NCBI GenBank assembly: GCA_964030785.1
Contig: OZ034968.1
Location: 41,085,186-41,149,185, forward strand
Source: Siderastrea siderea
Taxonomy: Eukaryota; Cnidaria; Anthozoa; Scleractinia; Rhizangiidae
Direction of reading: 5' to 3'
DNA: 64,000 nucleotides
Part shown: positions 1 through 64,000 of the stretch, one piece after another
How positions within the stretch are numbered: position 1 is the stretch's first letter
Layout of the letters: every line of letters begins with the position of its first letter
Made by a program: the position numbers and the translations under genes
The notes under the pieces: generated by a model
The model's input: only the letters and a program-made list of their open reading frames with translations
The model's database searches: none
Told to the model about the DNA's origin: nothing

Positions 1-230
1 TGAAATTAGAATCCCAGACATAGTGACTGACGATGTCACTGGAGCCGATGAGTTACGTAATGAGGAAGATAGCAGTGGAGTAATTTTCATGGATGGCGTC
101 ATTTTCCTTGAGCTTGGCGCCAGAACCAGTGGTGAAGGAGTTGCTGCTGATTGTGATGATAATGGTGACGATGACGTAGCTAATGATGACGTCATAATAC
201 TTGATGTTTTGACCGCTGGTGATGAAACTG
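1..230 (-). CDS. Ser/Thr/Pro-rich linker exon (partial, unit A)
   Basis: This minus-strand exon is cut off by the window start. Its acceptor (TATTTAG, AG at 231-232) and its translated sequence match the exon at 9143-9427 closely. The peptide is rich in Ser, Thr and Pro, with repeated TSS/PLSS-like stretches, which suggests an O-glycosylated mucin-like spacer. It lies 3' of the TSP1 exon at 614-781, so it probably belongs to the same secreted or surface protein. No enzymatic motif is visible. The reverse-strand open frame here is a shadow. Function beyond a linker is inference. Confidence 0.5.
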
Positions 231-613
231 CTAAATATAAAAATAAAGGCTAGTCGAAGAGGTTTTAACCTGCAATGAAATGGCTTCTTAGAAAGGTTTT
301 GGTTTCTTCAAAACATACAATGCACATTCAAATCTATTTATCTCTTTTTTTGTTTAGCTGCAACTTGAACAAAAATTTAAGTACCCACACAAAAACAAAC
401 AGCAAAAGTGATATTGGCAGTACTTAAAAAATATTTCTGCAAATTAAAAACACCGTTTAAGTGCTAGTTGGGGTTTCGGTTTTTGGCAGGTTCAAACGGC
501 TTGACGGATTGTTGGAGGGAGAGATGGACTGGGAAGGGTAGTCCACGATAAGAAAGTAAGAAAGCAAGAAAGAAAACAAGCAACTGTTCAGTAAATGTGA
601 CAGGTTAACTTAC

Positions 614-781
614 CTTGAATATAGAATGTTGACCAGCTACAAGATACAGCGTTGCAGTCCTCTGTCTGTCTCGTCACCCGACCCGGTGGACATCTTTTTC
701 CTGGCTTCACGTCCTTTTTGCATCCTTCACGAGAGCGTTGACCTGTCTCACACGAACAAGCTCCCCACTCTCCCCACTCTC
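614..781 (-). CDS. Thrombospondin type-1 repeat exon (unit A)
   Basis: A 168-nt minus-strand exon with a clean acceptor (TGTGTAG) and a donor reading CAAG/GTAAGT-like. It starts and ends in phase 1, the usual symmetry of TSP1 exons. The peptide has the WGEWGACS opening, a conserved RSR strand, six cysteines and a C-terminal AVSC. It is atypical in having CSCETG where CSVTCG is usual. TSP1 domains are extracellular adhesion modules. The exon is nearly identical to 9812-9979, 9198 bp away, so the two are products of a segmental duplication. The signal-peptide exon was not found, so whether this is a complete gene is unknown. Confidence 0.75.
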
Positions 782-3700
782 CTACACAATATTTGAATAA
801 CAAGGAATCCCTTTCAGGATGAAGTCTGGAGCAAGCTAATTGTATTTATCAGCATTTTGACATACGTTTTTATCTCGAAATCCTTTTGGGCCACGGCACT
901 AAATGTGTACTTGCAAACCTTGTTTTGACACACAAGTTTGTCACACACTACACTGTCTAGAATTCTCTACACTACTTTAAAATCGTCTTTGTTTGTCGTG
1001 TAAGTGACATTTTATCAAAGAATGGTAAAAAAAAATGTCACACAAAGTCAAGAATAGTCTGAGGTAATTCCTTTAAGGTTAAGCAATGTTTTAATCGGAG
1101 TTTGTATAACTTTGAAAGGTCAGCAACATATAAAGACCCAAAGCTTTTTGTCCCGCAGTTTGACAACTGCTAAAGTTGCAATTACAAAGCTAACATCTAA
1201 CACAGCTGAAATAACTTCTTCAAGAGCTTTAAAAGGTCTCTCAACTTTTGAAAATGGCATTCTATGGCGTTGGGTCAACAAGTAATTGGTTTTAGAAATT
1301 TCAACATTTAAAATATTACGAATGATTCGAGCAATTGAATCTTATATTATGAAAAGATTATGATCATGTTTTAATTCAGTTGCCTTAGACATTAAAAAAA
1401 AATGGTCTGTGTCGTCTTCCTCCTAAGCGTGCACTAATTGCTTATGAAGAGGTTCTGTCAAAGCATTAATTGATTTTAAGGTAGCATGAAAGTCCATGTC
1501 TCTATTTCTTCAGATTTAAAGGACGAGTTTGCCATTTACGTTATAGTTTTGACGGTGGCGTATTGACTCTCACGATATGATTCCGGCATCTCTTATAACA
1601 GAAATAACTTTTGATAATAACATGTGATACGAAAAGATTTTAACGATATGCCTATTTGAATTCAACATGAACTAAACTGGCATTATAATGACATTTTTAT
1701 AAGCAAACTGACAACCATGGAAAATAAAGTTACCTGCACTTAAAAGTGTTTTTGTTTAGCCAGAAATAATAGTAACTGGAAAAACCAGCATAGATGAATC
1801 ATTCATTAAAAAGCCATAAAAATCAGATAATAAGTTCTTAATTTCTTTCTAATATTATAGGGATTAAAATTTTATTCCAGACCAGGCGAAATTGCAAAGG
1901 CAATGTCAAAATATATTTTGTATTTAATATAAGATAACGCAAACGTACAATTGTATGACCCATTGTGTTCGTATTAGTGTTGTATTGAAACAAAAACGAT
2001 TGAAATGTTAATGATAAAAGACGCTTTATCACTTTCTAGCTTCTCTGTCCACTCATGTCGTATGGCTACAAAACTACAATAATTAAACCAAGTGAATTTT
2101 TCTCCAAACTCGCTTTTTGCCAAGTATGGACAGTTTGACGGAAAAACTCGACCTGCATTTTGTGCGAAAACGAACGGAACTGCTGAGGCTGAAGATAGGT
2201 GAATTAGAAATCTCTCTTTGTTCAATAAAACACTATTTGAGTAAAGACACATTCGTTTTTCCGTCGGATCTGCTGACATAACAAAAGGGTAAAATTTTGG
2301 AAGAAACTTGGTAAAAAAAATCAGTTCCTTTTATATCCAGGGTTTGAAATTGATTCGAGCCTCGATCTAAAACCGCTCTATCTCAACATCATCTATTACG
2401 AAATATTTTTTCATGTTGTTGTTTTCATCTCTTTTGCACCAAACTGGTGTTAAAACCATTACAACATCTTGCTAATTTTACACATTCTCCTTGCTTTGCC
2501 TCAGAATTTATACATTCATGTTGTTGTTTCCTTTTGAGTTTTCAACAATATTATGAACACTCAAATGATCAAGTTTGTTTAAACTTCTCTAATTCCTTGT
2601 AGAAATTTTTTTGTATCTAGTTTAGAAAATTCATCTTTGTCCTCGAATAAAATTAAAAGTTGGCGTTTGCTCATTTCAGCCTATCATCATTTTAACCGGC
2701 CTTTACCTTGCAATACAGACGGCTATGATTAAAATGTAAGAAAAAATACCAACTTCCAAAAAAACCGCTTAAAAACACGATATATATAGTATCTTACCTT
2801 TATCATACTTTTTTGCCACTGAAACGACAAGTAAGCAAAGCAAAAGAAACTCTCGAATTCGACAATGCGAAAATATACGTATGTATTCTGCCATAAACAC
2901 CCTGCACTGACTACATTAATTTGAATTCTTTTCAAATCTGTAAGCGATATTGCGACTCTTCAGCTACAGAAAATATCAAGCAAATATTTGCAACCAGTGC
3001 TTTGAAAGGCTTGACGTGTCGTTTATTGGCGGAATCTTTGACTGTCGGTCCCGTAACTGCAAGATGGCAGAATCAGCTCTTCAACACTTTAGGCACTAAT
3101 TTGCACGGAAAGCTTATATTCAGAATAAATAAAACAAAAGCAGCTACAAAGAACCACTATATGTTGTTTTATAAGAATGCAAAGCACCGGTTTGTAAAAC
3201 GCGATGAATAATTAACAGAATAAAGTAGGAAATTTTTAATCATCAGCGATATCGCATGCAATCAGTTGTCATTTTATGATTTGGAAAATTGAGCATGGCC
3301 CCGATCGGTATTGTGCGAATCGAGAGAATCGAGAATGTGGGAATCTACTTTAGTTTCGTAAGACATAAATTTTCAAACGGCGATTGTAACAAGTGTTATA
3401 CTAAGAGGAAAGCTTGCCAGCAAAGTCTGCAAAACCTGCTGTATTACACAGCCACCGTCGATTTTGTTTTTCAACTGTAATTTCAATTTTTTAATTTCAA
3501 CCTATAGGGAAGCATGTGGCATTTCGGCACTACCGTAAACAAACTCCAAAGACAAACTTCATTCTATTTTATGCACTTATCGGTTTAGGCGTTCGTGTTT
3601 AATAACAATCTCCTAATGTCAATAGGAGCATTTCGGTCACACTTCACTCAAATGTGAATCTGATTATGATCCGACAATCCGTGCGATTGATGGCAATAAA

Positions 3701-4742
3701 CGTCTTAACTCCTCAGTTCAAAAAGCCAGCAAACGGCGTAAAACTACAAGAAGTGTTATGACTCAAATGAAAGCTGTTTAGAAATGTAAACTAAACAAAA
3801 CTGATTGCAAGACTGGTACTACGACTAGAAGGGCAGATTAATTGGCAGATATTTAAACTAGTATAACTAGTCTTCTATCAGAATGAAGTCTAATTACCGG
3901 CCGGTGTACTAGTTGAAACATCGGCTAATAAATCTGTCTTTCTGTCGTAGCACCAGTATTGTTAAGTTTACACTTCAAGTGCCGTCTGGCAGGCGCATCT
4001 CTACTACAAGAGATCGGGCATTTAAAAAAGAGTTTTTTTCATACGTTGTGCTGTCTATTGCATTCAAAAGGTTTGTCTAGAAATACTTAAATGTCGTGGT
4101 ATTATTAACAATTTCTCCACACAGCTATGTCAACGGTTCCTACAAACAATGAAACTTGAAAATGGTTTTTTGGATAACAAACTGGGTGAAATAATGAAAG
4201 AAATGATAAAGTAATGAATAACAAAGTTGTCAGTGGAGCGACAACCGATTCCGCAAAACGTCAAGATATATTTCGTAGGCTTGGAACTTGGTTCGTTTCG
4301 CTTACTAGAACAGTTATAAGGTCTCGTTGAAAAATTACTTGTATGAAAGAGGTGCTTATTATTTTTCTGAGGATTAAGTCGTCAATTATAGAAAGCCTGT
4401 CTGAGTGATTTGATCCCTGCTAACTAGTTTCAAAAGCCGTTATTTACAAAAGCCTGTTCTTGAGAGATTTAAGCCTTGCAGTGCATTTGTTTTCCAAAAT
4501 TCAAACAGAAAACACTTGTAGTGTATTACCTGAAATTAACTAGTTTCAAGACCTTGATCATCCCTCGTGCTCAGAGCGCGACAATTCGTTTGGTCAGAGT
4601 TGACAAGAAGACCTTAAAGAAGTGGCGGAGCTCTATGGACGAGGAAAAACATTAATGGGCACAAATTGCGAGTATATTCGACAAAAAAACCCAGGGTCAT
4701 TTTTTAAATTGTTTATTTTGTTAATATACCTAGTTATACTAA

Positions 4743-7690
4743 CTTTTTAGAACGATAATGGATTTTTAAAAGATTTTGGTGAAGCGAAGCAAAACTGCCA
4801 AAAAAAGGCTTGCATTTTACTGTTGAATTATTCAACTTGGCGAAAGCGAGGGACTTCCCCGAATCGCCTTTTATGTTTCAGTGATGTAATGTTTACGTGC
4901 TAGGGCAAGTTTGGCGAATTCATGCCAGCTTCAAAGCTCGCTAGCACCTTCGTTCTTGCTTTCATCGAAGGGGTTTTCATGCCATTCAATCGCCAGTAAT
5001 TTTCTACACCAACTTTCATGAAAATTCTGGCGAAATAACGCTAAACGAACCAAGATTGCCGGCAAGTATTGTTTTGACCGAGTGGAGGTCTGGGGCAAGT
5101 GAACACGACAAAAAAAAACAAGAAAAGCCCCAGGGGCATTAGACCCCGCCGTTGTTCTCCCTCCCCCAGGGGGTGTAAAATATGTTACGGTCACTCAAGA
5201 TAAAAGCCCTTGGCTTTGTAGCGAAAGACACGGCGAGTATTTCTTTGGCCGAGCGAAAACCGGAGGTCTAGGGCAAGTGACTATCAAAAAACAAGAAAAG
5301 CCCCAGGGGCATTACCCCGCCGTTCCCCCCTCCCCTCGGGGTGTAAAAGATATTATGGTAACTCAAGATACACGCTCTAGCTTGTGTAGCAAAAGACGCG
5401 ACGAGTATGTTTGGCCGAGCAAAAACCGGAGGTCTGGGGCAAGTGACCACCAAAAAAATGGAAAATAACAAGAAAAGCCCTAGGGGCATTGGACCCCGCC
5501 GTTTTTCCCTCTCCCCTCGGGGTGCAAAATAAAGCACGGTCACTCAAGATATGAGCCCAAAAGGTGTAAATTTTTCAAGTTGGTGATTTATCTTACCTTT
5601 GACGTGTTCCCTGCCCCCCCCCCCCCCCCAACGTCTTCACCGCACGCTTCTCCTTGTGATAACATGAATCCCTAATAGTATGAACACCTTTCTCATCCAC
5701 CTGTTCTGGCGCTAGCGAAGAAGAACGTGACGAAATAGTTTTGACCATAGCGTGACTTGGTTACATCATCTTTTTTGTAAAAGAACTGACATCTCAGCGT
5801 AATTCTAAACAACAAGGGCACGGAAATTTAAATAGGTTGATAAAGAAAAGATTATCCTAAAATCTAAAGGGAACGGTTATCTACTGAAAAGGAAAGGTAA
5901 AAGTCTACTTTTAGGCCATGATTCCATGAATGCTTTAGCGAAAGCAAGGAAATTCCCCGAATCGGCTTCTGTCTTGAGTGACGTGATGTTTACGTGCCAA
6001 GTCTTGTTTTTCCGGCATCAAAAGGCCAATTCATGTCAGCTTGAATCGTTGGCTTTCAAAGCTCGCTAGCACCTTCGTCCGTGCTTTCGTTGAAGAGAAG
6101 TTAACTCCATTAAATTCCTTGCAACTTTGTACACAAAGATTTTGGCGAAGCAAAGCAAACCTATCAAAAATGCTTGCATTTCACTGTTGAATTTAACTCG
6201 CATCGAGTAACCAACGAAAAATAAACAACATCGAATCTCTGACCTTCAAAGCTTGCTAGCATCTTCGTCCTCGCCCTCGTCGAAGAGAGTTTTATGCCAT
6301 TGCATCGCTAGTAATTTTCTACACCGTTTTTCATGAAGATTTTGGCGAATCCACGCTAACCGACTGAAGATAGTGTTTATGTTGACGGAACGTCTGCAAG
6401 ACGTGTTTGTTTGGCCGAGCGAAAACCGGAGGTCTGGGGCAAGTGACCACCAAAAAAAAGCAAACAAGAAAAGCCCCGGGGGCATTGGACCCCGCCGTTT
6501 TCCCCCTCCCCTCGGGGTGCAAATTTATTACGGTCACTCAAGATATGTGCCCAGGTGGTATAAAGTTTTGAAGTTGGCGATTTTTCTAACGTTTGACGTG
6601 TGTGCTGCCCCCCACCCTTCCCACGTCTTTTCTGCACCCTTCTCCTTGTGATAACATGAATCCCTAATAGTGTCAACACTTTTCCCATGCCTCATTTCTT
6701 GGTCATTCACCTGTTCCAGCACTCTCGAAAAAAGAACGTGATGAAATAGTTTGACCATAGCGTGACTCAATTAATTCTTTTTTTACGAACTGACATCTCA
6801 GCGTAATTCTGAATTTATTGATAAAGAAAAATAATCCTAAAATCTAAAGGGAACGGTTATCTACCGAAAAAAGAAATGTACAAGTCTAATTTTAGGCCAC
6901 GATGCCATGAATGATTTGGTGAAAGCAAGGGACTTTCCCGAATCGGCTTCTATGTTTCAGTGATATAATGTTTACGTGCCAGGGCCAGTTAGGCGAATTC
7001 ATGCCAGCTTCAAAGTTCGCTAGCACCTTCGTCCTTGCTCTCATCAAAGAGAAGTCAACTCCATTGAAAGTCTTGTACTTTTCTACACAACCTTCCCTAA
7101 AGATTTTGGCGAAGCAAAGAAAAACTGCCAAAAAAATGCTTGCATGCCACTGTTGAATTATTCAACTTGGCGAAAGCAAGGGGCTTCCCCGAGTCGGCTT
7201 CTGTGTTTCAGTGATGCAATGTTTACGTGCCAGGGAAAGTTAGGCGAATTCATGCCAGCTTCAAAGCTCGCTAGCACCTTCGTTCTTGCTTTCATCGAAG
7301 GGGCTTTTATGCCATTAAATCGCCAGTAATTTTCTACACCAACGTTCATGAAAATTCTGGCGAATAAACAATAAACGAACGAAGATTACCCGCAAGTATT
7401 GTTTTGACCGAGCGGAGGTCTGGGGCAAGTGACCACGACAAAAAAAACGGGTATTACTAGACCCCGTCCTGACGGCGGCGTAAAAAAACGGGTATTACTA
7501 GACCCCGTCCTGACGGCGGGGTTAAAAAAAAGCCGGGTATTACTAGACCCCGTCCTGACGGCGGGGTAAAAAAAAAACGGGTATTACTAGACCCCGTCCT
7601 GACGGTGGGGTAAAAACAACTAAATTTTCCACCGCCTTCTGCGGTCCTCTTCACAGAGTTGACTCTGCAAGCGGTAAAAGAATGCAATCG
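4743..7690. repeat. Mosaic of decayed interspersed repeats
   Basis: Two modules recur in degenerate form. One begins with a TTGGCGAAAGC-like string (about 4838, 5937, 6919, 7169) and runs through a conserved CATGCCAGCTTCAAAG block. The other carries the string GGAGGTCTGGGGCAAGTGA followed by a CCCC-rich hairpin-like block and ACGGTCACTCAAGATA (about 5080-5215, 5255-5365, 5415-5550, 6425-6545, 7410-7440). No intact ORF is present; the many short open frames here are repeat-derived. A C homopolymer lies at about 5612-5628. The family was not recognised. Confidence 0.6.
7447..7613. repeat. Short tandem array, four units of about 42-45 bp
   Basis: Four consecutive copies of a unit with the core GGGTATTACTAGACCCCGTC followed by CTGACGGCGGGGT, separated by A-rich spacers of variable length. 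Each unit contains an internal inverted match (GACCCCGTC against GACGGCGGGGT). The spacers are poly-A rather than unique sequence, and the host is eukaryotic, so this is a minisatellite and not a CRISPR array. Confidence 0.8.
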
Positions 7691-7784
7691 GACAGACTAG
7701 AGAGAGAGTTATCGCCAACGTTGTCGATGATAAAAAAAAATGTTTATAACAAAACTGAGGCAAATTATTCATAACATGTTTTCT

Positions 7785-8420
7785 TTTTCATCGCCAATTA
7801 AATTTCATTTCATAGGAAAAAAGAAATGAAACTTAAACCTCGAACGTCAAACTCAGCTTTTATAATTGCGTGCGAAGACTGACGAAAAATCATCACGTTC
7901 CACAAGATCTAATCAGTGATAAACTTCCTTAATGTTTTAACTCAAACAATTGAATGATAAATTTTTGCCAATTGAAAATATCGATTTTCTTGAAACCACC
8001 TCTATCTGAGCAAGCTGTGTCGGCCACTATGTATTTATTTAGCTAATTACACTGCGGCATTATATTAGATGTAAAAGCTTTTTTCCCCACCGTACATTTA
8101 CTAACTCATTTGTTATATAATTAATCCTTTAAAAAAACATTTTTTAAGCTCTAGTTTTAAACAAAGAAAAACAATAACACTGCCTTTTGCTTCGTAAGTA
8201 AAATATGCGTGCTTCTCGGAAAAATTCTCATTGAGTTTTTAAACAAATTGTTGAAACGGATGTCGTTACAAGGAAGAAAAATTTTCAACACAAATATAAT
8301 AAGCGTATATTTGTTGATAGCTCGCCCATCTGCCATGCTGTATAGCCTGAAGGGAAAATTATGAATTAAGTGATGGATGTTTAACATATTGCGGTGGCGT
8401 TAAGGCCCGTTAACACATTT
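7785..8420. repeat. Dispersed duplicate, partner of about 19025-19680
   Basis: This stretch matches about 19025-19680 in the same orientation, including the shared block around TTGATAGCTCGCCCATCTGC and the start of the GGCCCGTTTACAC-type MITE. No exon is recognisable in either copy; the short minus-strand open frames in both (8157-8387 and 19401-19637) are AT-rich and carry no domain. Confidence 0.7.
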
Positions 8421-8629
8421 GGTTTTTGATGCGGTTTGCCACGCTCTCCAATGCAACTTTTGTCGCAAATGTAAACTAGCGGCGATTTTATTGCGATTTC
8501 TGTGCGATTCCAGTGGGATATTTGTTGCAATTTCCCATAAACTGACTGATGAAAGAAGCCAAGTTACAGAATCGTTGCTACAATTAACATACACGCACTT
8601 TTTGGAAACAAGTAAATTCATAAGGATAC

Positions 8630-8911
8630 CTTTATTTTTAACAATCTTGCTAGATTTCTGTACTTGATTAGATCTTGCGGAAGAAATTAGAACCGCTGAT
8701 GTAGCGCCTGACGTCACTACTGGCTTTGATGACGCAAATACTGGCGAAGAAAGTGGTGGAGTAATTTTCATAGAGGACGTCATTTCCCTTGAACTTTGTG
8801 CCAGAACCAGTGGTGACGAAGTTGGTGCAGAGTGTGATGATAGTGGTGGTGATGACGTAGCCATTACTAACGTCATAATACTTGATGTTTTGACCACTGA
8901 TGATGACCCTA
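8630..8911 (-). CDS. Ser/Thr/Pro-rich linker exon (unit B, second)
   Basis: A 282-nt minus-strand exon bounded by an ATATTTAG acceptor and an AAAG/GTATCC donor, phase 1 at both ends. It encodes a Ser/Thr/Pro-rich peptide paralogous to the exon at 9143-9427, with shared SPLVLA and MTSSMKITP stretches. The C-terminal part is basic. The phase symmetry allows tandem exon duplication without breaking the frame, and that appears to have happened here. Role as an extracellular spacer is inferred from composition and from the neighbouring TSP1 exon. Confidence 0.55.
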
Positions 8912-9142
8912 CTAAATATAAAAATAATGGCTAATCGAAAAAGGATTTAACCTTCAAGTAAATGGCCTCTTAATAAGGTTGTATTTGCTTCAAAACATAT
9001 TTTGCATAGTCACGTCTATTTAATTATTGAAAATAAATAAATAAATCCTTTATTGAAGCTAAATGTTGCAGTCGCGCGACTGAATTACATGACCTTTAAA
9101 ATGTTACAAATAAAATTAGAATAAAAATAATACATAAAATAC

Positions 9143-9427
9143 CTTGTTCATTAATCTTCTTGCTAGACTTTCTCTTGACATGATTAGACTCTGTGGATGA
9201 AATTAGAATCCCAGGTATGGTGTCTGACGGTGTCACTGGAGCCGATGAGTTAAGTAATGAGGAAGATAGCAGTGGAGTAATTTTCATGGATGACGTCATT
9301 TTCCTTGAGCTTGGTGCCAGAACCAGTGGTGACCGAGTTGCTGCTGATTGTGATGATAATGGTGACGATGACGTAGGTATTGATGACGTCATGATACTTG
9401 ATATTTTGACCGCTGGTGATGAAACTG
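9143..9427 (-). CDS. Ser/Thr/Pro-rich linker exon (unit B, first)
   Basis: A 285-nt minus-strand exon with an acceptor ending TATTCAG and a donor at CAAG/GTATTT, phase 1-1. The translated spacer is Ser/Thr/Pro-rich with a KRKSSKK basic end. It lies between the TSP1 exon at 9812-9979 and a paralogous spacer exon at 8630-8911, giving the order TSP1, linker, linker on the minus strand. It corresponds to the exon truncated at the window start in copy A. Confidence 0.55.
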
Positions 9428-9811
9428 CTGAATATAAAAATATAGGCTAGTCGAAGAGGTTTTAACCTGCAGTGAAATGGCTTTTTAGAAAGGTTTTAGT
9501 TTCTTCAAAACATATAATGCATATTTAAATCTATTTATCTCTATTTTGTTTAGCTGCAACTTGTACAAAAATTAAAGTGCCCACACAAAAACAAACAGCA
9601 AAAGTGATATTAGTAAATATTAAAAAAGACATTTACGCAATTAAGAAACGCCCTTTAAATGCCAGTTGGGGTATCGGTTTCTGGTAGGTTCAAACGGCTT
9701 GACGGATTGTTCGAGGGAGAGAGGGCCTGAGAAGGGTAGTCCACGATAAAAAAGTAAGCAATCAAGAAAGAAAAGAGGCAACCGTTCAGTAAATGCCACA
9801 GATTAATTTAC

Positions 9812-9979
9812 CTTGAATATAGAATGTTGACCAGCTACAAGACACAGCGCTGCAGTCCTCTGTCTGCCTCGTCACCCGACCCGGTGGACATCTTTTTCCT
9901 GGCTTCACGTCCTTTTTGCATCCTTCACGAGAGCGTTGACCTGTCTCACACGAACAAGCTCCCCACTCTCCCCACTCTC
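9812..9979 (-). CDS. Thrombospondin type-1 repeat exon (unit B)
   Basis: Near-identical copy of the exon at 614-781: 168 nt, phase 1-1, acceptor TGTGTAG and donor CAAG/GTAAAT. It encodes one TSP1 module with WGEWGACS, RSR and six cysteines. TSP1 modules mediate extracellular matrix or cell-surface contacts. With the downstream linker exons it forms a repeated TSP1-linker cassette. The first exon with a signal peptide was not located, so the two units could be two genes or one long gene. Confidence 0.75.
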
Positions 9980-12900
9980 CTACACAATATTTGAATAACG
10001 AGGAATCCCTTTCAGAATGAAGTCTGGAGCAAGTTAATTGTATTTATCAGCATTTTGACATACGAGTTTATCTGGAATTCCTATTGGGCCACGGCACTAA
10101 ATGTGTACTTGCAAACCTTGTTTTGACACACAAGTTTGTCACACACTACACTATCTAGAATTCTCTATACTCCTTTAAAATCGTCTTTGTTTGTCGTGTA
10201 GGTGACATTTTATCAAAGAATGGCCAAAACAAATTGTCAGACAAAGTCAAGAATAGTCTGAGGTAATTCCTTTTAGGTTAAGCACTGTTTTAATCAGAGT
10301 TTGTATAACTTTGAAGGGTCAGTAACATAAAACCCAAAGCTTTTTGTCCCGCAGTTTGACAACTGCTAAAGTTGCAATTACAAAGCTAACATCTAACGCA
10401 GGTGAAATAACTTCTTCAAGAGCTTTTAAAGGTCTCTCAACTTTTGAAACTGGCATTCTATGGCGTTGGGTCAACAAGTAATTGTTTATAAAAATTTGAA
10501 ATTACAAACCTTTAAAACTGTAATTAAAATATTACGAATGATTCGAGCAATTGAATCTTATATTATTAAAAGATAATAATCATGTTTCAATTCAGTTGCC
10601 TTGGACATTTAAAAAAACATGGTCGGTGTCTTCTTACTCCTAAGCGTGCACTAATTGCTTATGAAGAGGTCCTGTCAAAGCATTAATTGATTTAAGGTAG
10701 TATGAAAGTCCATGTCTCTATTTCTTCAGTTTTAAAGGACGAGTTTGCCATTTACGTTGTAGTTTTTACCGTGGCATATTGACTCTCACGATATGGTTCC
10801 GGCCTCTCTTTTACAACAGAAATAATAAGTGTTAACGTTTTGATAATAACATGTGATACGAAAAGATTTTAACGATATGCAATTTGAAATTCAACATGAA
10901 CTAAAGTGGCATTATAATCTTTATTAGCAAACTGACAACCATGGAAAATAAAGTTACCTGCACTTAAAAGTGTTTTTGTTTAGCCAGAAATAAGTAACTG
11001 GAATATTTCCAGCATAGATGAATCATTCGTTAAAAAGCCATAAAAATCAGATAATAAATTCTTAATTTCTTTCTAATATTATAGGGATTAAAATTTTATT
11101 CCAGACCAGGCGAAATTACAAAGGGAATGTCAAAATATATTTTGTATTTAATATAAGATAACGCAAACGTACAATTGTATGACCGATTGTGTTCGTATAA
11201 GTGTTGTATTGAGACAAAAATGATTGAAATTTAAATGATAAAAGACGTTTCATCACTTTCTAGCTTCTCCGTCCACTCATGTCGTATGGCTACAAAACTA
11301 CAATAATTAAACCAAGTGAATTTTTCTCCAAACTCGCTTTTTGCCAAGTATGGACAGTTTGACGAAGAACAAAGGAAAAACTCGGCCCGCTGCATTTTGT
11401 GCGAAAACGACCGGAACTGATGAGGCTGAAGATAGGTGATTTAGAAATCTTTCTTTGTTCAATAAAACACTATTTGAGTAAGGACACACATTCGTTTTTC
11501 CGTCGGATCTGCTGACATAACAAAAGGGTAAAATTTTGGAAGAAACTTCGTAAAAAAATCAGTTCCTTTTATATCCAGGATTTGAAATTGATTCGAACCT
11601 CGATCTAAACCTGCTCTATCTCAACATCATCTATTACGAAATATTTTTTCATGTTGCTGTTTTCATCTCTTTTGCGCCAAACTGGTATTAAAACCATTAT
11701 AACATCTTGGTTATTTTACACATTCTCCTTGCTTTGCCTCAGAATTTATACATTCATGTTGTTGTTTCCTTTTAAGTTTTCAACAATATTATGAACACTC
11801 AAATGATCAAGTTTGTTCAAACGTCTCTAATTCCTTGTAGAAATTTTTTTGTATATAGTTTAGAAGATTCATCTTTGTCCTCGAATAAAATTAAAAGTTG
11901 GCGTTTTCTCGTTTCAGCCTATCATCATTTGAACCGATTTTTAACTTGCAATACAGACGGCTATGATTAAAATGTAAAAAAAAATACCAACTTCAAAAAA
12001 AAACCGCTTGAAAACACGATATGTATAGTATCTTACCTTTATCATCCTTTTTTGCCACTGAAACGACAAGCAAGCAAAAGAAAAGAAACTCTCGAATTCG
12101 ACAATGCGAATATGCACGTATGTATTCTACCATAAACACCCTGTACTGACTACCTTAATTTGAATTCTTTTCAAATCTGTACGCGATATCGCGACTCTTA
12201 AGCTACAGAAAATATCAAGCAAATATTTTCAACCAGTGCTTTGAAAGACTTGACGTGTTATTGGCGGAATCTTTGACTGTCGGTCCGGTAACCCGCCTGA
12301 AGGCAAAGTTAATTACAATTAACAAACTGCGAGATGGCAGAATCAGCTCTTCAACGCTTTGGGCACTAATTTGCACGGAAAGCTTATATTCAGAATAAAG
12401 AAAACAAATGATGCTACAAAGAACCACTAAGTGTTGTTTTATAAGAATGCAAAGCACTTTTGTAAAAGGTGATGAATAATTAACAGAATAAAGTAGGAAA
12501 TTTTTAATGATCCCCGATATCGCATACAATCAGTTGTTATTTCATGATTTGGAAAATTGAGCATGGCACCGATCGGTATTGTGCGAATCGAGAGAATCGA
12601 GAATGTGGGAATCTACTTTAGTTTCGTAAGACATAACTTTTCAAACGGCGATTGTAACAAGTGTTATACTAAGAGGAAAGCTTGCCAGCAAAGTCTGCAA
12701 AGCCTGCTGTATTACGCAACCACCGTCGATAATGTATGTGTATTTTGTTTTTCAACTGTAATATCAATTTAGGGGGAAGGGGGAAGGGGGAAGCATGTAG
12801 CATTTCGGCACTAACGTAAACAAACTCCAAAGACAAACTTCATTCTATATATTCTTACGCACTTATCGGTTAAGGCGTTCGCGCTTTAATAACAATCTCC

Positions 12901-13867
12901 TAATGTTAATAGGAGCATTCCGGTCACACTTCACTCAAATCTGAATCTGATTATGATCCCACAATCCTGTGCGATTGATGGCAATAAACGTCTTAACTCT
13001 TTAGGTTAAAAACCCAGCAAACGGCGTAAAACTACAAGAAGTGTTATGACTCAAATGAAAGCTGTTTAGAAATGTAAACTAAGCAAAACTGATTGCAAGA
13101 CTGGTACTACGACTAGAAGGGCAGATTAATTGGCAGACATTTAAACTAGCTTAACTAGTCTTCTATCAGAATGAACTCTAATTACCGGCCGGTGTACTAG
13201 TTGAAATATCGGCCAATAAATCTGCCTTTTTGTCGTAGCACCAGTATTGTTAAGTTTACGCTTCAAGTGCCGTCTGGCAGGTGCATCTCTACTACAAGAG
13301 ATCCGGCATTCAAAAAAGAGTCTTTTCATACGTTGTGCTGTCTATTGCATTCAAAAGTTTTGTCTAGAAATACTTAACCGTCGTGGTATTATTAACAATT
13401 TCTCCACACAGCTATGTCAACAGTTCCTACAAACAATGAAACTTGAAAATGGTTTTTTGGATAACAAACTGGGTGAAATAATGAAAGAAATGATAAAGTA
13501 ATGAATAACAAAGTTATCAGTGGAGCCAGAACCGATTCCGGAAAACGTCAGGATATATTTCGTAGGCTTGGAAATTGGTTTGTTTCGCTTACTAAAACAG
13601 TTATAAGGTCTCGTTGAAAAATTACTCGTATGAAAGAGGTGCTTATTATTTTTCTGAGGATTAAGTCGTCAATTATAGAAAGCCTCTCTTTGAGTGATTT
13701 GATCCCTGCTAACTAGTTTCAAAAGCCGTTAATTAAAAAGGCCTGTTCTTGAGAGATTTAAGTCTTGCAAGGGCATTTTTTGTCCAAAATTCAAACACAA
13801 AAAACTTGTAGTGTATTAACTAAAAATAACTAGAATTAAGACCTTAATCATCCCTCGTCCCCAGAGC

Positions 13868-14166
13868 CAGCAACCTCGTCCCCAGGACCTTCTCCTCGTT
13901 CAAAATGGCGGATCGGAGAAACCCCTGGCAAAGGCTGCTGAAATACTCCACGAATCGTGGAGTATTTTGTCATGTGACACATGATGAAATGGCTTTTTCG
14001 GAGGTTGTTTCCAGCGACTGGCGGCCCTGTTTGTCTTCTGCAATCAAAAACCGTTATTCAAACAAAACGAAGACATTTCATCGTGTTTGCATGAAGAAAT
14101 TCTAACAAACTTTTGGGGTCACTTTGGCAGCCTTGGACGAGGAGAAGGCCCTGGGGACGAGGTTGC
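13868..14166. mobile_element. MITE with 29-bp terminal inverted repeats
   Basis: Terminal inverted repeats at 13870-13898 and 14138-14166 start GCAACCTCGTCCCCAGG and match with one mismatch. The element is flanked by a direct CAGAGC at both ends. Copy A has a single CAGAGC at the equivalent place (near 4575) with no insertion, so this is a filled site opposite an empty site. The internal open frame starting with ATGGCGGATCGG is element-internal and not a host gene. Confidence 0.8.
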
Positions 14167-14355
14167 AGAGCTCGGCGATTCGTTTGGTCAGCGGTTGACG
14201 GAAAGACATTCAAGAAGTCGCGGAGCTCTATGGACTAGAAAAAACTTTAATGGACACAAATTGCGACTATATTCCACAAAAAACCGAGGGTCATTTTTTT
14301 TAAATTGTTCATTTTGTTAATATACTTTGGGGTTTTTTTTCACCTAGTTATACTA

Positions 14356-15467
14356 AAAAAAAAGACAAGTAATTTTTTTGAAGGTGAGCAAGCAAGAATT
14401 GGAATAATTACTTTTTATGGCACTTCTAACCAGTCGATTTTTTGATAACAGATAAATGAACGTCTAATGTTACGGGCCCACTTGGACAGTAAAAACCGAG
14501 TATATTTTCAGAACTGAAACAAAAAACTTCAGTTTGCTTATTTGAACCGACAATCAGAATAAGGTCTTAAATATCCGTTTTCTGCGCTCCAAAGTGATTT
14601 TTTTCCTTTTGACTTCATTAGCTGTAGCAGTATGCGCACGTTTGTAAAGGGTCAAATTAAACTGGAAAAATATTCAGAAATTGGGCATTGGCGCTATTGA
14701 TTGTCAGATAATGACACCGACGTTTCGGCATAACTTCCTTCTTCAGAGTGTCAAAAAAAACTAGCACAGTTAAGTTCGTCATTTGCCATGGTATCGTCAA
14801 TAATTTTAGGATGGAGACCTTGTTAGTTTCAGAATAAACTAAGAAACCTACTAACCGCATTCGGAGCAAGAACATTTACTTAAAAATAATTTACGCGTGT
14901 GCATATTGCATCCATAATAGTCTTTCCAATCAATCGGTGACACAAAAAGGCAATATGAAAAAGGTGAGACCGAGCATTGGGAACTTCAGTTAGTAAACCA
15001 AGTTTTCGTTTATTTCAAAATAATGATAAACATACAAGTTTCTTAATTGAAAATGGCAAAATGAATAGAACTAATTAAACAGTTCTGAAAATTGATTCAG
15101 TGATAAATTAATATGATGCAAAAATAAGTTGTCCATGTCCCTAAATATTTTCAGTGACGTTATTGTTTGTAAATTGGAAAGATACCAGTTTTAGAGCAAA
15201 CTAACTAAAATTAATTATGAACTGTATTCGTAGCATCGTTCTATCACTAAAACGTTGATTTAGGCCACTTGCTCAATATTTTATGTTATTATTTTCCAAT
15301 TAATTTGCACCTTCTTAGAACAAAAATTACCAACAGAAAACGAAAAAGGTATACACCACTGGATTAATTTTTAGCTTTAGCTTACTTGCTTTCTTTATAA
15401 GCAAAGAAATTGGTCCACCTAAGGTTTTATTATCTTACTTTATTTTATTTCTTTGACGCTGTAAGGG
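14356..15467. other. Non-coding stretch
   Basis: AT-rich sequence in which no exon, RNA gene or element boundary could be recognised. Confidence 0.4.
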
Positions 15468-16014
15468 GCCGATTACATGGCGAATTTCAGCCCGGGCTGA
15501 AATTTCGGACTGCCCACCGAGCTGAAATTTTGTTGAGATTGCATGGCAAAATTTCAGCCCTGGCGTAATGTTTAAAATTGGGTTTGTGAAACCGGGCTGG
15601 AAATTTCAGTCCAGGCTAGATTCAGCCCGGGCTGAAACTCTCTTCATGTAATCGCAAACGTTTTCTTAAAAAGATTTGTTCAGGAAGCCGAGCTGAAATC
15701 TTAGCCTGGGGCTGAAATCTCAGCCCGGTTAGCCGGGCTCGGCTTCCTGAACAAATCTTCTTAAAAAGACAGTCGCGATTACATGAAGAGTTAAACGGTC
15801 AAACGGGCTGAAAAACCTCAGGTAATCGCATTCAAATTTCAGCCTGGGCTGAAATATGAACTTGGGCATGCGCACCGCTTGGGTTGTGAATGTAAAACGC
15901 TTTCCTACAAATTTTCCCGGCCCAATTTTAAGCATTGCGCCCGGGCTGAAATTCGCCATGTAATCGCAAGAAAATTTCAGCCCGGGCGGAAATTCGCCAT
16001 GTAACTTGCCCTTA
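15468..16014. mobile_element. Compound palindromic MITE cluster
   Basis: Built from many inverted copies of a TTTCAGCCCGGGCTGAAATT core and of CGATTACATGGCGAA against TTCGCCATGTAATCG. The outer ends are GGGCCGATTACATGGCG on the left and CGCCATGTAACTTGCCC on the right, so the whole block is an inverted repeat with nested partial units. No coding capacity. Confidence 0.7.
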
Positions 16015-19000
16015 AGTCGCAGTACATATTCTCGTTTCCTGTTATTTTAAAACATTTACCTATCACCTTAGGGCCTTGACAGACTAGAGAGATCTGTCGA
16101 TCATAAATAAACGGCCTGCGCATTGCGGGCAAGTGCGGACGTCTAAAACTGATAAGTAATGTTTTGAATCGGTGTTTAGCCGACTGTTACCGCAATGTGC
16201 ACATGAGTGTTTTTAAAACTTGGTTGGGGAAATGCGATTGGCTTATCATGATCCAACTCAGTGATCGAGCAATGGAAAGTGAAACTCGCCTTTAACATGA
16301 GTTTAAAAGGGTGCCTCTTAATCAATTCAAGTTAGTTAAAAAAGGCATTACCTAATAAAAGACAAAGTTCGAAATGAGTTGCCCATGTGAAATATTAATG
16401 AAGCAAATTTGACATGAAAATAAATTAGGAAACCATTATGGCACTGAGTCAATGCTTTGTGTGATTCTTGGATGCAGATAAGACAAAAAGGTGACAGCCT
16501 GTGAGATCTGTCAAATGATTGCGTGATTTTATTCACGCGAACGAGATGTAAGTAATTCGTTTTTGCTTCTTCGTCGCTAGTTAAAATGTTGAGCTCCCGA
16601 ACAGCATATATTTGTTTCTTCATAAATAGTTAGAGTACTTTCTTAATTAACATTAGTCGGATTACCGAATGTAAGTGGAAAACCGAAGTCCCTCACGAAG
16701 TGCACGAATCATCACCACATAATGGCATTATGCCAATCTTGACATTTTTTAAAATATTCAATTTCTTCATTTTCCGATATGCAAAAGTAATTGAGTTTAT
16801 TGCTCTTTCCAAAAATCAAAGCTACCTTTGTTTCATCTTGGCTGGTGAATTATTTGGTGCTTTCGGAAATTAAGCTCCTTTCCAATAAATGATGAACCTG
16901 AAACGTGCCATACAAAGTTTTGAAACTTTATTAACTACGGGCCAACACAGTAGCATCAACAACGAGCGAAACGTGTCATAATCAGAAGTTAGGACGATAC
17001 ACTCGTATGAAAAAACAAACACCACGCAATCTTGACGAGCAGTTAACGAGCAGTTTTAAAATCAAACAGCAAAACTGACATGTTTATCTGGGTTTCAGCT
17101 GTTTATAAACAAAGAGCATTTCCTTGTGCACAAGTGAAGTACGCACAATAAATCGGAAATCGAAAATCAAAATAGAATACCGAGCAAACTACGAGGTTTC
17201 TGCAAACCGCATCTTTCCTTACACCTCTTCCTCGAATAAACCTCCCCACCCCTAAGAAAACCGCTGCTCCGATTTACTCTTGACTCAGGAACCCGTACCA
17301 AACTCAAACAAAACAGAGTCTGAAAGACGATGACAAAGATGCGGACGTCCGTCCGTTTTTTGTTTATAACAAAAAACACAGTGTGTGAAGCAAGTTATCG
17401 ATAACAAACTCAGTCTATAAACATAGTTATCGATAACAAAACAGTCTTCCTTTTTAAAAGGAAAACTAATTTAGTTGTCGATAACAAAAGTGGTGGTTTT
17501 ATCTTCGACAACTTGCTTTTCCTAGTCTGTGACTGAGCCAAAGTGCTCTTTTAGTAGCCATCACAATAGTGAAAGACTGGACCAGCACCGGCGTAGTAAT
17601 CTTTTATTTTAACTTATGAATTGATTATTTATGTAGTTTTTAAGCAATATATATCAGAAAGTGTGAGAATGACTTGTAAGCCATGATTCTTTGGATGAGC
17701 TGTTTGTGGATTAGGGTCGATTAGCTGCCTATGAATGTGGATTACGACATAAATGAAGCTGATAGCGGGAATACTTGAGTCTTTTCAAAGACTTTTTCGC
17801 ACACCTTACTTGGGTTAATCTTTTCTCACTTAGCGGCAAATGCTTTCTAGGGATTATTTTTCCAACAGTATTTTTTTATATTTTGGCATAAAACCTAGAC
17901 AAGCCGGGCAAATGCCTCGTCTTGCCTTATGCTAGCTACGGCCCTGTCAGTGTGAACTGCCGCCATAATCAGTGTTCGTTGCTAGCGGTTTCTTTTCCCT
18001 AGAAGCAAACTAGGCATGCGTAGGAGCGCTACTTACAAGGCTCTTGCATAAAAATACAAATTTATCGATAATTTTGGCCTCTAGTGTGTAAAAAAGCCCT
18101 ATCGAGCAGTAATGAAGTACTAATGAATTACTAATAACGTAAAACTGAAGTATAGATATTCTATGAAATAACTGTTGGCTTTGCAGTCAATGGCGGGAAA
18201 CGTGATTTTCTTTCCCGAGTCATAGGTAGCCCTCACGTCAAAGTACATGTAGAATCACAGTCGCTTCGCGAGGCGCCAATTTGATTTTTAGTACGCACGG
18301 TCGTGCCTGGAACAGATGTCTCCACTATTTAAATGGAAGGCGTAGAACCAAGAAGCCTTTGGAAACCCTTCATTTATTATGATCATGATTATTATCGGTA
18401 CGCGATCCGAAGCTCCGAAGAATGTCCGAACTTTAACACCAGACCTCGAGTTTTCTTCCCAGAGCAAGCACTATTTGACAGCGTACAAATTATTCAAAAT
18501 GGCGGTCATCTGATAAAGAAACCGAAAAACAATGCGACTGAGGGCTCCCTGTGCCGGGTAATGATTATCCAATTTTGGATTAGGTTCCAAGTCATTTTTT
18601 TACTCTTTTTACGTAAATGTTTCTTCGGTTTGTATGCCAAAGCAAAAGCAAGCAGTACTTATGAGAACCAAAATATATAATATTATATAATATAAAGTTC
18701 CTAGGAAGCATTTTGTTCCGGCGCCAAATGTTCGTGCACGCAAATGGCTAAACATTTTGCCAAACAATTTTCATGGAACAATGTTTCCCAGTCTGCGGGG
18801 GCCTAAAGTGCTCAAGAAAGCATATTGAGTATAGAATTCTACCAAAAAAGATTTGAGATGGGTAAACAGCCATTACTTAGCACGTACGACGAATTAATCA
18901 CAGATATGTATATTCCTCTCAATTTCAAAATTAAAAAAAGGCTTTTTTACCACATCCCTGATTATTCCTACCTTCGCAATTTGCTCCAGTGGGTATCAAT

Positions 19001-19020
19001 AAAGCCAGAGTGAAAATAGC
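16015..19020. other. Gene-poor stretch with one small inverted repeat
   Basis: No gene recognised. A small foldback at about 17386-17522 has arms resembling AAGCAAGTTATCGATAAC and contains three copies of a TATCGATAACAAA-like motif. A run of ATATAATATT low complexity lies near 18671-18695. Confidence 0.4.
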
Positions 19021-19024
19021 AGCC

Positions 19025-19900
19025 CACATGTTGTCTTTTTCATCGCCAATTAAATTTCATAGGAAAAAAAAGAAATGAAACTTAAACCTCTAACGTCAAA
19101 CTCAGCTTTTATCATTGCGTGCGACGACTGACGAAAAGTCGCCACGTTCCTCAAGATATAATCAGTGATAAACTTCCTTAATGTTTTACACTCAAACAAT
19201 TGAATGATGATTTTTGCCAATTGAAAATATCGACTTTCTTGAAACCATTGTTACCTGAGCAAGCTGTGTCGGCCACTATGTATTTATTTAACTAATTGCA
19301 CTCGGGCATTATATTAGATGTAAAAGCTTTTTTCCCCGCCGTGCATTTACTAACTCATTTGTTATATAATTAATCCTTAAAAAAATAAATATTTTAAGCT
19401 TTAGTTTTTAACAATAAAAAACAATAACACTACCGTTTGCTTCTTAAGTAAATTTTGCGTGCTTCTCGGAAAAATTCTCATAAAGTTTTTAAACGAATTG
19501 TTGAAACGGATGTCGTTACAAGGAAGAAAGATTTTCAACACAAATATAATAAGCGTATATTTGTTGGTAGCTCGCCCATCTGCCATGCTGTATAGCCTGA
19601 AGGGAAAATTATGAATTAAGTGATGGATGTTTAACACATTTCGGTGGCGTTAAGGCCCGTTTACACTTGCGATTTTTGATGCGATTTTTGTCACGCTCTC
19701 CAATGCAACTTTTTCCTCAAGTGTAAACTAGCGACGATTTTATTGCGATTTCTGTCCGATTCGAGTGGGATATTTGTTGTAATTTCCCAAACACTGCCGC
19801 CAAGTTGCATCAAGTTTCCAACCTGGTCGAAACTACTGTGGTATAGAGGCGACAAATCGCACAGAAATCGCCGCTAATTTTCACGTTATGCATTTTTTGT
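19025..19900. repeat. Dispersed duplicate plus GGCCCGTTTACAC MITE
   Basis: The left part (19025-19680) duplicates 7785-8420. From about 19658 a MITE-like segment starts with GGCCCGTTTACACTTGCGA and contains repeated GCGATTT motifs with inverted AAATCGC partners to about 19880. The copy at about 8405-8540 is shorter. No coding capacity. Confidence 0.55.
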
Positions 19901-21349
19901 TGTGAGTTCGAGCATTTGAGCATTTCGAGAGTTTGCGACTTTTCGGGATGGAATAACTTATTTCTTGGTTTACGTAGTTCATTTCCTCCCGGTGGGTAAA
20001 AAGACCGGAAAAGGATTTTAAAATTTCATTTCAAATAAATTTAGCGAGTTTATGACCACGAAAGCAACTTTTTTTGTAAGCACGTCAGTATCTCACTCGT
20101 ACCTCGAGTCCTCGCTCCTTACTGCGCAAGACTATGGGTACGACATTGGTATGGTATCTATAAAATGCGTACGAAAAACCGTCTGCACGTGCGTAGTCTA
20201 GTTTTTACAGCATCATGAGTTTCTGACGTTGGTGCGTAATCGCCTTTCTTATTGTTATGCCGGAAAGACGACAAATGCTTGTTTGAAATAATCCCACAAA
20301 TTTATGTCCACACATGCTGCCAACTCCCGTTACAACGGACATACACGATTACCGTAATACCGAAGGTCCGAAATAGAGGGGTGCGCGAGACAGTTTTGCA
20401 AACGCGGGTACTACAAAAGTGGCAAAGTAAATAGTGACGAAATGCGATGGAGGAGATGTCACAAGAATGACTCTCAGCCGCCGGAAAGTAAAATAAATGT
20501 GAAAAATCCATGAATCCCTGGTTGACCAAATAAATCATTTGCGTGTAAGCTATCGCACAAGCTAACTGTATGTGACAGTTTTTGGAAACTCATTGCGGTC
20601 CTAATTAATATTCATATCGTACCTTTTTTCTGGAATCCTCCTTGCACTGAACTGCCTTCATGGTACAGAAAGAGAAAGATGAAAAATCCTTGGCGGCTCA
20701 ACAACGATCTCATTAGCTGAGAGTGAAAAAATTCAGTTCAAAAATGTTGAAGCTATATTCCATGTGCTCTAAGTGAATTTACTTTCGTCGGTGATACAAA
20801 GCTATAAAGTCATCAGGGCGAGGAGACCAAACACTTCTTTTGGAGCCATGCTTTTAATAGCACGCAATGGGATTCCTTTGTTGGTTGCATAGTCATAGAA
20901 TTAAAAATGTGAAAGTTATCAGAGTACTTATCATGCAAGCACATCTGCCGAACCCATTTCAATAGTCTTAGAGACCTTGCTGAAATTTAATATTATTTCA
21001 TACCATATTACTTTACTGTTTTTTCTCATTTAGTGAAAAAGATTTTTAATCGTCGCAACAAACGAATCGAATTCTCTGTTGTATTTTTAACCACGGAAAG
21101 GCAATTCTCCTACAACGAGACCATCCTATCGGAAGAACGAGCAGCGGTTAAGACAACGCGCTCAGCAAGAGACTAATTTACGCCAAGTTCAAGTGCAATG
21201 CTTTTTAACATGATTTTCATTACGCGGTTGCCTAGTTAGTTTTCAAAATTAGTTTCCACTGGGCCATCAATTAATTGAAAATTTTTTGAGAGGGAACTCA
21301 CAAAAAACTTACAAGACACAACACCGTTGTACCTGCTACTTTGTCTAAC

Positions 21350-21507
21350 GTAAACAGAACTTTTATCACGTATCCACGAATCTGCCAGCTTTTACTGAGC
21401 CAAATGCATAAACGTTTTCACCCTTGGAGTAAACAGAACTTTTATCACGTATTCACGAATCTGCCAGCTTTTACTGAGCCAAATGCATAAACGTTTTCAC
21501 CCTTGGA
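21350..21507. repeat. Tandem duplication, two units of 79 bp
   Basis: Two adjacent nearly identical 79-bp units, each beginning GTAAACAGAACTTTTATC and ending CACCCTTGGA, with one substitution visible between them. The surrounding 19.9-23.0 kb holds no supported gene; 22515-22620 carries several AAACGCCGG-type short repeats. Confidence 0.8.
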
Positions 21508-23040
21508 GTTCCATGACCGACGATCTTCGACTAGCTGCGAAGATCGGCGAAAGTGAAGGGAAAAAAAATTTCAGTATATTTTGTGAAAGATCGTTTTGTT
21601 TGGAAATGGCTAGTGTGAATCGATCAAAAGCTACTTCCTTTTTGCCAGATTGGATCGATTATACAAATTGCTCCACGACGATTATTTTAGGTCTACTAGT
21701 CCATATTCATGATTCAGATATGAATGGATGTTCATTGTTTAATATCACTGATGAATCGACAAAATAAATGTTTTTCGCTTTTATCTGGTTAAAAAGGCAG
21801 TCGGCCGCCATCATGAAATGACCAAAAAAGGCTTGGCTAGCGTGCGCATGAAACAAAGCAAGTAAACATAATTGTCCTTCAAGCCTCCAACTTTAAGAAA
21901 GATACTTTTTATTCTTAATGTCAAACCAGCCAACAATTTTTTCTTCCTCAACCGTCAACTTATAAGGCGAGACAGGCCCTTTTGGGCCAGGGAGGCGCCT
22001 AGAAAAATGCACCTCGTTTTTCCCCAAAAGGATTCAAGGTCATTGCATCCTGATTGGCCGTTAGGCTTCATCTTTCGGCAACCCCTCAAAATGAGTTGCA
22101 AGCGGCTATTAGATAATGGTGCCGTCAACAAACTTCAAGGTGTAACCCTGCAGGGGGGGGGGGGGGAGCAGTAATAACACTAACTTCTTTATCATGCTGC
22201 GGGAAACCAGAGTTACCAAAAAAGGCAAGGGTACCTTCATCATTTTTGACACCGTTAACTTTTTTGGTCTTTATTACTATAAGTTAACTAAATTTGTAGC
22301 AAAATATAGCATAACATAAAAAACAGGAACAAAATGTCACCGATTTTGTCTCTAGTCGATAAATTCAAAACAAGGCGAGAGAATTGGGTGCTAGGTAGAG
22401 TGTAGAGTACATTACACCAACTTTCTCCACCCGAAATGAGCGAAATAAATTGAACTCCTGTGTTGCAATTGCTATAACTGACCGCTTTCGACGAAAATCA
22501 GTTGCGTAACGGTTCAGTTTCACTGAAATAAACGCCGTACCTCGGATAAACGCCGGGGGCGTTTATTTCAAATTTGAATGTGTAGACCTGGCGTTTATTC
22601 GAGGCCCGGCGTTTAGTAGGAAGCACCTTTGCGGCCGAAGGAGCTCCGCTACTAAACTCCGCTCCGCTACGAGTCAATTTTGATGAGCATGACGTCACGC
22701 AACCGTACGTCCGACGTACCTCGCGCCATGCTTCATATAAAATGTTCGAAGTGTCTCAATAGTCGCATGCGTTTACATACTGGTGAAAAATGGCGGAATT
22801 CCCTCGAAATAAAACGCTCACCACCTTTTTTGAGGCTTCAAGTAAAAAGGATGTACTTTCATGGACATTTTACCCCATTTAGGACCGAGCGATAACTCTT
22901 ATTGAACACTGACAACAAAGAGTTCGAATCGCCTGTTATCACAGGAGAAATTTGCTCTGAAGACAACACTATCATTGGCCGCTGTTTCTTCGTACCCGCG
23001 ATTTTCAAGACGGTAATCTAACATTCTTGGAATGAGGACA

Positions 23041-23330
23041 ACAATATTAGCTGAGAGGTACGACGTAGGAGGCTGGAACTGGCTAGGACGCGTCCTCAGG
23101 GGAGAGGGAGAGAATGACTGCATGACAGCACTGACTAAAGTGGGCACAGGAGGGTCGAAGGGCGAGAGGGAGACCAAAGATCACGTGGAGATGAACCGTA
23201 GAGAAAGGGAGGAACAAAGCAGGATGAATGAGCTGGAATGAGGCCAAAACGGCAGCACAGGACAGGACTGGGTTAAAAATGTGACGGCCTTATGCGCCTA
23301 CTGGCGTAAAGAGATGAGATGGTGAGATGA
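23041..23330 (+). pseudogene. 3' remnant of a non-LTR retrotransposon ORF2
   Basis: The translation shows the post-RT C-terminal region typical of many animal LINE ORF2 proteins: a GWNWLGRVLR-like block, then a DCMTAL block, then after an in-frame stop and a frame change an ALCAYWRKE block. The tail that follows is a short GAGATG-type simple repeat, as expected at a LINE 3' end. It is 5'-truncated and broken by stops, so it is inactive. The clade was not determined. Confidence 0.6.
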
Positions 23331-24667
23331 TGGAATGAAGACATTCCTTTTAATAGCTCATCATGAAAAGGAAAAGACCTGAAAAGTACATGCTCGCAAA
23401 CAATTCACTATTCAAGCAGTTGAACTCTTGCTTAGCACACAGAATGAGAAAGACTGACTATTATGTGCAAAACACTCTGAAAACTCAAACCAAGTAAATT
23501 TTAATCACTTGGGTGGCGAAGCTTCCTCTTGCTAGAAAAATTATCGCACATCGATGAGTCACACGATGAGTCCAAAATTTGCATGCAGAGTGAAGTATCC
23601 TAGTGAATTTGACTGTGCCTTTGAGCGAATTCCTCTTTTCTTCAAATAACAGGAAGCAGTAGTGAAGCGAAGGCATTATTCACAGAATGAATCTTCGATC
23701 ACGCCAGGGGCCTAGTCGCTCCAAGATTTTCAGTAGTCTTAAAACAAATAACTGTTTTCTGTTTCCCGTAAAACATGATGTTCATCTTTTGGAATTTCTC
23801 TTCAAGCTGTCAACCGATTTCTATACCATTTTTACTAACCAATCCGGTTAAAAGTCAAAGTCCGAAGCGGTCCTTGTGTTGAACAACCCAAAATCCGTTT
23901 CTCGTTTCAAGGCGCTTGCAAAATGCAAATGGCGCTCTCCCGCTCAGCCAATCAAATGAGAGTTATTTTGGTGTTTGGCCAATCAGGAGTCAGTAATTTT
24001 GCCTTCGTTAGATAAAAAAATTAAAAAAAATGCCCTCTGTCTCAACCAATCAACATTCAGTAATTTTGCTCTCTATGTTGTAAATCAAGAAAACACTATA
24101 AGCGTGTGGGCTGCTCGCGGCCTGTGTGCAACTTTACTTTCCTGTACAGCATGGAGTTGATACGGTGGGAAAACTTTTCCTCTGGCCTTTTTTTAGTACG
24201 CACGATCAAAACTAAAGAGAGCTGTTAACTACAGTGATTATTCCTATCTATGCCTGTTTACTATTTCTACTTTAGCACTGACTAATTATGAAAAATTTCT
24301 TGAATTGTAGATGGCATCTTTTGACGAGTCACAAATAGATACTCTAAAGATAATTTATGATAAGTAAATCATGTTACTTATTTTTAATTTTTAATTTAAG
24401 CCAGTCAGTCAATATCTTCCGGCCATTCTTATGTTAATCTGCTTTTGAATAGAAAATCTCTGGGCCAACATAAGATCTATTCTAGTGGACGGCAATCAGA
24501 GATTTGTCTGTCACCCGATCAGATGGACGTTGAGAAGCAATTCATTAAAAATGTGAGATAAAATAATGAACACAATTATAGAAATTTTTTTGCTTTTTGG
24601 TTTGACATAAACGAAACAAAGTTTAGCTTTGTTAAACGTCCCTACTCTCTGGATGTTAAGAACTACA
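23331..24667. other. Non-coding stretch upstream of the TSP1-PAN gene
   Basis: No exon or element recognised. The last part would contain the promoter of the gene starting at 24668, but no core element could be assigned with confidence. Confidence 0.35.
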
Positions 24668-26795
24668 ATGCTTCTTCTACTTATTGCAATTCTTCACGCA
24701 CTGATAATGAGTCGGCTGGCTGATATTCCTCCGTGTGGTTAGTCAGTTGAAACCTTTATTGATACTTTTATTTTAATTTTGCTCTTTTTTGCGTGATTAT
24801 ATTAATACAGCACTACAAAAGCCTTAACTTTGAGAGTACAAATACCAACCTCCTTCCTTTTTAGTCTTGTTCAGTTCACATGAAGTTCAATATAACTGAC
24901 ACGGCAAACGTAAATTCGTTTTTTTTCGAAATCAGCAAATTGGGCAAGTCTGAAGTTTCTTATAATATATAAGAGTTTGCAAACGTCATTTAACTTATCG
25001 TAATTTTTTTATCTGCTAGCTTCTTCAGTTTTTGTCTACGGAATGCCAAGAGATTGATGTGAGAAAATCCTACGAGAAAAGAAAACTTTTTCATGTCGAT
25101 ACATATAAATAAGCGAGGCTTTCTTAGAAATCAGGATGCCATAATGAGTAGGAAACTTTTTAGAGTTACATATGTAGGCCTTTTTGTTTGCTTATCTTTG
25201 ATTAATTGTTGACACAATGCGGAGGATGTTCATCACAGATTAAATGTTCTTTTAATGTTGATGCGCAATATTTTACTCTTCACAGGACCCTAAAGTAAGT
25301 CTTTGTTAACTATCAGCTGCAAAACGCAGTTTCCTCAGTTTTAGCTGACTGCTGAACACATCAACTCATTTTTGAAAATTGCACTAGTGACCCCGTTTGG
25401 ACACACCAATTGAACCTACTATCAAAATCATTTCAAGTTTTTGAAGTATCGACTTCTTGTACTGCCAAACTGGTTGATCAACCAATTTATAATTTTTTTT
25501 GTATTTAACTTTGCTTGGCAAATTAAATATCGAAATGTTGCGATAGGCTATGGGGAAGAACACCAACGTAACAAATACTTCCGTAATAGTAAGTTAGAGT
25601 AGCCTAACTCTTACCTTTTGAGTTTTAGTGTGTTAAGGGGCCTTTTGTTTACTCCTTATAACACTGCTCCAATATATATGCGATGCTCGGCGCTGAAATT
25701 TTAATTCAGTTGACAATGATTTTATTGCCACTCCAGTGATTGATAAATAATTAAGCTACAACCATCGCCATAAGATTGGCCTGCAAATATTCGAGACTGA
25801 AAGTATAAGGAGAAGGGGTCATCTACTTATAAAGTTGTTTTTGAAAGTGAACTTCTGAAATCATCTATCTTCCCACAGCCTTCCCAACGTCTTTGGCGCT
25901 AGTTGTAATCAACGGCATGTTTAATTAATCCAGTTTTCTTTGAGATTGGGTTTAACCACCGGAGTGAATGCTAGTCTTGGCCAATCATTATTTCATTATT
26001 CGTACTACAGGTATAGAATGGGGCCCGTGGAGCGCATGCTCGGTGACGTGTGGTCGCGGGGTAAGACATCGCACGAAACAATGTAGTTCAGGTTACGATC
26101 CGCCGATAGCGGAACAAGAAACACAGACAGAGAACTGTACCGGAGAACAAGTTTGTTCTGAAGGTAACGGGAACAGCAATTTGTTTTGCAGTTTACGAGC
26201 TTCGAGTTAACTTTAGGCCTTGACACTGAAATCAAAATTTGTTGAAGAAAAATCAGAAATTTCATTTTGGTTAACGTTGTTGTTACATGGAGAATTCCTT
26301 ATATTATTTTCAATAATTCAATATTCAATATTTTCAGTTTTCAATTTTCAACGTTCTTTTACATCTTCTTTCGGAGAAAGCTATTGAATTTTTCTGTTTT
26401 CTTATAATTAAGCAATAGTTTAGATAGTTTTCAATGTTCTCAAACTATGCTTTGTAAAAACTTGTAAGCAATGCTCTATCACAGACCTGCGATTTCCAGT
26501 GAAATTATATTTATTTTATTACTTTATAGATGTGACAGGGCATTCTCTTCTGGCTCGCGGACACGCAAATGTCATCTTACGCAATCACGTCACCAGTACC
26601 GCGACAGTGCACAGTAAGACAGAATGTGGGTTGCTGTGTTCACGTGATCCCAGCTGTCGGTCTTTCAATCTTTGCGGTGATGTAACCATGTTTCTCTGTG
26701 AGTTAAACAGCGCCACTAATGAAGACTTTAAGCATGATCTTTATTGGACGGACAGTTGTTCGTATTACAATGTTACTACTCGAACTACTGATTGA
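24668..26795 (+). CDS. Small secreted TSP1-PAN domain protein, three exons
   Basis: Predicted exons are 24668-24737, 26011-26163 and 26530-26795, giving 162 aa. Exon 1 starts at ATG and encodes a Leu/Ile-rich signal-peptide-like N-terminus (MLLLLIAILHALIM) ending in phase 1 before GTTAGT. Exon 2 is a phase 1-1 TSP1 module with WGPWSACSVTCGRG and paired cysteines, bounded by TACTACAG and GAAG/GTAACG. Exon 3 is a PAN/apple-like domain with ECGLLC, SCRSFNLC and a late DSCSYY, ending in TGA. All junction phases agree and the coding length divides by three. The protein is probably extracellular, with adhesion or matrix binding inferred from the domains. The exon 1 assignment is the least certain part. 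Confidence 0.65.
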
Positions 26796-27139
26796 ATCGG
26801 TCGTGTTCTCTCTGTTGTTTGCATTTCTGTTTTTCTTTTAAATCTAATTCACCAAAGTTCGCCTAAGCATGACGTTTTTTTGACATGCCAAAATTGACAT
26901 GCTGACTCCACTAATTCGTCTTGCAGAAATGAGTGTCAGGGAGTGAAATAAAGAAAAGGACTCAAATACGGAGATACTATGGCCACGTCTCTGTCTAAGA
27001 GAAGTGCATCCGTTAGGGTGTCCCGTCAATTGGGATTTCACTGCGTACGAGGTCAATCGAAATTTATTGCTGACCTTTTGCTCTTCTGCTATTTGGAAGG
27101 TTTCTCTTCGGTCCACCATCTCAGTTCAAAGCTTTCAAA

Positions 27140-27295
27140 GAAACTATAATCAAACACCGTTAATACGGACACCGTTCGGACCAGAAAGAGTGTACGTGTT
27201 AACGAGGTGTCGCCAATGTATGAATCGGGACTACGAAAACTGCCTGTAAGAACGAGTTGTCTGTAGAGCGGATTCCATTGTATATTTGTGATTGT
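27140..27295. mobile_element. Probable MITE fragment
   Basis: A stretch with CGTTAATACGGACACCGT and related inverted short motifs resembles palindromic elements common in cnidarian DNA; a related piece lies near 20330-20400 (ATTACCGTAATACCGAAGG). Ends were not defined, so the call is tentative. Confidence 0.25.
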
Positions 27296-27425
27296 ATTAA
27301 AAGTAGCAGTTTATGATATCAAAAATTGAAACTCTCCATTCTAAATTTTCTTACTCAGTTGAGATGCCTGTTTGCCAGTTTTTAATTTTGGCGGAAAGGT
27401 GGAATCATTATGACAATTCAAATAA

Positions 27426-30400
27426 TCAGCTTTCTTCCACCATGTTCACTTCTTTCCTGCCTTCATGTTTTGGGCTTGTGCCCCCAGTTGCCCAGGGTTG
27501 CAAGTCAGCGGACATTAACAAACAAAAGAGCAACATTCCTAAGACGTAAATGACGAAGGTGACCCAGAATACCGTGCGCCACTCCTCAGCTTTCTAAAAA
27601 GGTACAAGAAAGGAAAAAAGTGTTAACGCACTGACGTAAAAGACATGAAAACAATAGAGCAGAAAAAAGGGGATGGAGTAAATTTTAAACTTCGCCAGAA
27701 GGCTCAGAGGTTAATAAATCAACTGTTAACGTGACTATAAAATGCTCCGTTAAGTAAGGTACGAGACACGTAAATTAAACGCGAAAACGCAAAAATCCCC
27801 TTTGATCAAAGTCGAATCTGTGGAAGATCTAATCAGTCAAAGTATTCACAAAATGAACGTGAAGGCGAAAGGACCAGAGGAAAACTGATGCAAGGCGTAT
27901 GTTGAAAAAATGTTTTTGGCTAGCCAGTTCAGCCTTCCTGAAGTTTGAGCTTTCCCGTACCTGAAGAAGGTTGGTTTGGCTTCCTGAAATATTGTGTTTT
28001 TCGACATTTTCTTTTAAACATATCAGTTATACAATGTATCAGTCTTGCATACCCCACGTTCATTAGTGCTAATAAAGCAGAAATGATAGGATATCAAAGG
28101 GATCCGTTTTAGCTCAAACAGATTTTTAACTATGACAGCCTTCAGCTTCGCATTTTTGGCCTGAAGCTCTATAATTAATCCTTAGGCAAACTTGAAAAGT
28201 GCATATTTTTCTCCTTAACCAGACAATCAAAACTAGGCATAGTTTCTAAAATTTGTTGCACAGAGCCGTTGTACTTATAGGCAACTTAGTTACTATAGCG
28301 AAGTTTTTTGCTCATGCTTCGATAAACTGCTTAAGCCATTGTTTGATGCTCACCTTGTTAACAGTGATAAATCCAACCATCATAGGACTAAGAAAACCAG
28401 TTATTGTTCCCACTGTATTTGTGAGGCCCATAATCACGCATGCATACCGCGGTGCGATGTCTAACATGTTAACATTATACCCAGAATGCATCAGTCCCGA
28501 GGCAGCCACCCCGACACACATGCACGTGACCGCCACTGTTGCTGATTTGGCGTAACCTGCAGCAAGGATGAATGTGCCGGCTCCCAAGGCCCCTGGGAAT
28601 TCGAATCGGAAGAAAGAGTCAAAATGTTGTTACACAATCAACAGGAAAAAAGTTTCAAGCTTGGTCGCGTCTTTCGAGACCACCGTACGTGTGATGAAGT
28701 TTTATTCCTGTCCAGTGTCGACTTTGTATGAGAAAGTCGTTAAACAGATAATGCATACACCTTTTGTAAAACCAGCGACTCAGCTTACTCGGTCGTCTCC
28801 ACATAAAATACCACTGTCATTGGCAGCCGACCATCTCTCGACAGCGTTCCTATGTCCTTCCTTTTCTTGATCCGTAAAAAAGCGTAAAAAAACTATCGTA
28901 AGCTAATGACATGTTTGCCCTTGTTCATTTTGATTGATAATTTTATTTTTGTCCTGCATTCGTAGTAACAAAAAAACCTTCTCAGCAGCCCTAAAAAAGA
29001 GGTGCCTATTAAAACGATCATTTCTTACCAACAGCGAAGTACAGCCTTCTGACAGATCTGGTACTTAGGCCCCTTCTCCGTAAAAGATCGGCCGTGATAC
29101 CACCAAAGGGACCTGAGAGAGACTTCACCAGGAAGGGCGTGGCCGCAAGGAAACCCATCTGCGCGATAATAACCAAATTTTCGGGTTACAGGGTAATATA
29201 TCCGTTTTGCCGAAAACTTTAGAACTGTTGTTAAAGAAGCAAGGTTTACACTAGTCTTAAAGCCAGCGCTCATCTCAACTTCCTGCTTTAATGCGTTAAG
29301 CGACCTTATAAGTAATATCTGTTGCCATAAGATCAACGAAAAATTGGAAAGGCTTCTTGGCTCATTGACTATTTAGCCAATAAAACCTTATGTACATTAG
29401 GGTGGAGAGGGTCAGCCATTCAGAATGTCAGTCAATCAGCCAGGTCAATCAATGAATCCCTAAATCAATCAATCAATCAATCCACTAATGAAGTAATCGA
29501 ACGAACAATCAATACTAATCTGTCAGATAACCGTTTAGCCTGTCAGCCAGTGAATCGGCCAGTCAGTAGGTCAGTCAGAAAGTCAGTAAGTCAGTCAGAC
29601 AGCCCATCAGTTAGTCATTCAATCAGTCAACCGGTCGACCAATCAGTAAGTCAGCCAGCCAGTCCGTCAGTCAGTCAGTCAGTCAGTTAGTCAGTCAGTA
29701 AGGTCAGTATATCAGTCAGTTAGTCGGTAAGTCAGTCAGAGAGCCCATCAGTTAGTCAGTCAATCGGTTAACTGGTCAATCAGTCAGTCAGTTGGTCATT
29801 TAGTCAATTGGATAGTTTGTCTGTCAGTCAGCTAATCCGTCAGTCGGTCGGTCATAAAACAGTTGGCATTGCGGTTCAGAGATTTAGGAGATTTTTTGCA
29901 GACATGGAATTTATTTGTGCAAGGAGTTCTTGAAAGTAGTATTTACGTCACTAAAGTTCAATGTATCGATTCATACCGTCTGTATATCGAAGTGCAAAAT
30001 ATCAAGAAGAAACATTGGCAGGCAAATGAGAATGGTGTAAAGTCCCCAGTCAGAGGCCAGGTTACCAAACATGATTCCCCACACCGGAACTGATGTAAGA
30101 ATTGACTTCCATGGAATCGGTGCATCTTCCTAAGCAAAAAACAATAACAACAACTAAAATATCTTTTGATTACAGCATAAGCATGGCTGGTCTTTCAATA
30201 GTGGGGGCGCGGTGGTGTAGTGGTCAGTGCGTTGGACCTCAGATCTGAAGGTCGGTGGTCCCTCTCCACCCAGGTGTATAAAATGGGTACCGGCGACATA
30301 GTGCTGGGGGTAACCCTGCGATGAGCTAGCATCCCATCTAGGGGACTGTTAGAATCCTGTAATATTGCAATTCCTTCTTATAATCCTTTTATAACATCGA

Positions 30401-33400
30401 TTCTATTAAAGCCAGTTCAAATATCCTTACATTTCCTTTTTCAAAACTTCTTTCGATGTAATTCTTTTCTTCCTCGGATATGGTAGGGTGAACTGAGGGT
30501 GATTCGTGAACGATCAGTTGCCAAGCAACAAACCATAGAATACCAGCAGCACCTATAATAAGTAAGCAAACAGACAAACAATTTAATTAAAATTGTATCT
30601 GATGATCGAAAAAATTTGAAATGACCTTTCCTTGTGTTCGTTGTATTTTGCCATCGTGTCTGTATTAGTATCTCTAAGGTACAAAAATGCCGGGAAAATA
30701 ATATAATGATAAATAGTTTAAAATAATTGAAAGTAGGGATGAGAGAAATGTACATCGTACATCAACAGGTCTTTCCTTAAATGGCTGCCAGGGTAACGTC
30801 AAGAAGCGCTTCAGGAATCTTTAACAACTCCTGATAAATGAGACAAACCAATATATCTGATGTTCGTTTCTCGAAATACCCATCAGCTCATTTTTACTCA
30901 CCAAAGCAGTAAAATACAGAAGCCCAGCCTCCATCAAAGCCATACTTCGTTAAGAGCCCGGACAATGGCATCGTTATGATGGTACCCACATGACAGCCTG
31001 GTCAGAAGAAAGAAAAACGGCCATTAAAAACAGAAAAAATGCACCAGACCTCTGGCGGAGCACGCACACTATAGTTGTCAAGCCTAGGGTGTCCTGGGTG
31101 TTAAGCTCTGGGTGGGCAAATTTCTAGGTTTTGGCTATCCGGTATGCTTGTCTCTTTTCTACTTGACTGCAGTAGTGTGGCATTGCTATTTAGTAGCTTA
31201 GTTATTGTAGCTGATAAAAACAAATTGATGTCTTCAATATATCCCAGAAATGCGTGCATTCAACCTTTCAACACCAGATTTTTAAAAAATAAAACCGGAC
31301 TTTCAGCGACAACTTCCTTTTTGGCCGAAATTGTGTTAACTTGCATTTAAATGGCTAGAAGTTCCAATTTGTGCAAAAACTATATTCTCCCGGCTTCATC
31401 TAGCTAGAGGTAATTTTGGATGAATTACATTTAGTCCATGAGCAGAACTAAACAATGTGGACTATTTTTTGCGAACCTAAATCGATCCTTATTTTTCGCA
31501 CATCTCTTTCTTTTTCTTTTTTTTTGGTTTGTCTGCTGGAGTCTGGCTAACTTTTCAGGAAGGTTGAAAAATTTTACCTGGAAACAGTACCAGGGAATAG
31601 TTAAATTTTCCATCGATTTGGCAATTCCTTTGTGTGTAACTCTGGCAGAATTGTTCACAATTTCCAAAATGAAGCATGTACGCAAAGCGCTATCCTTTTT
31701 GAATACATCACTTACCAATAGGATACATTGCTCTACTAAAAAGCTGATTATATTAGACACGTTGGAGTCTGCGTATCACCTTAGGGGTCTTATTCGACAC
31801 CATCGGGCCAAGAAGGGCTAAAGAAGAGCACAATACGCAGAAAATGCAAGTGAAGTCACCTGAAATAGCCATGGTAACAAGAGTTGTTCTTTCCAGTGGA
31901 GGGGCCCACTTGCTCCATATGGCGTGGTTACAAGGAAACACGGCGCCCTGCATAATTGGTAAAATAACCATTTTTAATAGTTATTAAATACATGGAATCA
32001 TTTCTTTGAACTTGTAGCTATAGGCTTGATTTCTATCGCTCTCTCGCCGCCGATGTTCGTTTCTCGGACTCATTACCCGAGGTAATCGAACCTATTCTAC
32101 TTCGTAGCATGACTCTAGAATTTCCATTGTTTATCCAGTTGTTTTGTATATGTGAAAGAGAAACCAGCACCACGTAATTCTGACAAATGCATTTATTCTT
32201 TCAACCTCAAACGTAGCCCATTCTGCTATAATTTCTTTAAAAAGATTGTCAAGGTCATAGAGTATGAAGAATATTGTCAACTAAGGGTTATTGTCCAAAA
32301 GTGATTATTAAAAAATACCATTAGAATAATTTAGTCACCCGAATCCTTACTCCGCTTCAAATCAAAGTTACGCGGCCGAATGCTCACACATCCACCCACA
32401 AGCACCAAGTTACACAGCAGAACATTCACACGTCCTCCAGCAATCACACGTATTTAAACGTTTTCCTTCCCATGAGAAGATGGTTGAAAGACACTGTAGC
32501 TTAAGTTTTCGTTTCAAAGCAGACCTTATGTAATCCTGTTTATACTGTACTTACCTTCAAGTTTTTAGTTATTAGTATTGACATGAAAGACACTGGACAT
32601 GGTCTCATTTTAAAAGAGAGCTAACACTACCTCAGACGTTTGCCTACAAGTCATATTTGTAAGTTATTTAAAATTCAGAAGGTATAAATGTAGCACAGTG
32701 CAAATCATCTTACTAGCATGAGTCCTTCTCCTGCTCTGACAGCTATCATGCCATAAACACTGTACCGAGTCGCTACTGGAGTCAGTAGAGTCAACATGGA
32801 GGCGAAGAAGATGGCGTAACCAAATATCCTTGTACCACCCAGCTTGAGAGCGAGGCAGCCACCGGGCAGCTGGAGGAAGGCGTAGCCATAGTAGAACGAT
32901 CCTAGTACAATACCTGGCAATACACGCAGCTAAGCAATTACAATATTGATTAAATTCGTTAATGATAAAATACTAAATTAATACGTCCTCTCTGAACCAA
33001 TTAAAACAGTGTTTTTACGGAAGAAAAATTATCGTTGACCTTCCGATGTTTACAGTGTAAGACAAGTCTTTTTAAAACTCTCAATACAACTAGCTGATTA
33101 ACTTTTCAATTATCAAAGTTGCTTACCGACCATTCTCCGTTTGCTGGACGGCCAACGAACCAAGATATTTGGTTGTATCAAATGTTATATTCACTTTCAT
33201 ATATCAATTTTATTTTTTTGAATAACGACGAGTTACACTGCTAATTTAAAAGTTTTCATTTGAGATACGGCAATTACAAATTCTGGACAACAAATAATTC
33301 GCAAAACTGATTACTGCATGTCAGGAATTTCAGTGAATTTTGAATTTAAAGCCAAAGATTCAATCTTAGATTTCTGTAATCCTCCTTAGCGTATCAGTGT

Positions 33401-36400
33401 TATTGCTGAAAAAATTAAGCATTTTCAAACTGAACTGTCCGTTCTTTCCCTTTTTGACCTAATAATATTTATTTAATAAAGCACCATTTACACGCGCAAA
33501 AACATCGGCACGGCACCCCGGAATTTCGGCACAGTGCCCAAACTATTTTGGCACGGCACTCCTAATTTTCAACGTGTAAACGTAACGTTGCAAACATTTA
33601 TACGCCACCAGTGCCCGAAACTTTAGGGGTGCCGAGACTACCTCCCGGAGGTAAACGAGGCACCGTGCCGAAATTCCGGGATGTCGTGCCGATATTTTGC
33701 GCGTCTAAAGCCCCATTTACACTGCAGAAAGATCGGCTAGGCAAGGATGGATATTGGCAAGGGTAACGTAACTTTCTGGAGAGGCAAGGAAAGTTTACAC
33801 GCACTACTTTCCATGCTTACCGGTTTTGAATTAGGCAAGGATGTTTTGTTCCAGGCAAGGATGAAAACAACGATGGTGAGCATGCGCACTTATTACACAC
33901 AACATGGCGTCCACAGTTTTGTTAAATTTATTCCACTCCATGCGGCGAAAAGAACAAGAAAATGTCGTAGAGAAAACAGGCAACGCAGTAAAGAGCTAGC
34001 TAAACGAAGGAGGGCGTTAAGGCTGTTGCAGTCAAGGAAGAGGAAAATAATGGTGATCCTAATGTCTTTAGTAACATTAATATTAAACCCACCACGTGAC
34101 CGAATGTATTGGATGAAGCCGCATAGCGACGATTGGTTTCAAACGGCTGACAATCACTTCACCCAGGAACAATGGTACGAGAACTTTCGTGTCACAAAAG
34201 ATACGTTCACGATCATTCTCAATGAAATTGAAGGCGAAATATCAAAGCAGGACACTGCAATGCGCAAAGCTGTTCCAGCCAGGAAGAAGCTGGCAATGAT
34301 ACTCTACTATTTGGCCTTGACAGCCGAGTATCGAACTATTGCCAACCTTTTTGGAGTATCAAGGGCATTCCTTTGTAATAGCCCTTTTCACAGTTACCTT
34401 TTGTCATTTGCATGACAATGTAATTGAACGTGGATGTGAGGCAATTTCGGGCAAAAAGTGCAAAATTGTCCGAAATTGCCTCACATCCACGTTCAAATAC
34501 ATTGTCATGCAAATGACAAAAGGTAACTGTGAAAAGGACTATTGCTTCAAAGATGTGTGTTGTGCCATTATCAAGAACCTGCCGAAGATTCATTTACATC
34601 CCGATGAATGATGAGCTGGAATCTGTTCTTGAATCCTACAAAGAAAACTGGGGATTCCCTATGTGCGCTGGGGCAATAGACGGAACACACATTCCTATTA
34701 TTGCACCCAAGGAAAATAAAATTGATTACGTAAACCGAAAAGGTTACCACAGTGTTGTCATGCAGGCTGTAGTTGACTGTAATTACCTTTTCAGGGATAT
34801 TGTCATTGGATGGCCCGGTAGCGTACATGATGCCCATATCTTGTCTAATTCCAAATTGTATAAGAAAGGAAACGACAAGAGATTATTTCCAGATACAAGG
34901 GAACGTATCGGTGGCCAAGATGTTCCTAACATCATACTTGGTGACCCTGCTTATCCTCTGTTACCATGGCTTTTGAAGCCATACCTGGAAAACATCAATA
35001 CACCTCAAAGCCAAAGAGTATTTAACTACAGATTGAGCAGAGCTCGAATGACAGTGGAAAACACATTTGGCCGATGGAAGGGAAGATTTCGGAGATTTTC
35101 CAAGAGGATAGATATGAAGGTGCCGGGGATAGTGAATTTAATTGCAGCATCATGCATTCTTCACAACATTTGTGAAGTCCCAAAAAATGAAGTTTTGGAA
35201 GCGTGGATAAATGAAGCAACTGCATTGCCTCATCTTGATTCACTTCCAATTGTGCTTGACGAAGCTGATGATGCAACAGACATTCGCTCAGCATTTAAGA
35301 CCTTTTTTATATCTCAAGGAGAAGCGAATATTGGAACAAGTTCATAACCTGCACCCTTAATTAACTGTATAAAACAGTTCAACAAAACCTCAAGTTAACA
35401 TAGTTTTATTTCAGCGATTTGTTAAGTTTACCTGCAGAACAAGTTTTTTAGAGAAAAACTTTGCAACTGGTTATATGATGACATAAATTAGGAACTGGTT
35501 TCAACATTGTTCTTCCCCACACGTTTCAGTCTGGTCAACACTTGAATCAAGGACCCAATGTTGGCTCTGTGACCCAGGATGCGGTCCATTTTATCAAAGA
35601 ATTTCCACTTCCGCCCTCGTGCTCTACCACTCTTACTTGTTTTCGTTTTTTCTTCCTTGTACTTCTGACGAAGTTTTCTTATCTTGTTTATTATTACCTT
35701 CAGATCACATTTGATGCCTATGATGAAGGAAAGGGTGCAAAAAAACTATAGGTTCGTTACAACTGAGCTTCCAAGATGGCACTAGATATTTATACTTCAC
35801 CTTGTTGTTCTAGTTGGACTTGTAATGTGCGGTATACGGCCGTTTTCTCCTTCGGTGTTTTTGCATTGTCGATACTAAATTGTATTGTTTCTTCGGCCCA
35901 TAAATCGATTAATTTTTCCACTTCTTCGGTTTTCCAACTTGTCTTCCCTCTTACCTCGGTCGCCATCTTGAAACTGGTTTCAAGCGTGCGCTGTATCTCT
36001 GAGGCATGAGCACAATCATCGGGAAAAGTGCGGGGAGCACGTATAAGCGTTTACACCACGACCAAAAACAGGAAGGTGCCGCTTTTCTCCCTTGCCTCGC
36101 CGATTTTTCAGAAAAAAGGACAACGTCCGGACGTGGTCCCAAAACCGAAAAATTCATCGGCGAGGCAAGGCAGGCTTAAACTGTTTATACGACACAATTC
36201 ATCCTTGCCTTGCCGAAAATGAAAATCACCCTTGCCACTTTTTATCCTTGCCTAGCCGTTTTTTTCTGCAGTGTAAATGGGGTTTAAATGGGGCTTAAAT
36301 TTAATTTGATTCCACATGCTAGAACTCATGATAATAAAAAAGTCCGCCGATAGATTGGTAGGCACGTGATTAAAGTATTGCATTTGGGCCATTCTAAGTA

Positions 36401-37416
36401 ATGTAAGAAAACTATATACTAGAAATGGTCACCTTGAAGTTTTGAATCCCAGTCAAACTCGGCTTCCTTTAAATACAGAAATAGCAAAGTCATTGATCAG
36501 CTAAGACCTGTGCAAATGAAATGAGTAGTCATCTTACCTCTCTTATAGTTCGACTAAGGGTAAAGTCTGTTTAACTACGAGGCTGATACCGTTAAGTGTT
36601 ATCGGTCATTACGAGTTGTCAGATTTTACAGTTTAAATGTGTCTTAAAACCGATTTCTTAAGACTATTTCGCTTATCCCTACACCGGAATACACCTCATC
36701 GAATTAGCTCACATTTAATATTTTTCTTTTGCCAAAAAAATGTTCTTCCCATAATCTAAACAGAGAATTGGTGTTTCTCTTCTAATCTAATTTGTTGAAT
36801 GTAGTATTAAGGATGCTTAAATTTTCACCTAAATATACACATACACAAGCAACACATAAATGTAGCACAAATTTGTTTTTTGAACTTAACCTGTTTGAAC
36901 GATCAAAACAAAAGAGCACACATAAATCTTTGATTAGCTTAAAGGATCAACCGAAAATAAGCTTTACTTCGTGTTACGAAAATAGGTATTGCTCAGATAT
37001 AACACTAAGGAAAAAGTTTTTCGACCAAAATGTTAATAAAAATGAATTCTTACCCGTATGACGGTGTATCCTTTCTGTTGAATTGTGTGATTATTCACCA
37101 TTGCGCCTATAGCGACATTCAAATTTACACGTAAAGCGTACATGTTCATAAACCCGAGGAATGTCATTATTACCAAAATATATCGCTTAGGAAAGCTAAA
37201 TTCTCCGCTAGTGACACCATAATCCCCCTCGTGATCCATCTCTTTGGCATCCTTGCTCTGCTCTCCACTTCCTTTACGTCTTGACTTTAGTTTAACCGCA
37301 GGGCATTCACAGAACTGGCAAAGAACTAGAAACCTTGACATGAAGCGAAAACACGCATAGAGAGTGTTCAAAAAACGGGTTAGACCCGACTCTAAATTTC
37401 CCGTAGACTTTTCCAT
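27426..37416 (-). CDS. SLC17 family anion transporter (sialin-like), paralog 1
   Basis: Minus-strand gene. Exons in transcription order: 37416-37054, 32913-32714, 31947-31860, 30997-30902, 30552-30431, 30129-29977, 29158-29029, 28592-28354, 27593-27426 (stop). All have GT-AG borders. Junction phases agree everywhere except between the first two, where exon 1 ends in phase 0 and exon 2 starts in phase 1; a small exon of 3n+1 nt is therefore missing from this model. Family signatures are visible: the TM1 block with ALRVNLNVAIGAM, LGSFYYGYAFLQLPGG, CNHAIWSKWAPPLER, and GHVGT/MPLSG-type and GYNVNMLDIAPRYA blocks. SLC17 proteins are 12-TM organic anion or phosphate co-transporters of lysosomal, vesicular or plasma membranes. 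The substrate cannot be told from sequence alone. Confidence 0.85.
29425..29850. repeat. Degenerate tetranucleotide microsatellite (TCAG/TCAA)
   Basis: About 400 bp of imperfect CAGT and CAAT tetranucleotide repeats, lying in the intron between SLC17 exons 29977-30129 and 29029-29158. Confidence 0.85.
30204..30375 (+). mobile_element. tRNA-derived SINE
   Basis: It opens GGGGGCGCGGTGGTGTAGTGG, which contains an A-box-like GGTGTAGTGGTCAGTGC, followed by an anticodon-arm-like region. The body has GGGTACCGGCGACA and GGGGGTAACCCTGCGATG blocks. The B box is degenerate and there is no acceptor-stem closure, so this is a SINE rather than a functional tRNA gene. It lies in an SLC17 intron. Confidence 0.7.
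33478..33710. mobile_element. Palindromic MITE adjacent to the Harbinger element
   Basis: The arms are inverted copies: ACGCGCAAAAACATCGGCA with CCCCGGAATTTCGGCAC on the left, and the complementary CGTGCCGATATTTTGCGCGT with GTGCCGAAATTCCGGG on the right. No ORF. It abuts the left terminal repeat of the Harbinger element. Confidence 0.7.
33747..35347 (+). pseudogene. Harbinger (HARBI1-like) DDE transposase, interrupted
   Basis: The N-terminal part (to about 34378) has the helix-turn-helix-like region with TIANLFGVSRAF. The C-terminal part (about 34560-35347) has the DDE_4 nuclease: CAGAIDGTHIPI for the first acid, WPGSVHDAHI and LGDPAYPLLPWL for the second, and SRARMTVENTFGRWKGRF for the glutamate block. 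A palindromic MITE at 34379-34541 splits the ORF. A further frame change is needed near 34605, where one frame stops at HPDE and the next carries DELESVLESY. The acids are present, but the reading frame is broken at two places, so no full transposase can be made. Confidence 0.85.
34379..34541. mobile_element. MITE nested inside the transposase ORF
   Basis: A 163-bp near-perfect palindrome with ends TA-GCCCTTTTCACAG and CTGTGAAAAGGAC-TA and arms running through GTCATTTGCATGACAATG. Flanking TA dinucleotides suggest a mariner-type 2-bp target duplication. Confidence 0.85.
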
Positions 37417-37850
37417 GACACAAATATCTTTCTATGACATTGTCTGTTGTCACGATGTTGAAATTTTACTCTTGTGACATGTTGATCGTTTTAGGGCGGC
37501 CATTTTGGGTCGGTGAAGGTGGTTAATTTATCAGTTTTCTGCTGGTGTTTTTATGACTCTACCCGCAAATCTGACAATTATTGCCAAGCAACTTATTCTT
37601 TCTAAACAAAAGCGTTCACTTGCCTCACATAATTTACAACATAATACCCGTCATTGGTTGTCAGGACTTCAAGTCTGAATCTCGGAAAAATCACTAGTCG
37701 TATTCAAGCCGATTTTGGAATTGCCTCATTTACTGCGTTTTTTTAATCCCAAGTTAGACTAAGGTAAAGTTGTGTAAACAATTGGATCGATTGGGTAATG
37801 GGAAAGGAAACATTTTGTTACAATGGCCAAAATTTAAAAAAAGCATTTTT

Positions 37851-38165
37851 CCACTCGTTTACTTATACGGACGGATTTCTTGTTACATCTGAATTTAGAC
37901 GTTTGGTTGCCAACAGTAAAATTACGTAAAATCGCTCTGAAAACTGAAATCCTGTTGAATGGAACTCAGCTGTATATGCTAGTTTGCTATAGAATAAAAA
38001 GACGTTTAAAAAAAGAACTTTTCCACTCGTTTACTACTACGGACGGAGTTCTTGTTACATGAATTCAGACGTTTGGTTACGAACGGGAAATTAAGCAAAA
38101 TCACTCTGAAAACTGAAATCCTGTTGAAAAAGAGCTCAAATGTATATGCTAGTGTATTATATACA
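37851..38165. repeat. Tandem duplication, unit about 172 bp
   Basis: CCACTCGTTTAC occurs at 37851 and 38023, and the following sequence (ACGGACGG, GACGTTTGGTT, GAAAACTGAAATCCTGTTGA, TATATGCTAGT) is repeated in the same order. No coding content. Confidence 0.8.
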
Positions 38166-38299
38166 TCAATTAAGACAATTAACTTTTTTGGAAACGTTTT
38201 GCTCCTCTAAAGTAAAGAGCATTGTCACTGGTCAGTTGCCTCATCCTGAAACAATTCAAATTCAATTCTAGTATCACACATCCGTAATTGGAGCCATTT

Positions 38300-39005
38300 C
38301 ACCTCAGATGCCTCCTTTTCTATTCACTTTTAGCTACTATTGCATCAAAACTATCAAATTTATCAACCTTTCCACTTTTAAAAACTAAAATCATGTTGCA
38401 GTCTTTGACGGTGTTCAAGCGATCAGCTATGGTAATGACTGTAGAGTCCCTCAGTTTCTCACGCACTACGTTCCAGATTGTTTGTTCTGTGTCTGGATCC
38501 ACATGCGCAGTGGGCTCATCCAGGATGATGATCTTGTTTCGCTGAAGCAACACACGAGCCAAACAGATTAATCGGATTTGCACCACGTCCCAACAGCTCG
38601 TGATCCAGCTGTCCATCCAGACATTCCACCAAATCTTTCAGATGCACATCCTCTAAAGCTTGCCATAAATCTGTGTCTTGGAACTGCTCGACGAGATCGA
38701 GATTTTTCCTCAGCGATCCACTAAAGAGTACAGGACTCTGCCCAAGAACAGAAATATTCCTTCAAGCCTCTTGCAGGTTGATCTCTTTTACTGGAACTTT
38801 GTCAACCATTATATCACCATCAGCGCCTGGTATGCGCATAAGAGCCACCACAAATGATGATTTCCCTGCACCCGTGCGGCCAAAAACACCGATCTTTGTT
38901 CCTCCTTTAATATCAAGATTTATTTTCTGCAACACTTGGGGACCCCCTGGGTAGTAAGTGAGTGATACGTCTTGGAATGCGGCTAATTTTATTAGCACGG
39001 AGACT
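38300..39005 (-). pseudogene. ABCC/MRP transporter fragment, second nucleotide-binding domain
   Basis: The minus strand encodes an uninterrupted genomic run of an ABC subfamily C NBD2 with no introns: a VSLTYYPGGPQVLQKINLD start, Walker A GRTGAGKSS, a [15 protein letters not shown] block, Walker B IIILDEP and a D-loop region. It is broken in three visible ways. A TGA follows INLQEA where family members have Arg. A deletion with frame change removes the ABC signature region before [13 protein letters not shown]. The H-loop reads ITIADRL instead of ITIAHRL. It resembles MRP4-like proteins. The absence of introns suggests a retrocopy or a single-exon fragment. Confidence 0.8.
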
Positions 39006-39891
39006 CCATTTTAAAAATCGAATTTTCGACAAGTAATCTTTATCCGATTTCGGTGATTTTTGGTATTCTAAATAACCAATGTTCAAATTCTACAAATCTT
39101 TAAATTTTAAGACAAACGAAGTAAACGATAAAGAGATAGGAGCGCTAGAAAGAAAACATCCCTTTCTTAAATCAATGCGAATATTTCCATCAAACGAAGA
39201 TAGATTTTCCAATTAAGCTCAAAAAGTTCCAAGACTTAAAGGTCTACTGTGGTCTACAAAATTGGCTGGATAGAAATTGCTTCACGGTTGATTACTGAAT
39301 TTTGGCTTCAAAACATTATGCTTGTGATTTTTTTCAGCTGTTGGTTTTCTGAAAGCTTGATGCCCCCTTAAACTTTGCTGACAAATCGGAAAAGACCGGA
39401 AAGTTTTAGTGAAACCTGCAAGACAACGATGAACAGCATGTTAATAGTGCGTAATTTATGAATCTCAAGATATCAATTTTGTTTGACTTGTGAAAAAAAC
39501 TACCGATTTGTTTTCCCTTATTTCGTACGATAAAATTTAGCATATACACAAACGACCTCATCTAGTTTCAGGGGTGTACCTTGAACGAAGCCCAGCGAAT
39601 TTGGTTCGTCAAGTTGGCCACTACTCGGCACGTCTTCAATGTTATAAAGCTTGGAAAACCCTCGTGTTCGCCGCAAATTATTCAAACATACCGCGTTCTG
39701 GGATTCATTAGCCAGGGTTCCCAATGGGGTTTAGGGCTCCAGGGCTCAAAGACGGAAAATTCGAGCCTCTAGGACTCCATTGCTTCACTCCAGGGCTCCA
39801 TTTAGCCAAAAACAGCATTTTTGATCGGGCTCCAAGTCGAGAGAGGCTTTGGGCTCCCGGACTCTGCGACAAAACTTTCAGGGCTCCAGGT
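39006..39891. other. Non-coding stretch with short AGGGCTCC repeats
   Basis: No gene recognised. From about 39725 the sequence has several AGGGCTCCAG-like repeats that flank the MITE that follows, with one more copy on its right side. Confidence 0.4.
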
Positions 39892-40032
39892 CCCAGTTGT
39901 TCAAAAGTTGGATAGCGCTATCCACCGAATAAATCTCTATCCAGTGGATAACGCAATTGGTTTCCCTAACACTTATCCACTGGATAGTGATTTATCCGGT
40001 GGATAGTGCTATCCAACTTTTGAACAACTGGG
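39892..40032. mobile_element. Palindromic MITE
   Basis: Terminal inverted repeats read CCCAGTTGTTCAAAAGTTGG at the left and the complementary CCAACTTTTGAACAACTGGG at the right, with internal GGATAGCGCTATCC-type motifs. It is 141 bp and non-coding. Confidence 0.85.
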
Positions 40033-40195
40033 GCCAGGGCTCCAAAGACCCCCCTTTGGGACCCTGATTAGCCACTTGGGAATCATAGGTCATTGACACT
40101 TTACAATAACAGCAATCATCTTTAACGAGGAAGCCATCTTAACAAAATGTTAGTAGGCTGAATGTGGTTGTCGTTTGCAATTTGTTGGAACGATA

Positions 40196-41640
40196 ATGAG
40201 TGCAAGTCGTAAGAAAACCAAGCACTACAATTCAAAATGGAGTGGGAATCATGTTGAAAGCAGTAACAACGGTAAGTTGGAGTTAAGTCTGTTAAGTCGG
40301 CGACGTTTTATGTTTTAATACGAAATGTATGTCGACTGCGAGTAGTTTCTAATTTTGGCGATGGCGATAGCTATTGTGGGGCGGCCGAAATACACACGCA
40401 CGCGCGCGACACTTCGAGGAGACGCGACGCGAGGGGAGCACAAAAAGCTAATTTTTGGCGCTCCCCTCGCGTCGCGTCTCCTCCAAATTTCGCGTGCGCG
40501 TGTGTGTGTATTTCGCCCGCCCCACAATCGCCATCGCCTAAATTTGCGACTACTCGCAGTCTAAAATGCATGTGTGCTCTCGTCGGTAAATATTTCAATT
40601 CGTGGAATTGATTACAGATACAAAGTCTCAAGCGCTCGGGCAGATAATGGTGATTCAAGACCCATTTCGTTTGGAGATAGGATGAAGGTAATTAACAACA
40701 GGCAAAAAGAGGAGAAAACCTCTCTGGCACAGCGTTTTTCTTCAAAAAGGAAAGTCGAGGGCTCTGAGAAATCACCAAAACTGTTACCACCCAGAACTAG
40801 AAGCAGACTGAAGAAGGAAATTGAGCTAGAATCATCAACTAATCCTCAGTATGAATCCTATACAAATTGCGATAAGGGACCACTAAATCTCCAAAAAGTT
40901 GTGAATGAAAAAGAGCTGGGCTGGGATTCAACATGAACTTTGAGTGCAACGAGTGCAATGTGGTAAACGAGAACTGTACTGATGAAATTTATGAAGACGA
41001 GAACTAACGAGACCCAAAAAGAATAAAATTGAATGAACCTTGTGTTTTGGGAACTATCCATTTTGGCAATGGACATACACAACTCGAGCATCTCCTCGCA
41101 CCTACGGATGTACATTGCTTTCATTCAAAGTCAAGAACATAGAAAGAAGGGTGGAGCAACAAATTGAACGAGTTACTAAAAACAGCTGTTTAGAAATGGC
41201 TGGAGAGGGAAATAGACAGTGCAGACAGCAGCCAGAATATTGCTATTTCATAAGACTTGGGATGGCAGAAGAGAGGAAATACCAGGAATTCCAGAACAGA
41301 GCAGGGTAGAGCTGTTGGTAGACGTACCGGAAAGAAAGTTGGTTATGAGACCAAAACTACGGCTTGTCGTGTGCCGCGAAGGTAGAGAAGGAGCCTCAAA
41401 AACACGATTGTCGGATAAATCATGAAGGAATTTCAAAATCAATGGAAGCTGTTGCAGCAGTGGACATCTATGAACGATCTAAAAAAGATGGGGTTCATTA
41501 CAATACCTTTATTGACGATGAAGACAGCAGCACAATTTCTCACATGAGACAAGTTGTGGGTGCACAAACGAGTGTTGTAATGAACAAAATTCTCCCCCGC
41601 AAAAAAAAACACAAACAAACAAAACAAGAATGACCCTCTC
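40196..41640 (+). pseudogene. Decayed Mutator-like transposase gene
   Basis: A short first exon starts at ATG near 40197 with an SRKKTKHYNSKW-like basic N-terminus and a GGTAAG donor. It is followed by an intron-like interval now filled by a palindrome (40334-40561) and an acceptor near 40615. Downstream fragments in several frames recall the Mutator-like protein family seen in cnidarian and arthropod genomes: an ERRVEQQIERVTKNSCLEM block, a remnant of the STGRSYNS-type region, and HDCRINHEGISKSMEAVAAV followed by TFIDDEDSSTISH. The frame changes between blocks (about 40935, 41300, 41400) show it is broken. The family assignment rests on remembered motif similarity. Confidence 0.5.
40334..40561. 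mobile_element. Long single-stem palindrome (228 bp)
   Basis: The two halves are inverted copies: GACTGCGAGTAG at the left end against CTACTCGCAGTC at the right end, GGCGATGGCGATAG against the CGCCATCGCC region, and GCGACGCGAGGGGAGC against GCTCCCCTCGCGTCGC around the centre. Non-coding, and markedly GC-rich compared with its surroundings. Confidence 0.85.
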
Positions 41641-43958
41641 CCAGAACGTTGAACGTTTGCACTGAATTATTGTATAATCGTACAACCTGTACAGCTGTAG
41701 CTTAGTTTTTTAACCCTTTCTTTTCGGATTATGACCTTAATAAGCATGCAGACTTCACCCATATAAAGAGAGAGTTCGGTGGTGACCCATACAAGCCAAA
41801 TCTCAGATCAAGACTGAGCAAGATAGAAACACTACACCGCCGAGTCGACAACGATCAATAACATGATTCCACGGACACCTCGACTCGGTCTTATCAAAGT
41901 ATATGGTAGACAAAATGGCCAAAGCAGGCCTATCATACTCTGTTTTTGCAAGGCTGCATAAAAGGTTAAGCACAAGAGGGGTGTTTGCATTACTAGCTGG
42001 TGCAGGCCAAAGAAGTGCAAGAGTGACAAACAGCGCGCACATTCTATCAATGATCGTCTCTTTCCTCAAGGATGGACTGTGATTTCCTGTTATTTGTACG
42101 TTTAAATATGTGAAGATAACTATATTGTAAAACTTTTTCACGAAACAAATCTCTTCTAACATCCATAATTTTATGCAAAAATGACGTAAGGAGAATTAGA
42201 CACTTCAAAAATACATGGTACTCAATTCAAAATTCAAAATAAATTCAATGTTATGGATTATTTTTGCCTCATTACACTTTGACAAATGAGGTTGCCGGAG
42301 TTATTGAGGGTAAAATTATAAAGAAAATGACCTGAAGGGGAAAAGTCACTTCGAGTTTGTGGGAGATTCGAGGTATGAAGGGAAAAATTGCAGTAGATGT
42401 ATGGAGCAAATCCAAGGGAAATAAATTCTGGCTCGAGTTAGCGCGAGCTTCGAGTTACCGAGGGTTCGATTTACCGGGAGTGAACCGTACTAACATAATA
42501 TGTCAGCAAGCCATCAAAGCATCTCTTGGCCAGCAAAACTAGGTGAAATTGTCTTCTGTTGATTAATGGCACAACACCTGCAATACCTAACAATCCGTGC
42601 ATCACTTAAGAGGCAAGATCAGAGTTCAGGAAGATATTTTTTGGCAGCTCGATTCTTTAGTATCTCCATGGCCGCACCGTGCAGAGGACAGGAAATGAAT
42701 TTCGCAGTTACTACTGCAATTTTCCAATCGCAGGACCATTTAATTCCGAGTTGACTAAAGACTGCTCGTCAGAGGTCGAGTACAGATCTTGTAAACAATA
42801 ACAACGAGGGAGGTATAATGTGTATATCATTTTTTATTGTCCAACTGATTTGTTTTATTTCTTATGAATGTACTTTTTGATAAATTATTAACAGAAGCTG
42901 CTTTTGGATGGGAATATTCAACAATTATTTCACGAGTGCGTGTTAGATGTATAGAGGATATTACACGGCGGCACGAGGATAAAGTAATTGTTTTATAAAA
43001 TTCTCAACTTACGAAATGGCTATTGAATCTTTTGCCAGAGTTTGGAAGAAACGGCGTCAACTTTTAAACACCGCGGTTCTTGAAATGTCATCCAGTTTCC
43101 TTGTAAGGAAAAACGCAGGATTAAAGGCTGATAACATAAGTGCTGTCAACCAATGAGATCACTCGAAAATCAATACCGATATTGAAAATTTAATAGAAGT
43201 GATATACTGTCACTACCTTGTTTGGAAAGCCCATGTTTCAAAAAGAACAGGAAAAATGTTTGCTTTCCTCCACTTTTTTTCCTCCAACTTACTTCGAATA
43301 ATAAGCATTTTATACTGCGGTTCAGTTGATTGTAAAACAATAATTCCACACAATTTCCTCGCATGTATGAACTAATAGCCAACATGAATTAACATACGAC
43401 TCGACTTCGAGGAGTAACTATTTACGAGAGGAATTTTCCAATAAATGACTGTAGTACGTGAAACAAAACACCCAGTTATCCCATCTAACGAAATATAAGA
43501 AGCAACCTCGAACCAACCAGTGCTGCAACAAAAAACGACGTTTTACTGCTACAAACCACTTGAATGCGTGCAGCAGCCAAGCCGACCTGTTCGGCATCTG
43601 TTTTCCGGCTGACTGTTTGAAAATACAATGTGCAAAGGATGTAACCTCATTGTTTTGTAGTAGCACGATTTAAGACATTTGCAAATGTTGAGCTCGGCTG
43701 AACTGAAGCAAAACCAAGGCAAATATATTTATTATTTTTACTCTCAATCGATATTTAGATCTAGTGCCATTTGTTACGTTAGTATATAGAACTTTCGATT
43801 TCCTGTGGCCTTCGTTCGTTTTAGACTGTTTCCAAGTAGAAAATTTTGATGAAATTTGTTCTTTGGCGTTCTTACTAGTTGAAAGGTTATGAACGTTTAC
43901 ATTCATGGTTACCAGGAAAACAATATACGTATTTTTACGTTCTCAGTCTAAATTAAGC
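41641..43958. other. Non-coding stretch between the Mutator-like remnant and SLC17 paralog 2
   Basis: No gene recognised. A small MITE-like segment with CGAGTTAGCGCGAGCTTCGA lies near 42430-42485. Confidence 0.4.
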
Positions 43959-46900
43959 TTATTCAGCAGGTTTCTCTTCAGCAGTTTCATCCTGTTTTTC
44001 TTCATCTTTACTCTCTTCTGGTTTGTCCTCTTCTTTCTTTTCAGCATCCTGTTTATCGTGTTTCTCCGCTCCTTTCTCTTCTTCTCCTTCCTCTCTGTCG
44101 TCTTCATCATCTTCCTTGCTCGTGTCTGCCCAGGGTTGTAGGTCACCTGACACCAGCAAACCAAAGATCACAATGCCAATAATGTAGACTATAGCTGTGA
44201 TCCAGAATACAATGCGCCACTCGCCAGCGGTCTAAAAAGGAAACAAGATAGAGTTAAAGGAACACGTAACCTAACTTCAGTACTACTTCGAAAAGCTACA
44301 GACATATTGTTTTCAAAGGAAACCCAAGTTTATTCACTAATTTTCTGAAATTATTATTAAGTGCCTTTTAACCCAGTAAGAACTGATATGAAAATGCACA
44401 TTCTCCTTACTGTTCTCCGTACATTTCTTATGAACTAGTAAAATGTAAAGGGTTAAGATGGATGATAATTGGGCTGGTTTTTTCAAGTTCTTCCTTCGTG
44501 TTTTGGAAAAATTGCAAGCAATATACTAGGGTTTGTCCTCCTTTTGAGAAAATCATTAGATTCCTTACTCTTGACTTTCTAGGAACATTTCTTTGCGAGA
44601 AAGGGTGCGTTGCTTTCATTTCAGTACAGTGTTGAACCGAACATTAGTAGAAGACACTCTAGTGTCAGCAGGGACCTTGAGCAATCACAGCGTTGATGTT
44701 TCGGATGTCTAATATATATATAAGGCTGGTACCGGAAGCCGGCGCATTTTGAAGTCACCAGATTGAGCCACATAAGTCGTGTTAAGAAACAAACAACCTA
44801 AAGGCATCAGGAAGTAAGAACGCGGACCAGATTACATGGCAAAGGGCTTATATGGTGCGCAAAGAAAAAATGTCTCACGTCTCTTTTCAGACAGTTCTGA
44901 CGACAAAATTGAACTACAGCTTCAGTGACCACGAATGATCATGACAGTACGAACACTATTTCAAATGGTAAAATGCAGAGAAGAGCTATTTGAGAAGGTT
45001 AAATGCAGCAAAGAGTGCAAGAGAAAGGCTTTATAGTTTTATATTATTTTTCGCTGCCCGAGAAGAAAATCCTTCGGCAGAAGATGGGATTTTCTTCATT
45101 TTCTTCCAATAAGAACGCTAATTGCACACGAAGCTACATTCTCGTTCCCAGAAACCTCTATTGCAATGGTCAGCTGATTGCCTTTTGAGGATAAGAAAGG
45201 TACAGCTATTGATCAGACTAAACGCATACGCATTTCTGCCCTTTTACCTTATTAGGAGTGACAATCCCGACAATTTGCGGGCTGATGAAGCCTGGTGACG
45301 CGCCAAATACATTCGTGACGCCCATGATGACACCTGCGTACTGAGGCGCAATGTCCAGGATGTTCACGGCATATCCGGATGCGTTTAGACCTGTTATGCC
45401 GACACCAATGGTTAGGAAAGCTACAGCGACGGCTGGATTGGTAGCGTAACCCGTAATCAGGATAAATATTGAAGCCGTTGTACAACCTGTGAAAGAAGAA
45501 AATCTATCAAGGGGAGATACGAGCAGTTAAACTATAACGAAGGTTATCGATGGTCATTAAAGATGTGTTTATTGTTCATCGTGATGAACGTTTATTCGTT
45601 TGTCTTACGATGGAATGGCTTTGAGTTGTTGATCGCGACGTTTCGACTGCAATACTGCTAGTCTTCATCAGGCGATGAAGTCGATTATTTACGTGTCGCT
45701 ATTTTTAGCATGTTGGTTCGCTGCTATTAATGCATTTCGATGCTCATTATTATTCCGACTATTAGATGTTGTTCCCTCACAGGTCCGCTTTGTAGTTCAT
45801 CGGCTGTAGTGCTTTCTGATCGTAGGTATCCAAGCTTCAGGAATTTCGATTTCACTATCTCTATTGATGTTATTAGGATGAAGTCTTATATGGATAGCCT
45901 GTCTGACCCTACGTGTGTACCAGTGAGGGTCACGATCAATAGGAAGATGCCCCGTTTCGTTAGCGTGCTCCGAAACTGCAGAGGTTTGCGTACGAGCAAG
46001 CCGTATATCTCTGTCGTGTTCTTTTATCCTGTCTTGCATCGCTCTCCCTGTTTCCCCGATGTATACTTTGCTGCACTCACATGGAATCTTATAGACGACA
46101 CCGTCTTGTTTAGTTGGTTCAAGGGCGTCTTTCGGTCGCACTAAGTGAGACCTAAGAGTTGTGTCTGATTTGAAGACGGTGCGTACGCGTTGTTGTTGTA
46201 GGCAGCGACGAAGAACCTCTGATACACCTTTTATGTAGGGCAGAACCGCAGTAGATTTAAATTCCTGCGTAGGTTCTTTGTTGGCTGTTGGTCTTGTTGT
46301 CTTTGTGAGCTTCCGTACAAATGAAGAGGAATATCCGTTCGAAACAAGTACCGATGATAAATGTTTCTTTTCCTCAGAGATAGCTGATGGTTTTGATGTG
46401 AAGTGTTTGGCTCGGTCGTATAGACACTTAACAATATCACGTTTCACTGACTGAGGATGGTGTGAATCATAGGCTAGGTATTGGTCAGTGTGGGTAGGCT
46501 TTCTGTAAACAGTGGTAGTGAGAAGATCGTTTGAATCCCTTGAAACTGACGTGTCAAGAAAGGGGGTAGTGTTATTTTTCTCGATTTCCATGGTAAAACG
46601 AATAGTAGGCTGTTGACTGTTTAGATGTTGTAAAAAGCCGCCAGCTGTTAGCCTTCGGTCAAACGGATTCAATATCATTCAATACTATTGAAACAACATT
46701 GCCGCACGATGTTGAAAGAAGTAACCAATGGAATTCAACATTGTTATTAACATTGTAACTTGAGTCAATATCATTCAACACCATTCAATACTGTTGAAAC
46801 AATATTGCTGTATGATGTTGAAAGATGTAGCCAATGGAATTCAACATTGTTCGTAACTTTGTAACTTGAATCAATATCATTCAAAATCAGTCAACACTAT

Positions 46901-49900
46901 TGAAACAACATTGCTGCACGATATTGAAAGAGGTAGCCAATGGAATTTAGCATTGTAGTTAACGTTGAAAATTGGATAAATGTCATTCAACATCATTCAA
47001 CACTGCTGAAACAACATTGCCGTATGATGTTCAAAGAGGTAGCCAATGGAATTCAACATTGTTATTAACATTGTAACTTCAATCAATATCATTCAACTTC
47101 GCTCAACGCTGTCAGACTGTTGAAACAACATTCCTGCACGATGTTGAAAGAGGTAGCCAATGGAATTCAACATCATCCAACATTTTTGAATAGGAGAATT
47201 TCAGTTTTTGTTGTTAATGGCCCTGGCAATCCTCGATTAGATGCTTAAGACAAGGGTTTGTTTGTTCAAAGCCTGAGGTGTGTGGAATTGAAAAGGTTCG
47301 TAGATAAACATTACGTCAGCAGAATTCCGCCAATACAACTTTGTTGAATGAGATGGCTAAACGAATTCAACATTGTTTTTCACACCTTATTAGGAAAGAA
47401 AGATGATTCAGTATCATTCAACATTATTCAGCATGGTGGTTAAGTACGTTTAACATGTTAGTACTGTAAGAGTGAAAAGCGTTGAACGGTGTTAAATCGA
47501 AATGTTGAACCCGTTTTTCCCAGACGTCGAATGACTTCAATTTCACAGTCAACTGTCAACGAAAGTTAAAGTGTCAAGCAACAAATTATTGAAATTTTTA
47601 TCGACAAACAAAAGAGATTTTTCTGTCACCCGTGAACAATTTGCCTGAATGAGTCAAGGATCCAGTGATTGGAACTTAGGTCGTTTCCGTTAAAATGCAA
47701 CTTTTTGTACCGTCAATAGTCAAGGAGATACCCCAAGAATAGCAGTTATGACAGACACCTTTGAATCTACACTAAATTGTTCTCCGTAAATTCGTGAGTG
47801 GTAATTACTAGCAGAATGTTTCTAGTATTACTTCCGCTTTATCTTGGTTTGTTGTATATCCTGTTCGTGAAAACGTAATGCCCAATAAGAAAATGTCCGT
47901 AAGAGATAGGTGTTCCCAAGGCATGAGTTCAATGTAAGACTGGAAATGACAACGTTGCACTTCAGTTTAGCGGCAGTTGTCTAACATCGACTGTTTAAGG
48001 TGTGTATTGTTACTTGCGAAGAGCACATTTGACCCAGAACAGTTAAACTTTGTCATTTATCGTCCCCATTAGAGGTGAGCCTTTTTTTACTCCGGAAGAT
48101 TTCAGCGAAGGGTATACTCTACCTTTTGTGAGAAAGTGTTTGAATTTCTGCTCAGGTTTATGCACTCCGATTCTAGCTAAGGTACAACCAATATGAAACT
48201 CTTATCGTAGTGCCTGATTTTAGATATTTAAAGCTTTATGCTAGTTTAAAACAGTATTTTTATCTTACAGGAAAATAGAGTGCCACCTACCAAATATAAA
48301 ACAATTGTCTACATTTATAGAATCTATAAAAAAATTAATGAATTCTGATAATTCTTTTGTTAACATTCAATTGATGAGATTCATTCTATCATGCTTAAAT
48401 TCACGCAATAATTTATTATCAATACAGACTGATGTAACTTGATTGTCGTCTCCTTATTACCTTATTCTTTCTTTTTGTTGAACAATTTTGTTCCTTTTGT
48501 TGAGTTTTATGCTTTTGCAATACTGTAAGAAATTCTAGTCATGCAAATAAGGCTAATTGTTGTTGTTGTTATCTTACCCACTGTGAATACGCATCTTCTT
48601 GTGTTTTTGACTGTCATTTTGTTTTTTATGAGCCAGTCCACGAGTACCCCTCCGGCTGGTCCCACAAACGCTTTAACCACATATGGCAAGGCTGCCAGGA
48701 ATCCTGTCTGTAAACGAAGAAGTCAGAAATTATTAGACACCACTTTGAAAACGAGTAGGGTGCTGAGACCGAATAAGGTCACGGAGATCACCCAACAACA
48801 AAGAAGTGGTCCGTCAAATGAAATATCATAAAATAGCAAACTCGGCAGATTTGAGAAAGTCTGGATAAAAAGTCACTAAAGCTTTTTCAAAAAAAGAGAA
48901 AATTCAGTACAAACTTCTCAATTCTGAAAGTGGCATGTCCCTCCTTAACAAAGATCGCCTAATGTTTTGAAGCCATTATATATATTTATTTCATTTTCTG
49001 CAAACGAACTATTTCCAAACTTGGCAAAATTACACCATTTGGGGGGTGCTTTTCGGACAACGCACATAGTTTAATCAATAAATTGTTTTTCAAAACTCTT
49101 TCCCAGTATTTGTTTTTTTTAAGTGGCAAATTATTTAGTTTTAATAATAATAATAATAATAATAATAACAGAAACAAAAAGAACGCTACAAACCGACAAT
49201 AAAATCCAAATTCAAAAAACAAACAGATGCCTAGCGCGGGAAATCTTGCGCTATATATGCTGTATATACGACCTTAAAGCTTGCCTCTTAGCTCACCTTA
49301 GCGAGGTCAAAGTGCATTACTTCGATGAAATATTTAGGGAGACAGATCAGTATGGTGTACATGCCCCAGTCTGCGGTGAAGTTAGCTGTGATGATGGCCC
49401 ATACGGGACCTGACATGAAAATAGATTTCCAAGGAACTTTGCCTTTCTAAACAAAAAAACAGAATAAGTAAGTAAATAAGTAAATAGTAAATAAAATAGA
49501 ATGATTAAAGTAAAAGTAAAATAAAGAAAAATGAGTAGATGAGTAAATAATGACTGAAAGATTGAATAAACGAATGAGCGAATAAACGAATGAATGAACG
49601 AACGAATGAACGAACGAATGAACAAATGAATGAACAATCAATCAATCAATGAATAAATGAATGAATGAACATGAAGCTGGCTTGGAATAACTTTTCTTTT
49701 CTTAAGACAAGGGTCATCAGTTAACATGGACTGAACTTGTCTGTAGTCTTGATGAGTGACAACCTACAAACTTATTTTTACCGTGTTTTTCTCTTTACTT
49801 TTGAGAAATTTTGTTACGTTAGTTTTCTCTGTGTTTTACAGATTTCTTAGTTTGATTCAATTTCACCCATTTTCTCCCATAACAATAAGACCCTCCGTTT

Positions 49901-50185
49901 GAAAAATTCTTTTGCATTAATGCCTATCGCTCAAGCCTGCCTAGGCATCCATATATACCTTGCGCGCGCGTGCCTACGTTTCATTTAGATATTTTTTGTT
50001 CTTTTGTTGGGGGGGAGAGGGAAGGACTAAATGATAAATAGGAATCAACCTTACCTTTGCTTGCGGTAGTTTTGCTATACTTTCTTCTATATAGACTTTT
50101 TCTTCAGGCGTGATGGTCGGATGTTCGGATGGGGAACCGTGAATCGCTAGTTGCCATACAAAGAACCACAACAGACCAACCGCAC
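43959..50185 (-). CDS. SLC17 family anion transporter, paralog 2 (3' half)
   Basis: Minus-strand exons in order: 50185-50055, 49446-49297, 48707-48578, 45486-45248, 44231-43959 (stop), with GT-AG borders and consistent phases. Exon lengths match paralog 1 (131/122, 150/153, 130/130, 239/239), so the two genes are tandem duplicates. Visible blocks include LLWFFVWQLAIHGSPSEHP, VPWKSIFMSGPVWA, and LDIAPQYAGVIMGV. The C-terminal tail differs: after SGDLQPWADTSK it runs about 55 residues of Asp/Glu/Lys repeats, absent from paralog 1. The first exon here begins in phase 1 and needs at least three upstream exons, none of which is visible before the Polinton, so they lie beyond it or are lost. Confidence 0.85.
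45560..46678 (-). mobile_element. 5'-truncated Penelope-like element with GIY-YIG endonuclease
   Basis: The 293-codon open frame at 46678-45797 begins inside the reverse transcriptase C-terminus (FLDTSVSRD and YRKPTHTDQYLAYDSHHP, typical of the RT thumb of Penelope-like elements). It continues into a GIY-YIG endonuclease with VVYKIPCECSKVYIGETGR and an HE-containing segment, ending near IRKHYSR. The 3' flank has CGACGTTTCGACTGCAATA-type sequence followed by CTTCATCAGG. The RT catalytic palm is missing, so the copy is inactive. It lies in an SLC17 intron. Confidence 0.8.
46668..47187. repeat. Satellite of about five 106-bp units
   Basis: Five diverged tandem units share TCAATATCATTCAACA, GTTGAAACAACATTG, GATGTTGAAAGAGGTAGCC and AATGGAATTCAACATTG in that order. 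They start at about 46668, 46764, 46872, 46978 and 47084. The array directly abuts the 5' truncation point of the Penelope fragment. Confidence 0.85.
47188..48577. other. Intron sequence of SLC17 paralog 2
   Basis: No exon or RNA gene seen; a few further ATTCAACATTG-like satellite fragments occur up to about 47460. Confidence 0.4.
49450..49680. repeat. GAAT/GAAC tetranucleotide microsatellite
   Basis: Imperfect tetranucleotide repeats of GAAT, GAAC and TAAA type in the intron between exons 49297-49446 and 50055-50185. The long hydrophobic open frames on the minus strand here (HSFIRSF-type) are repeat translations, not genes. Confidence 0.85.
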
Positions 50186-50459
50186 CTAAGCCCCCAACAA
50201 AAAGTTCCTTGCTATGCATGTTGTTGTAATGTCCTTGTTATAAATTTCTCGTTGCAAATTGAACAACAGTCGGGGTATTAAAGGTACAAGCAACGTAAGG
50301 TGCAATACCTATTGTACTAAGTTGATCAGTATTAACAGTAAAGTAATACAGTTAATACAAAATGTATCAGCCCTGATTCAAGGAATTTCGTCATTCTAGC
50401 TATAATATTAAAAAAAACTCCAATAATAAATTTGTGATGTTAGGAGACGAAAGAGACTC

Positions 50460-50531
50460 AGTAGTTATAGAGTTGGCGGTTCCAGCACAGTTTTAAAAAA
50501 CTGTGCTGAAACGGCCAACTCTGTAACTACT
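50460..50531. repeat. 72-bp near-perfect palindrome, candidate element terminus
   Basis: Left arm AGTAGTTATAGAGTTGGC followed by a CAGCACAGTTTT region, and the right arm is its complement ending GTAACTACT. The two 36-base arms differ at four positions. Polinton termini are known to begin 5'-AG, which this does, but a stand-alone MITE is equally possible. Confidence 0.6.
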
Positions 50532-50570
50532 ATTTCCATTAGATGAAATCTATATGTTTTTTTTTATCAC

Positions 50571-50895
50571 ATGACTCCATCACGGCAATAGACCCCCCGG
50601 CATGCTAAGTATTTGGGTGGCTTGCGAAGCAAGACGTTCAAAGACGACGCACGGGGATGGGGGGGTCGTAATTGCTAAAGCGCCAAGGCGGGAAGAGCTC
50701 GAAGAGCGATGGGCGCTTTATTATGTGATTACATTATGTGATGGAGTCATTTTATGGATAACTATATACAAGATCCATTTTTTAAGCATTGGGGAACAAA
50801 AGCGGAGCTTTTGTGAGGCAGTGAATTGATCGCTTTGCGATCAAGAGGGGAAGTTTCTTTTTGCGATGCTGGTTCCATTTTATGGATAACTATAT
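50571..50895. repeat. Cluster of foldbacks and a direct repeat
   Basis: A 13-bp perfect inverted repeat (ATGACTCCATCAC at 50571-50583 and GTGATGGAGTCAT at 50738-50750) encloses smaller hairpins: CTTGCGAAGCAAG at 50621-50633 and AAAGCGCC against GGCGCTTT (50677-50684, 50712-50719). Beyond it lie CAAAAGC-GGA-GCTTTTG at 50797-50813 and TTGATCGC-TTT-GCGATCAA at 50826-50844. A 20-bp direct repeat, CATTTTATGGATAACTATAT, occurs at 50748-50767 and 50876-50895. No gene. This may be part of the Polinton terminal region. Confidence 0.65.
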
Positions 50896-51096
50896 GTATT
50901 TTATTACATGGGCTGAATTGATTGGATTTGGATACTATATGTTGTATCTCATGATGCATCCAACGCATTATTCAATCACGTGATTCCACACCACAGGAAG
51001 TCTTTCTCGGAAAAGCAGGAAGTTTTTCTCAGAAACAAGTCTGGACATGTCTGATGAAAACAGGAAATGACTCAGCTATTTTCCAAGGTCATGATA

Positions 51097-51288
51097 TCAT
51101 ATGATCTCTATTGACCAATTAAAAACGTACCCATAAATTACTTTTTCGTGTAAAAATATCAGAAATTGTTCCAGTTTGATAAAAAGAACAGAAGTTGTTT
51201 CCGGTTGATTAAAGATACCAAGACCTACACCTAATGCTGTACAAATGCCTGCGCCCAATGATGAACTGATGTTGGATGAATTAGTAAT
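51097..51288 (-). other. Short Gly/Ser-rich open frame without ATG
   Basis: About 63 codons are open on the minus strand downstream of the polymerase stop. They include SSSLGAGICTALGVGLGIF, which looks like a glycine-zipper membrane segment. There is no ATG and no TATATA motif at its start, so it may be a decayed small gene, a spliced exon or chance. Confidence 0.2.
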
Positions 51289-51299
51289 TTAGGTTGAAC

Positions 51300-54200
51300 T
51301 TATTTAATACAATGATGTCCGTAAGCGAAACTATTTACTCCATTGTCGGCTATATATCTTTTGTCATCGAAACAGCTGAGTGACACGTTATTGAGCTCAT
51401 AGCTTCCGAGTTGATGGTTGCTACTTCTGATCGTCTTCATGGTATGATGTATTTGTTTGTTATTAAATAGTACTTCTTTATAATCTGCATGTTTGATATT
51501 GTTCTTTATAATGTTCTTTTTGATTCCTTTGGCTGTTTTTCCACCTTTCTGGTTGTCTTTTATGTAACTGTACATTTTTGATCGCAAACCGACGAATTCT
51601 GTTATTGGAATACCGCAAGCTTCATCTTTGAATTTACCGATTACCTTCTTGTTTGTCTTATTGAAATACGGCGAGCTTTCTGGGTAGTCGCTGTTGTCGA
51701 ATAGATCTTTGTTATTCCAAAAGTCTTGGTATACATCTTCGGTTTCGATTTCATATGTTAATGAGTCTGTGTCTGTGAATAATAATTTGGCTTTGTTACC
51801 ATACTTTTCTTTTATGTAGTTATAATGGAAATCATACATCAATGTCTTGCTCAGATCAAGAATACACATTCCAACATATGCTGGCCTGTTTAAAGTGAGC
51901 GTTTCCTTTATTTTATGCACTGCTACCAAATTCTCGTTGAATATCTTACTGCTTACATAAGTAGGTTTGGAAGTCATCTTTAATAATTTCTTATCATCAG
52001 TCACAAGTCTTATATCAACTCGTTTTCTTATATTTTCCATAGTTTTACCGAATACTGAGTTATTCATAAGTTTGAAGAAGTCTTTTTCGAATGAATTTTT
52101 CGCTTGAGTACGTTTTAGTGTATTGAAGTTAATGTATTCTTTGAGCCAAGGTGACTGATTGAATTCTAACACTCGATGGACTTTGTTTACTTTCAATCCA
52201 AGATCAATATACAGCTGCAGGTTTCTATAATGCAGAACATATTTTTGTTTATTGCTTAATGTAGGAATTAATTTATGTACTAGTCCTGTCGATATATTAT
52301 ATTTTGTAGCTATTTTTTTACAATACTCAGACAGCATATCTTTATTAACACAAACTCTCTCGGCAGCTAATGGGTAGTCATTATGAAGGTCATGCAACTC
52401 TTTCGGGTATTCTAAATCGACTTCTAGTAGCAATCCTTTATTACTGTCTTCATTATACTGAGCTAAATTGATTTTATTAATCTGCTTTTCCGTCAACCAT
52501 TTGAAATCACCAGTTGGTAGATATTGGCTCATAGCCCAACCGTATAAATTATTAGCATCAAGATACATAATGTATTTTGAGGGTGCATTCTCATTGTATT
52601 CTCTCATGTACTTGTTATTCGCTTTACCATATCTATTGGCAATATAACTTATCCCACCACGCATGCCTTTTTCAATGAATTGAAACATATCTATGTCTGT
52701 CATTAGTTCCAATTTAATATTAGTCATCTTCAACATGGCGTCCCAACTCAAACCAGGGCTAGTGAAATAGTGGCATGGGTCTAATTTGTAATACTGAAGA
52801 CATGTTTTGCGGAAGTTTTCAAACACGTCGGCTAATAGAAGTATATCAGACTTGAGATATAGATTATGGTAATCACCCATCGTTTCTAATTTGAAAGTAG
52901 TCCAAACATTTTGAGCATGACAATAATCTTCATCTGAAATATGCTCATTATTCAATATGCTGTAAAATTCTTCTTTAGTCGGTAATTCTGTTTTATTGAA
53001 TTTCTCAAAACTGTCCATGTAATCATACGGATAAATACCTTTTCGTGTCATAAGATTTAATTTTTCTTTTTGGAATCTTTTGCTTGTATACTTTAAAGCT
53101 TCTGCTGGTAAGTTGCTGACTAATTTATCCAAACTTGAACTCATGAATTGGAAACTGTCAATGAATGTCAGATGGTTACCAAGCATAAATGCCATATATT
53201 TTTCCATATTGTTTGGAATAGCATTTATGTTCATTTTCATCTCTTTTCCGTTTTTGGTGTATGTATTATTCTTGACAATAGCTCCAATTTCTTGCATAAT
53301 GAAATGACTGTCATAACCTCTCAAATTATGGAATATAACAGGAATTTTTATTTCTTTTGGATTTATTCTGAGTTTCAGATTGCATTCTTGATGAGCTGAG
53401 CCTCTGTATTTACCAGTAATATGACAATGATCTCTGACTCTAATGTCTTTCTCAGTATATTTTTTATCACATATGTGGCATTCTTTTGCTTTTTTGAATT
53501 CCTGTTCATTCTCTTCTGTCATTCTTAATGGTTTATTGAAATATTTTTTCATTACTCTTTTGCAGTATTTCACTTCTTCTAAAATATTTTCCATGAATTT
53601 GTATACAGCCTTTTCACCTCTATATAGTTGTATTGGTTTGGTATATTTGTCATCATAACAACAAACTACTTTATATCCATATCCGCAGTCTGTATGCCTT
53701 TGGTAAGCTTCTGTGTATGATTTATTACCGTCTTGTTGACATCCATGAATCTTCTCTGTTATAGCCTCGAAATCGGCATAAATAACAAAGGGCACAGGTT
53801 GCTGTTTATGAAAGTTGTTGAATTTCAGTATGTTATTGTCTTTGTTGGGCATTTTAATTGCTTGAGCGCCGTTCACTTGTATGCAAATATCTTTGTGGTT
53901 GCTTAATACCCTGTCTGAACTAAAACATTGCAGACAGTGCATACAAAAGTGTTTCCTGTGTTCATGTTTTGTTTGGTTATACATAAATCTGTTGAAATCA
54001 TTTACGAGAACATAATGCTTGTTTTCTTTTTCAGTTACCAGAAGTAGTTCCATATGATCTTCATACTTTTCTTTGGAAACATAGATGGGGTACGGTTGTT
54101 TGTTTTCATATCCGAATACATTTATATTGATGCTGTTTTGCTTTTCAATTTTGTTATAATGTTTGACACCGACTGGAAATTCAATGTTTGAATAATCTAA

Positions 54201-55058
54201 CTTTCCAACGTATTGTTTGTCAGTCTTCTTAATTCTTTGAGGATTTTTGTCTTGTGGGTTTAAATGTCTAATGTGGCACCATCTGAAGCATTCATTATCC
54301 TCATTTTTTATGTTTATTAAGCCTTTAGCACTGTTTCTCAGTTCAGAAGGTAGTTGGATATATGAGGATCCTTTCATGGGTTCGTATTTTGCAATGTTCA
54401 GGTAATGGTTATCAACTGATTGTACCGTCCATCCTGATCCTTCTGATATCCATTGAGCTATCTTGTTTAAGATATTTTGTTTAGACATTTGTAATGCTTC
54501 ATTAATTTCCATTTGGTTGATTATTGTTTGACTTGCACTATTGAAATATGCTGACTTTTCGACTATTACATCAGCTGATATTTTTTCGAAAGTGACTTTC
54601 AATGTTTCAACGTATTTCAAGCCTTTCATTTCATTTAATAAAGTTGTTACTTGACGTTCTGCACCTTTTCGTGTATTTTGCATTTGAGCTAATGGGTCTT
54701 TATTGTTTTTGATACTAATTTCATAAGATTTGACAAAACCTTTTAAAGCTTTGTCTGTTTGTTTTATTATGGTTCTTGGTGTTGGAACCGGTTTTTTGAC
54801 AGCATTTTTCTTAGTTCTTGGTGCGGGGATGGGTTTGTAATTATCCCGGAACTCTGCTGGTGGAAGAATTATGTTTTCTTCATACTGCTTGACCATTTCT
54901 TTGACGCTCTTACGAGGTGTTGGTATTGGTCTTCTTTTTTGTTGAACTTGCTTCTTATTCTCCTGCTTCAGAAGCAATTTGATTAGTTGCGATTTGCTTA
55001 GTTTTTTCAAACTGGATTTTTCCATATTGATATTATAATTAGATAACTTTGACTTCAT
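51300..55058 (-). CDS. polB: Protein-primed family B DNA polymerase (pPolB)
   Basis: The 1252-aa product replicates the element by protein priming. Motifs in order: a basic Pro-rich N-terminal region with repeated PxPTPR/PAPRT (about 43-95); a C2H2-like finger FCMHCLQCF...H..IC (about 371-392); Exo I YADFEA (427-432); a second zinc cluster CHICDKKY...HCHITGKYRG...C (527-559); Exo II HNLRGYDSHF (577-586); Exo III YLKSDILLLADVF (734-746); motif A YLDANNLYGW (832-841); motif B FKLMNNSVFGKT (995-1006); motif C FTDTDSL (1094-1100); and the KxxKGIKK block (about 1174-1181). All catalytic acids are present and there is no internal stop, so it should be active. The start was chosen at the ATG directly after a GATATATATAATG motif; Met12 is an alternative. 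Confidence 0.95.
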   Translation of the reverse strand: MKSKLSNYNINMEKSSLKKLSKSQLIKLLLKQENKKQVQQKRRPIPTPRKSVKEMVKQYEENIILPPAEFRDNYKPIPAPRTKKNAVKKPVPTPRTIIKQTDKALKGFVKSYEISIKNNKDPLAQMQNTRKGAERQVTTLLNEMKGLKYVETLKVTFEKISADVIVEKSAYFNSASQTIINQMEINEALQMSKQNILNKIAQWISEGSGWTVQSVDNHYLNIAKYEPMKGSSYIQLPSELRNSAKGLINIKNEDNECFRWCHIRHLNPQDKNPQRIKKTDKQYVGKLDYSNIEFPVGVKHYNKIEKQNSININVFGYENKQPYPIYVSKEKYEDHMELLLVTEKENKHYVLVNDFNRFMYNQTKHEHRKHFCMHCLQCFSSDRVLSNHKDICIQVNGAQAIKMPNKDNNILKFNNFHKQQPVPFVIYADFEAITEKIHGCQQDGNKSYTEAYQRHTDCGYGYKVVCCYDDKYTKPIQLYRGEKAVYKFMENILEEVKYCKRVMKKYFNKPLRMTEENEQEFKKAKECHICDKKYTEKDIRVRDHCHITGKYRGSAHQECNLKLRINPKEIKIPVIFHNLRGYDSHFIMQEIGAIVKNNTYTKNGKEMKMNINAIPNNMEKYMAFMLGNHLTFIDSFQFMSSSLDKLVSNLPAEALKYTSKRFQKEKLNLMTRKGIYPYDYMDSFEKFNKTELPTKEEFYSILNNEHISDEDYCHAQNVWTTFKLETMGDYHNLYLKSDILLLADVFENFRKTCLQYYKLDPCHYFTSPGLSWDAMLKMTNIKLELMTDIDMFQFIEKGMRGGISYIANRYGKANNKYMREYNENAPSKYIMYLDANNLYGWAMSQYLPTGDFKWLTEKQINKINLAQYNEDSNKGLLLEVDLEYPKELHDLHNDYPLAAERVCVNKDMLSEYCKKIATKYNISTGLVHKLIPTLSNKQKYVLHYRNLQLYIDLGLKVNKVHRVLEFNQSPWLKEYINFNTLKRTQAKNSFEKDFFKLMNNSVFGKTMENIRKRVDIRLVTDDKKLLKMTSKPTYVSSKIFNENLVAVHKIKETLTLNRPAYVGMCILDLSKTLMYDFHYNYIKEKYGNKAKLLFTDTDSLTYEIETEDVYQDFWNNKDLFDNSDYPESSPYFNKTNKKVIGKFKDEACGIPITEFVGLRSKMYSYIKDNQKGGKTAKGIKKNIIKNNIKHADYKEVLFNNKQIHHTMKTIRSSNHQLGSYELNNVSLSCFDDKRYIADNGVNSFAYGHHCIK

Positions 55059-55165
55059 TATATATATCTATAGTAAATATTTTTTAAGTGATTTCAAACC
55101 GCGTTTAAGTATGGTTAAGAATTCAAATGATCCAAGCATGAATCCTTTGAACTGTATACATTATG

Positions 55166-55369
55166 TTAATTATTTGCGTTGCTATTTCTAATGTGTTTTT
55201 TTGTGTTTAAATGACAATGTTTTCCAGCCAATGTATAATTTCGTCCAGTTTTACAAATATCACAATACCATTCTTTATTTAGCATGTACGTTGTTTTATG
55301 GTTTTTTAATTCCTCATTGGTAAATACTTTAGGTCTTCCACGGCATCTCTTTACATTCAGATTTTTCAT
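55166..55369 (-). CDS. Small zinc-finger protein
   Basis: A 67-aa basic protein with a single finger-like pattern, WYCDICKTGRNYTLAGKHCH, followed by a further His (C-x2-C-x12-H or C/H-x5-H). The N-terminus is RGRPK-like (KRCRGRPKVFT), an AT-hook-like string. It begins at an ATG directly downstream of TTATATATATG. It lies between the polymerase and the Bro-N protein genes, and its finger resembles the one at 56350-56622, so they may be diverged duplicates. A role in DNA binding is inferred. Confidence 0.7.
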   Translation of the reverse strand: MKNLNVKRCRGRPKVFTNEELKNHKTTYMLNKEWYCDICKTGRNYTLAGKHCHLNTKKHIRNSNANN

Positions 55370-55396
55370 ATATATAATACATATAGTATTTTATCT

Positions 55397-56209
55397 TTAT
55401 AAGTGTTTGTGTATGTAATTCGAATGATTCTTTAATGTTTCTGTTGACTTGAATTTTCTGGAACAATGTTTGCATTTGATTCTTACACCCTGGAAATAAA
55501 GTATGATTTCTTTAATGATTTCATCATAATCGTTGCTGACTAATATTTTGTAATTGTTGTTTTCGTACTCTTGTAGCATCATCTCCTGTTCTTTTGAAAG
55601 CTTTCCATAACCAGTTGGTGTTTTAAATTCGATTGCAAAACCTGAGTACTTTAAATGCATATTTCCTATGAATAGATCACAAGCTCCCTTCTGATACCCC
55701 ATGTTGTATGATTTTATTCTCATGTTAACATTGATTTGGTTTTCACCCAATGTTGGGATTAGGATTGCTTTAGGATAATTGTTTCTAATAAAGTTGACTA
55801 CCTTTTTATGTAAATCATACTCTGTGTTGATATTGAATGTCAGCATTTTGTATGTCTTGTTTTTGAATTCATACTTACCAGTTTTTCTGATTGATGGTAA
55901 AACCTCTTTTGTTACCCAACGTTTGAATTCTTTCGCTTTATACATTTTTGATTTCAATATTAGGCTGTACAATCCAGATTCATTTATATAAATAGTGTTT
56001 CCGGTGTTCCATGTTAGGGGGGGTGAATCGTCCCCCCTGAATTTGAGCCTCTTAAGTGAACATTTATCTTCAGAATCAACATGTTTGAAAATTGCTTTCT
56101 TTGTATCTTCGTATCCCAAAATAATTGCAATAGTCTTAGCACGGAACCATATGTCATTATCCTTTTTGATAATATTCAGTTTTTTTCCTTCATAAATGAA
56201 ATTTTCCAT
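55397..56209 (-). CDS. Bro-N / VRR-NUC-like nuclease / C2H2 zinc-finger fusion
   Basis: A 270-aa protein with three parts. Residues 1-110 are a Bro-N (BRO/KilA-associated) DNA-binding domain with IWFRAKTIAIILGYEDTKKAI, YINESGLYSLILKSKM and FKRWVTKEVLPSIRKTGKY. Residues about 130-235 look like a VRR-NUC (PD-(D/E)XK) nuclease: GACDLF (D178), AIEFKTPTG (E194, K196) and LSKEQEMML (Q208). Residues 246-267 are a C2H2 finger, CKHC...H....H. It starts at an ATG within TATATATATAGATGG. Bro-N proteins are common in large DNA viruses, and fusion to a nuclease suggests a site-directed or repair role. The nuclease call rests on motif spacing and is less sure than the Bro-N call. Confidence 0.8.
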   Translation of the reverse strand: MENFIYEGKKLNIIKKDNDIWFRAKTIAIILGYEDTKKAIFKHVDSEDKCSLKRLKFRGDDSPPLTWNTGNTIYINESGLYSLILKSKMYKAKEFKRWVTKEVLPSIRKTGKYEFKNKTYKMLTFNINTEYDLHKKVVNFIRNNYPKAILIPTLGENQINVNMRIKSYNMGYQKGACDLFIGNMHLKYSGFAIEFKTPTGYGKLSKEQEMMLQEYENNNYKILVSNDYDEIIKEIILYFQGVRIKCKHCSRKFKSTETLKNHSNYIHKHL

Positions 56210-56227
56210 CTATATATATATGTTAAT
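56210..56227 (-). promoter_or_regulatory. TATATATATAGATGG start-codon motif (Bro-N gene)
   Basis: ACATATATATATAG immediately precedes ATGGA here and, identically, before the zinc-finger gene at 56622. The polymerase (GATATATATAATG) and the zinc-finger gene at 55369 (TTATATATATG) have close variants. These replication-side genes lack the upstream TCTAA of the capsid-side genes, suggesting a separate expression class. Confidence 0.5.
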
Positions 56228-56349
56228 ACTATATTATTTTTGTTTAAATATTAATAGCCAGAAACAGTTATCTTTTTGGCTACTCAGAGCAAAAGACAGT
56301 ATATACTGTATATATTAATATATATATAAGTTATATACTTTTAAATAAT

Positions 56350-56622
56350 TTATTCAGGGACTTTGTAATTTCGACCAAATTCTTTTTTAAGTTGTTTATC
56401 AACAAGTACACGTTTTTTCAAGAACCCTGAAAAATCCATATCTCCAATATTTTCCGTCAATAGTATATCTCGACGTATCATATATTCTTCAAGTTCCTCA
56501 TTACGCTCACAACGTTCTTTATTCTTTTTATGAACCTTAGTCAGAAGATGTTTGTCCTTTCTCTTCAAACTGTAATTCTTATTACAAAATTCGCATAACC
56601 ACTGCTGATTTCCTGTATCCAT
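56350..56622 (-). CDS. Small C2H2-type zinc-finger protein
   Basis: A 90-aa basic protein with the pattern WLCEFCNKNYSLKRKDKHLL followed by TKVH (C-x2-C-x12-H-x5-H). The C-terminal half is charged and helical-looking (EELEEYMIRRDILL) with a LKKEFGRNYKVPE end. The ATG lies in the same TATATATATAGATGG context as the Bro-N gene, suggesting co-regulation. Function unknown; nucleic-acid binding is inferred. Confidence 0.7.
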   Translation of the reverse strand: MDTGNQQWLCEFCNKNYSLKRKDKHLLTKVHKKNKERCERNEELEEYMIRRDILLTENIGDMDFSGFLKKRVLVDKQLKKEFGRNYKVPE

Positions 56623-56641
56623 CTATATATATATGTATATA

Positions 56642-57634
56642 TTATATTGTTTTTAAATCCTTCATTGGAACCCAACTGTTAAATTCATCACTGTATCCCT
56701 TCCATTTAACAAGAGCCTGTTTTTTCTTATAATCCCTCCGAATAACTTTATCAATTCTGAATACCTGTTGTTCAGATTTCAGTAATTCAGGTTCATAAAA
56801 ACTCCCTTGAATGTCTTCATCTCTGAGATCCTTTAGTTTGTATGTGATTGGATTCGTATGTTGTATTTCATCAACTGTGAAAATTTCCTCAGACCAATTT
56901 GGGGTATATCCTTTATCAAACACATTTCGTTTATACTTACTTATTCTAACCTTATCAGCAACTTTGAACTTTGGTTTTTGTTTTAATGTTTCCATATCAC
57001 CGTATAGATTAAAGTAAACAACTCCTTGATTTTTCCTTTTACTGGCTTCTGTAGGCGTCATCTTTATGCTGGAATGTCTGGTATTGTTATACTCTTTCAC
57101 TAATTTAGGTAACATTTCAAGATACTGTGTATTACCTTGAACAGTAAACTGTTTCCACATTTTGGTTTTGATTGTGCGGTTCCATCTTTCACAAACTGAC
57201 GACTTTTCCTCATTTTCAGTTGAGTACAATGTTATTTTATTCTTATCAAGTAGTTCCTTAACATGTTTGTTGTAATACTCTTTGCCTTTGTCTGTCCAAA
57301 GATATTGTGGTTTACGCCCCTCTTTGAATATTGTTTTTAATGCCTTAGCAACTGTTTCACCCTTTTTATCTTTTAAAGGGACTATCCAACCGTATTTAGA
57401 GAATACATCTAAAACCATTAGAAGATATCTGTAGCCAGAGTTCCATCGACTGAATTTTTGCATCTCAACGATATCTGAACAGCATGTCTCGTCAATATGG
57501 TTTACAATTACCCGCCGCCGGGTGAAGTTACGCTTTATCGGTTTATGAAGCTCATCAGCTAATTTTTCTTGCCAGTTTTCTTCACTCGACGGCCTTTTCC
57601 GTTTTTTGTCCCGAGACCTAGCTTTTCTTTTGTG
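56642..57634 (-). CDS. int: Polinton DDE integrase with chromodomain, no ATG, probably made by -1 frameshift
   Basis: Retroviral-type integrase that inserts the element. The first catalytic Asp lies in SDIVEMQKF (about codon 54-62 of the open frame, upstream of the first Met), the second in YLWTDKGKEYYN, and the Glu in SSVCERWNRTIK. The C-terminal chromodomain runs from FRIDKVIRRDY through VKWKGYSDEFNSWVP. The frame has no ATG before the first catalytic Asp; starting at the first Met (57463) would lose it. The frame opens at 57634 inside the 3' end of the PLA2 ORF, in its -1 frame, and the overlap contains A AAA AAC at 57601-57607. The usual N-terminal zinc-binding region is not visible, and a CC pair stands where Trp is common before the first Asp. 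Alternatives are a spliced start or a truncated gene. Confidence 0.85.
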   Translation of the reverse strand, partial: HKRKARSRDKKRKRPSSEENWQEKLADELHKPIKRNFTRRRVIVNHIDETCCSDIVEMQKFSRWNSGYRYLLMVLDVFSKYGWIVPLKDKKGETVAKALKTIFKEGRKPQYLWTDKGKEYYNKHVKELLDKNKITLYSTENEEKSSVCERWNRTIKTKMWKQFTVQGNTQYLEMLPKLVKEYNNTRHSSIKMTPTEASKRKNQGVVYFNLYGDMETLKQKPKFKVADKVRISKYKRNVFDKGYTPNWSEEIFTVDEIQHTNPITYKLKDLRDEDIQGSFYEPELLKSEQQVFRIDKVIRRDYKKKQALVKWKGYSDEFNSWVPMKDLKTI

Positions 57635-58251
57635 TTAATTAAGAACCGAGCAGTTTGTCCCCATTTTGGCATCTGTCCATAAGGAATTTCATCTAATGAC
57701 TTGACCATTTTTCTGTCACATTCACCCTTGTTTTTCCCCATGTCATAACAAATATCATGATGAGCTGATATTCTATCAACTTCATTGTAAGGTTGTACAT
57801 ACCATTTAGTAATCTCACCAGTGTTTTTATCATATTCTAACTGTTTATCGAGAGGATTGTATGCCCCCATGTACTTATATTTTCCAGGAGTCCATCCAGC
57901 TTTTGGTCTCGGTATTTTCCCAATTAGTTTATGTATATCAACACCAGCGCCATCCAAATCCTTTCTGTCGGTTATATACTTTCTATTTGGTCTGATTTTT
58001 GTTGATAATTGATCAAGAGCTTGACTTCCGACATTTTGAATCATTGGATTCAACTTATCGAGAGCATAATCGATAGCCTTTTTCTGCAGTTTTGGGTTTC
58101 TCAAGGCTTCTGATCCATAATATCTTCCCATTTCAACAGCCTTTTTTCCAAGCCAAGGAATACCGTGGTGAATCAATAAATCAGTACCAGTTGATGCTAC
58201 TGTATCTAGTAAGCCCGCCCCTTTCGACGGGCTGACCCGTTTCCCGCCTGT
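57559..58251 (-). CDS. Phospholipase A2 (parvovirus VP1-like) minor virion protein, no ATG
   Basis: The open frame runs from 58251 to the stop at 57559 with no ATG before the conserved part; the first plausible residue is a TTG at 58174-58176. Order: Gly-rich start, an amphipathic helical region (HHGIPWLGKKAVEMGRYYG and LQKKAIDYALDKLNP), then a PLA2 domain with YKYMGAYNPLD as a calcium-loop-like segment (GPGN is altered to GAYN) and the catalytic HHDICYD motif, then a very basic tail. Parvoviral PLA2 helps virions leave endosomes, so a membrane-escape role is inferred. It overlaps the upstream DUF5679-like ORF in the -1 frame at G GGA AAC, and the integrase ORF at its 3' end. An LDGAG string before the PLA2 domain fits the adenain cleavage consensus. 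Confidence 0.8.
   Translation of the reverse strand, partial: TGGKRVSPSKGAGLLDTVASTGTDLLIHHGIPWLGKKAVEMGRYYGSEALRNPKLQKKAIDYALDKLNPMIQNVGSQALDQLSTKIRPNRKYITDRKDLDGAGVDIHKLIGKIPRPKAGWTPGKYKYMGAYNPLDKQLEYDKNTGEITKWYVQPYNEVDRISAHHDICYDMGKNKGECDRKMVKSLDEIPYGQMPKWGQTARFLINTKEKLGLGTKNGKGRRVKKTGKKN
57601..57607 (-). promoter_or_regulatory. Predicted -1 ribosomal frameshift site (PLA2 to integrase)
   Basis: The minus strand reads A AAA AAC in the PLA2 frame (codons ACA AAA AAC), the phase required for -1 slippage, and the -1 frame is the integrase frame. Slippage would join 213 codons of PLA2 frame to 319 of integrase. I see only weak local stems downstream, so any stimulator may be a pseudoknot or a longer-range structure. 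Confidence 0.6.
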
Positions 58252-58391
58252 TTAACGAATTTCGTCTTAGTTATTCCGCATTCTGAGCATTTGCATTTAA
58301 GCATAAGCCTCCCATTTTTAGCCTTTTCATATCGTTCACTCCCAGGTACACATTCTGTGACCTTTTTCTGTTTCACGCAATATGATCTCAT
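58206..58391 (-). CDS. DUF5679-like zinc protein
   Basis: A 61-aa protein starting at ATG in CTCATATATATATG. It has SYCVKQKKVTE, then NGRLMLKCKCSECGITKTKF, the pattern of small viral DUF5679 proteins common in adeno-like and Polinton-like elements. One Cys of the first CxxC pair is Gln here. The last ten residues after the GGGAAAC site (58239-58245) are a basic Ser/Arg/Gly stretch ending at TAG. I infer that most ribosomes make this short protein and a fraction slip into the PLA2 frame. The family assignment is from remembered motif similarity. Confidence 0.7.
   Translation of the reverse strand: MRSYCVKQKKVTECVPGSERYEKAKNGRLMLKCKCSECGITKTKFVKQAGNGSARRKGRAY
58212..58245 (-). promoter_or_regulatory. 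Predicted -1 frameshift signal: G GGA AAC plus hairpin
   Basis: Slippery heptamer G GGA AAC at 58239-58245, in phase with the DUF5679-like ORF (codons GCG GGA AAC). A 5-nt spacer (58234-58238) follows, then a stem-loop at 58212-58233: AGCCCGTC pairs with GGCGGGCT (eight pairs, one G-T wobble) around a GAAAGG loop. Spacer and stem match the classical -1 frameshift layout. The -1 frame has a stop just upstream (58252-58254) and is open through PLA2, so slippage must happen at or after this point. Confidence 0.75.
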
Positions 58392-58412
58392 ATATATATG
58401 AGTTAGATATTT
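58392..58412 (-). promoter_or_regulatory. TCTAA / TATATA start-codon motif (DUF5679-like gene)
   Basis: Reads TATCTAACTCATATATAT directly before the ATG. The same layout precedes the penton-like (62201-62220), hexon-like (61036-61060) and pVI-like (59704-59720) genes: TCTAA, then TATA-like AT sequence ending at the ATG. Short AT-only leaders like these act as promoters in many large DNA viruses and virophages; that function here is inferred. Confidence 0.55.
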
Positions 58413-58948
58413 TTAAAATACTGTTCTAGAAACCTCTCATTCTTCGTCGTATCGTATATGTCGAAAACTTCCAACAGATCAAAATATGATTTGCCCTTAT
58501 TCATCTCATTCAAAAAGTATAAACAGAAGTAACCGCATGTTGTCGTCAGTAAATTTTGTATTTGATTGTTCTGATGAAGCAATGTTAAGTTCTTCTTTTT
58601 AGCATGATTAACTATTTCTTGAAATGGAGGCAAACCAAATGAATCAAAGTAATTGATGACGTTATCTTTCACATAAGTAGCCACCCAATGGCTCCCTGAC
58701 ATATAACTCGGTTCAAGATTGTAAATGAATAGAGCCTGTTGATGATCATGTGGTACAGTTTCATCTCTTGACAATACATCTTTGATTGGGATATTCAGAT
58801 ATTTACACCATTTTATTAAATCATAATTGCTTAATGGGGCATTCTTATGGAATTTGGGTTTTATAATAGAATGTTTAAGAGAGGGACGTTTTTGAATGGT
58901 GAGTTTTTGCCTAATAGTAGACCTTTGCCCTTTTTGGGATCTTTTTTT
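58403..58948 (-). CDS. Adenain-type cysteine protease (maturation protease), no ATG
   Basis: The recognisable protease starts around APLSNYDLIKWCKYLNIPI (near 58840) and has the C5/Ulp1-type triad: His in GSHWVATYV, Asp in INYFDSFG, and Cys in TTCGYFCLYF. It ends at 58403. It would cleave virion precursors. No ATG occurs in the open frame, which runs up to a stop at 58949-58951 and overlaps the pVI-like ORF by about 88 nt in its -1 frame. The position where family members often have Met before PLSNYDL is Ala. An A AAA AAA heptamer (58942-58948) in the pVI frame would link the two. Alternatives are splicing or a non-ATG start. Confidence 0.85.
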   Translation of the reverse strand, partial: KKRSQKGQRSTIRQKLTIQKRPSLKHSIIKPKFHKNAPLSNYDLIKWCKYLNIPIKDVLSRDETVPHDHQQALFIYNLEPSYMSGSHWVATYVKDNVINYFDSFGLPPFQEIVNHAKKKNLTLLHQNNQIQNLLTTTCGYFCLYFLNEMNKGKSYFDLLEVFDIYDTTKNERFLEQYFKNI

Positions 58949-59745
58949 TTAGTCCCCATACCGATTGTACCGTTCGGCCAATTCCCATAAAAAGGTGGAG
59001 ATCTCCACGTTGGCATTAACAAACCACCATCCTGATTATCATTGGTTAGTTGTGATATAGATCTGGGTGGTCTTTGTTGGGGTTGTCCCATCTGAGGGGC
59101 ACCTTTACCAGTCATCTTCTTTATTGCCTCAATAGCTAAAGGGACTCCAATTGATGCAAGAAGAGTACCTAAGAACCCACCCGTTTGTACTTTTGTTGGT
59201 TTTATATGAACACCAGAGCCTGTTTGTAGAGCATTTAATATATCCTTCTTTTGTTTGGCGGTCAAAAGATGTTTATATGTTATCAACTGATCGATTTTAT
59301 TTTGTGGTATGAGGAACCCACCGGTTTGAACACCTTTTCCGGATATCTTCTTAACAATCTGAGATGCTCCTTCACTAGCTGCTCCAGCTAAAGCCGACAA
59401 TCCAAGAGTCTTAGCAATCGTTGGTGCAAAAGTTCTTCCAAGTGCCAGAACTGTAGACAGTAGAGATCCACCTAACTGCTTTCGAATGTTTGTTTTAGAA
59501 AGTTTAATGTCCATTCCCTTTTTCAATTTTCTATTTTTATCCAATCGCTTAACTATATTCTGAGGTACGTATAGAGTGTCATTCCCAGATAGAGAGTCCT
59601 TCGTGAGCCTTAGAACTATTGTTTCTCTTTTATGATACGCGTTACTAAGATTCTTTTTCTGGTTTGGTGATAAACTAACTTTAATTTCGTATAGTTGTGT
59701 CATATAATATATGTTAGATAAATCTGTATTAAAAAACATATTCAT
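58861..59745 (-). CDS. pVI-like membrane-active minor capsid protein
   Basis: Open from ATG 59745 (294 aa), but the likelier start is Met15 at 59703 (280 aa), which sits directly after TCTAACATATATTATATG. The N-terminal half has a LSPNQKKNLSNAYHKRE block. Two Gly/Ala-rich hydrophobic segments follow (about 92-134 and 189-211), then a Pro/Gln-rich stretch and a Lys-rich tail. Such hydrophobic Gly-rich proteins in Polintons are compared with adenovirus pVI, which disrupts membranes on entry. ISGKG (134-138) and MTGKG (211-215) match the adenain consensus [MIL]-x-G-x-G, consistent with cleavage by the neighbouring protease. The 3' end overlaps the protease frame. Confidence 0.75.
   Translation of the reverse strand: MNMFFNTDLSNIYYMTQLYEIKVSLSPNQKKNLSNAYHKRETIVLRLTKDSLSGNDTLYVPQNIVKRLDKNRKLKKGMDIKLSKTNIRKQLGGSLLSTVLALGRTFAPTIAKTLGLSALAGAASEGASQIVKKISGKGVQTGGFLIPQNKIDQLITYKHLLTAKQKKDILNALQTGSGVHIKPTKVQTGGFLGTLLASIGVPLAIEAIKKMTGKGAPQMGQPQQRPPRSISQLTNDNQDGGLLMPTWRSPPFYGNWPNGTIGMGTKKKDPKKGKGLLLGKNSPFKNVPLLNILL
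58942..58948 (-). promoter_or_regulatory. Predicted -1 ribosomal frameshift site (pVI-like to protease)
   Basis: A run of nine A on the minus strand gives A AAA AAA in the pVI-like frame (codons ACT AAA AAA AAA GAT). Slippage by -1 enters the protease frame directly after its upstream stop. Slippage would join 254 codons (from Met15) to 179. Downstream I see only a weak CCC-AAAAA-GGG stem. Confidence 0.55.
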
Positions 59746-61035
59746 TTAAACTATCATCAATTCGTTTCCAACTGTCTTTACTACAACCTCACTCTCGTAA
59801 AATACGATGCTATGAGCTCGGACGTTTGCTGCCGGGGCTACATTGAGACGATAATGGAGAATCAACTGTTTAGGATCTCTCGTCACTACCTCTTTCTGAT
59901 ATGACAAATCGAAATACAATAATCCATACAAACTAGTGAAATTGGATACATTAAGCTGTGTTCCTGAATTGTAATCGTTCTTACGAAATGCATATGACAT
60001 GAGATCATTGAATACCCGTATTTTAGAATCTGCATCATATTCCAGCTCTGGGTAAAAAACATTATTCCCATATTCAAGCCTGCAGTTTGATAGAGAGCTA
60101 TTAGCATTAGCTACATTCAACTTGAAAGTGTCAAACAAATACGGACTCCTCTCTGCTTCATCATTATTTGGCGCGTCTGTCCTCTGGAGATATATAAAAA
60201 CATGTTTAACGTCATCGATAGCTGGACTGATTTGAAACATATTCTGAACAGCTCTGGTATTTGCTGACTGATTGTAGAGATCTCGCATATATGTCCAGGT
60301 TGTTGGTTTGAGAAACTCTGAAACGAAATTACTATACATGCTGTCTTTTGGGATTAATCTTGGGAGCCAAAGATACAATCTCTTTACTACAACACGACCA
60401 GCGTCTGTGCCATTTGCCATGCGAATCAGTTCACTGTCTTCGTTAAATGTAAGTTCAATTGTGAGCTGCATCGGAGGCAACATTTTTCTTTCTAATTCTT
60501 GAAAAAAGCTGTATCTGTTTAAGGGAAGCATCTCATTAATACTTTTAGCTCCCCCACCACCGTTGTTTTGTACTGCTTGGGTTAAAATGCGACGGGCTTC
60601 GAAACCTGTATTAGTATTTGCTGTTGTTCCATCAGTATCAAGATACCAGAACGAATTCTTCCCAACAGATCTACTAAAATCGTCACTGTATTCAAGGAGA
60701 TTTTTGACATTCGTTATTCGATGCAAATTATCACTCTCGTATACTATTTTACCAGACGATTTGATAACCATATGTCTGATTAGACTGTGAGATCCGTTTA
60801 TCATAGTGATGCGATCCGCTGCAGCATATCCAGCACCATCTGCCCTTTTTTGAAGCTCTTTAGTTACTTCGAAATACCCATTAAAAAAATCGAACATAGT
60901 CGACCTATCGTTGATTGTGAATCTGTAACCTGTCTTTTTCTGGCTTTGATTGTTAGCAGGTTGCTCAATGACATTATCCAAATGGAAACGAACGTATTCA
61001 TATCGTTGTAGATTTTCATTTGTTCTGAAACTCAT
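59746..61035 (-). CDS. Major capsid protein (hexon-like, predicted double jelly roll)
   Basis: A 429-aa protein starting at ATG in TCTAAACTACTCATATAAATG. It sits between the penton-like/small-protein genes and the pVI-like gene, the expected place. Visible features fit Polinton capsid proteins: an early GYRFTINDRSTMFDFFNGYFE, SHSLIRHMVIKSSGKIVYES, a FWYLDTDG block, an LTIELTFNEDSELIR strand in the middle, and a second beta-rich half ending with RAHSIVFYESEVVVK. It has no signal peptide or membrane segment. The structural class is inferred from position and beta-rich composition; structure prediction would settle it. It is somewhat short for the family. The stop is adjacent to the ATG of the next ORF. 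Confidence 0.8.
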   Translation of the reverse strand: MSFRTNENLQRYEYVRFHLDNVIEQPANNQSQKKTGYRFTINDRSTMFDFFNGYFEVTKELQKRADGAGYAAADRITMINGSHSLIRHMVIKSSGKIVYESDNLHRITNVKNLLEYSDDFSRSVGKNSFWYLDTDGTTANTNTGFEARRILTQAVQNNGGGGAKSINEMLPLNRYSFFQELERKMLPPMQLTIELTFNEDSELIRMANGTDAGRVVVKRLYLWLPRLIPKDSMYSNFVSEFLKPTTWTYMRDLYNQSANTRAVQNMFQISPAIDDVKHVFIYLQRTDAPNNDEAERSPYLFDTFKLNVANANSSLSNCRLEYGNNVFYPELEYDADSKIRVFNDLMSYAFRKNDYNSGTQLNVSNFTSLYGLLYFDLSYQKEVVTRDPKQLILHYRLNVAPAANVRAHSIVFYESEVVVKTVGNELMIV

Positions 61036-61066
61036 TTATATGAGTAGTTTAGATAAAATTCACTTT

Positions 61067-61420
61067 TTAATAACCAGTACCAGATATAAGTCTATTCAGA
61101 ATTGTGTTGTAATCTTCTTCTTGTTTTGGTTTAGTAGGTTTGGTAGGTTTCATTGGTTGTTTAGTTGAACCATGTAATTTTCTCATAATAAGCTCTCCGC
61201 TTTTTTCAGCTGCTTTTTTTCCCAGTTTGTCTCCAGCATGTGAAATACCAGATTCTAGCGCTTTTTTGGCAAAAGGTTTTAAAACCATTTCTGGAACTTT
61301 ACTTAACACCCTTCCAACTGGTTTGAATATGCTATCAACAATAATCCCAGATCCTTTATGCTTATACACAAAACGACCTAGTTTCGGGTGATAAATTCGC
61401 TTGTATTCATACGACGACAT
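61067..61420 (-). CDS. Small basic virion protein with amphipathic helix
   Basis: A 117-aa basic protein starting at ATG in GTTATATATG, 18 nt after the penton-like stop. The N-terminus is YEYKRIYHPKLGRFVYKHKG. An amphipathic Lys/Ala-rich segment follows (about 47-82, with DKLGKKAAEKSGELIMRK), then a KPTKPTKP repeat and a C-terminus ISGTGY that matches the adenain consensus [MIL]-x-G-x-G. Proteins like this in Polinton capsid modules are thought to be minor virion or core proteins; the precise role is unknown. Confidence 0.65.
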   Translation of the reverse strand: MSSYEYKRIYHPKLGRFVYKHKGSGIIVDSIFKPVGRVLSKVPEMVLKPFAKKALESGISHAGDKLGKKAAEKSGELIMRKLHGSTKQPMKPTKPTKPKQEEDYNTILNRLISGTGY

Positions 61421-61438
61421 ATATAACTATTAGTTACA

Positions 61439-62200
61439 TTAATCTCTCTTCTCTCTTAAAATCAAACTGAATGAAGTGTCACTATGATTAAGATCGATGA
61501 TTCTTCGTTTGCCATCTGTTATATATATCCGAATTTTATTGATCGTATTTTTATTACACGGGTTGTACTGAACTCGTCGAGGCTCTTGTGTGAAACTATA
61601 ACTCGGGGTGAGAGTTGAGGTACTGAAACTATATATAATATCTGACTCTTCACCATCGACAAGACTGTCACTTATCAAATCACAATGAACATTCAATATT
61701 TCTCTGTCTTGTGAGAGATTAGGAATGTAATCTCCAACATTTACACTACTTGTTAGAATCTTTTTATTGAAACCAATAAGATCATTAAAATTACTTTGAG
61801 TAAGATCTAATCTGTAATTTGAGGCTAGTGTTATTATTGTCCTGAATACAGTATCGTTAAACTCCAGAGTGATTGGATATTGAGGGTTTGATGAGGTTCC
61901 TGTTTTTGTTTTTTCTTTGATTAAATTGTCAAAATCAATGTAATTCCATACTCCAGGGTTGCATATAATTTCCGTCCAATTAGTACCACTATCAGATGAA
62001 TATCTTATTTTCTGATTATTGAGTTCCCTTGTCACATTAAACCAAGTAAATGACATCGAAATGATTCGGTCTAGGCCGATTTCATATTGCCTGTTTGAAT
62101 CTAGTATTATCGGATTACTGTATTTGATTGTGAAATCCGATGGTTTATTACCATTTTGGGTTTTTACTGTATGACTGGATAATACAAGTTGTCTATTCAT
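61439..62200 (-). CDS. Penton-like minor capsid protein (predicted single jelly roll)
   Basis: A 253-aa beta-rich protein starting at ATG in TCTAAACTAATCATATAAATG. It opens with LVLSSHTVKTQNGNKPSDFT and has YEIGLDRIISMSFTWFNV, LEFNDTVFRTIITL, a NFNDLIGFNKKI block, an IIYSFS segment and a terminal FSLILREKRD. This pattern, and the position next to the hexon-like gene, match the Polinton minor capsid (penton) protein, which forms the five-fold vertices. The fold assignment is inference from family knowledge and not from a structural search. Confidence 0.8.
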   Translation of the reverse strand: MNRQLVLSSHTVKTQNGNKPSDFTIKYSNPIILDSNRQYEIGLDRIISMSFTWFNVTRELNNQKIRYSSDSGTNWTEIICNPGVWNYIDFDNLIKEKTKTGTSSNPQYPITLEFNDTVFRTIITLASNYRLDLTQSNFNDLIGFNKKILTSSVNVGDYIPNLSQDREILNVHCDLISDSLVDGEESDIIYSFSTSTLTPSYSFTQEPRRVQYNPCNKNTINKIRIYITDGKRRIIDLNHSDTSFSLILREKRD

Positions 62201-62208
62201 TTATATGA

Positions 62209-63204
62209 TTAGTTTAGACTAAAATAGTTTTTGTATATTTTGTTATATTGCGGCTTATTGAGTATTGAATTTCTCAACAAGATATCAAGAAGAGCGACAC
62301 CTGTGTTTCTTAGCTCTATGCTATTATTACCAGCAACCTTTGATCCGATAATCAGTTCCAGTTTTTTCATCATTTCTGTCGGATTATTGAAAAACATTAC
62401 CTGTCCACCTCTTTTTGTTTTTTTCTTCAAACCAGACCCTTTAATATTTTTCAGTTTTTGATTGTTGTAATTGATATAATCATTTAGAACCTTCCTCGTA
62501 TCAGCAATGACCTTCGTTTGATATTGAGCTACAGCTTCACTTATTGAACCACTTTTTAATTTCTTTTTGACGTTCGTCAAATGAGCATTTAGTATGTTCC
62601 TTTGTTTTTTAGCATCATTCAATATCTTGTTAAGATAAGCTTTCCTCCTTGTGTTATTCATATCCTTTTCTGTTAGACGTAATTCAACATCATCATAGTT
62701 CGGAATTCCAAGTTGATCTAAAGCTTGATTTATTCTATCCTCCTCAAGGATTTCGTAATCTGGTACTTCTTCTTCTTCGTATTCAGGTGGAAGATCTTCT
62801 GGTTCATACATGTATTCTGGATCTATATACATTTGTTTTTTACCTGATGCTAAATCCTCAAGGACATCTTCATAAGATGGAGGTTTTGGAACCAATTGTT
62901 TGTCATTTTGTGGTAGAACAGGTTGATCAAACAAATCGTCCAATCCATAATCAGGCACTTCATCATCAATAGCTATTCCATAATCAGGAACAGGTCGCTT
63001 TTTCTTTGGTAATCTTCTCAACGGTGCTTTTGGGGCTGTAAGTTCCTTTAACTCAGATGTTATAGGTTTGAAAAGTTTCTCTGCCTCGACTTCACCCATT
63101 TGATCAGATATCGTTTTTTGTTTTATTGTCTCTCTTACTGTGTTAATCTTTTTACCAAGCTCAGATCGTTTCTCAGCCATTTCTTTCCATTTGAGTAAAC
63201 TCAT
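62209..63204 (-). CDS. Virion-module protein with two PPxY motifs
   Basis: A 331-aa protein starting at ATG in GATATAATG. The N-terminal part is helical and charged. The middle is acidic and Pro/Tyr-rich with repeated VPDYG (72-76, 83-87), PPSY (108-111) and PPEY (139-142), then a long helical region (150-255). An IKGSG string (254-258) fits the adenain consensus and is followed by a Lys-rich patch and a conserved-looking FFNNPTEMMKKLELIIGSK C-terminus. PPxY motifs bind WW domains of Nedd4-type ubiquitin ligases in adenovirus pVI and in enveloped-virus proteins. I do not recognise the whole protein. It shares an intergenic promoter region with the ATPase gene. Confidence 0.7.
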   Translation of the reverse strand: MSLLKWKEMAEKRSELGKKINTVRETIKQKTISDQMGEVEAEKLFKPITSELKELTAPKAPLRRLPKKKRPVPDYGIAIDDEVPDYGLDDLFDQPVLPQNDKQLVPKPPSYEDVLEDLASGKKQMYIDPEYMYEPEDLPPEYEEEEVPDYEILEEDRINQALDQLGIPNYDDVELRLTEKDMNNTRRKAYLNKILNDAKKQRNILNAHLTNVKKKLKSGSISEAVAQYQTKVIADTRKVLNDYINYNNQKLKNIKGSGLKKKTKRGGQVMFFNNPTEMMKKLELIIGSKVAGNNSIELRNTGVALLDILLRNSILNKPQYNKIYKNYFSLN

Positions 63205-63320
63205 TATATCATTTGTTTACATAAAATTTCGTATTTTGTTTGGAAAAATTAGGGTTATCATATATAAAAACGCTTGCATAGCGTGTCGTCATGCGATAAA
63301 ATTGTATAACATAATATCAT
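63205..63320. promoter_or_regulatory. Divergent intergenic region between the PPxY gene and the ATPase gene
   Basis: A 116-bp AT-rich gap between divergent start codons. Both starts carry a TATA-like motif at the ATG: GATATAATG on the minus strand and ATATCATATG on the plus strand. An internal GTTATCATATATAAAAACGC string could be a TATA box for the plus strand. Confidence 0.5.
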
Positions 63321-63962
63321 ATGAAGATTCAAAATTACGACATTCAAGATGAAGAAAACAATGATTTTCGTCAATTAAAGAGTTTCATGCCAAACCGATG
63401 TTTCAGGATGCTTATTTGTGCTCCCTCTGGTGGTGGCAAGACTAACCTTTTGCTTGATATGATCTACAGGCTCTTATACTTTGACAAGATATATCTTTAC
63501 GCTCGTAATCTCCAACAAAGCAAATATAAGCATCTGTTGAAATCTCTTGAACCAATATCAAAAGAGGTCGGTTATGACGTGATAGAAGCAAGTAACGATG
63601 AAATCATCCCTCTGACAGATTTGTCTGATGAAAACCAAAAATTAATCATATTTGATGACTATTTGAATACAGGTAAGAAAAATGACGAACGGATACGAGA
63701 CTACTTCACCAATTCAAGAAATAAAAATTGTTGTTGTATATATTTGAGTCAAAGCTATTACGGAACCGATAAAACAATAAGACTGAATAGTTCACATTTT
63801 TGTGTTTTTGATTTTCCTTCTATAAACGAGCAATCGATGATTTGCCGAGAACTGAACATAAATAAATCAGATTATCAGAAAGCTACTAAGGATCCATATA
63901 GTTTTTTGTATGTTGATAAGGTCAAAAAAAAGGTAGCCCGAAATTTCGATGAAAGAATATAA
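63321..63962 (+). CDS. A32/FtsK-HerA-type genome packaging ATPase
   Basis: A 213-aa P-loop ATPase that would pump the genome into capsids. Walker A is APSGGGKTNL (34-43), Walker B is LIIFDDYL (108-115), and an LSQSYYGTD sensor-like motif follows at 142-150. The N-terminus has FRQLKSFMPNRCFRMLICAP, typical of Polinton ATPases. It is the only gene on the plus strand and starts at an ATG after ATATCATATG. Length and motif spacing are normal, and no break is visible. Confidence 0.9.
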   Translation: MKIQNYDIQDEENNDFRQLKSFMPNRCFRMLICAPSGGGKTNLLLDMIYRLLYFDKIYLYARNLQQSKYKHLLKSLEPISKEVGYDVIEASNDEIIPLTDLSDENQKLIIFDDYLNTGKKNDERIRDYFTNSRNKNCCCIYLSQSYYGTDKTIRLNSSHFCVFDFPSINEQSMICRELNINKSDYQKATKDPYSFLYVDKVKKKVARNFDERI

Positions 63963-63973
63963 ACCATTAATGT

Positions 63974-64000
63974 ATGAGTTATACAAACGGTATCCTTAAT
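63974..64000 (+). other. Possible start of a further Polinton gene
   Basis: An ATG twelve bases after the ATPase stop opens a frame that runs to the window end (nine codons). It is too short to judge, and no TATATA motif precedes it. Confidence 0.15.

Follow-up and report, generated by a model that had tools for sequence, protein, structure and literature searches.

Tandem −1 overlaps between DUF5679, PLA2-like and integrase frames in a Polinton-like element of Siderastrea siderea

In betaretroviruses, the gag-pro-pol products are made by double −1 frameshifting. A comparable arrangement, in which one −1 overlap follows another, with canonical heptamers, downstream stems and the integrase in the last position, is present in a stretch of 64,000 nucleotides of the Siderastrea siderea genome that was analysed as a whole and is referred to below as the window. 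Both heptamers, GGGAAAC and AAAAAAC, are of the retroviral kind. Unlike the betaretroviruses, the carrier is a DNA-virus-like transposon, the first frame encodes a DUF5679 domain and the second a PLA2-like protein, and relatives in frame 0 are common; neither Gag nor reverse transcriptase was found among the 8 + 5 frames scanned with Pfam. The element would work like the betaretroviral gag-pro-pol but belongs outside that system.

In its gene content the element is like Polinton/Maverick elements and adintoviruses, with an rve integrase carrying a chromodomain and an A32-type packaging ATPase (63315-63962, plus strand; PF04665 Pox_A32, E 1.3e-8). Capsid-like and adenain-like protease frames were assigned by eye, with no Pfam matches, and the minor-capsid-like frame gave one weak PHROG match of unknown function. 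The polymerase-like frame (51300-55067) was likewise assigned by eye, its Pfam match being to Endonuclease_7 alone, and a Bro-N domain protein (56209-55397, minus strand; PF02498, E 1.1e-26) lies just 3′ of the integrase. The accessible portions of a preprint on adintoviruses (PMC11071296) describe predicted −1 slippery sites with alternate C-termini in Penton ORFs, obtained with KnotInFrame, and possible Hexon–Adenain fusions. As far as those portions go, the predictions concern the same broad virus group and −1 shifting, but in genes other than DUF5679, PLA2 and integrase. The available parts of PMC11071296, PMC10120064, PMC4028283 and PMC11071308, a partial coverage of the literature, make no mention of a DUF5679-PLA2-integrase chain or of tandem −1 signals. 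Frameshifting of the −1 type and Polintons are each already known.

The second frame shares its Pfam family, PF08398, and an HD motif with the parvovirus-type PLA2, from which it differs in being linked to DUF5679 and an integrase. Its loop reads YMGAYNPL, as against YxGPG, which we take to be the form in the parvovirus-type enzymes.

The three frames and the selection acting on them

The DUF5679, PLA2-like and integrase frames follow one another at 58391-56642 on the minus strand, each −1 relative to the preceding one, as the first-pass annotation of this DNA had proposed. The DUF5679 ORF (58206..58391, taken as the zero frame, 61 aa) has its own ATG, preceded by ATATATAT, and matches PF18930 with E 1.3e-4 and 22.5 bits, under the family cutoff of 27. 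It overlaps the PLA2-like frame (57559..58251) by 46 nt, and this in turn overlaps the integrase frame (56642..57634; PF00665 rve core plus chromodomain) by 76 nt. The claim that neither downstream frame has a usable ATG stood, in that the earliest ATG of the PLA2 frame is at 58131 (residue 41, ahead of the core domain) and that of the integrase frame at 57463 (residue 58), four residues past what is presumably the first catalytic Asp. The further claim that this sets them apart from all other genes of the element did not stand: the adenain-like protease frame (58948-58403, minus strand) also has no ATG ahead of its core, and it too lies in a −1 overlap, with the minor-capsid-like gene (59745-58861, minus strand, by eye). 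No intact locus examined gives PLA2 or integrase an upstream ATG of its own.

Exactly one canonical in-phase heptamer of the X XXY YYZ type occurs in each of the two overlaps. As the whole element holds 16 such heptamers in 3494 codons, the chance of finding one in phase is about 0.06 for the first overlap and about 0.10 for the second; the conservation of the heptamers among copies, given below, is stronger evidence than this estimate.

Purifying selection acts on each of the three frames, with pN/pS of 0.09-0.14. This was calculated from 27 of 30 copies (without L007, L011 and L023), with identical rows counted once, so that each segment was represented by 11 to 25 rows. In PLA2 the value is 0.09 for the codons that follow the DUF5679 stop and precede the earliest PLA2 ATG, and 0.12 for the remainder; in integrase it is 0.12 for the codons that lie past the PLA2 stop but ahead of the earliest integrase ATG, and 0.14 for the remainder. 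DUF5679 itself gave 0.14, as against 1.58 when the same stretch was read in the −1 frame. Within the overlaps, where fixed blocks were used and indels ignored, there was no clean switch of selection at the heptamers, and this comparison is uninformative.

Heptamers and stems at the two junctions

At the DUF5679-PLA2 junction, the in-phase GGGAAAC (58239..58245), the 5-nt spacer and the GC-rich hairpin of 8 bp with a 6-nt loop (58212..58233) were all found as first described. The fold of the 71-nt stretch has a z of −4.3; none of 200 shuffles was equally stable, and 5 of 5000 synonymous randomisations of the PLA2 frame reached its stability. The loop sequence is variable among copies, and in one locus, L092, the stem is rebuilt by changes on both sides, while its relative L096 has one pair broken. 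Six more divergent copies (L069, L092, L093, L096, L097 and L098) keep GGGAAAC and have the DUF5679 stop immediately after it, in the form of UAG in three, UAA in one and UGA in two. The stop lies directly after the heptamer in these copies, so what is conserved is the heptamer and the stem, and not the DUF5679 tail seen in the window family.

The in-phase AAAAAAC at the PLA2-integrase junction (57601..57607) was likewise verified, and is the sole canonical heptamer in phase within its overlap. It is followed after 7 nt by a second stem that was absent from the first-pass annotation, of up to 14 bp, with its 5′ arm at 57580..57593 and its 3′ arm at 57514..57527, inside the integrase codons for NFTRR. 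Measured against dinucleotide shuffles, its stability is modest (z −2.0, with 7 of 200 equally stable); under a synonymous null, in which the integrase codons past the PLA2 stop were randomised, 6 of 3000 sequences were equally stable. The stem was surveyed in 39 of the 47 unique junction-2 sequences (without L023, L032, L062, L063 and L067-L070), where 14 pairs form in 24, 13 in 14 and 12 in one. One pair varies between GC (16 sequences), GU (21) and AU (2); as flaws, 13 sequences have an A.C mismatch, one has a C.T mismatch, and two have a gap at the last pair. The two spacers, of 5 and 7 nt, lie inside the ~5-9 nt expected of −1 frameshift sites.

Copies, relatives and alternative explanations

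The 830.9-Mb host genome was searched at the DNA level, giving 1046 candidates, of which 40 were scored; these were 91-100% identical and included the window locus. The final set comprised 99 loci, 98 of them distinct (L046 and L010 are a single element, and L046 is excluded from the junction counts). Fifty copies had not been selected for their frame, namely the best DNA matches L001-L030, where L001 is the window, and L076-L095, which were hand-picked down a list of 150 scored matches. The first junction is −1 in all 50 of them, and in 49 its GGGAAAC site is open; the exception, L011, has an upstream nonsense codon that ends DUF5679 at codon 24, the length being 61 codons in the other 29 of the 30 best matches. 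The second junction is −1 with a usable heptamer in 49 of the 50 and +1 in L023. The first-pass annotation had looked to mutated heptamers as evidence against slippage; 48 of these copies carry AAAAAAC, and L010 substitutes another canonical heptamer, TTTAAAC, in the same phase. A stop lies within PLA2 in L007.

Over the distinct loci, the first junction (98 loci) is −1 with the heptamer in 80, frame 0 in 14 (13 open, L043 broken), −1 with no usable heptamer in two (L011, L072) and +1 in one (L074), L070 having no frame call. The second (94 loci) is −1 with a heptamer in 82, frame 0 in 10 (8 of them open across the junction), −1 with no usable heptamer in one (L074) and +1 in one (L023). The frame 0 counts are inflated because fusion queries were used to find those loci, and the contrast between −1 and +1 is less affected by that choice. 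At the DNA level the evidence is drawn from a single genome, and most of the copies are about 91% alike: over ~300 nt the median identity of all pairs is 91%, and the lowest between two −1 copies is 66% (L092/L093). When conservation was checked as the first-pass annotation had suggested, the overlaps, heptamers and stems were found to be kept, with a few pair-keeping changes, within a single genome, and relatives in other cnidarians were seen as proteins only. The protein P0016 has KKL at the first junction, which could mean AAAAAAC, a heptamer change suggested by the protein only; no close family of the P0016 kind was found in the host genome among the 150 scored matches of 74-79% identity. 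Two scans of viral contigs confirmed no relatives.

Protein searches recovered DUF5679-PLA2 in one ORF (P0001, which stands for 147 member sequences, and P0023), PLA2-integrase in one ORF (P0121, P0133 and others), and all three domains in a single uninterrupted ORF (P0123 and P0185). Pfam listed the three domains in P0123 and P0185 and both PLA2 and integrase in P0121, P0133 and P0188; on P0001 both domains were below their cutoffs, and on P0023 PLA2 alone was listed, just below cutoff. The one named protein among the matches listed is P0188, from the coral Oculina patagonica. Because relatives fuse the domains in-frame at the first junction, the second or both, a fused DUF5679-PLA2-integrase product is credible; conserved frames, heptamers and stems, together with these one-frame fusions, support the double −1 polyprotein that had been proposed for the window.

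Two successive −1 programmed ribosomal frameshifts are, on the sequence evidence, very likely to explain the DUF5679/PLA2/integrase arrangement. Four alternatives were weighed against them. Independent starts of PLA2 and integrase (internal, non-AUG or by termination-reinitiation), which would make the overlaps incidental, are very unlikely: the PLA2 ATG at residue 41 does precede the core domain, and Prodigal-like database predictions such as P0005 begin there, yet purifying selection acts on the codons ahead of these ATGs, the first integrase ATG falls past the Asp taken as catalytic, and the in-phase heptamers, stems and one-frame fusions would be left unexplained. Slippage of RNA polymerase, rather than of the ribosome, at the second site is suggested by its six consecutive A and by relatives in frame 0 that differ in the length of the A-run. 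It is less probable than independent starts, given that in L010 the heptamer is TTTAAAC, in the same phase, that the first site is devoid of a long homopolymer, and that a stem follows at a spacing typical of ribosomal frameshifting.

Recoding would also be unnecessary if small introns linked the frames in the mature RNA, and the host is after all a eukaryote; moreover, P0188 lacks the region spanning the junction of PLA2 and integrase, and its absence could reflect a predicted splice. Splicing leaves unexplained the heptamers, the stems and the stops right after GGGAAAC, and relatives P0123 and P0185 carry the fusions in uninterrupted ORFs, so that it ranks lower again and must be thought highly improbable. 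Least likely of all is decay of the copies, with random indels having left the frames as relics. Several copies are indeed broken elsewhere (L007, L011, L023, L067-L070 and L074), but the low pN/pS extends over all three frames, the same −1 state persists down to ~66% identity over 300 nt, and +1 is rare, at 1 of 98 loci for the first junction and 1 of 94 for the second.

The host genome itself holds in-frame loci, at the first junction in L031-L042 and L071 and at the second in L061-L066, and the states (−1,−1), (0,−1) and (−1,0) were all seen; (0,0) was found at none of its loci. A tree of 93 copies (95 loci minus L046 and L070) placed eight in-frame copies in one supported clade and gave 6 changes of frame 0 at the first junction and 8 at the second, at least 5 being forced by supported branches in each case; these counts are rough because ~300 nt including the first junction were used and recombination is likely. 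Since relatives encode the fusions with no shift, the frameshift appears dispensable in some lineages, and since in-frame lineages have multiplied too, dosage control need not be essential; either the shift is dispensable or the in-frame copies depend on others. Each junction occurs in both shifted and unshifted form within one genome, which makes the purpose of the shift directly testable.

Two kinds of PLA2 C-terminal half were observed after the same N-terminal half (L061, L062 and L064; P0133), which suggests recombination between families.

Proposed expression route and the remainder of the element

The frames, heptamers, stems, selection and in-frame relatives described above can be read from the sequence; the slippage, product ratios, cleavage and delivery of the integrase with the particle are what we infer. 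Ribosomes would initiate at the DUF5679 ATG (58391), and the majority would terminate at the DUF5679 stop. A minority would slip at GGGAAAC, aided by the GC-rich hairpin, into the PLA2 frame, and part of those would slip again at AAAAAAC, aided by the long stem, into the integrase frame. The expected products, in decreasing amounts, would be DUF5679, DUF5679-PLA2 and DUF5679-PLA2-integrase. The adenain-like protease probably cleaves at LDGAG/LDGGS in the PLA2 frame, which would part the DUF5679 portion from PLA2 and PLA2-integrase. The precursor would enter the particle and be cleaved there, and the integrase would be delivered with the particle. If true, this would explain how the element could bring along the integrase, which is needed on arrival, and a DNA-virus-like element would possess a tandem recoding signal of the gag-pro-pol kind; calling frames separately splits the genes of such elements.

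The LDGAG motif (57943..57957, minus strand) lies just before the PLA2 core and fits what we take to be the cleavage consensus of adenain, the adenovirus protease. Among 94 loci in which the anchor was found, the motif is present in 92, as LDGAG in 72, LDGGS in 17, LDGGA in 2 and LDGSG in 1. The pattern [LIM]xGxG or [LIM]xGGx also occurs in the 59745 (minor-capsid-like, twice), 61426 (119 aa) and 63216 (335 aa) frames, and once in the polymerase-like frame; in the window it is absent from the DUF5679, integrase, protease, Bro-N and two jelly-roll-like frames.

The overlap between the minor-capsid-like and protease frames was put aside as a weaker candidate for a third −1 junction. It sits at an A-run (58950-58942) whose length varies between copies, and the relation of the protease frame to the body of the upstream gene is consequently scattered: over 60 loci, L010 and L046 being counted as one element, it is −1 in 43, +1 in 12 and 0 in 5 (L026, L041, L042, L054 and L057, with both genes in one frame). 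The protease frame is −1 to the frame with the LLLGKNSPF motif in 59 of the 60, and inside the overlap its pN/pS is 2.7. The A-run may be a third site of recoding or of RNA slippage.

A broader proposal, slightly less likely than not, is that a cascade of recoding like that of retroviruses operates in some animal Polintons. It would comprise two −1 shifts, with perhaps a further one at the minor-capsid-like/protease A-run, and would load the virion with PLA2 and integrase in small, fixed amounts, as a precursor cut by adenain at LDG(A/G); each junction would flip between fused and shifted states over evolution.

A second DUF5679 domain, absent from the window copy, occurs in many of the copies retrieved, in an ORF of its own of ~130 aa that lies upstream of DUF5679-PLA2 (e.g., at 143-544 in L061 and from 1075 on in L032, as oriented).
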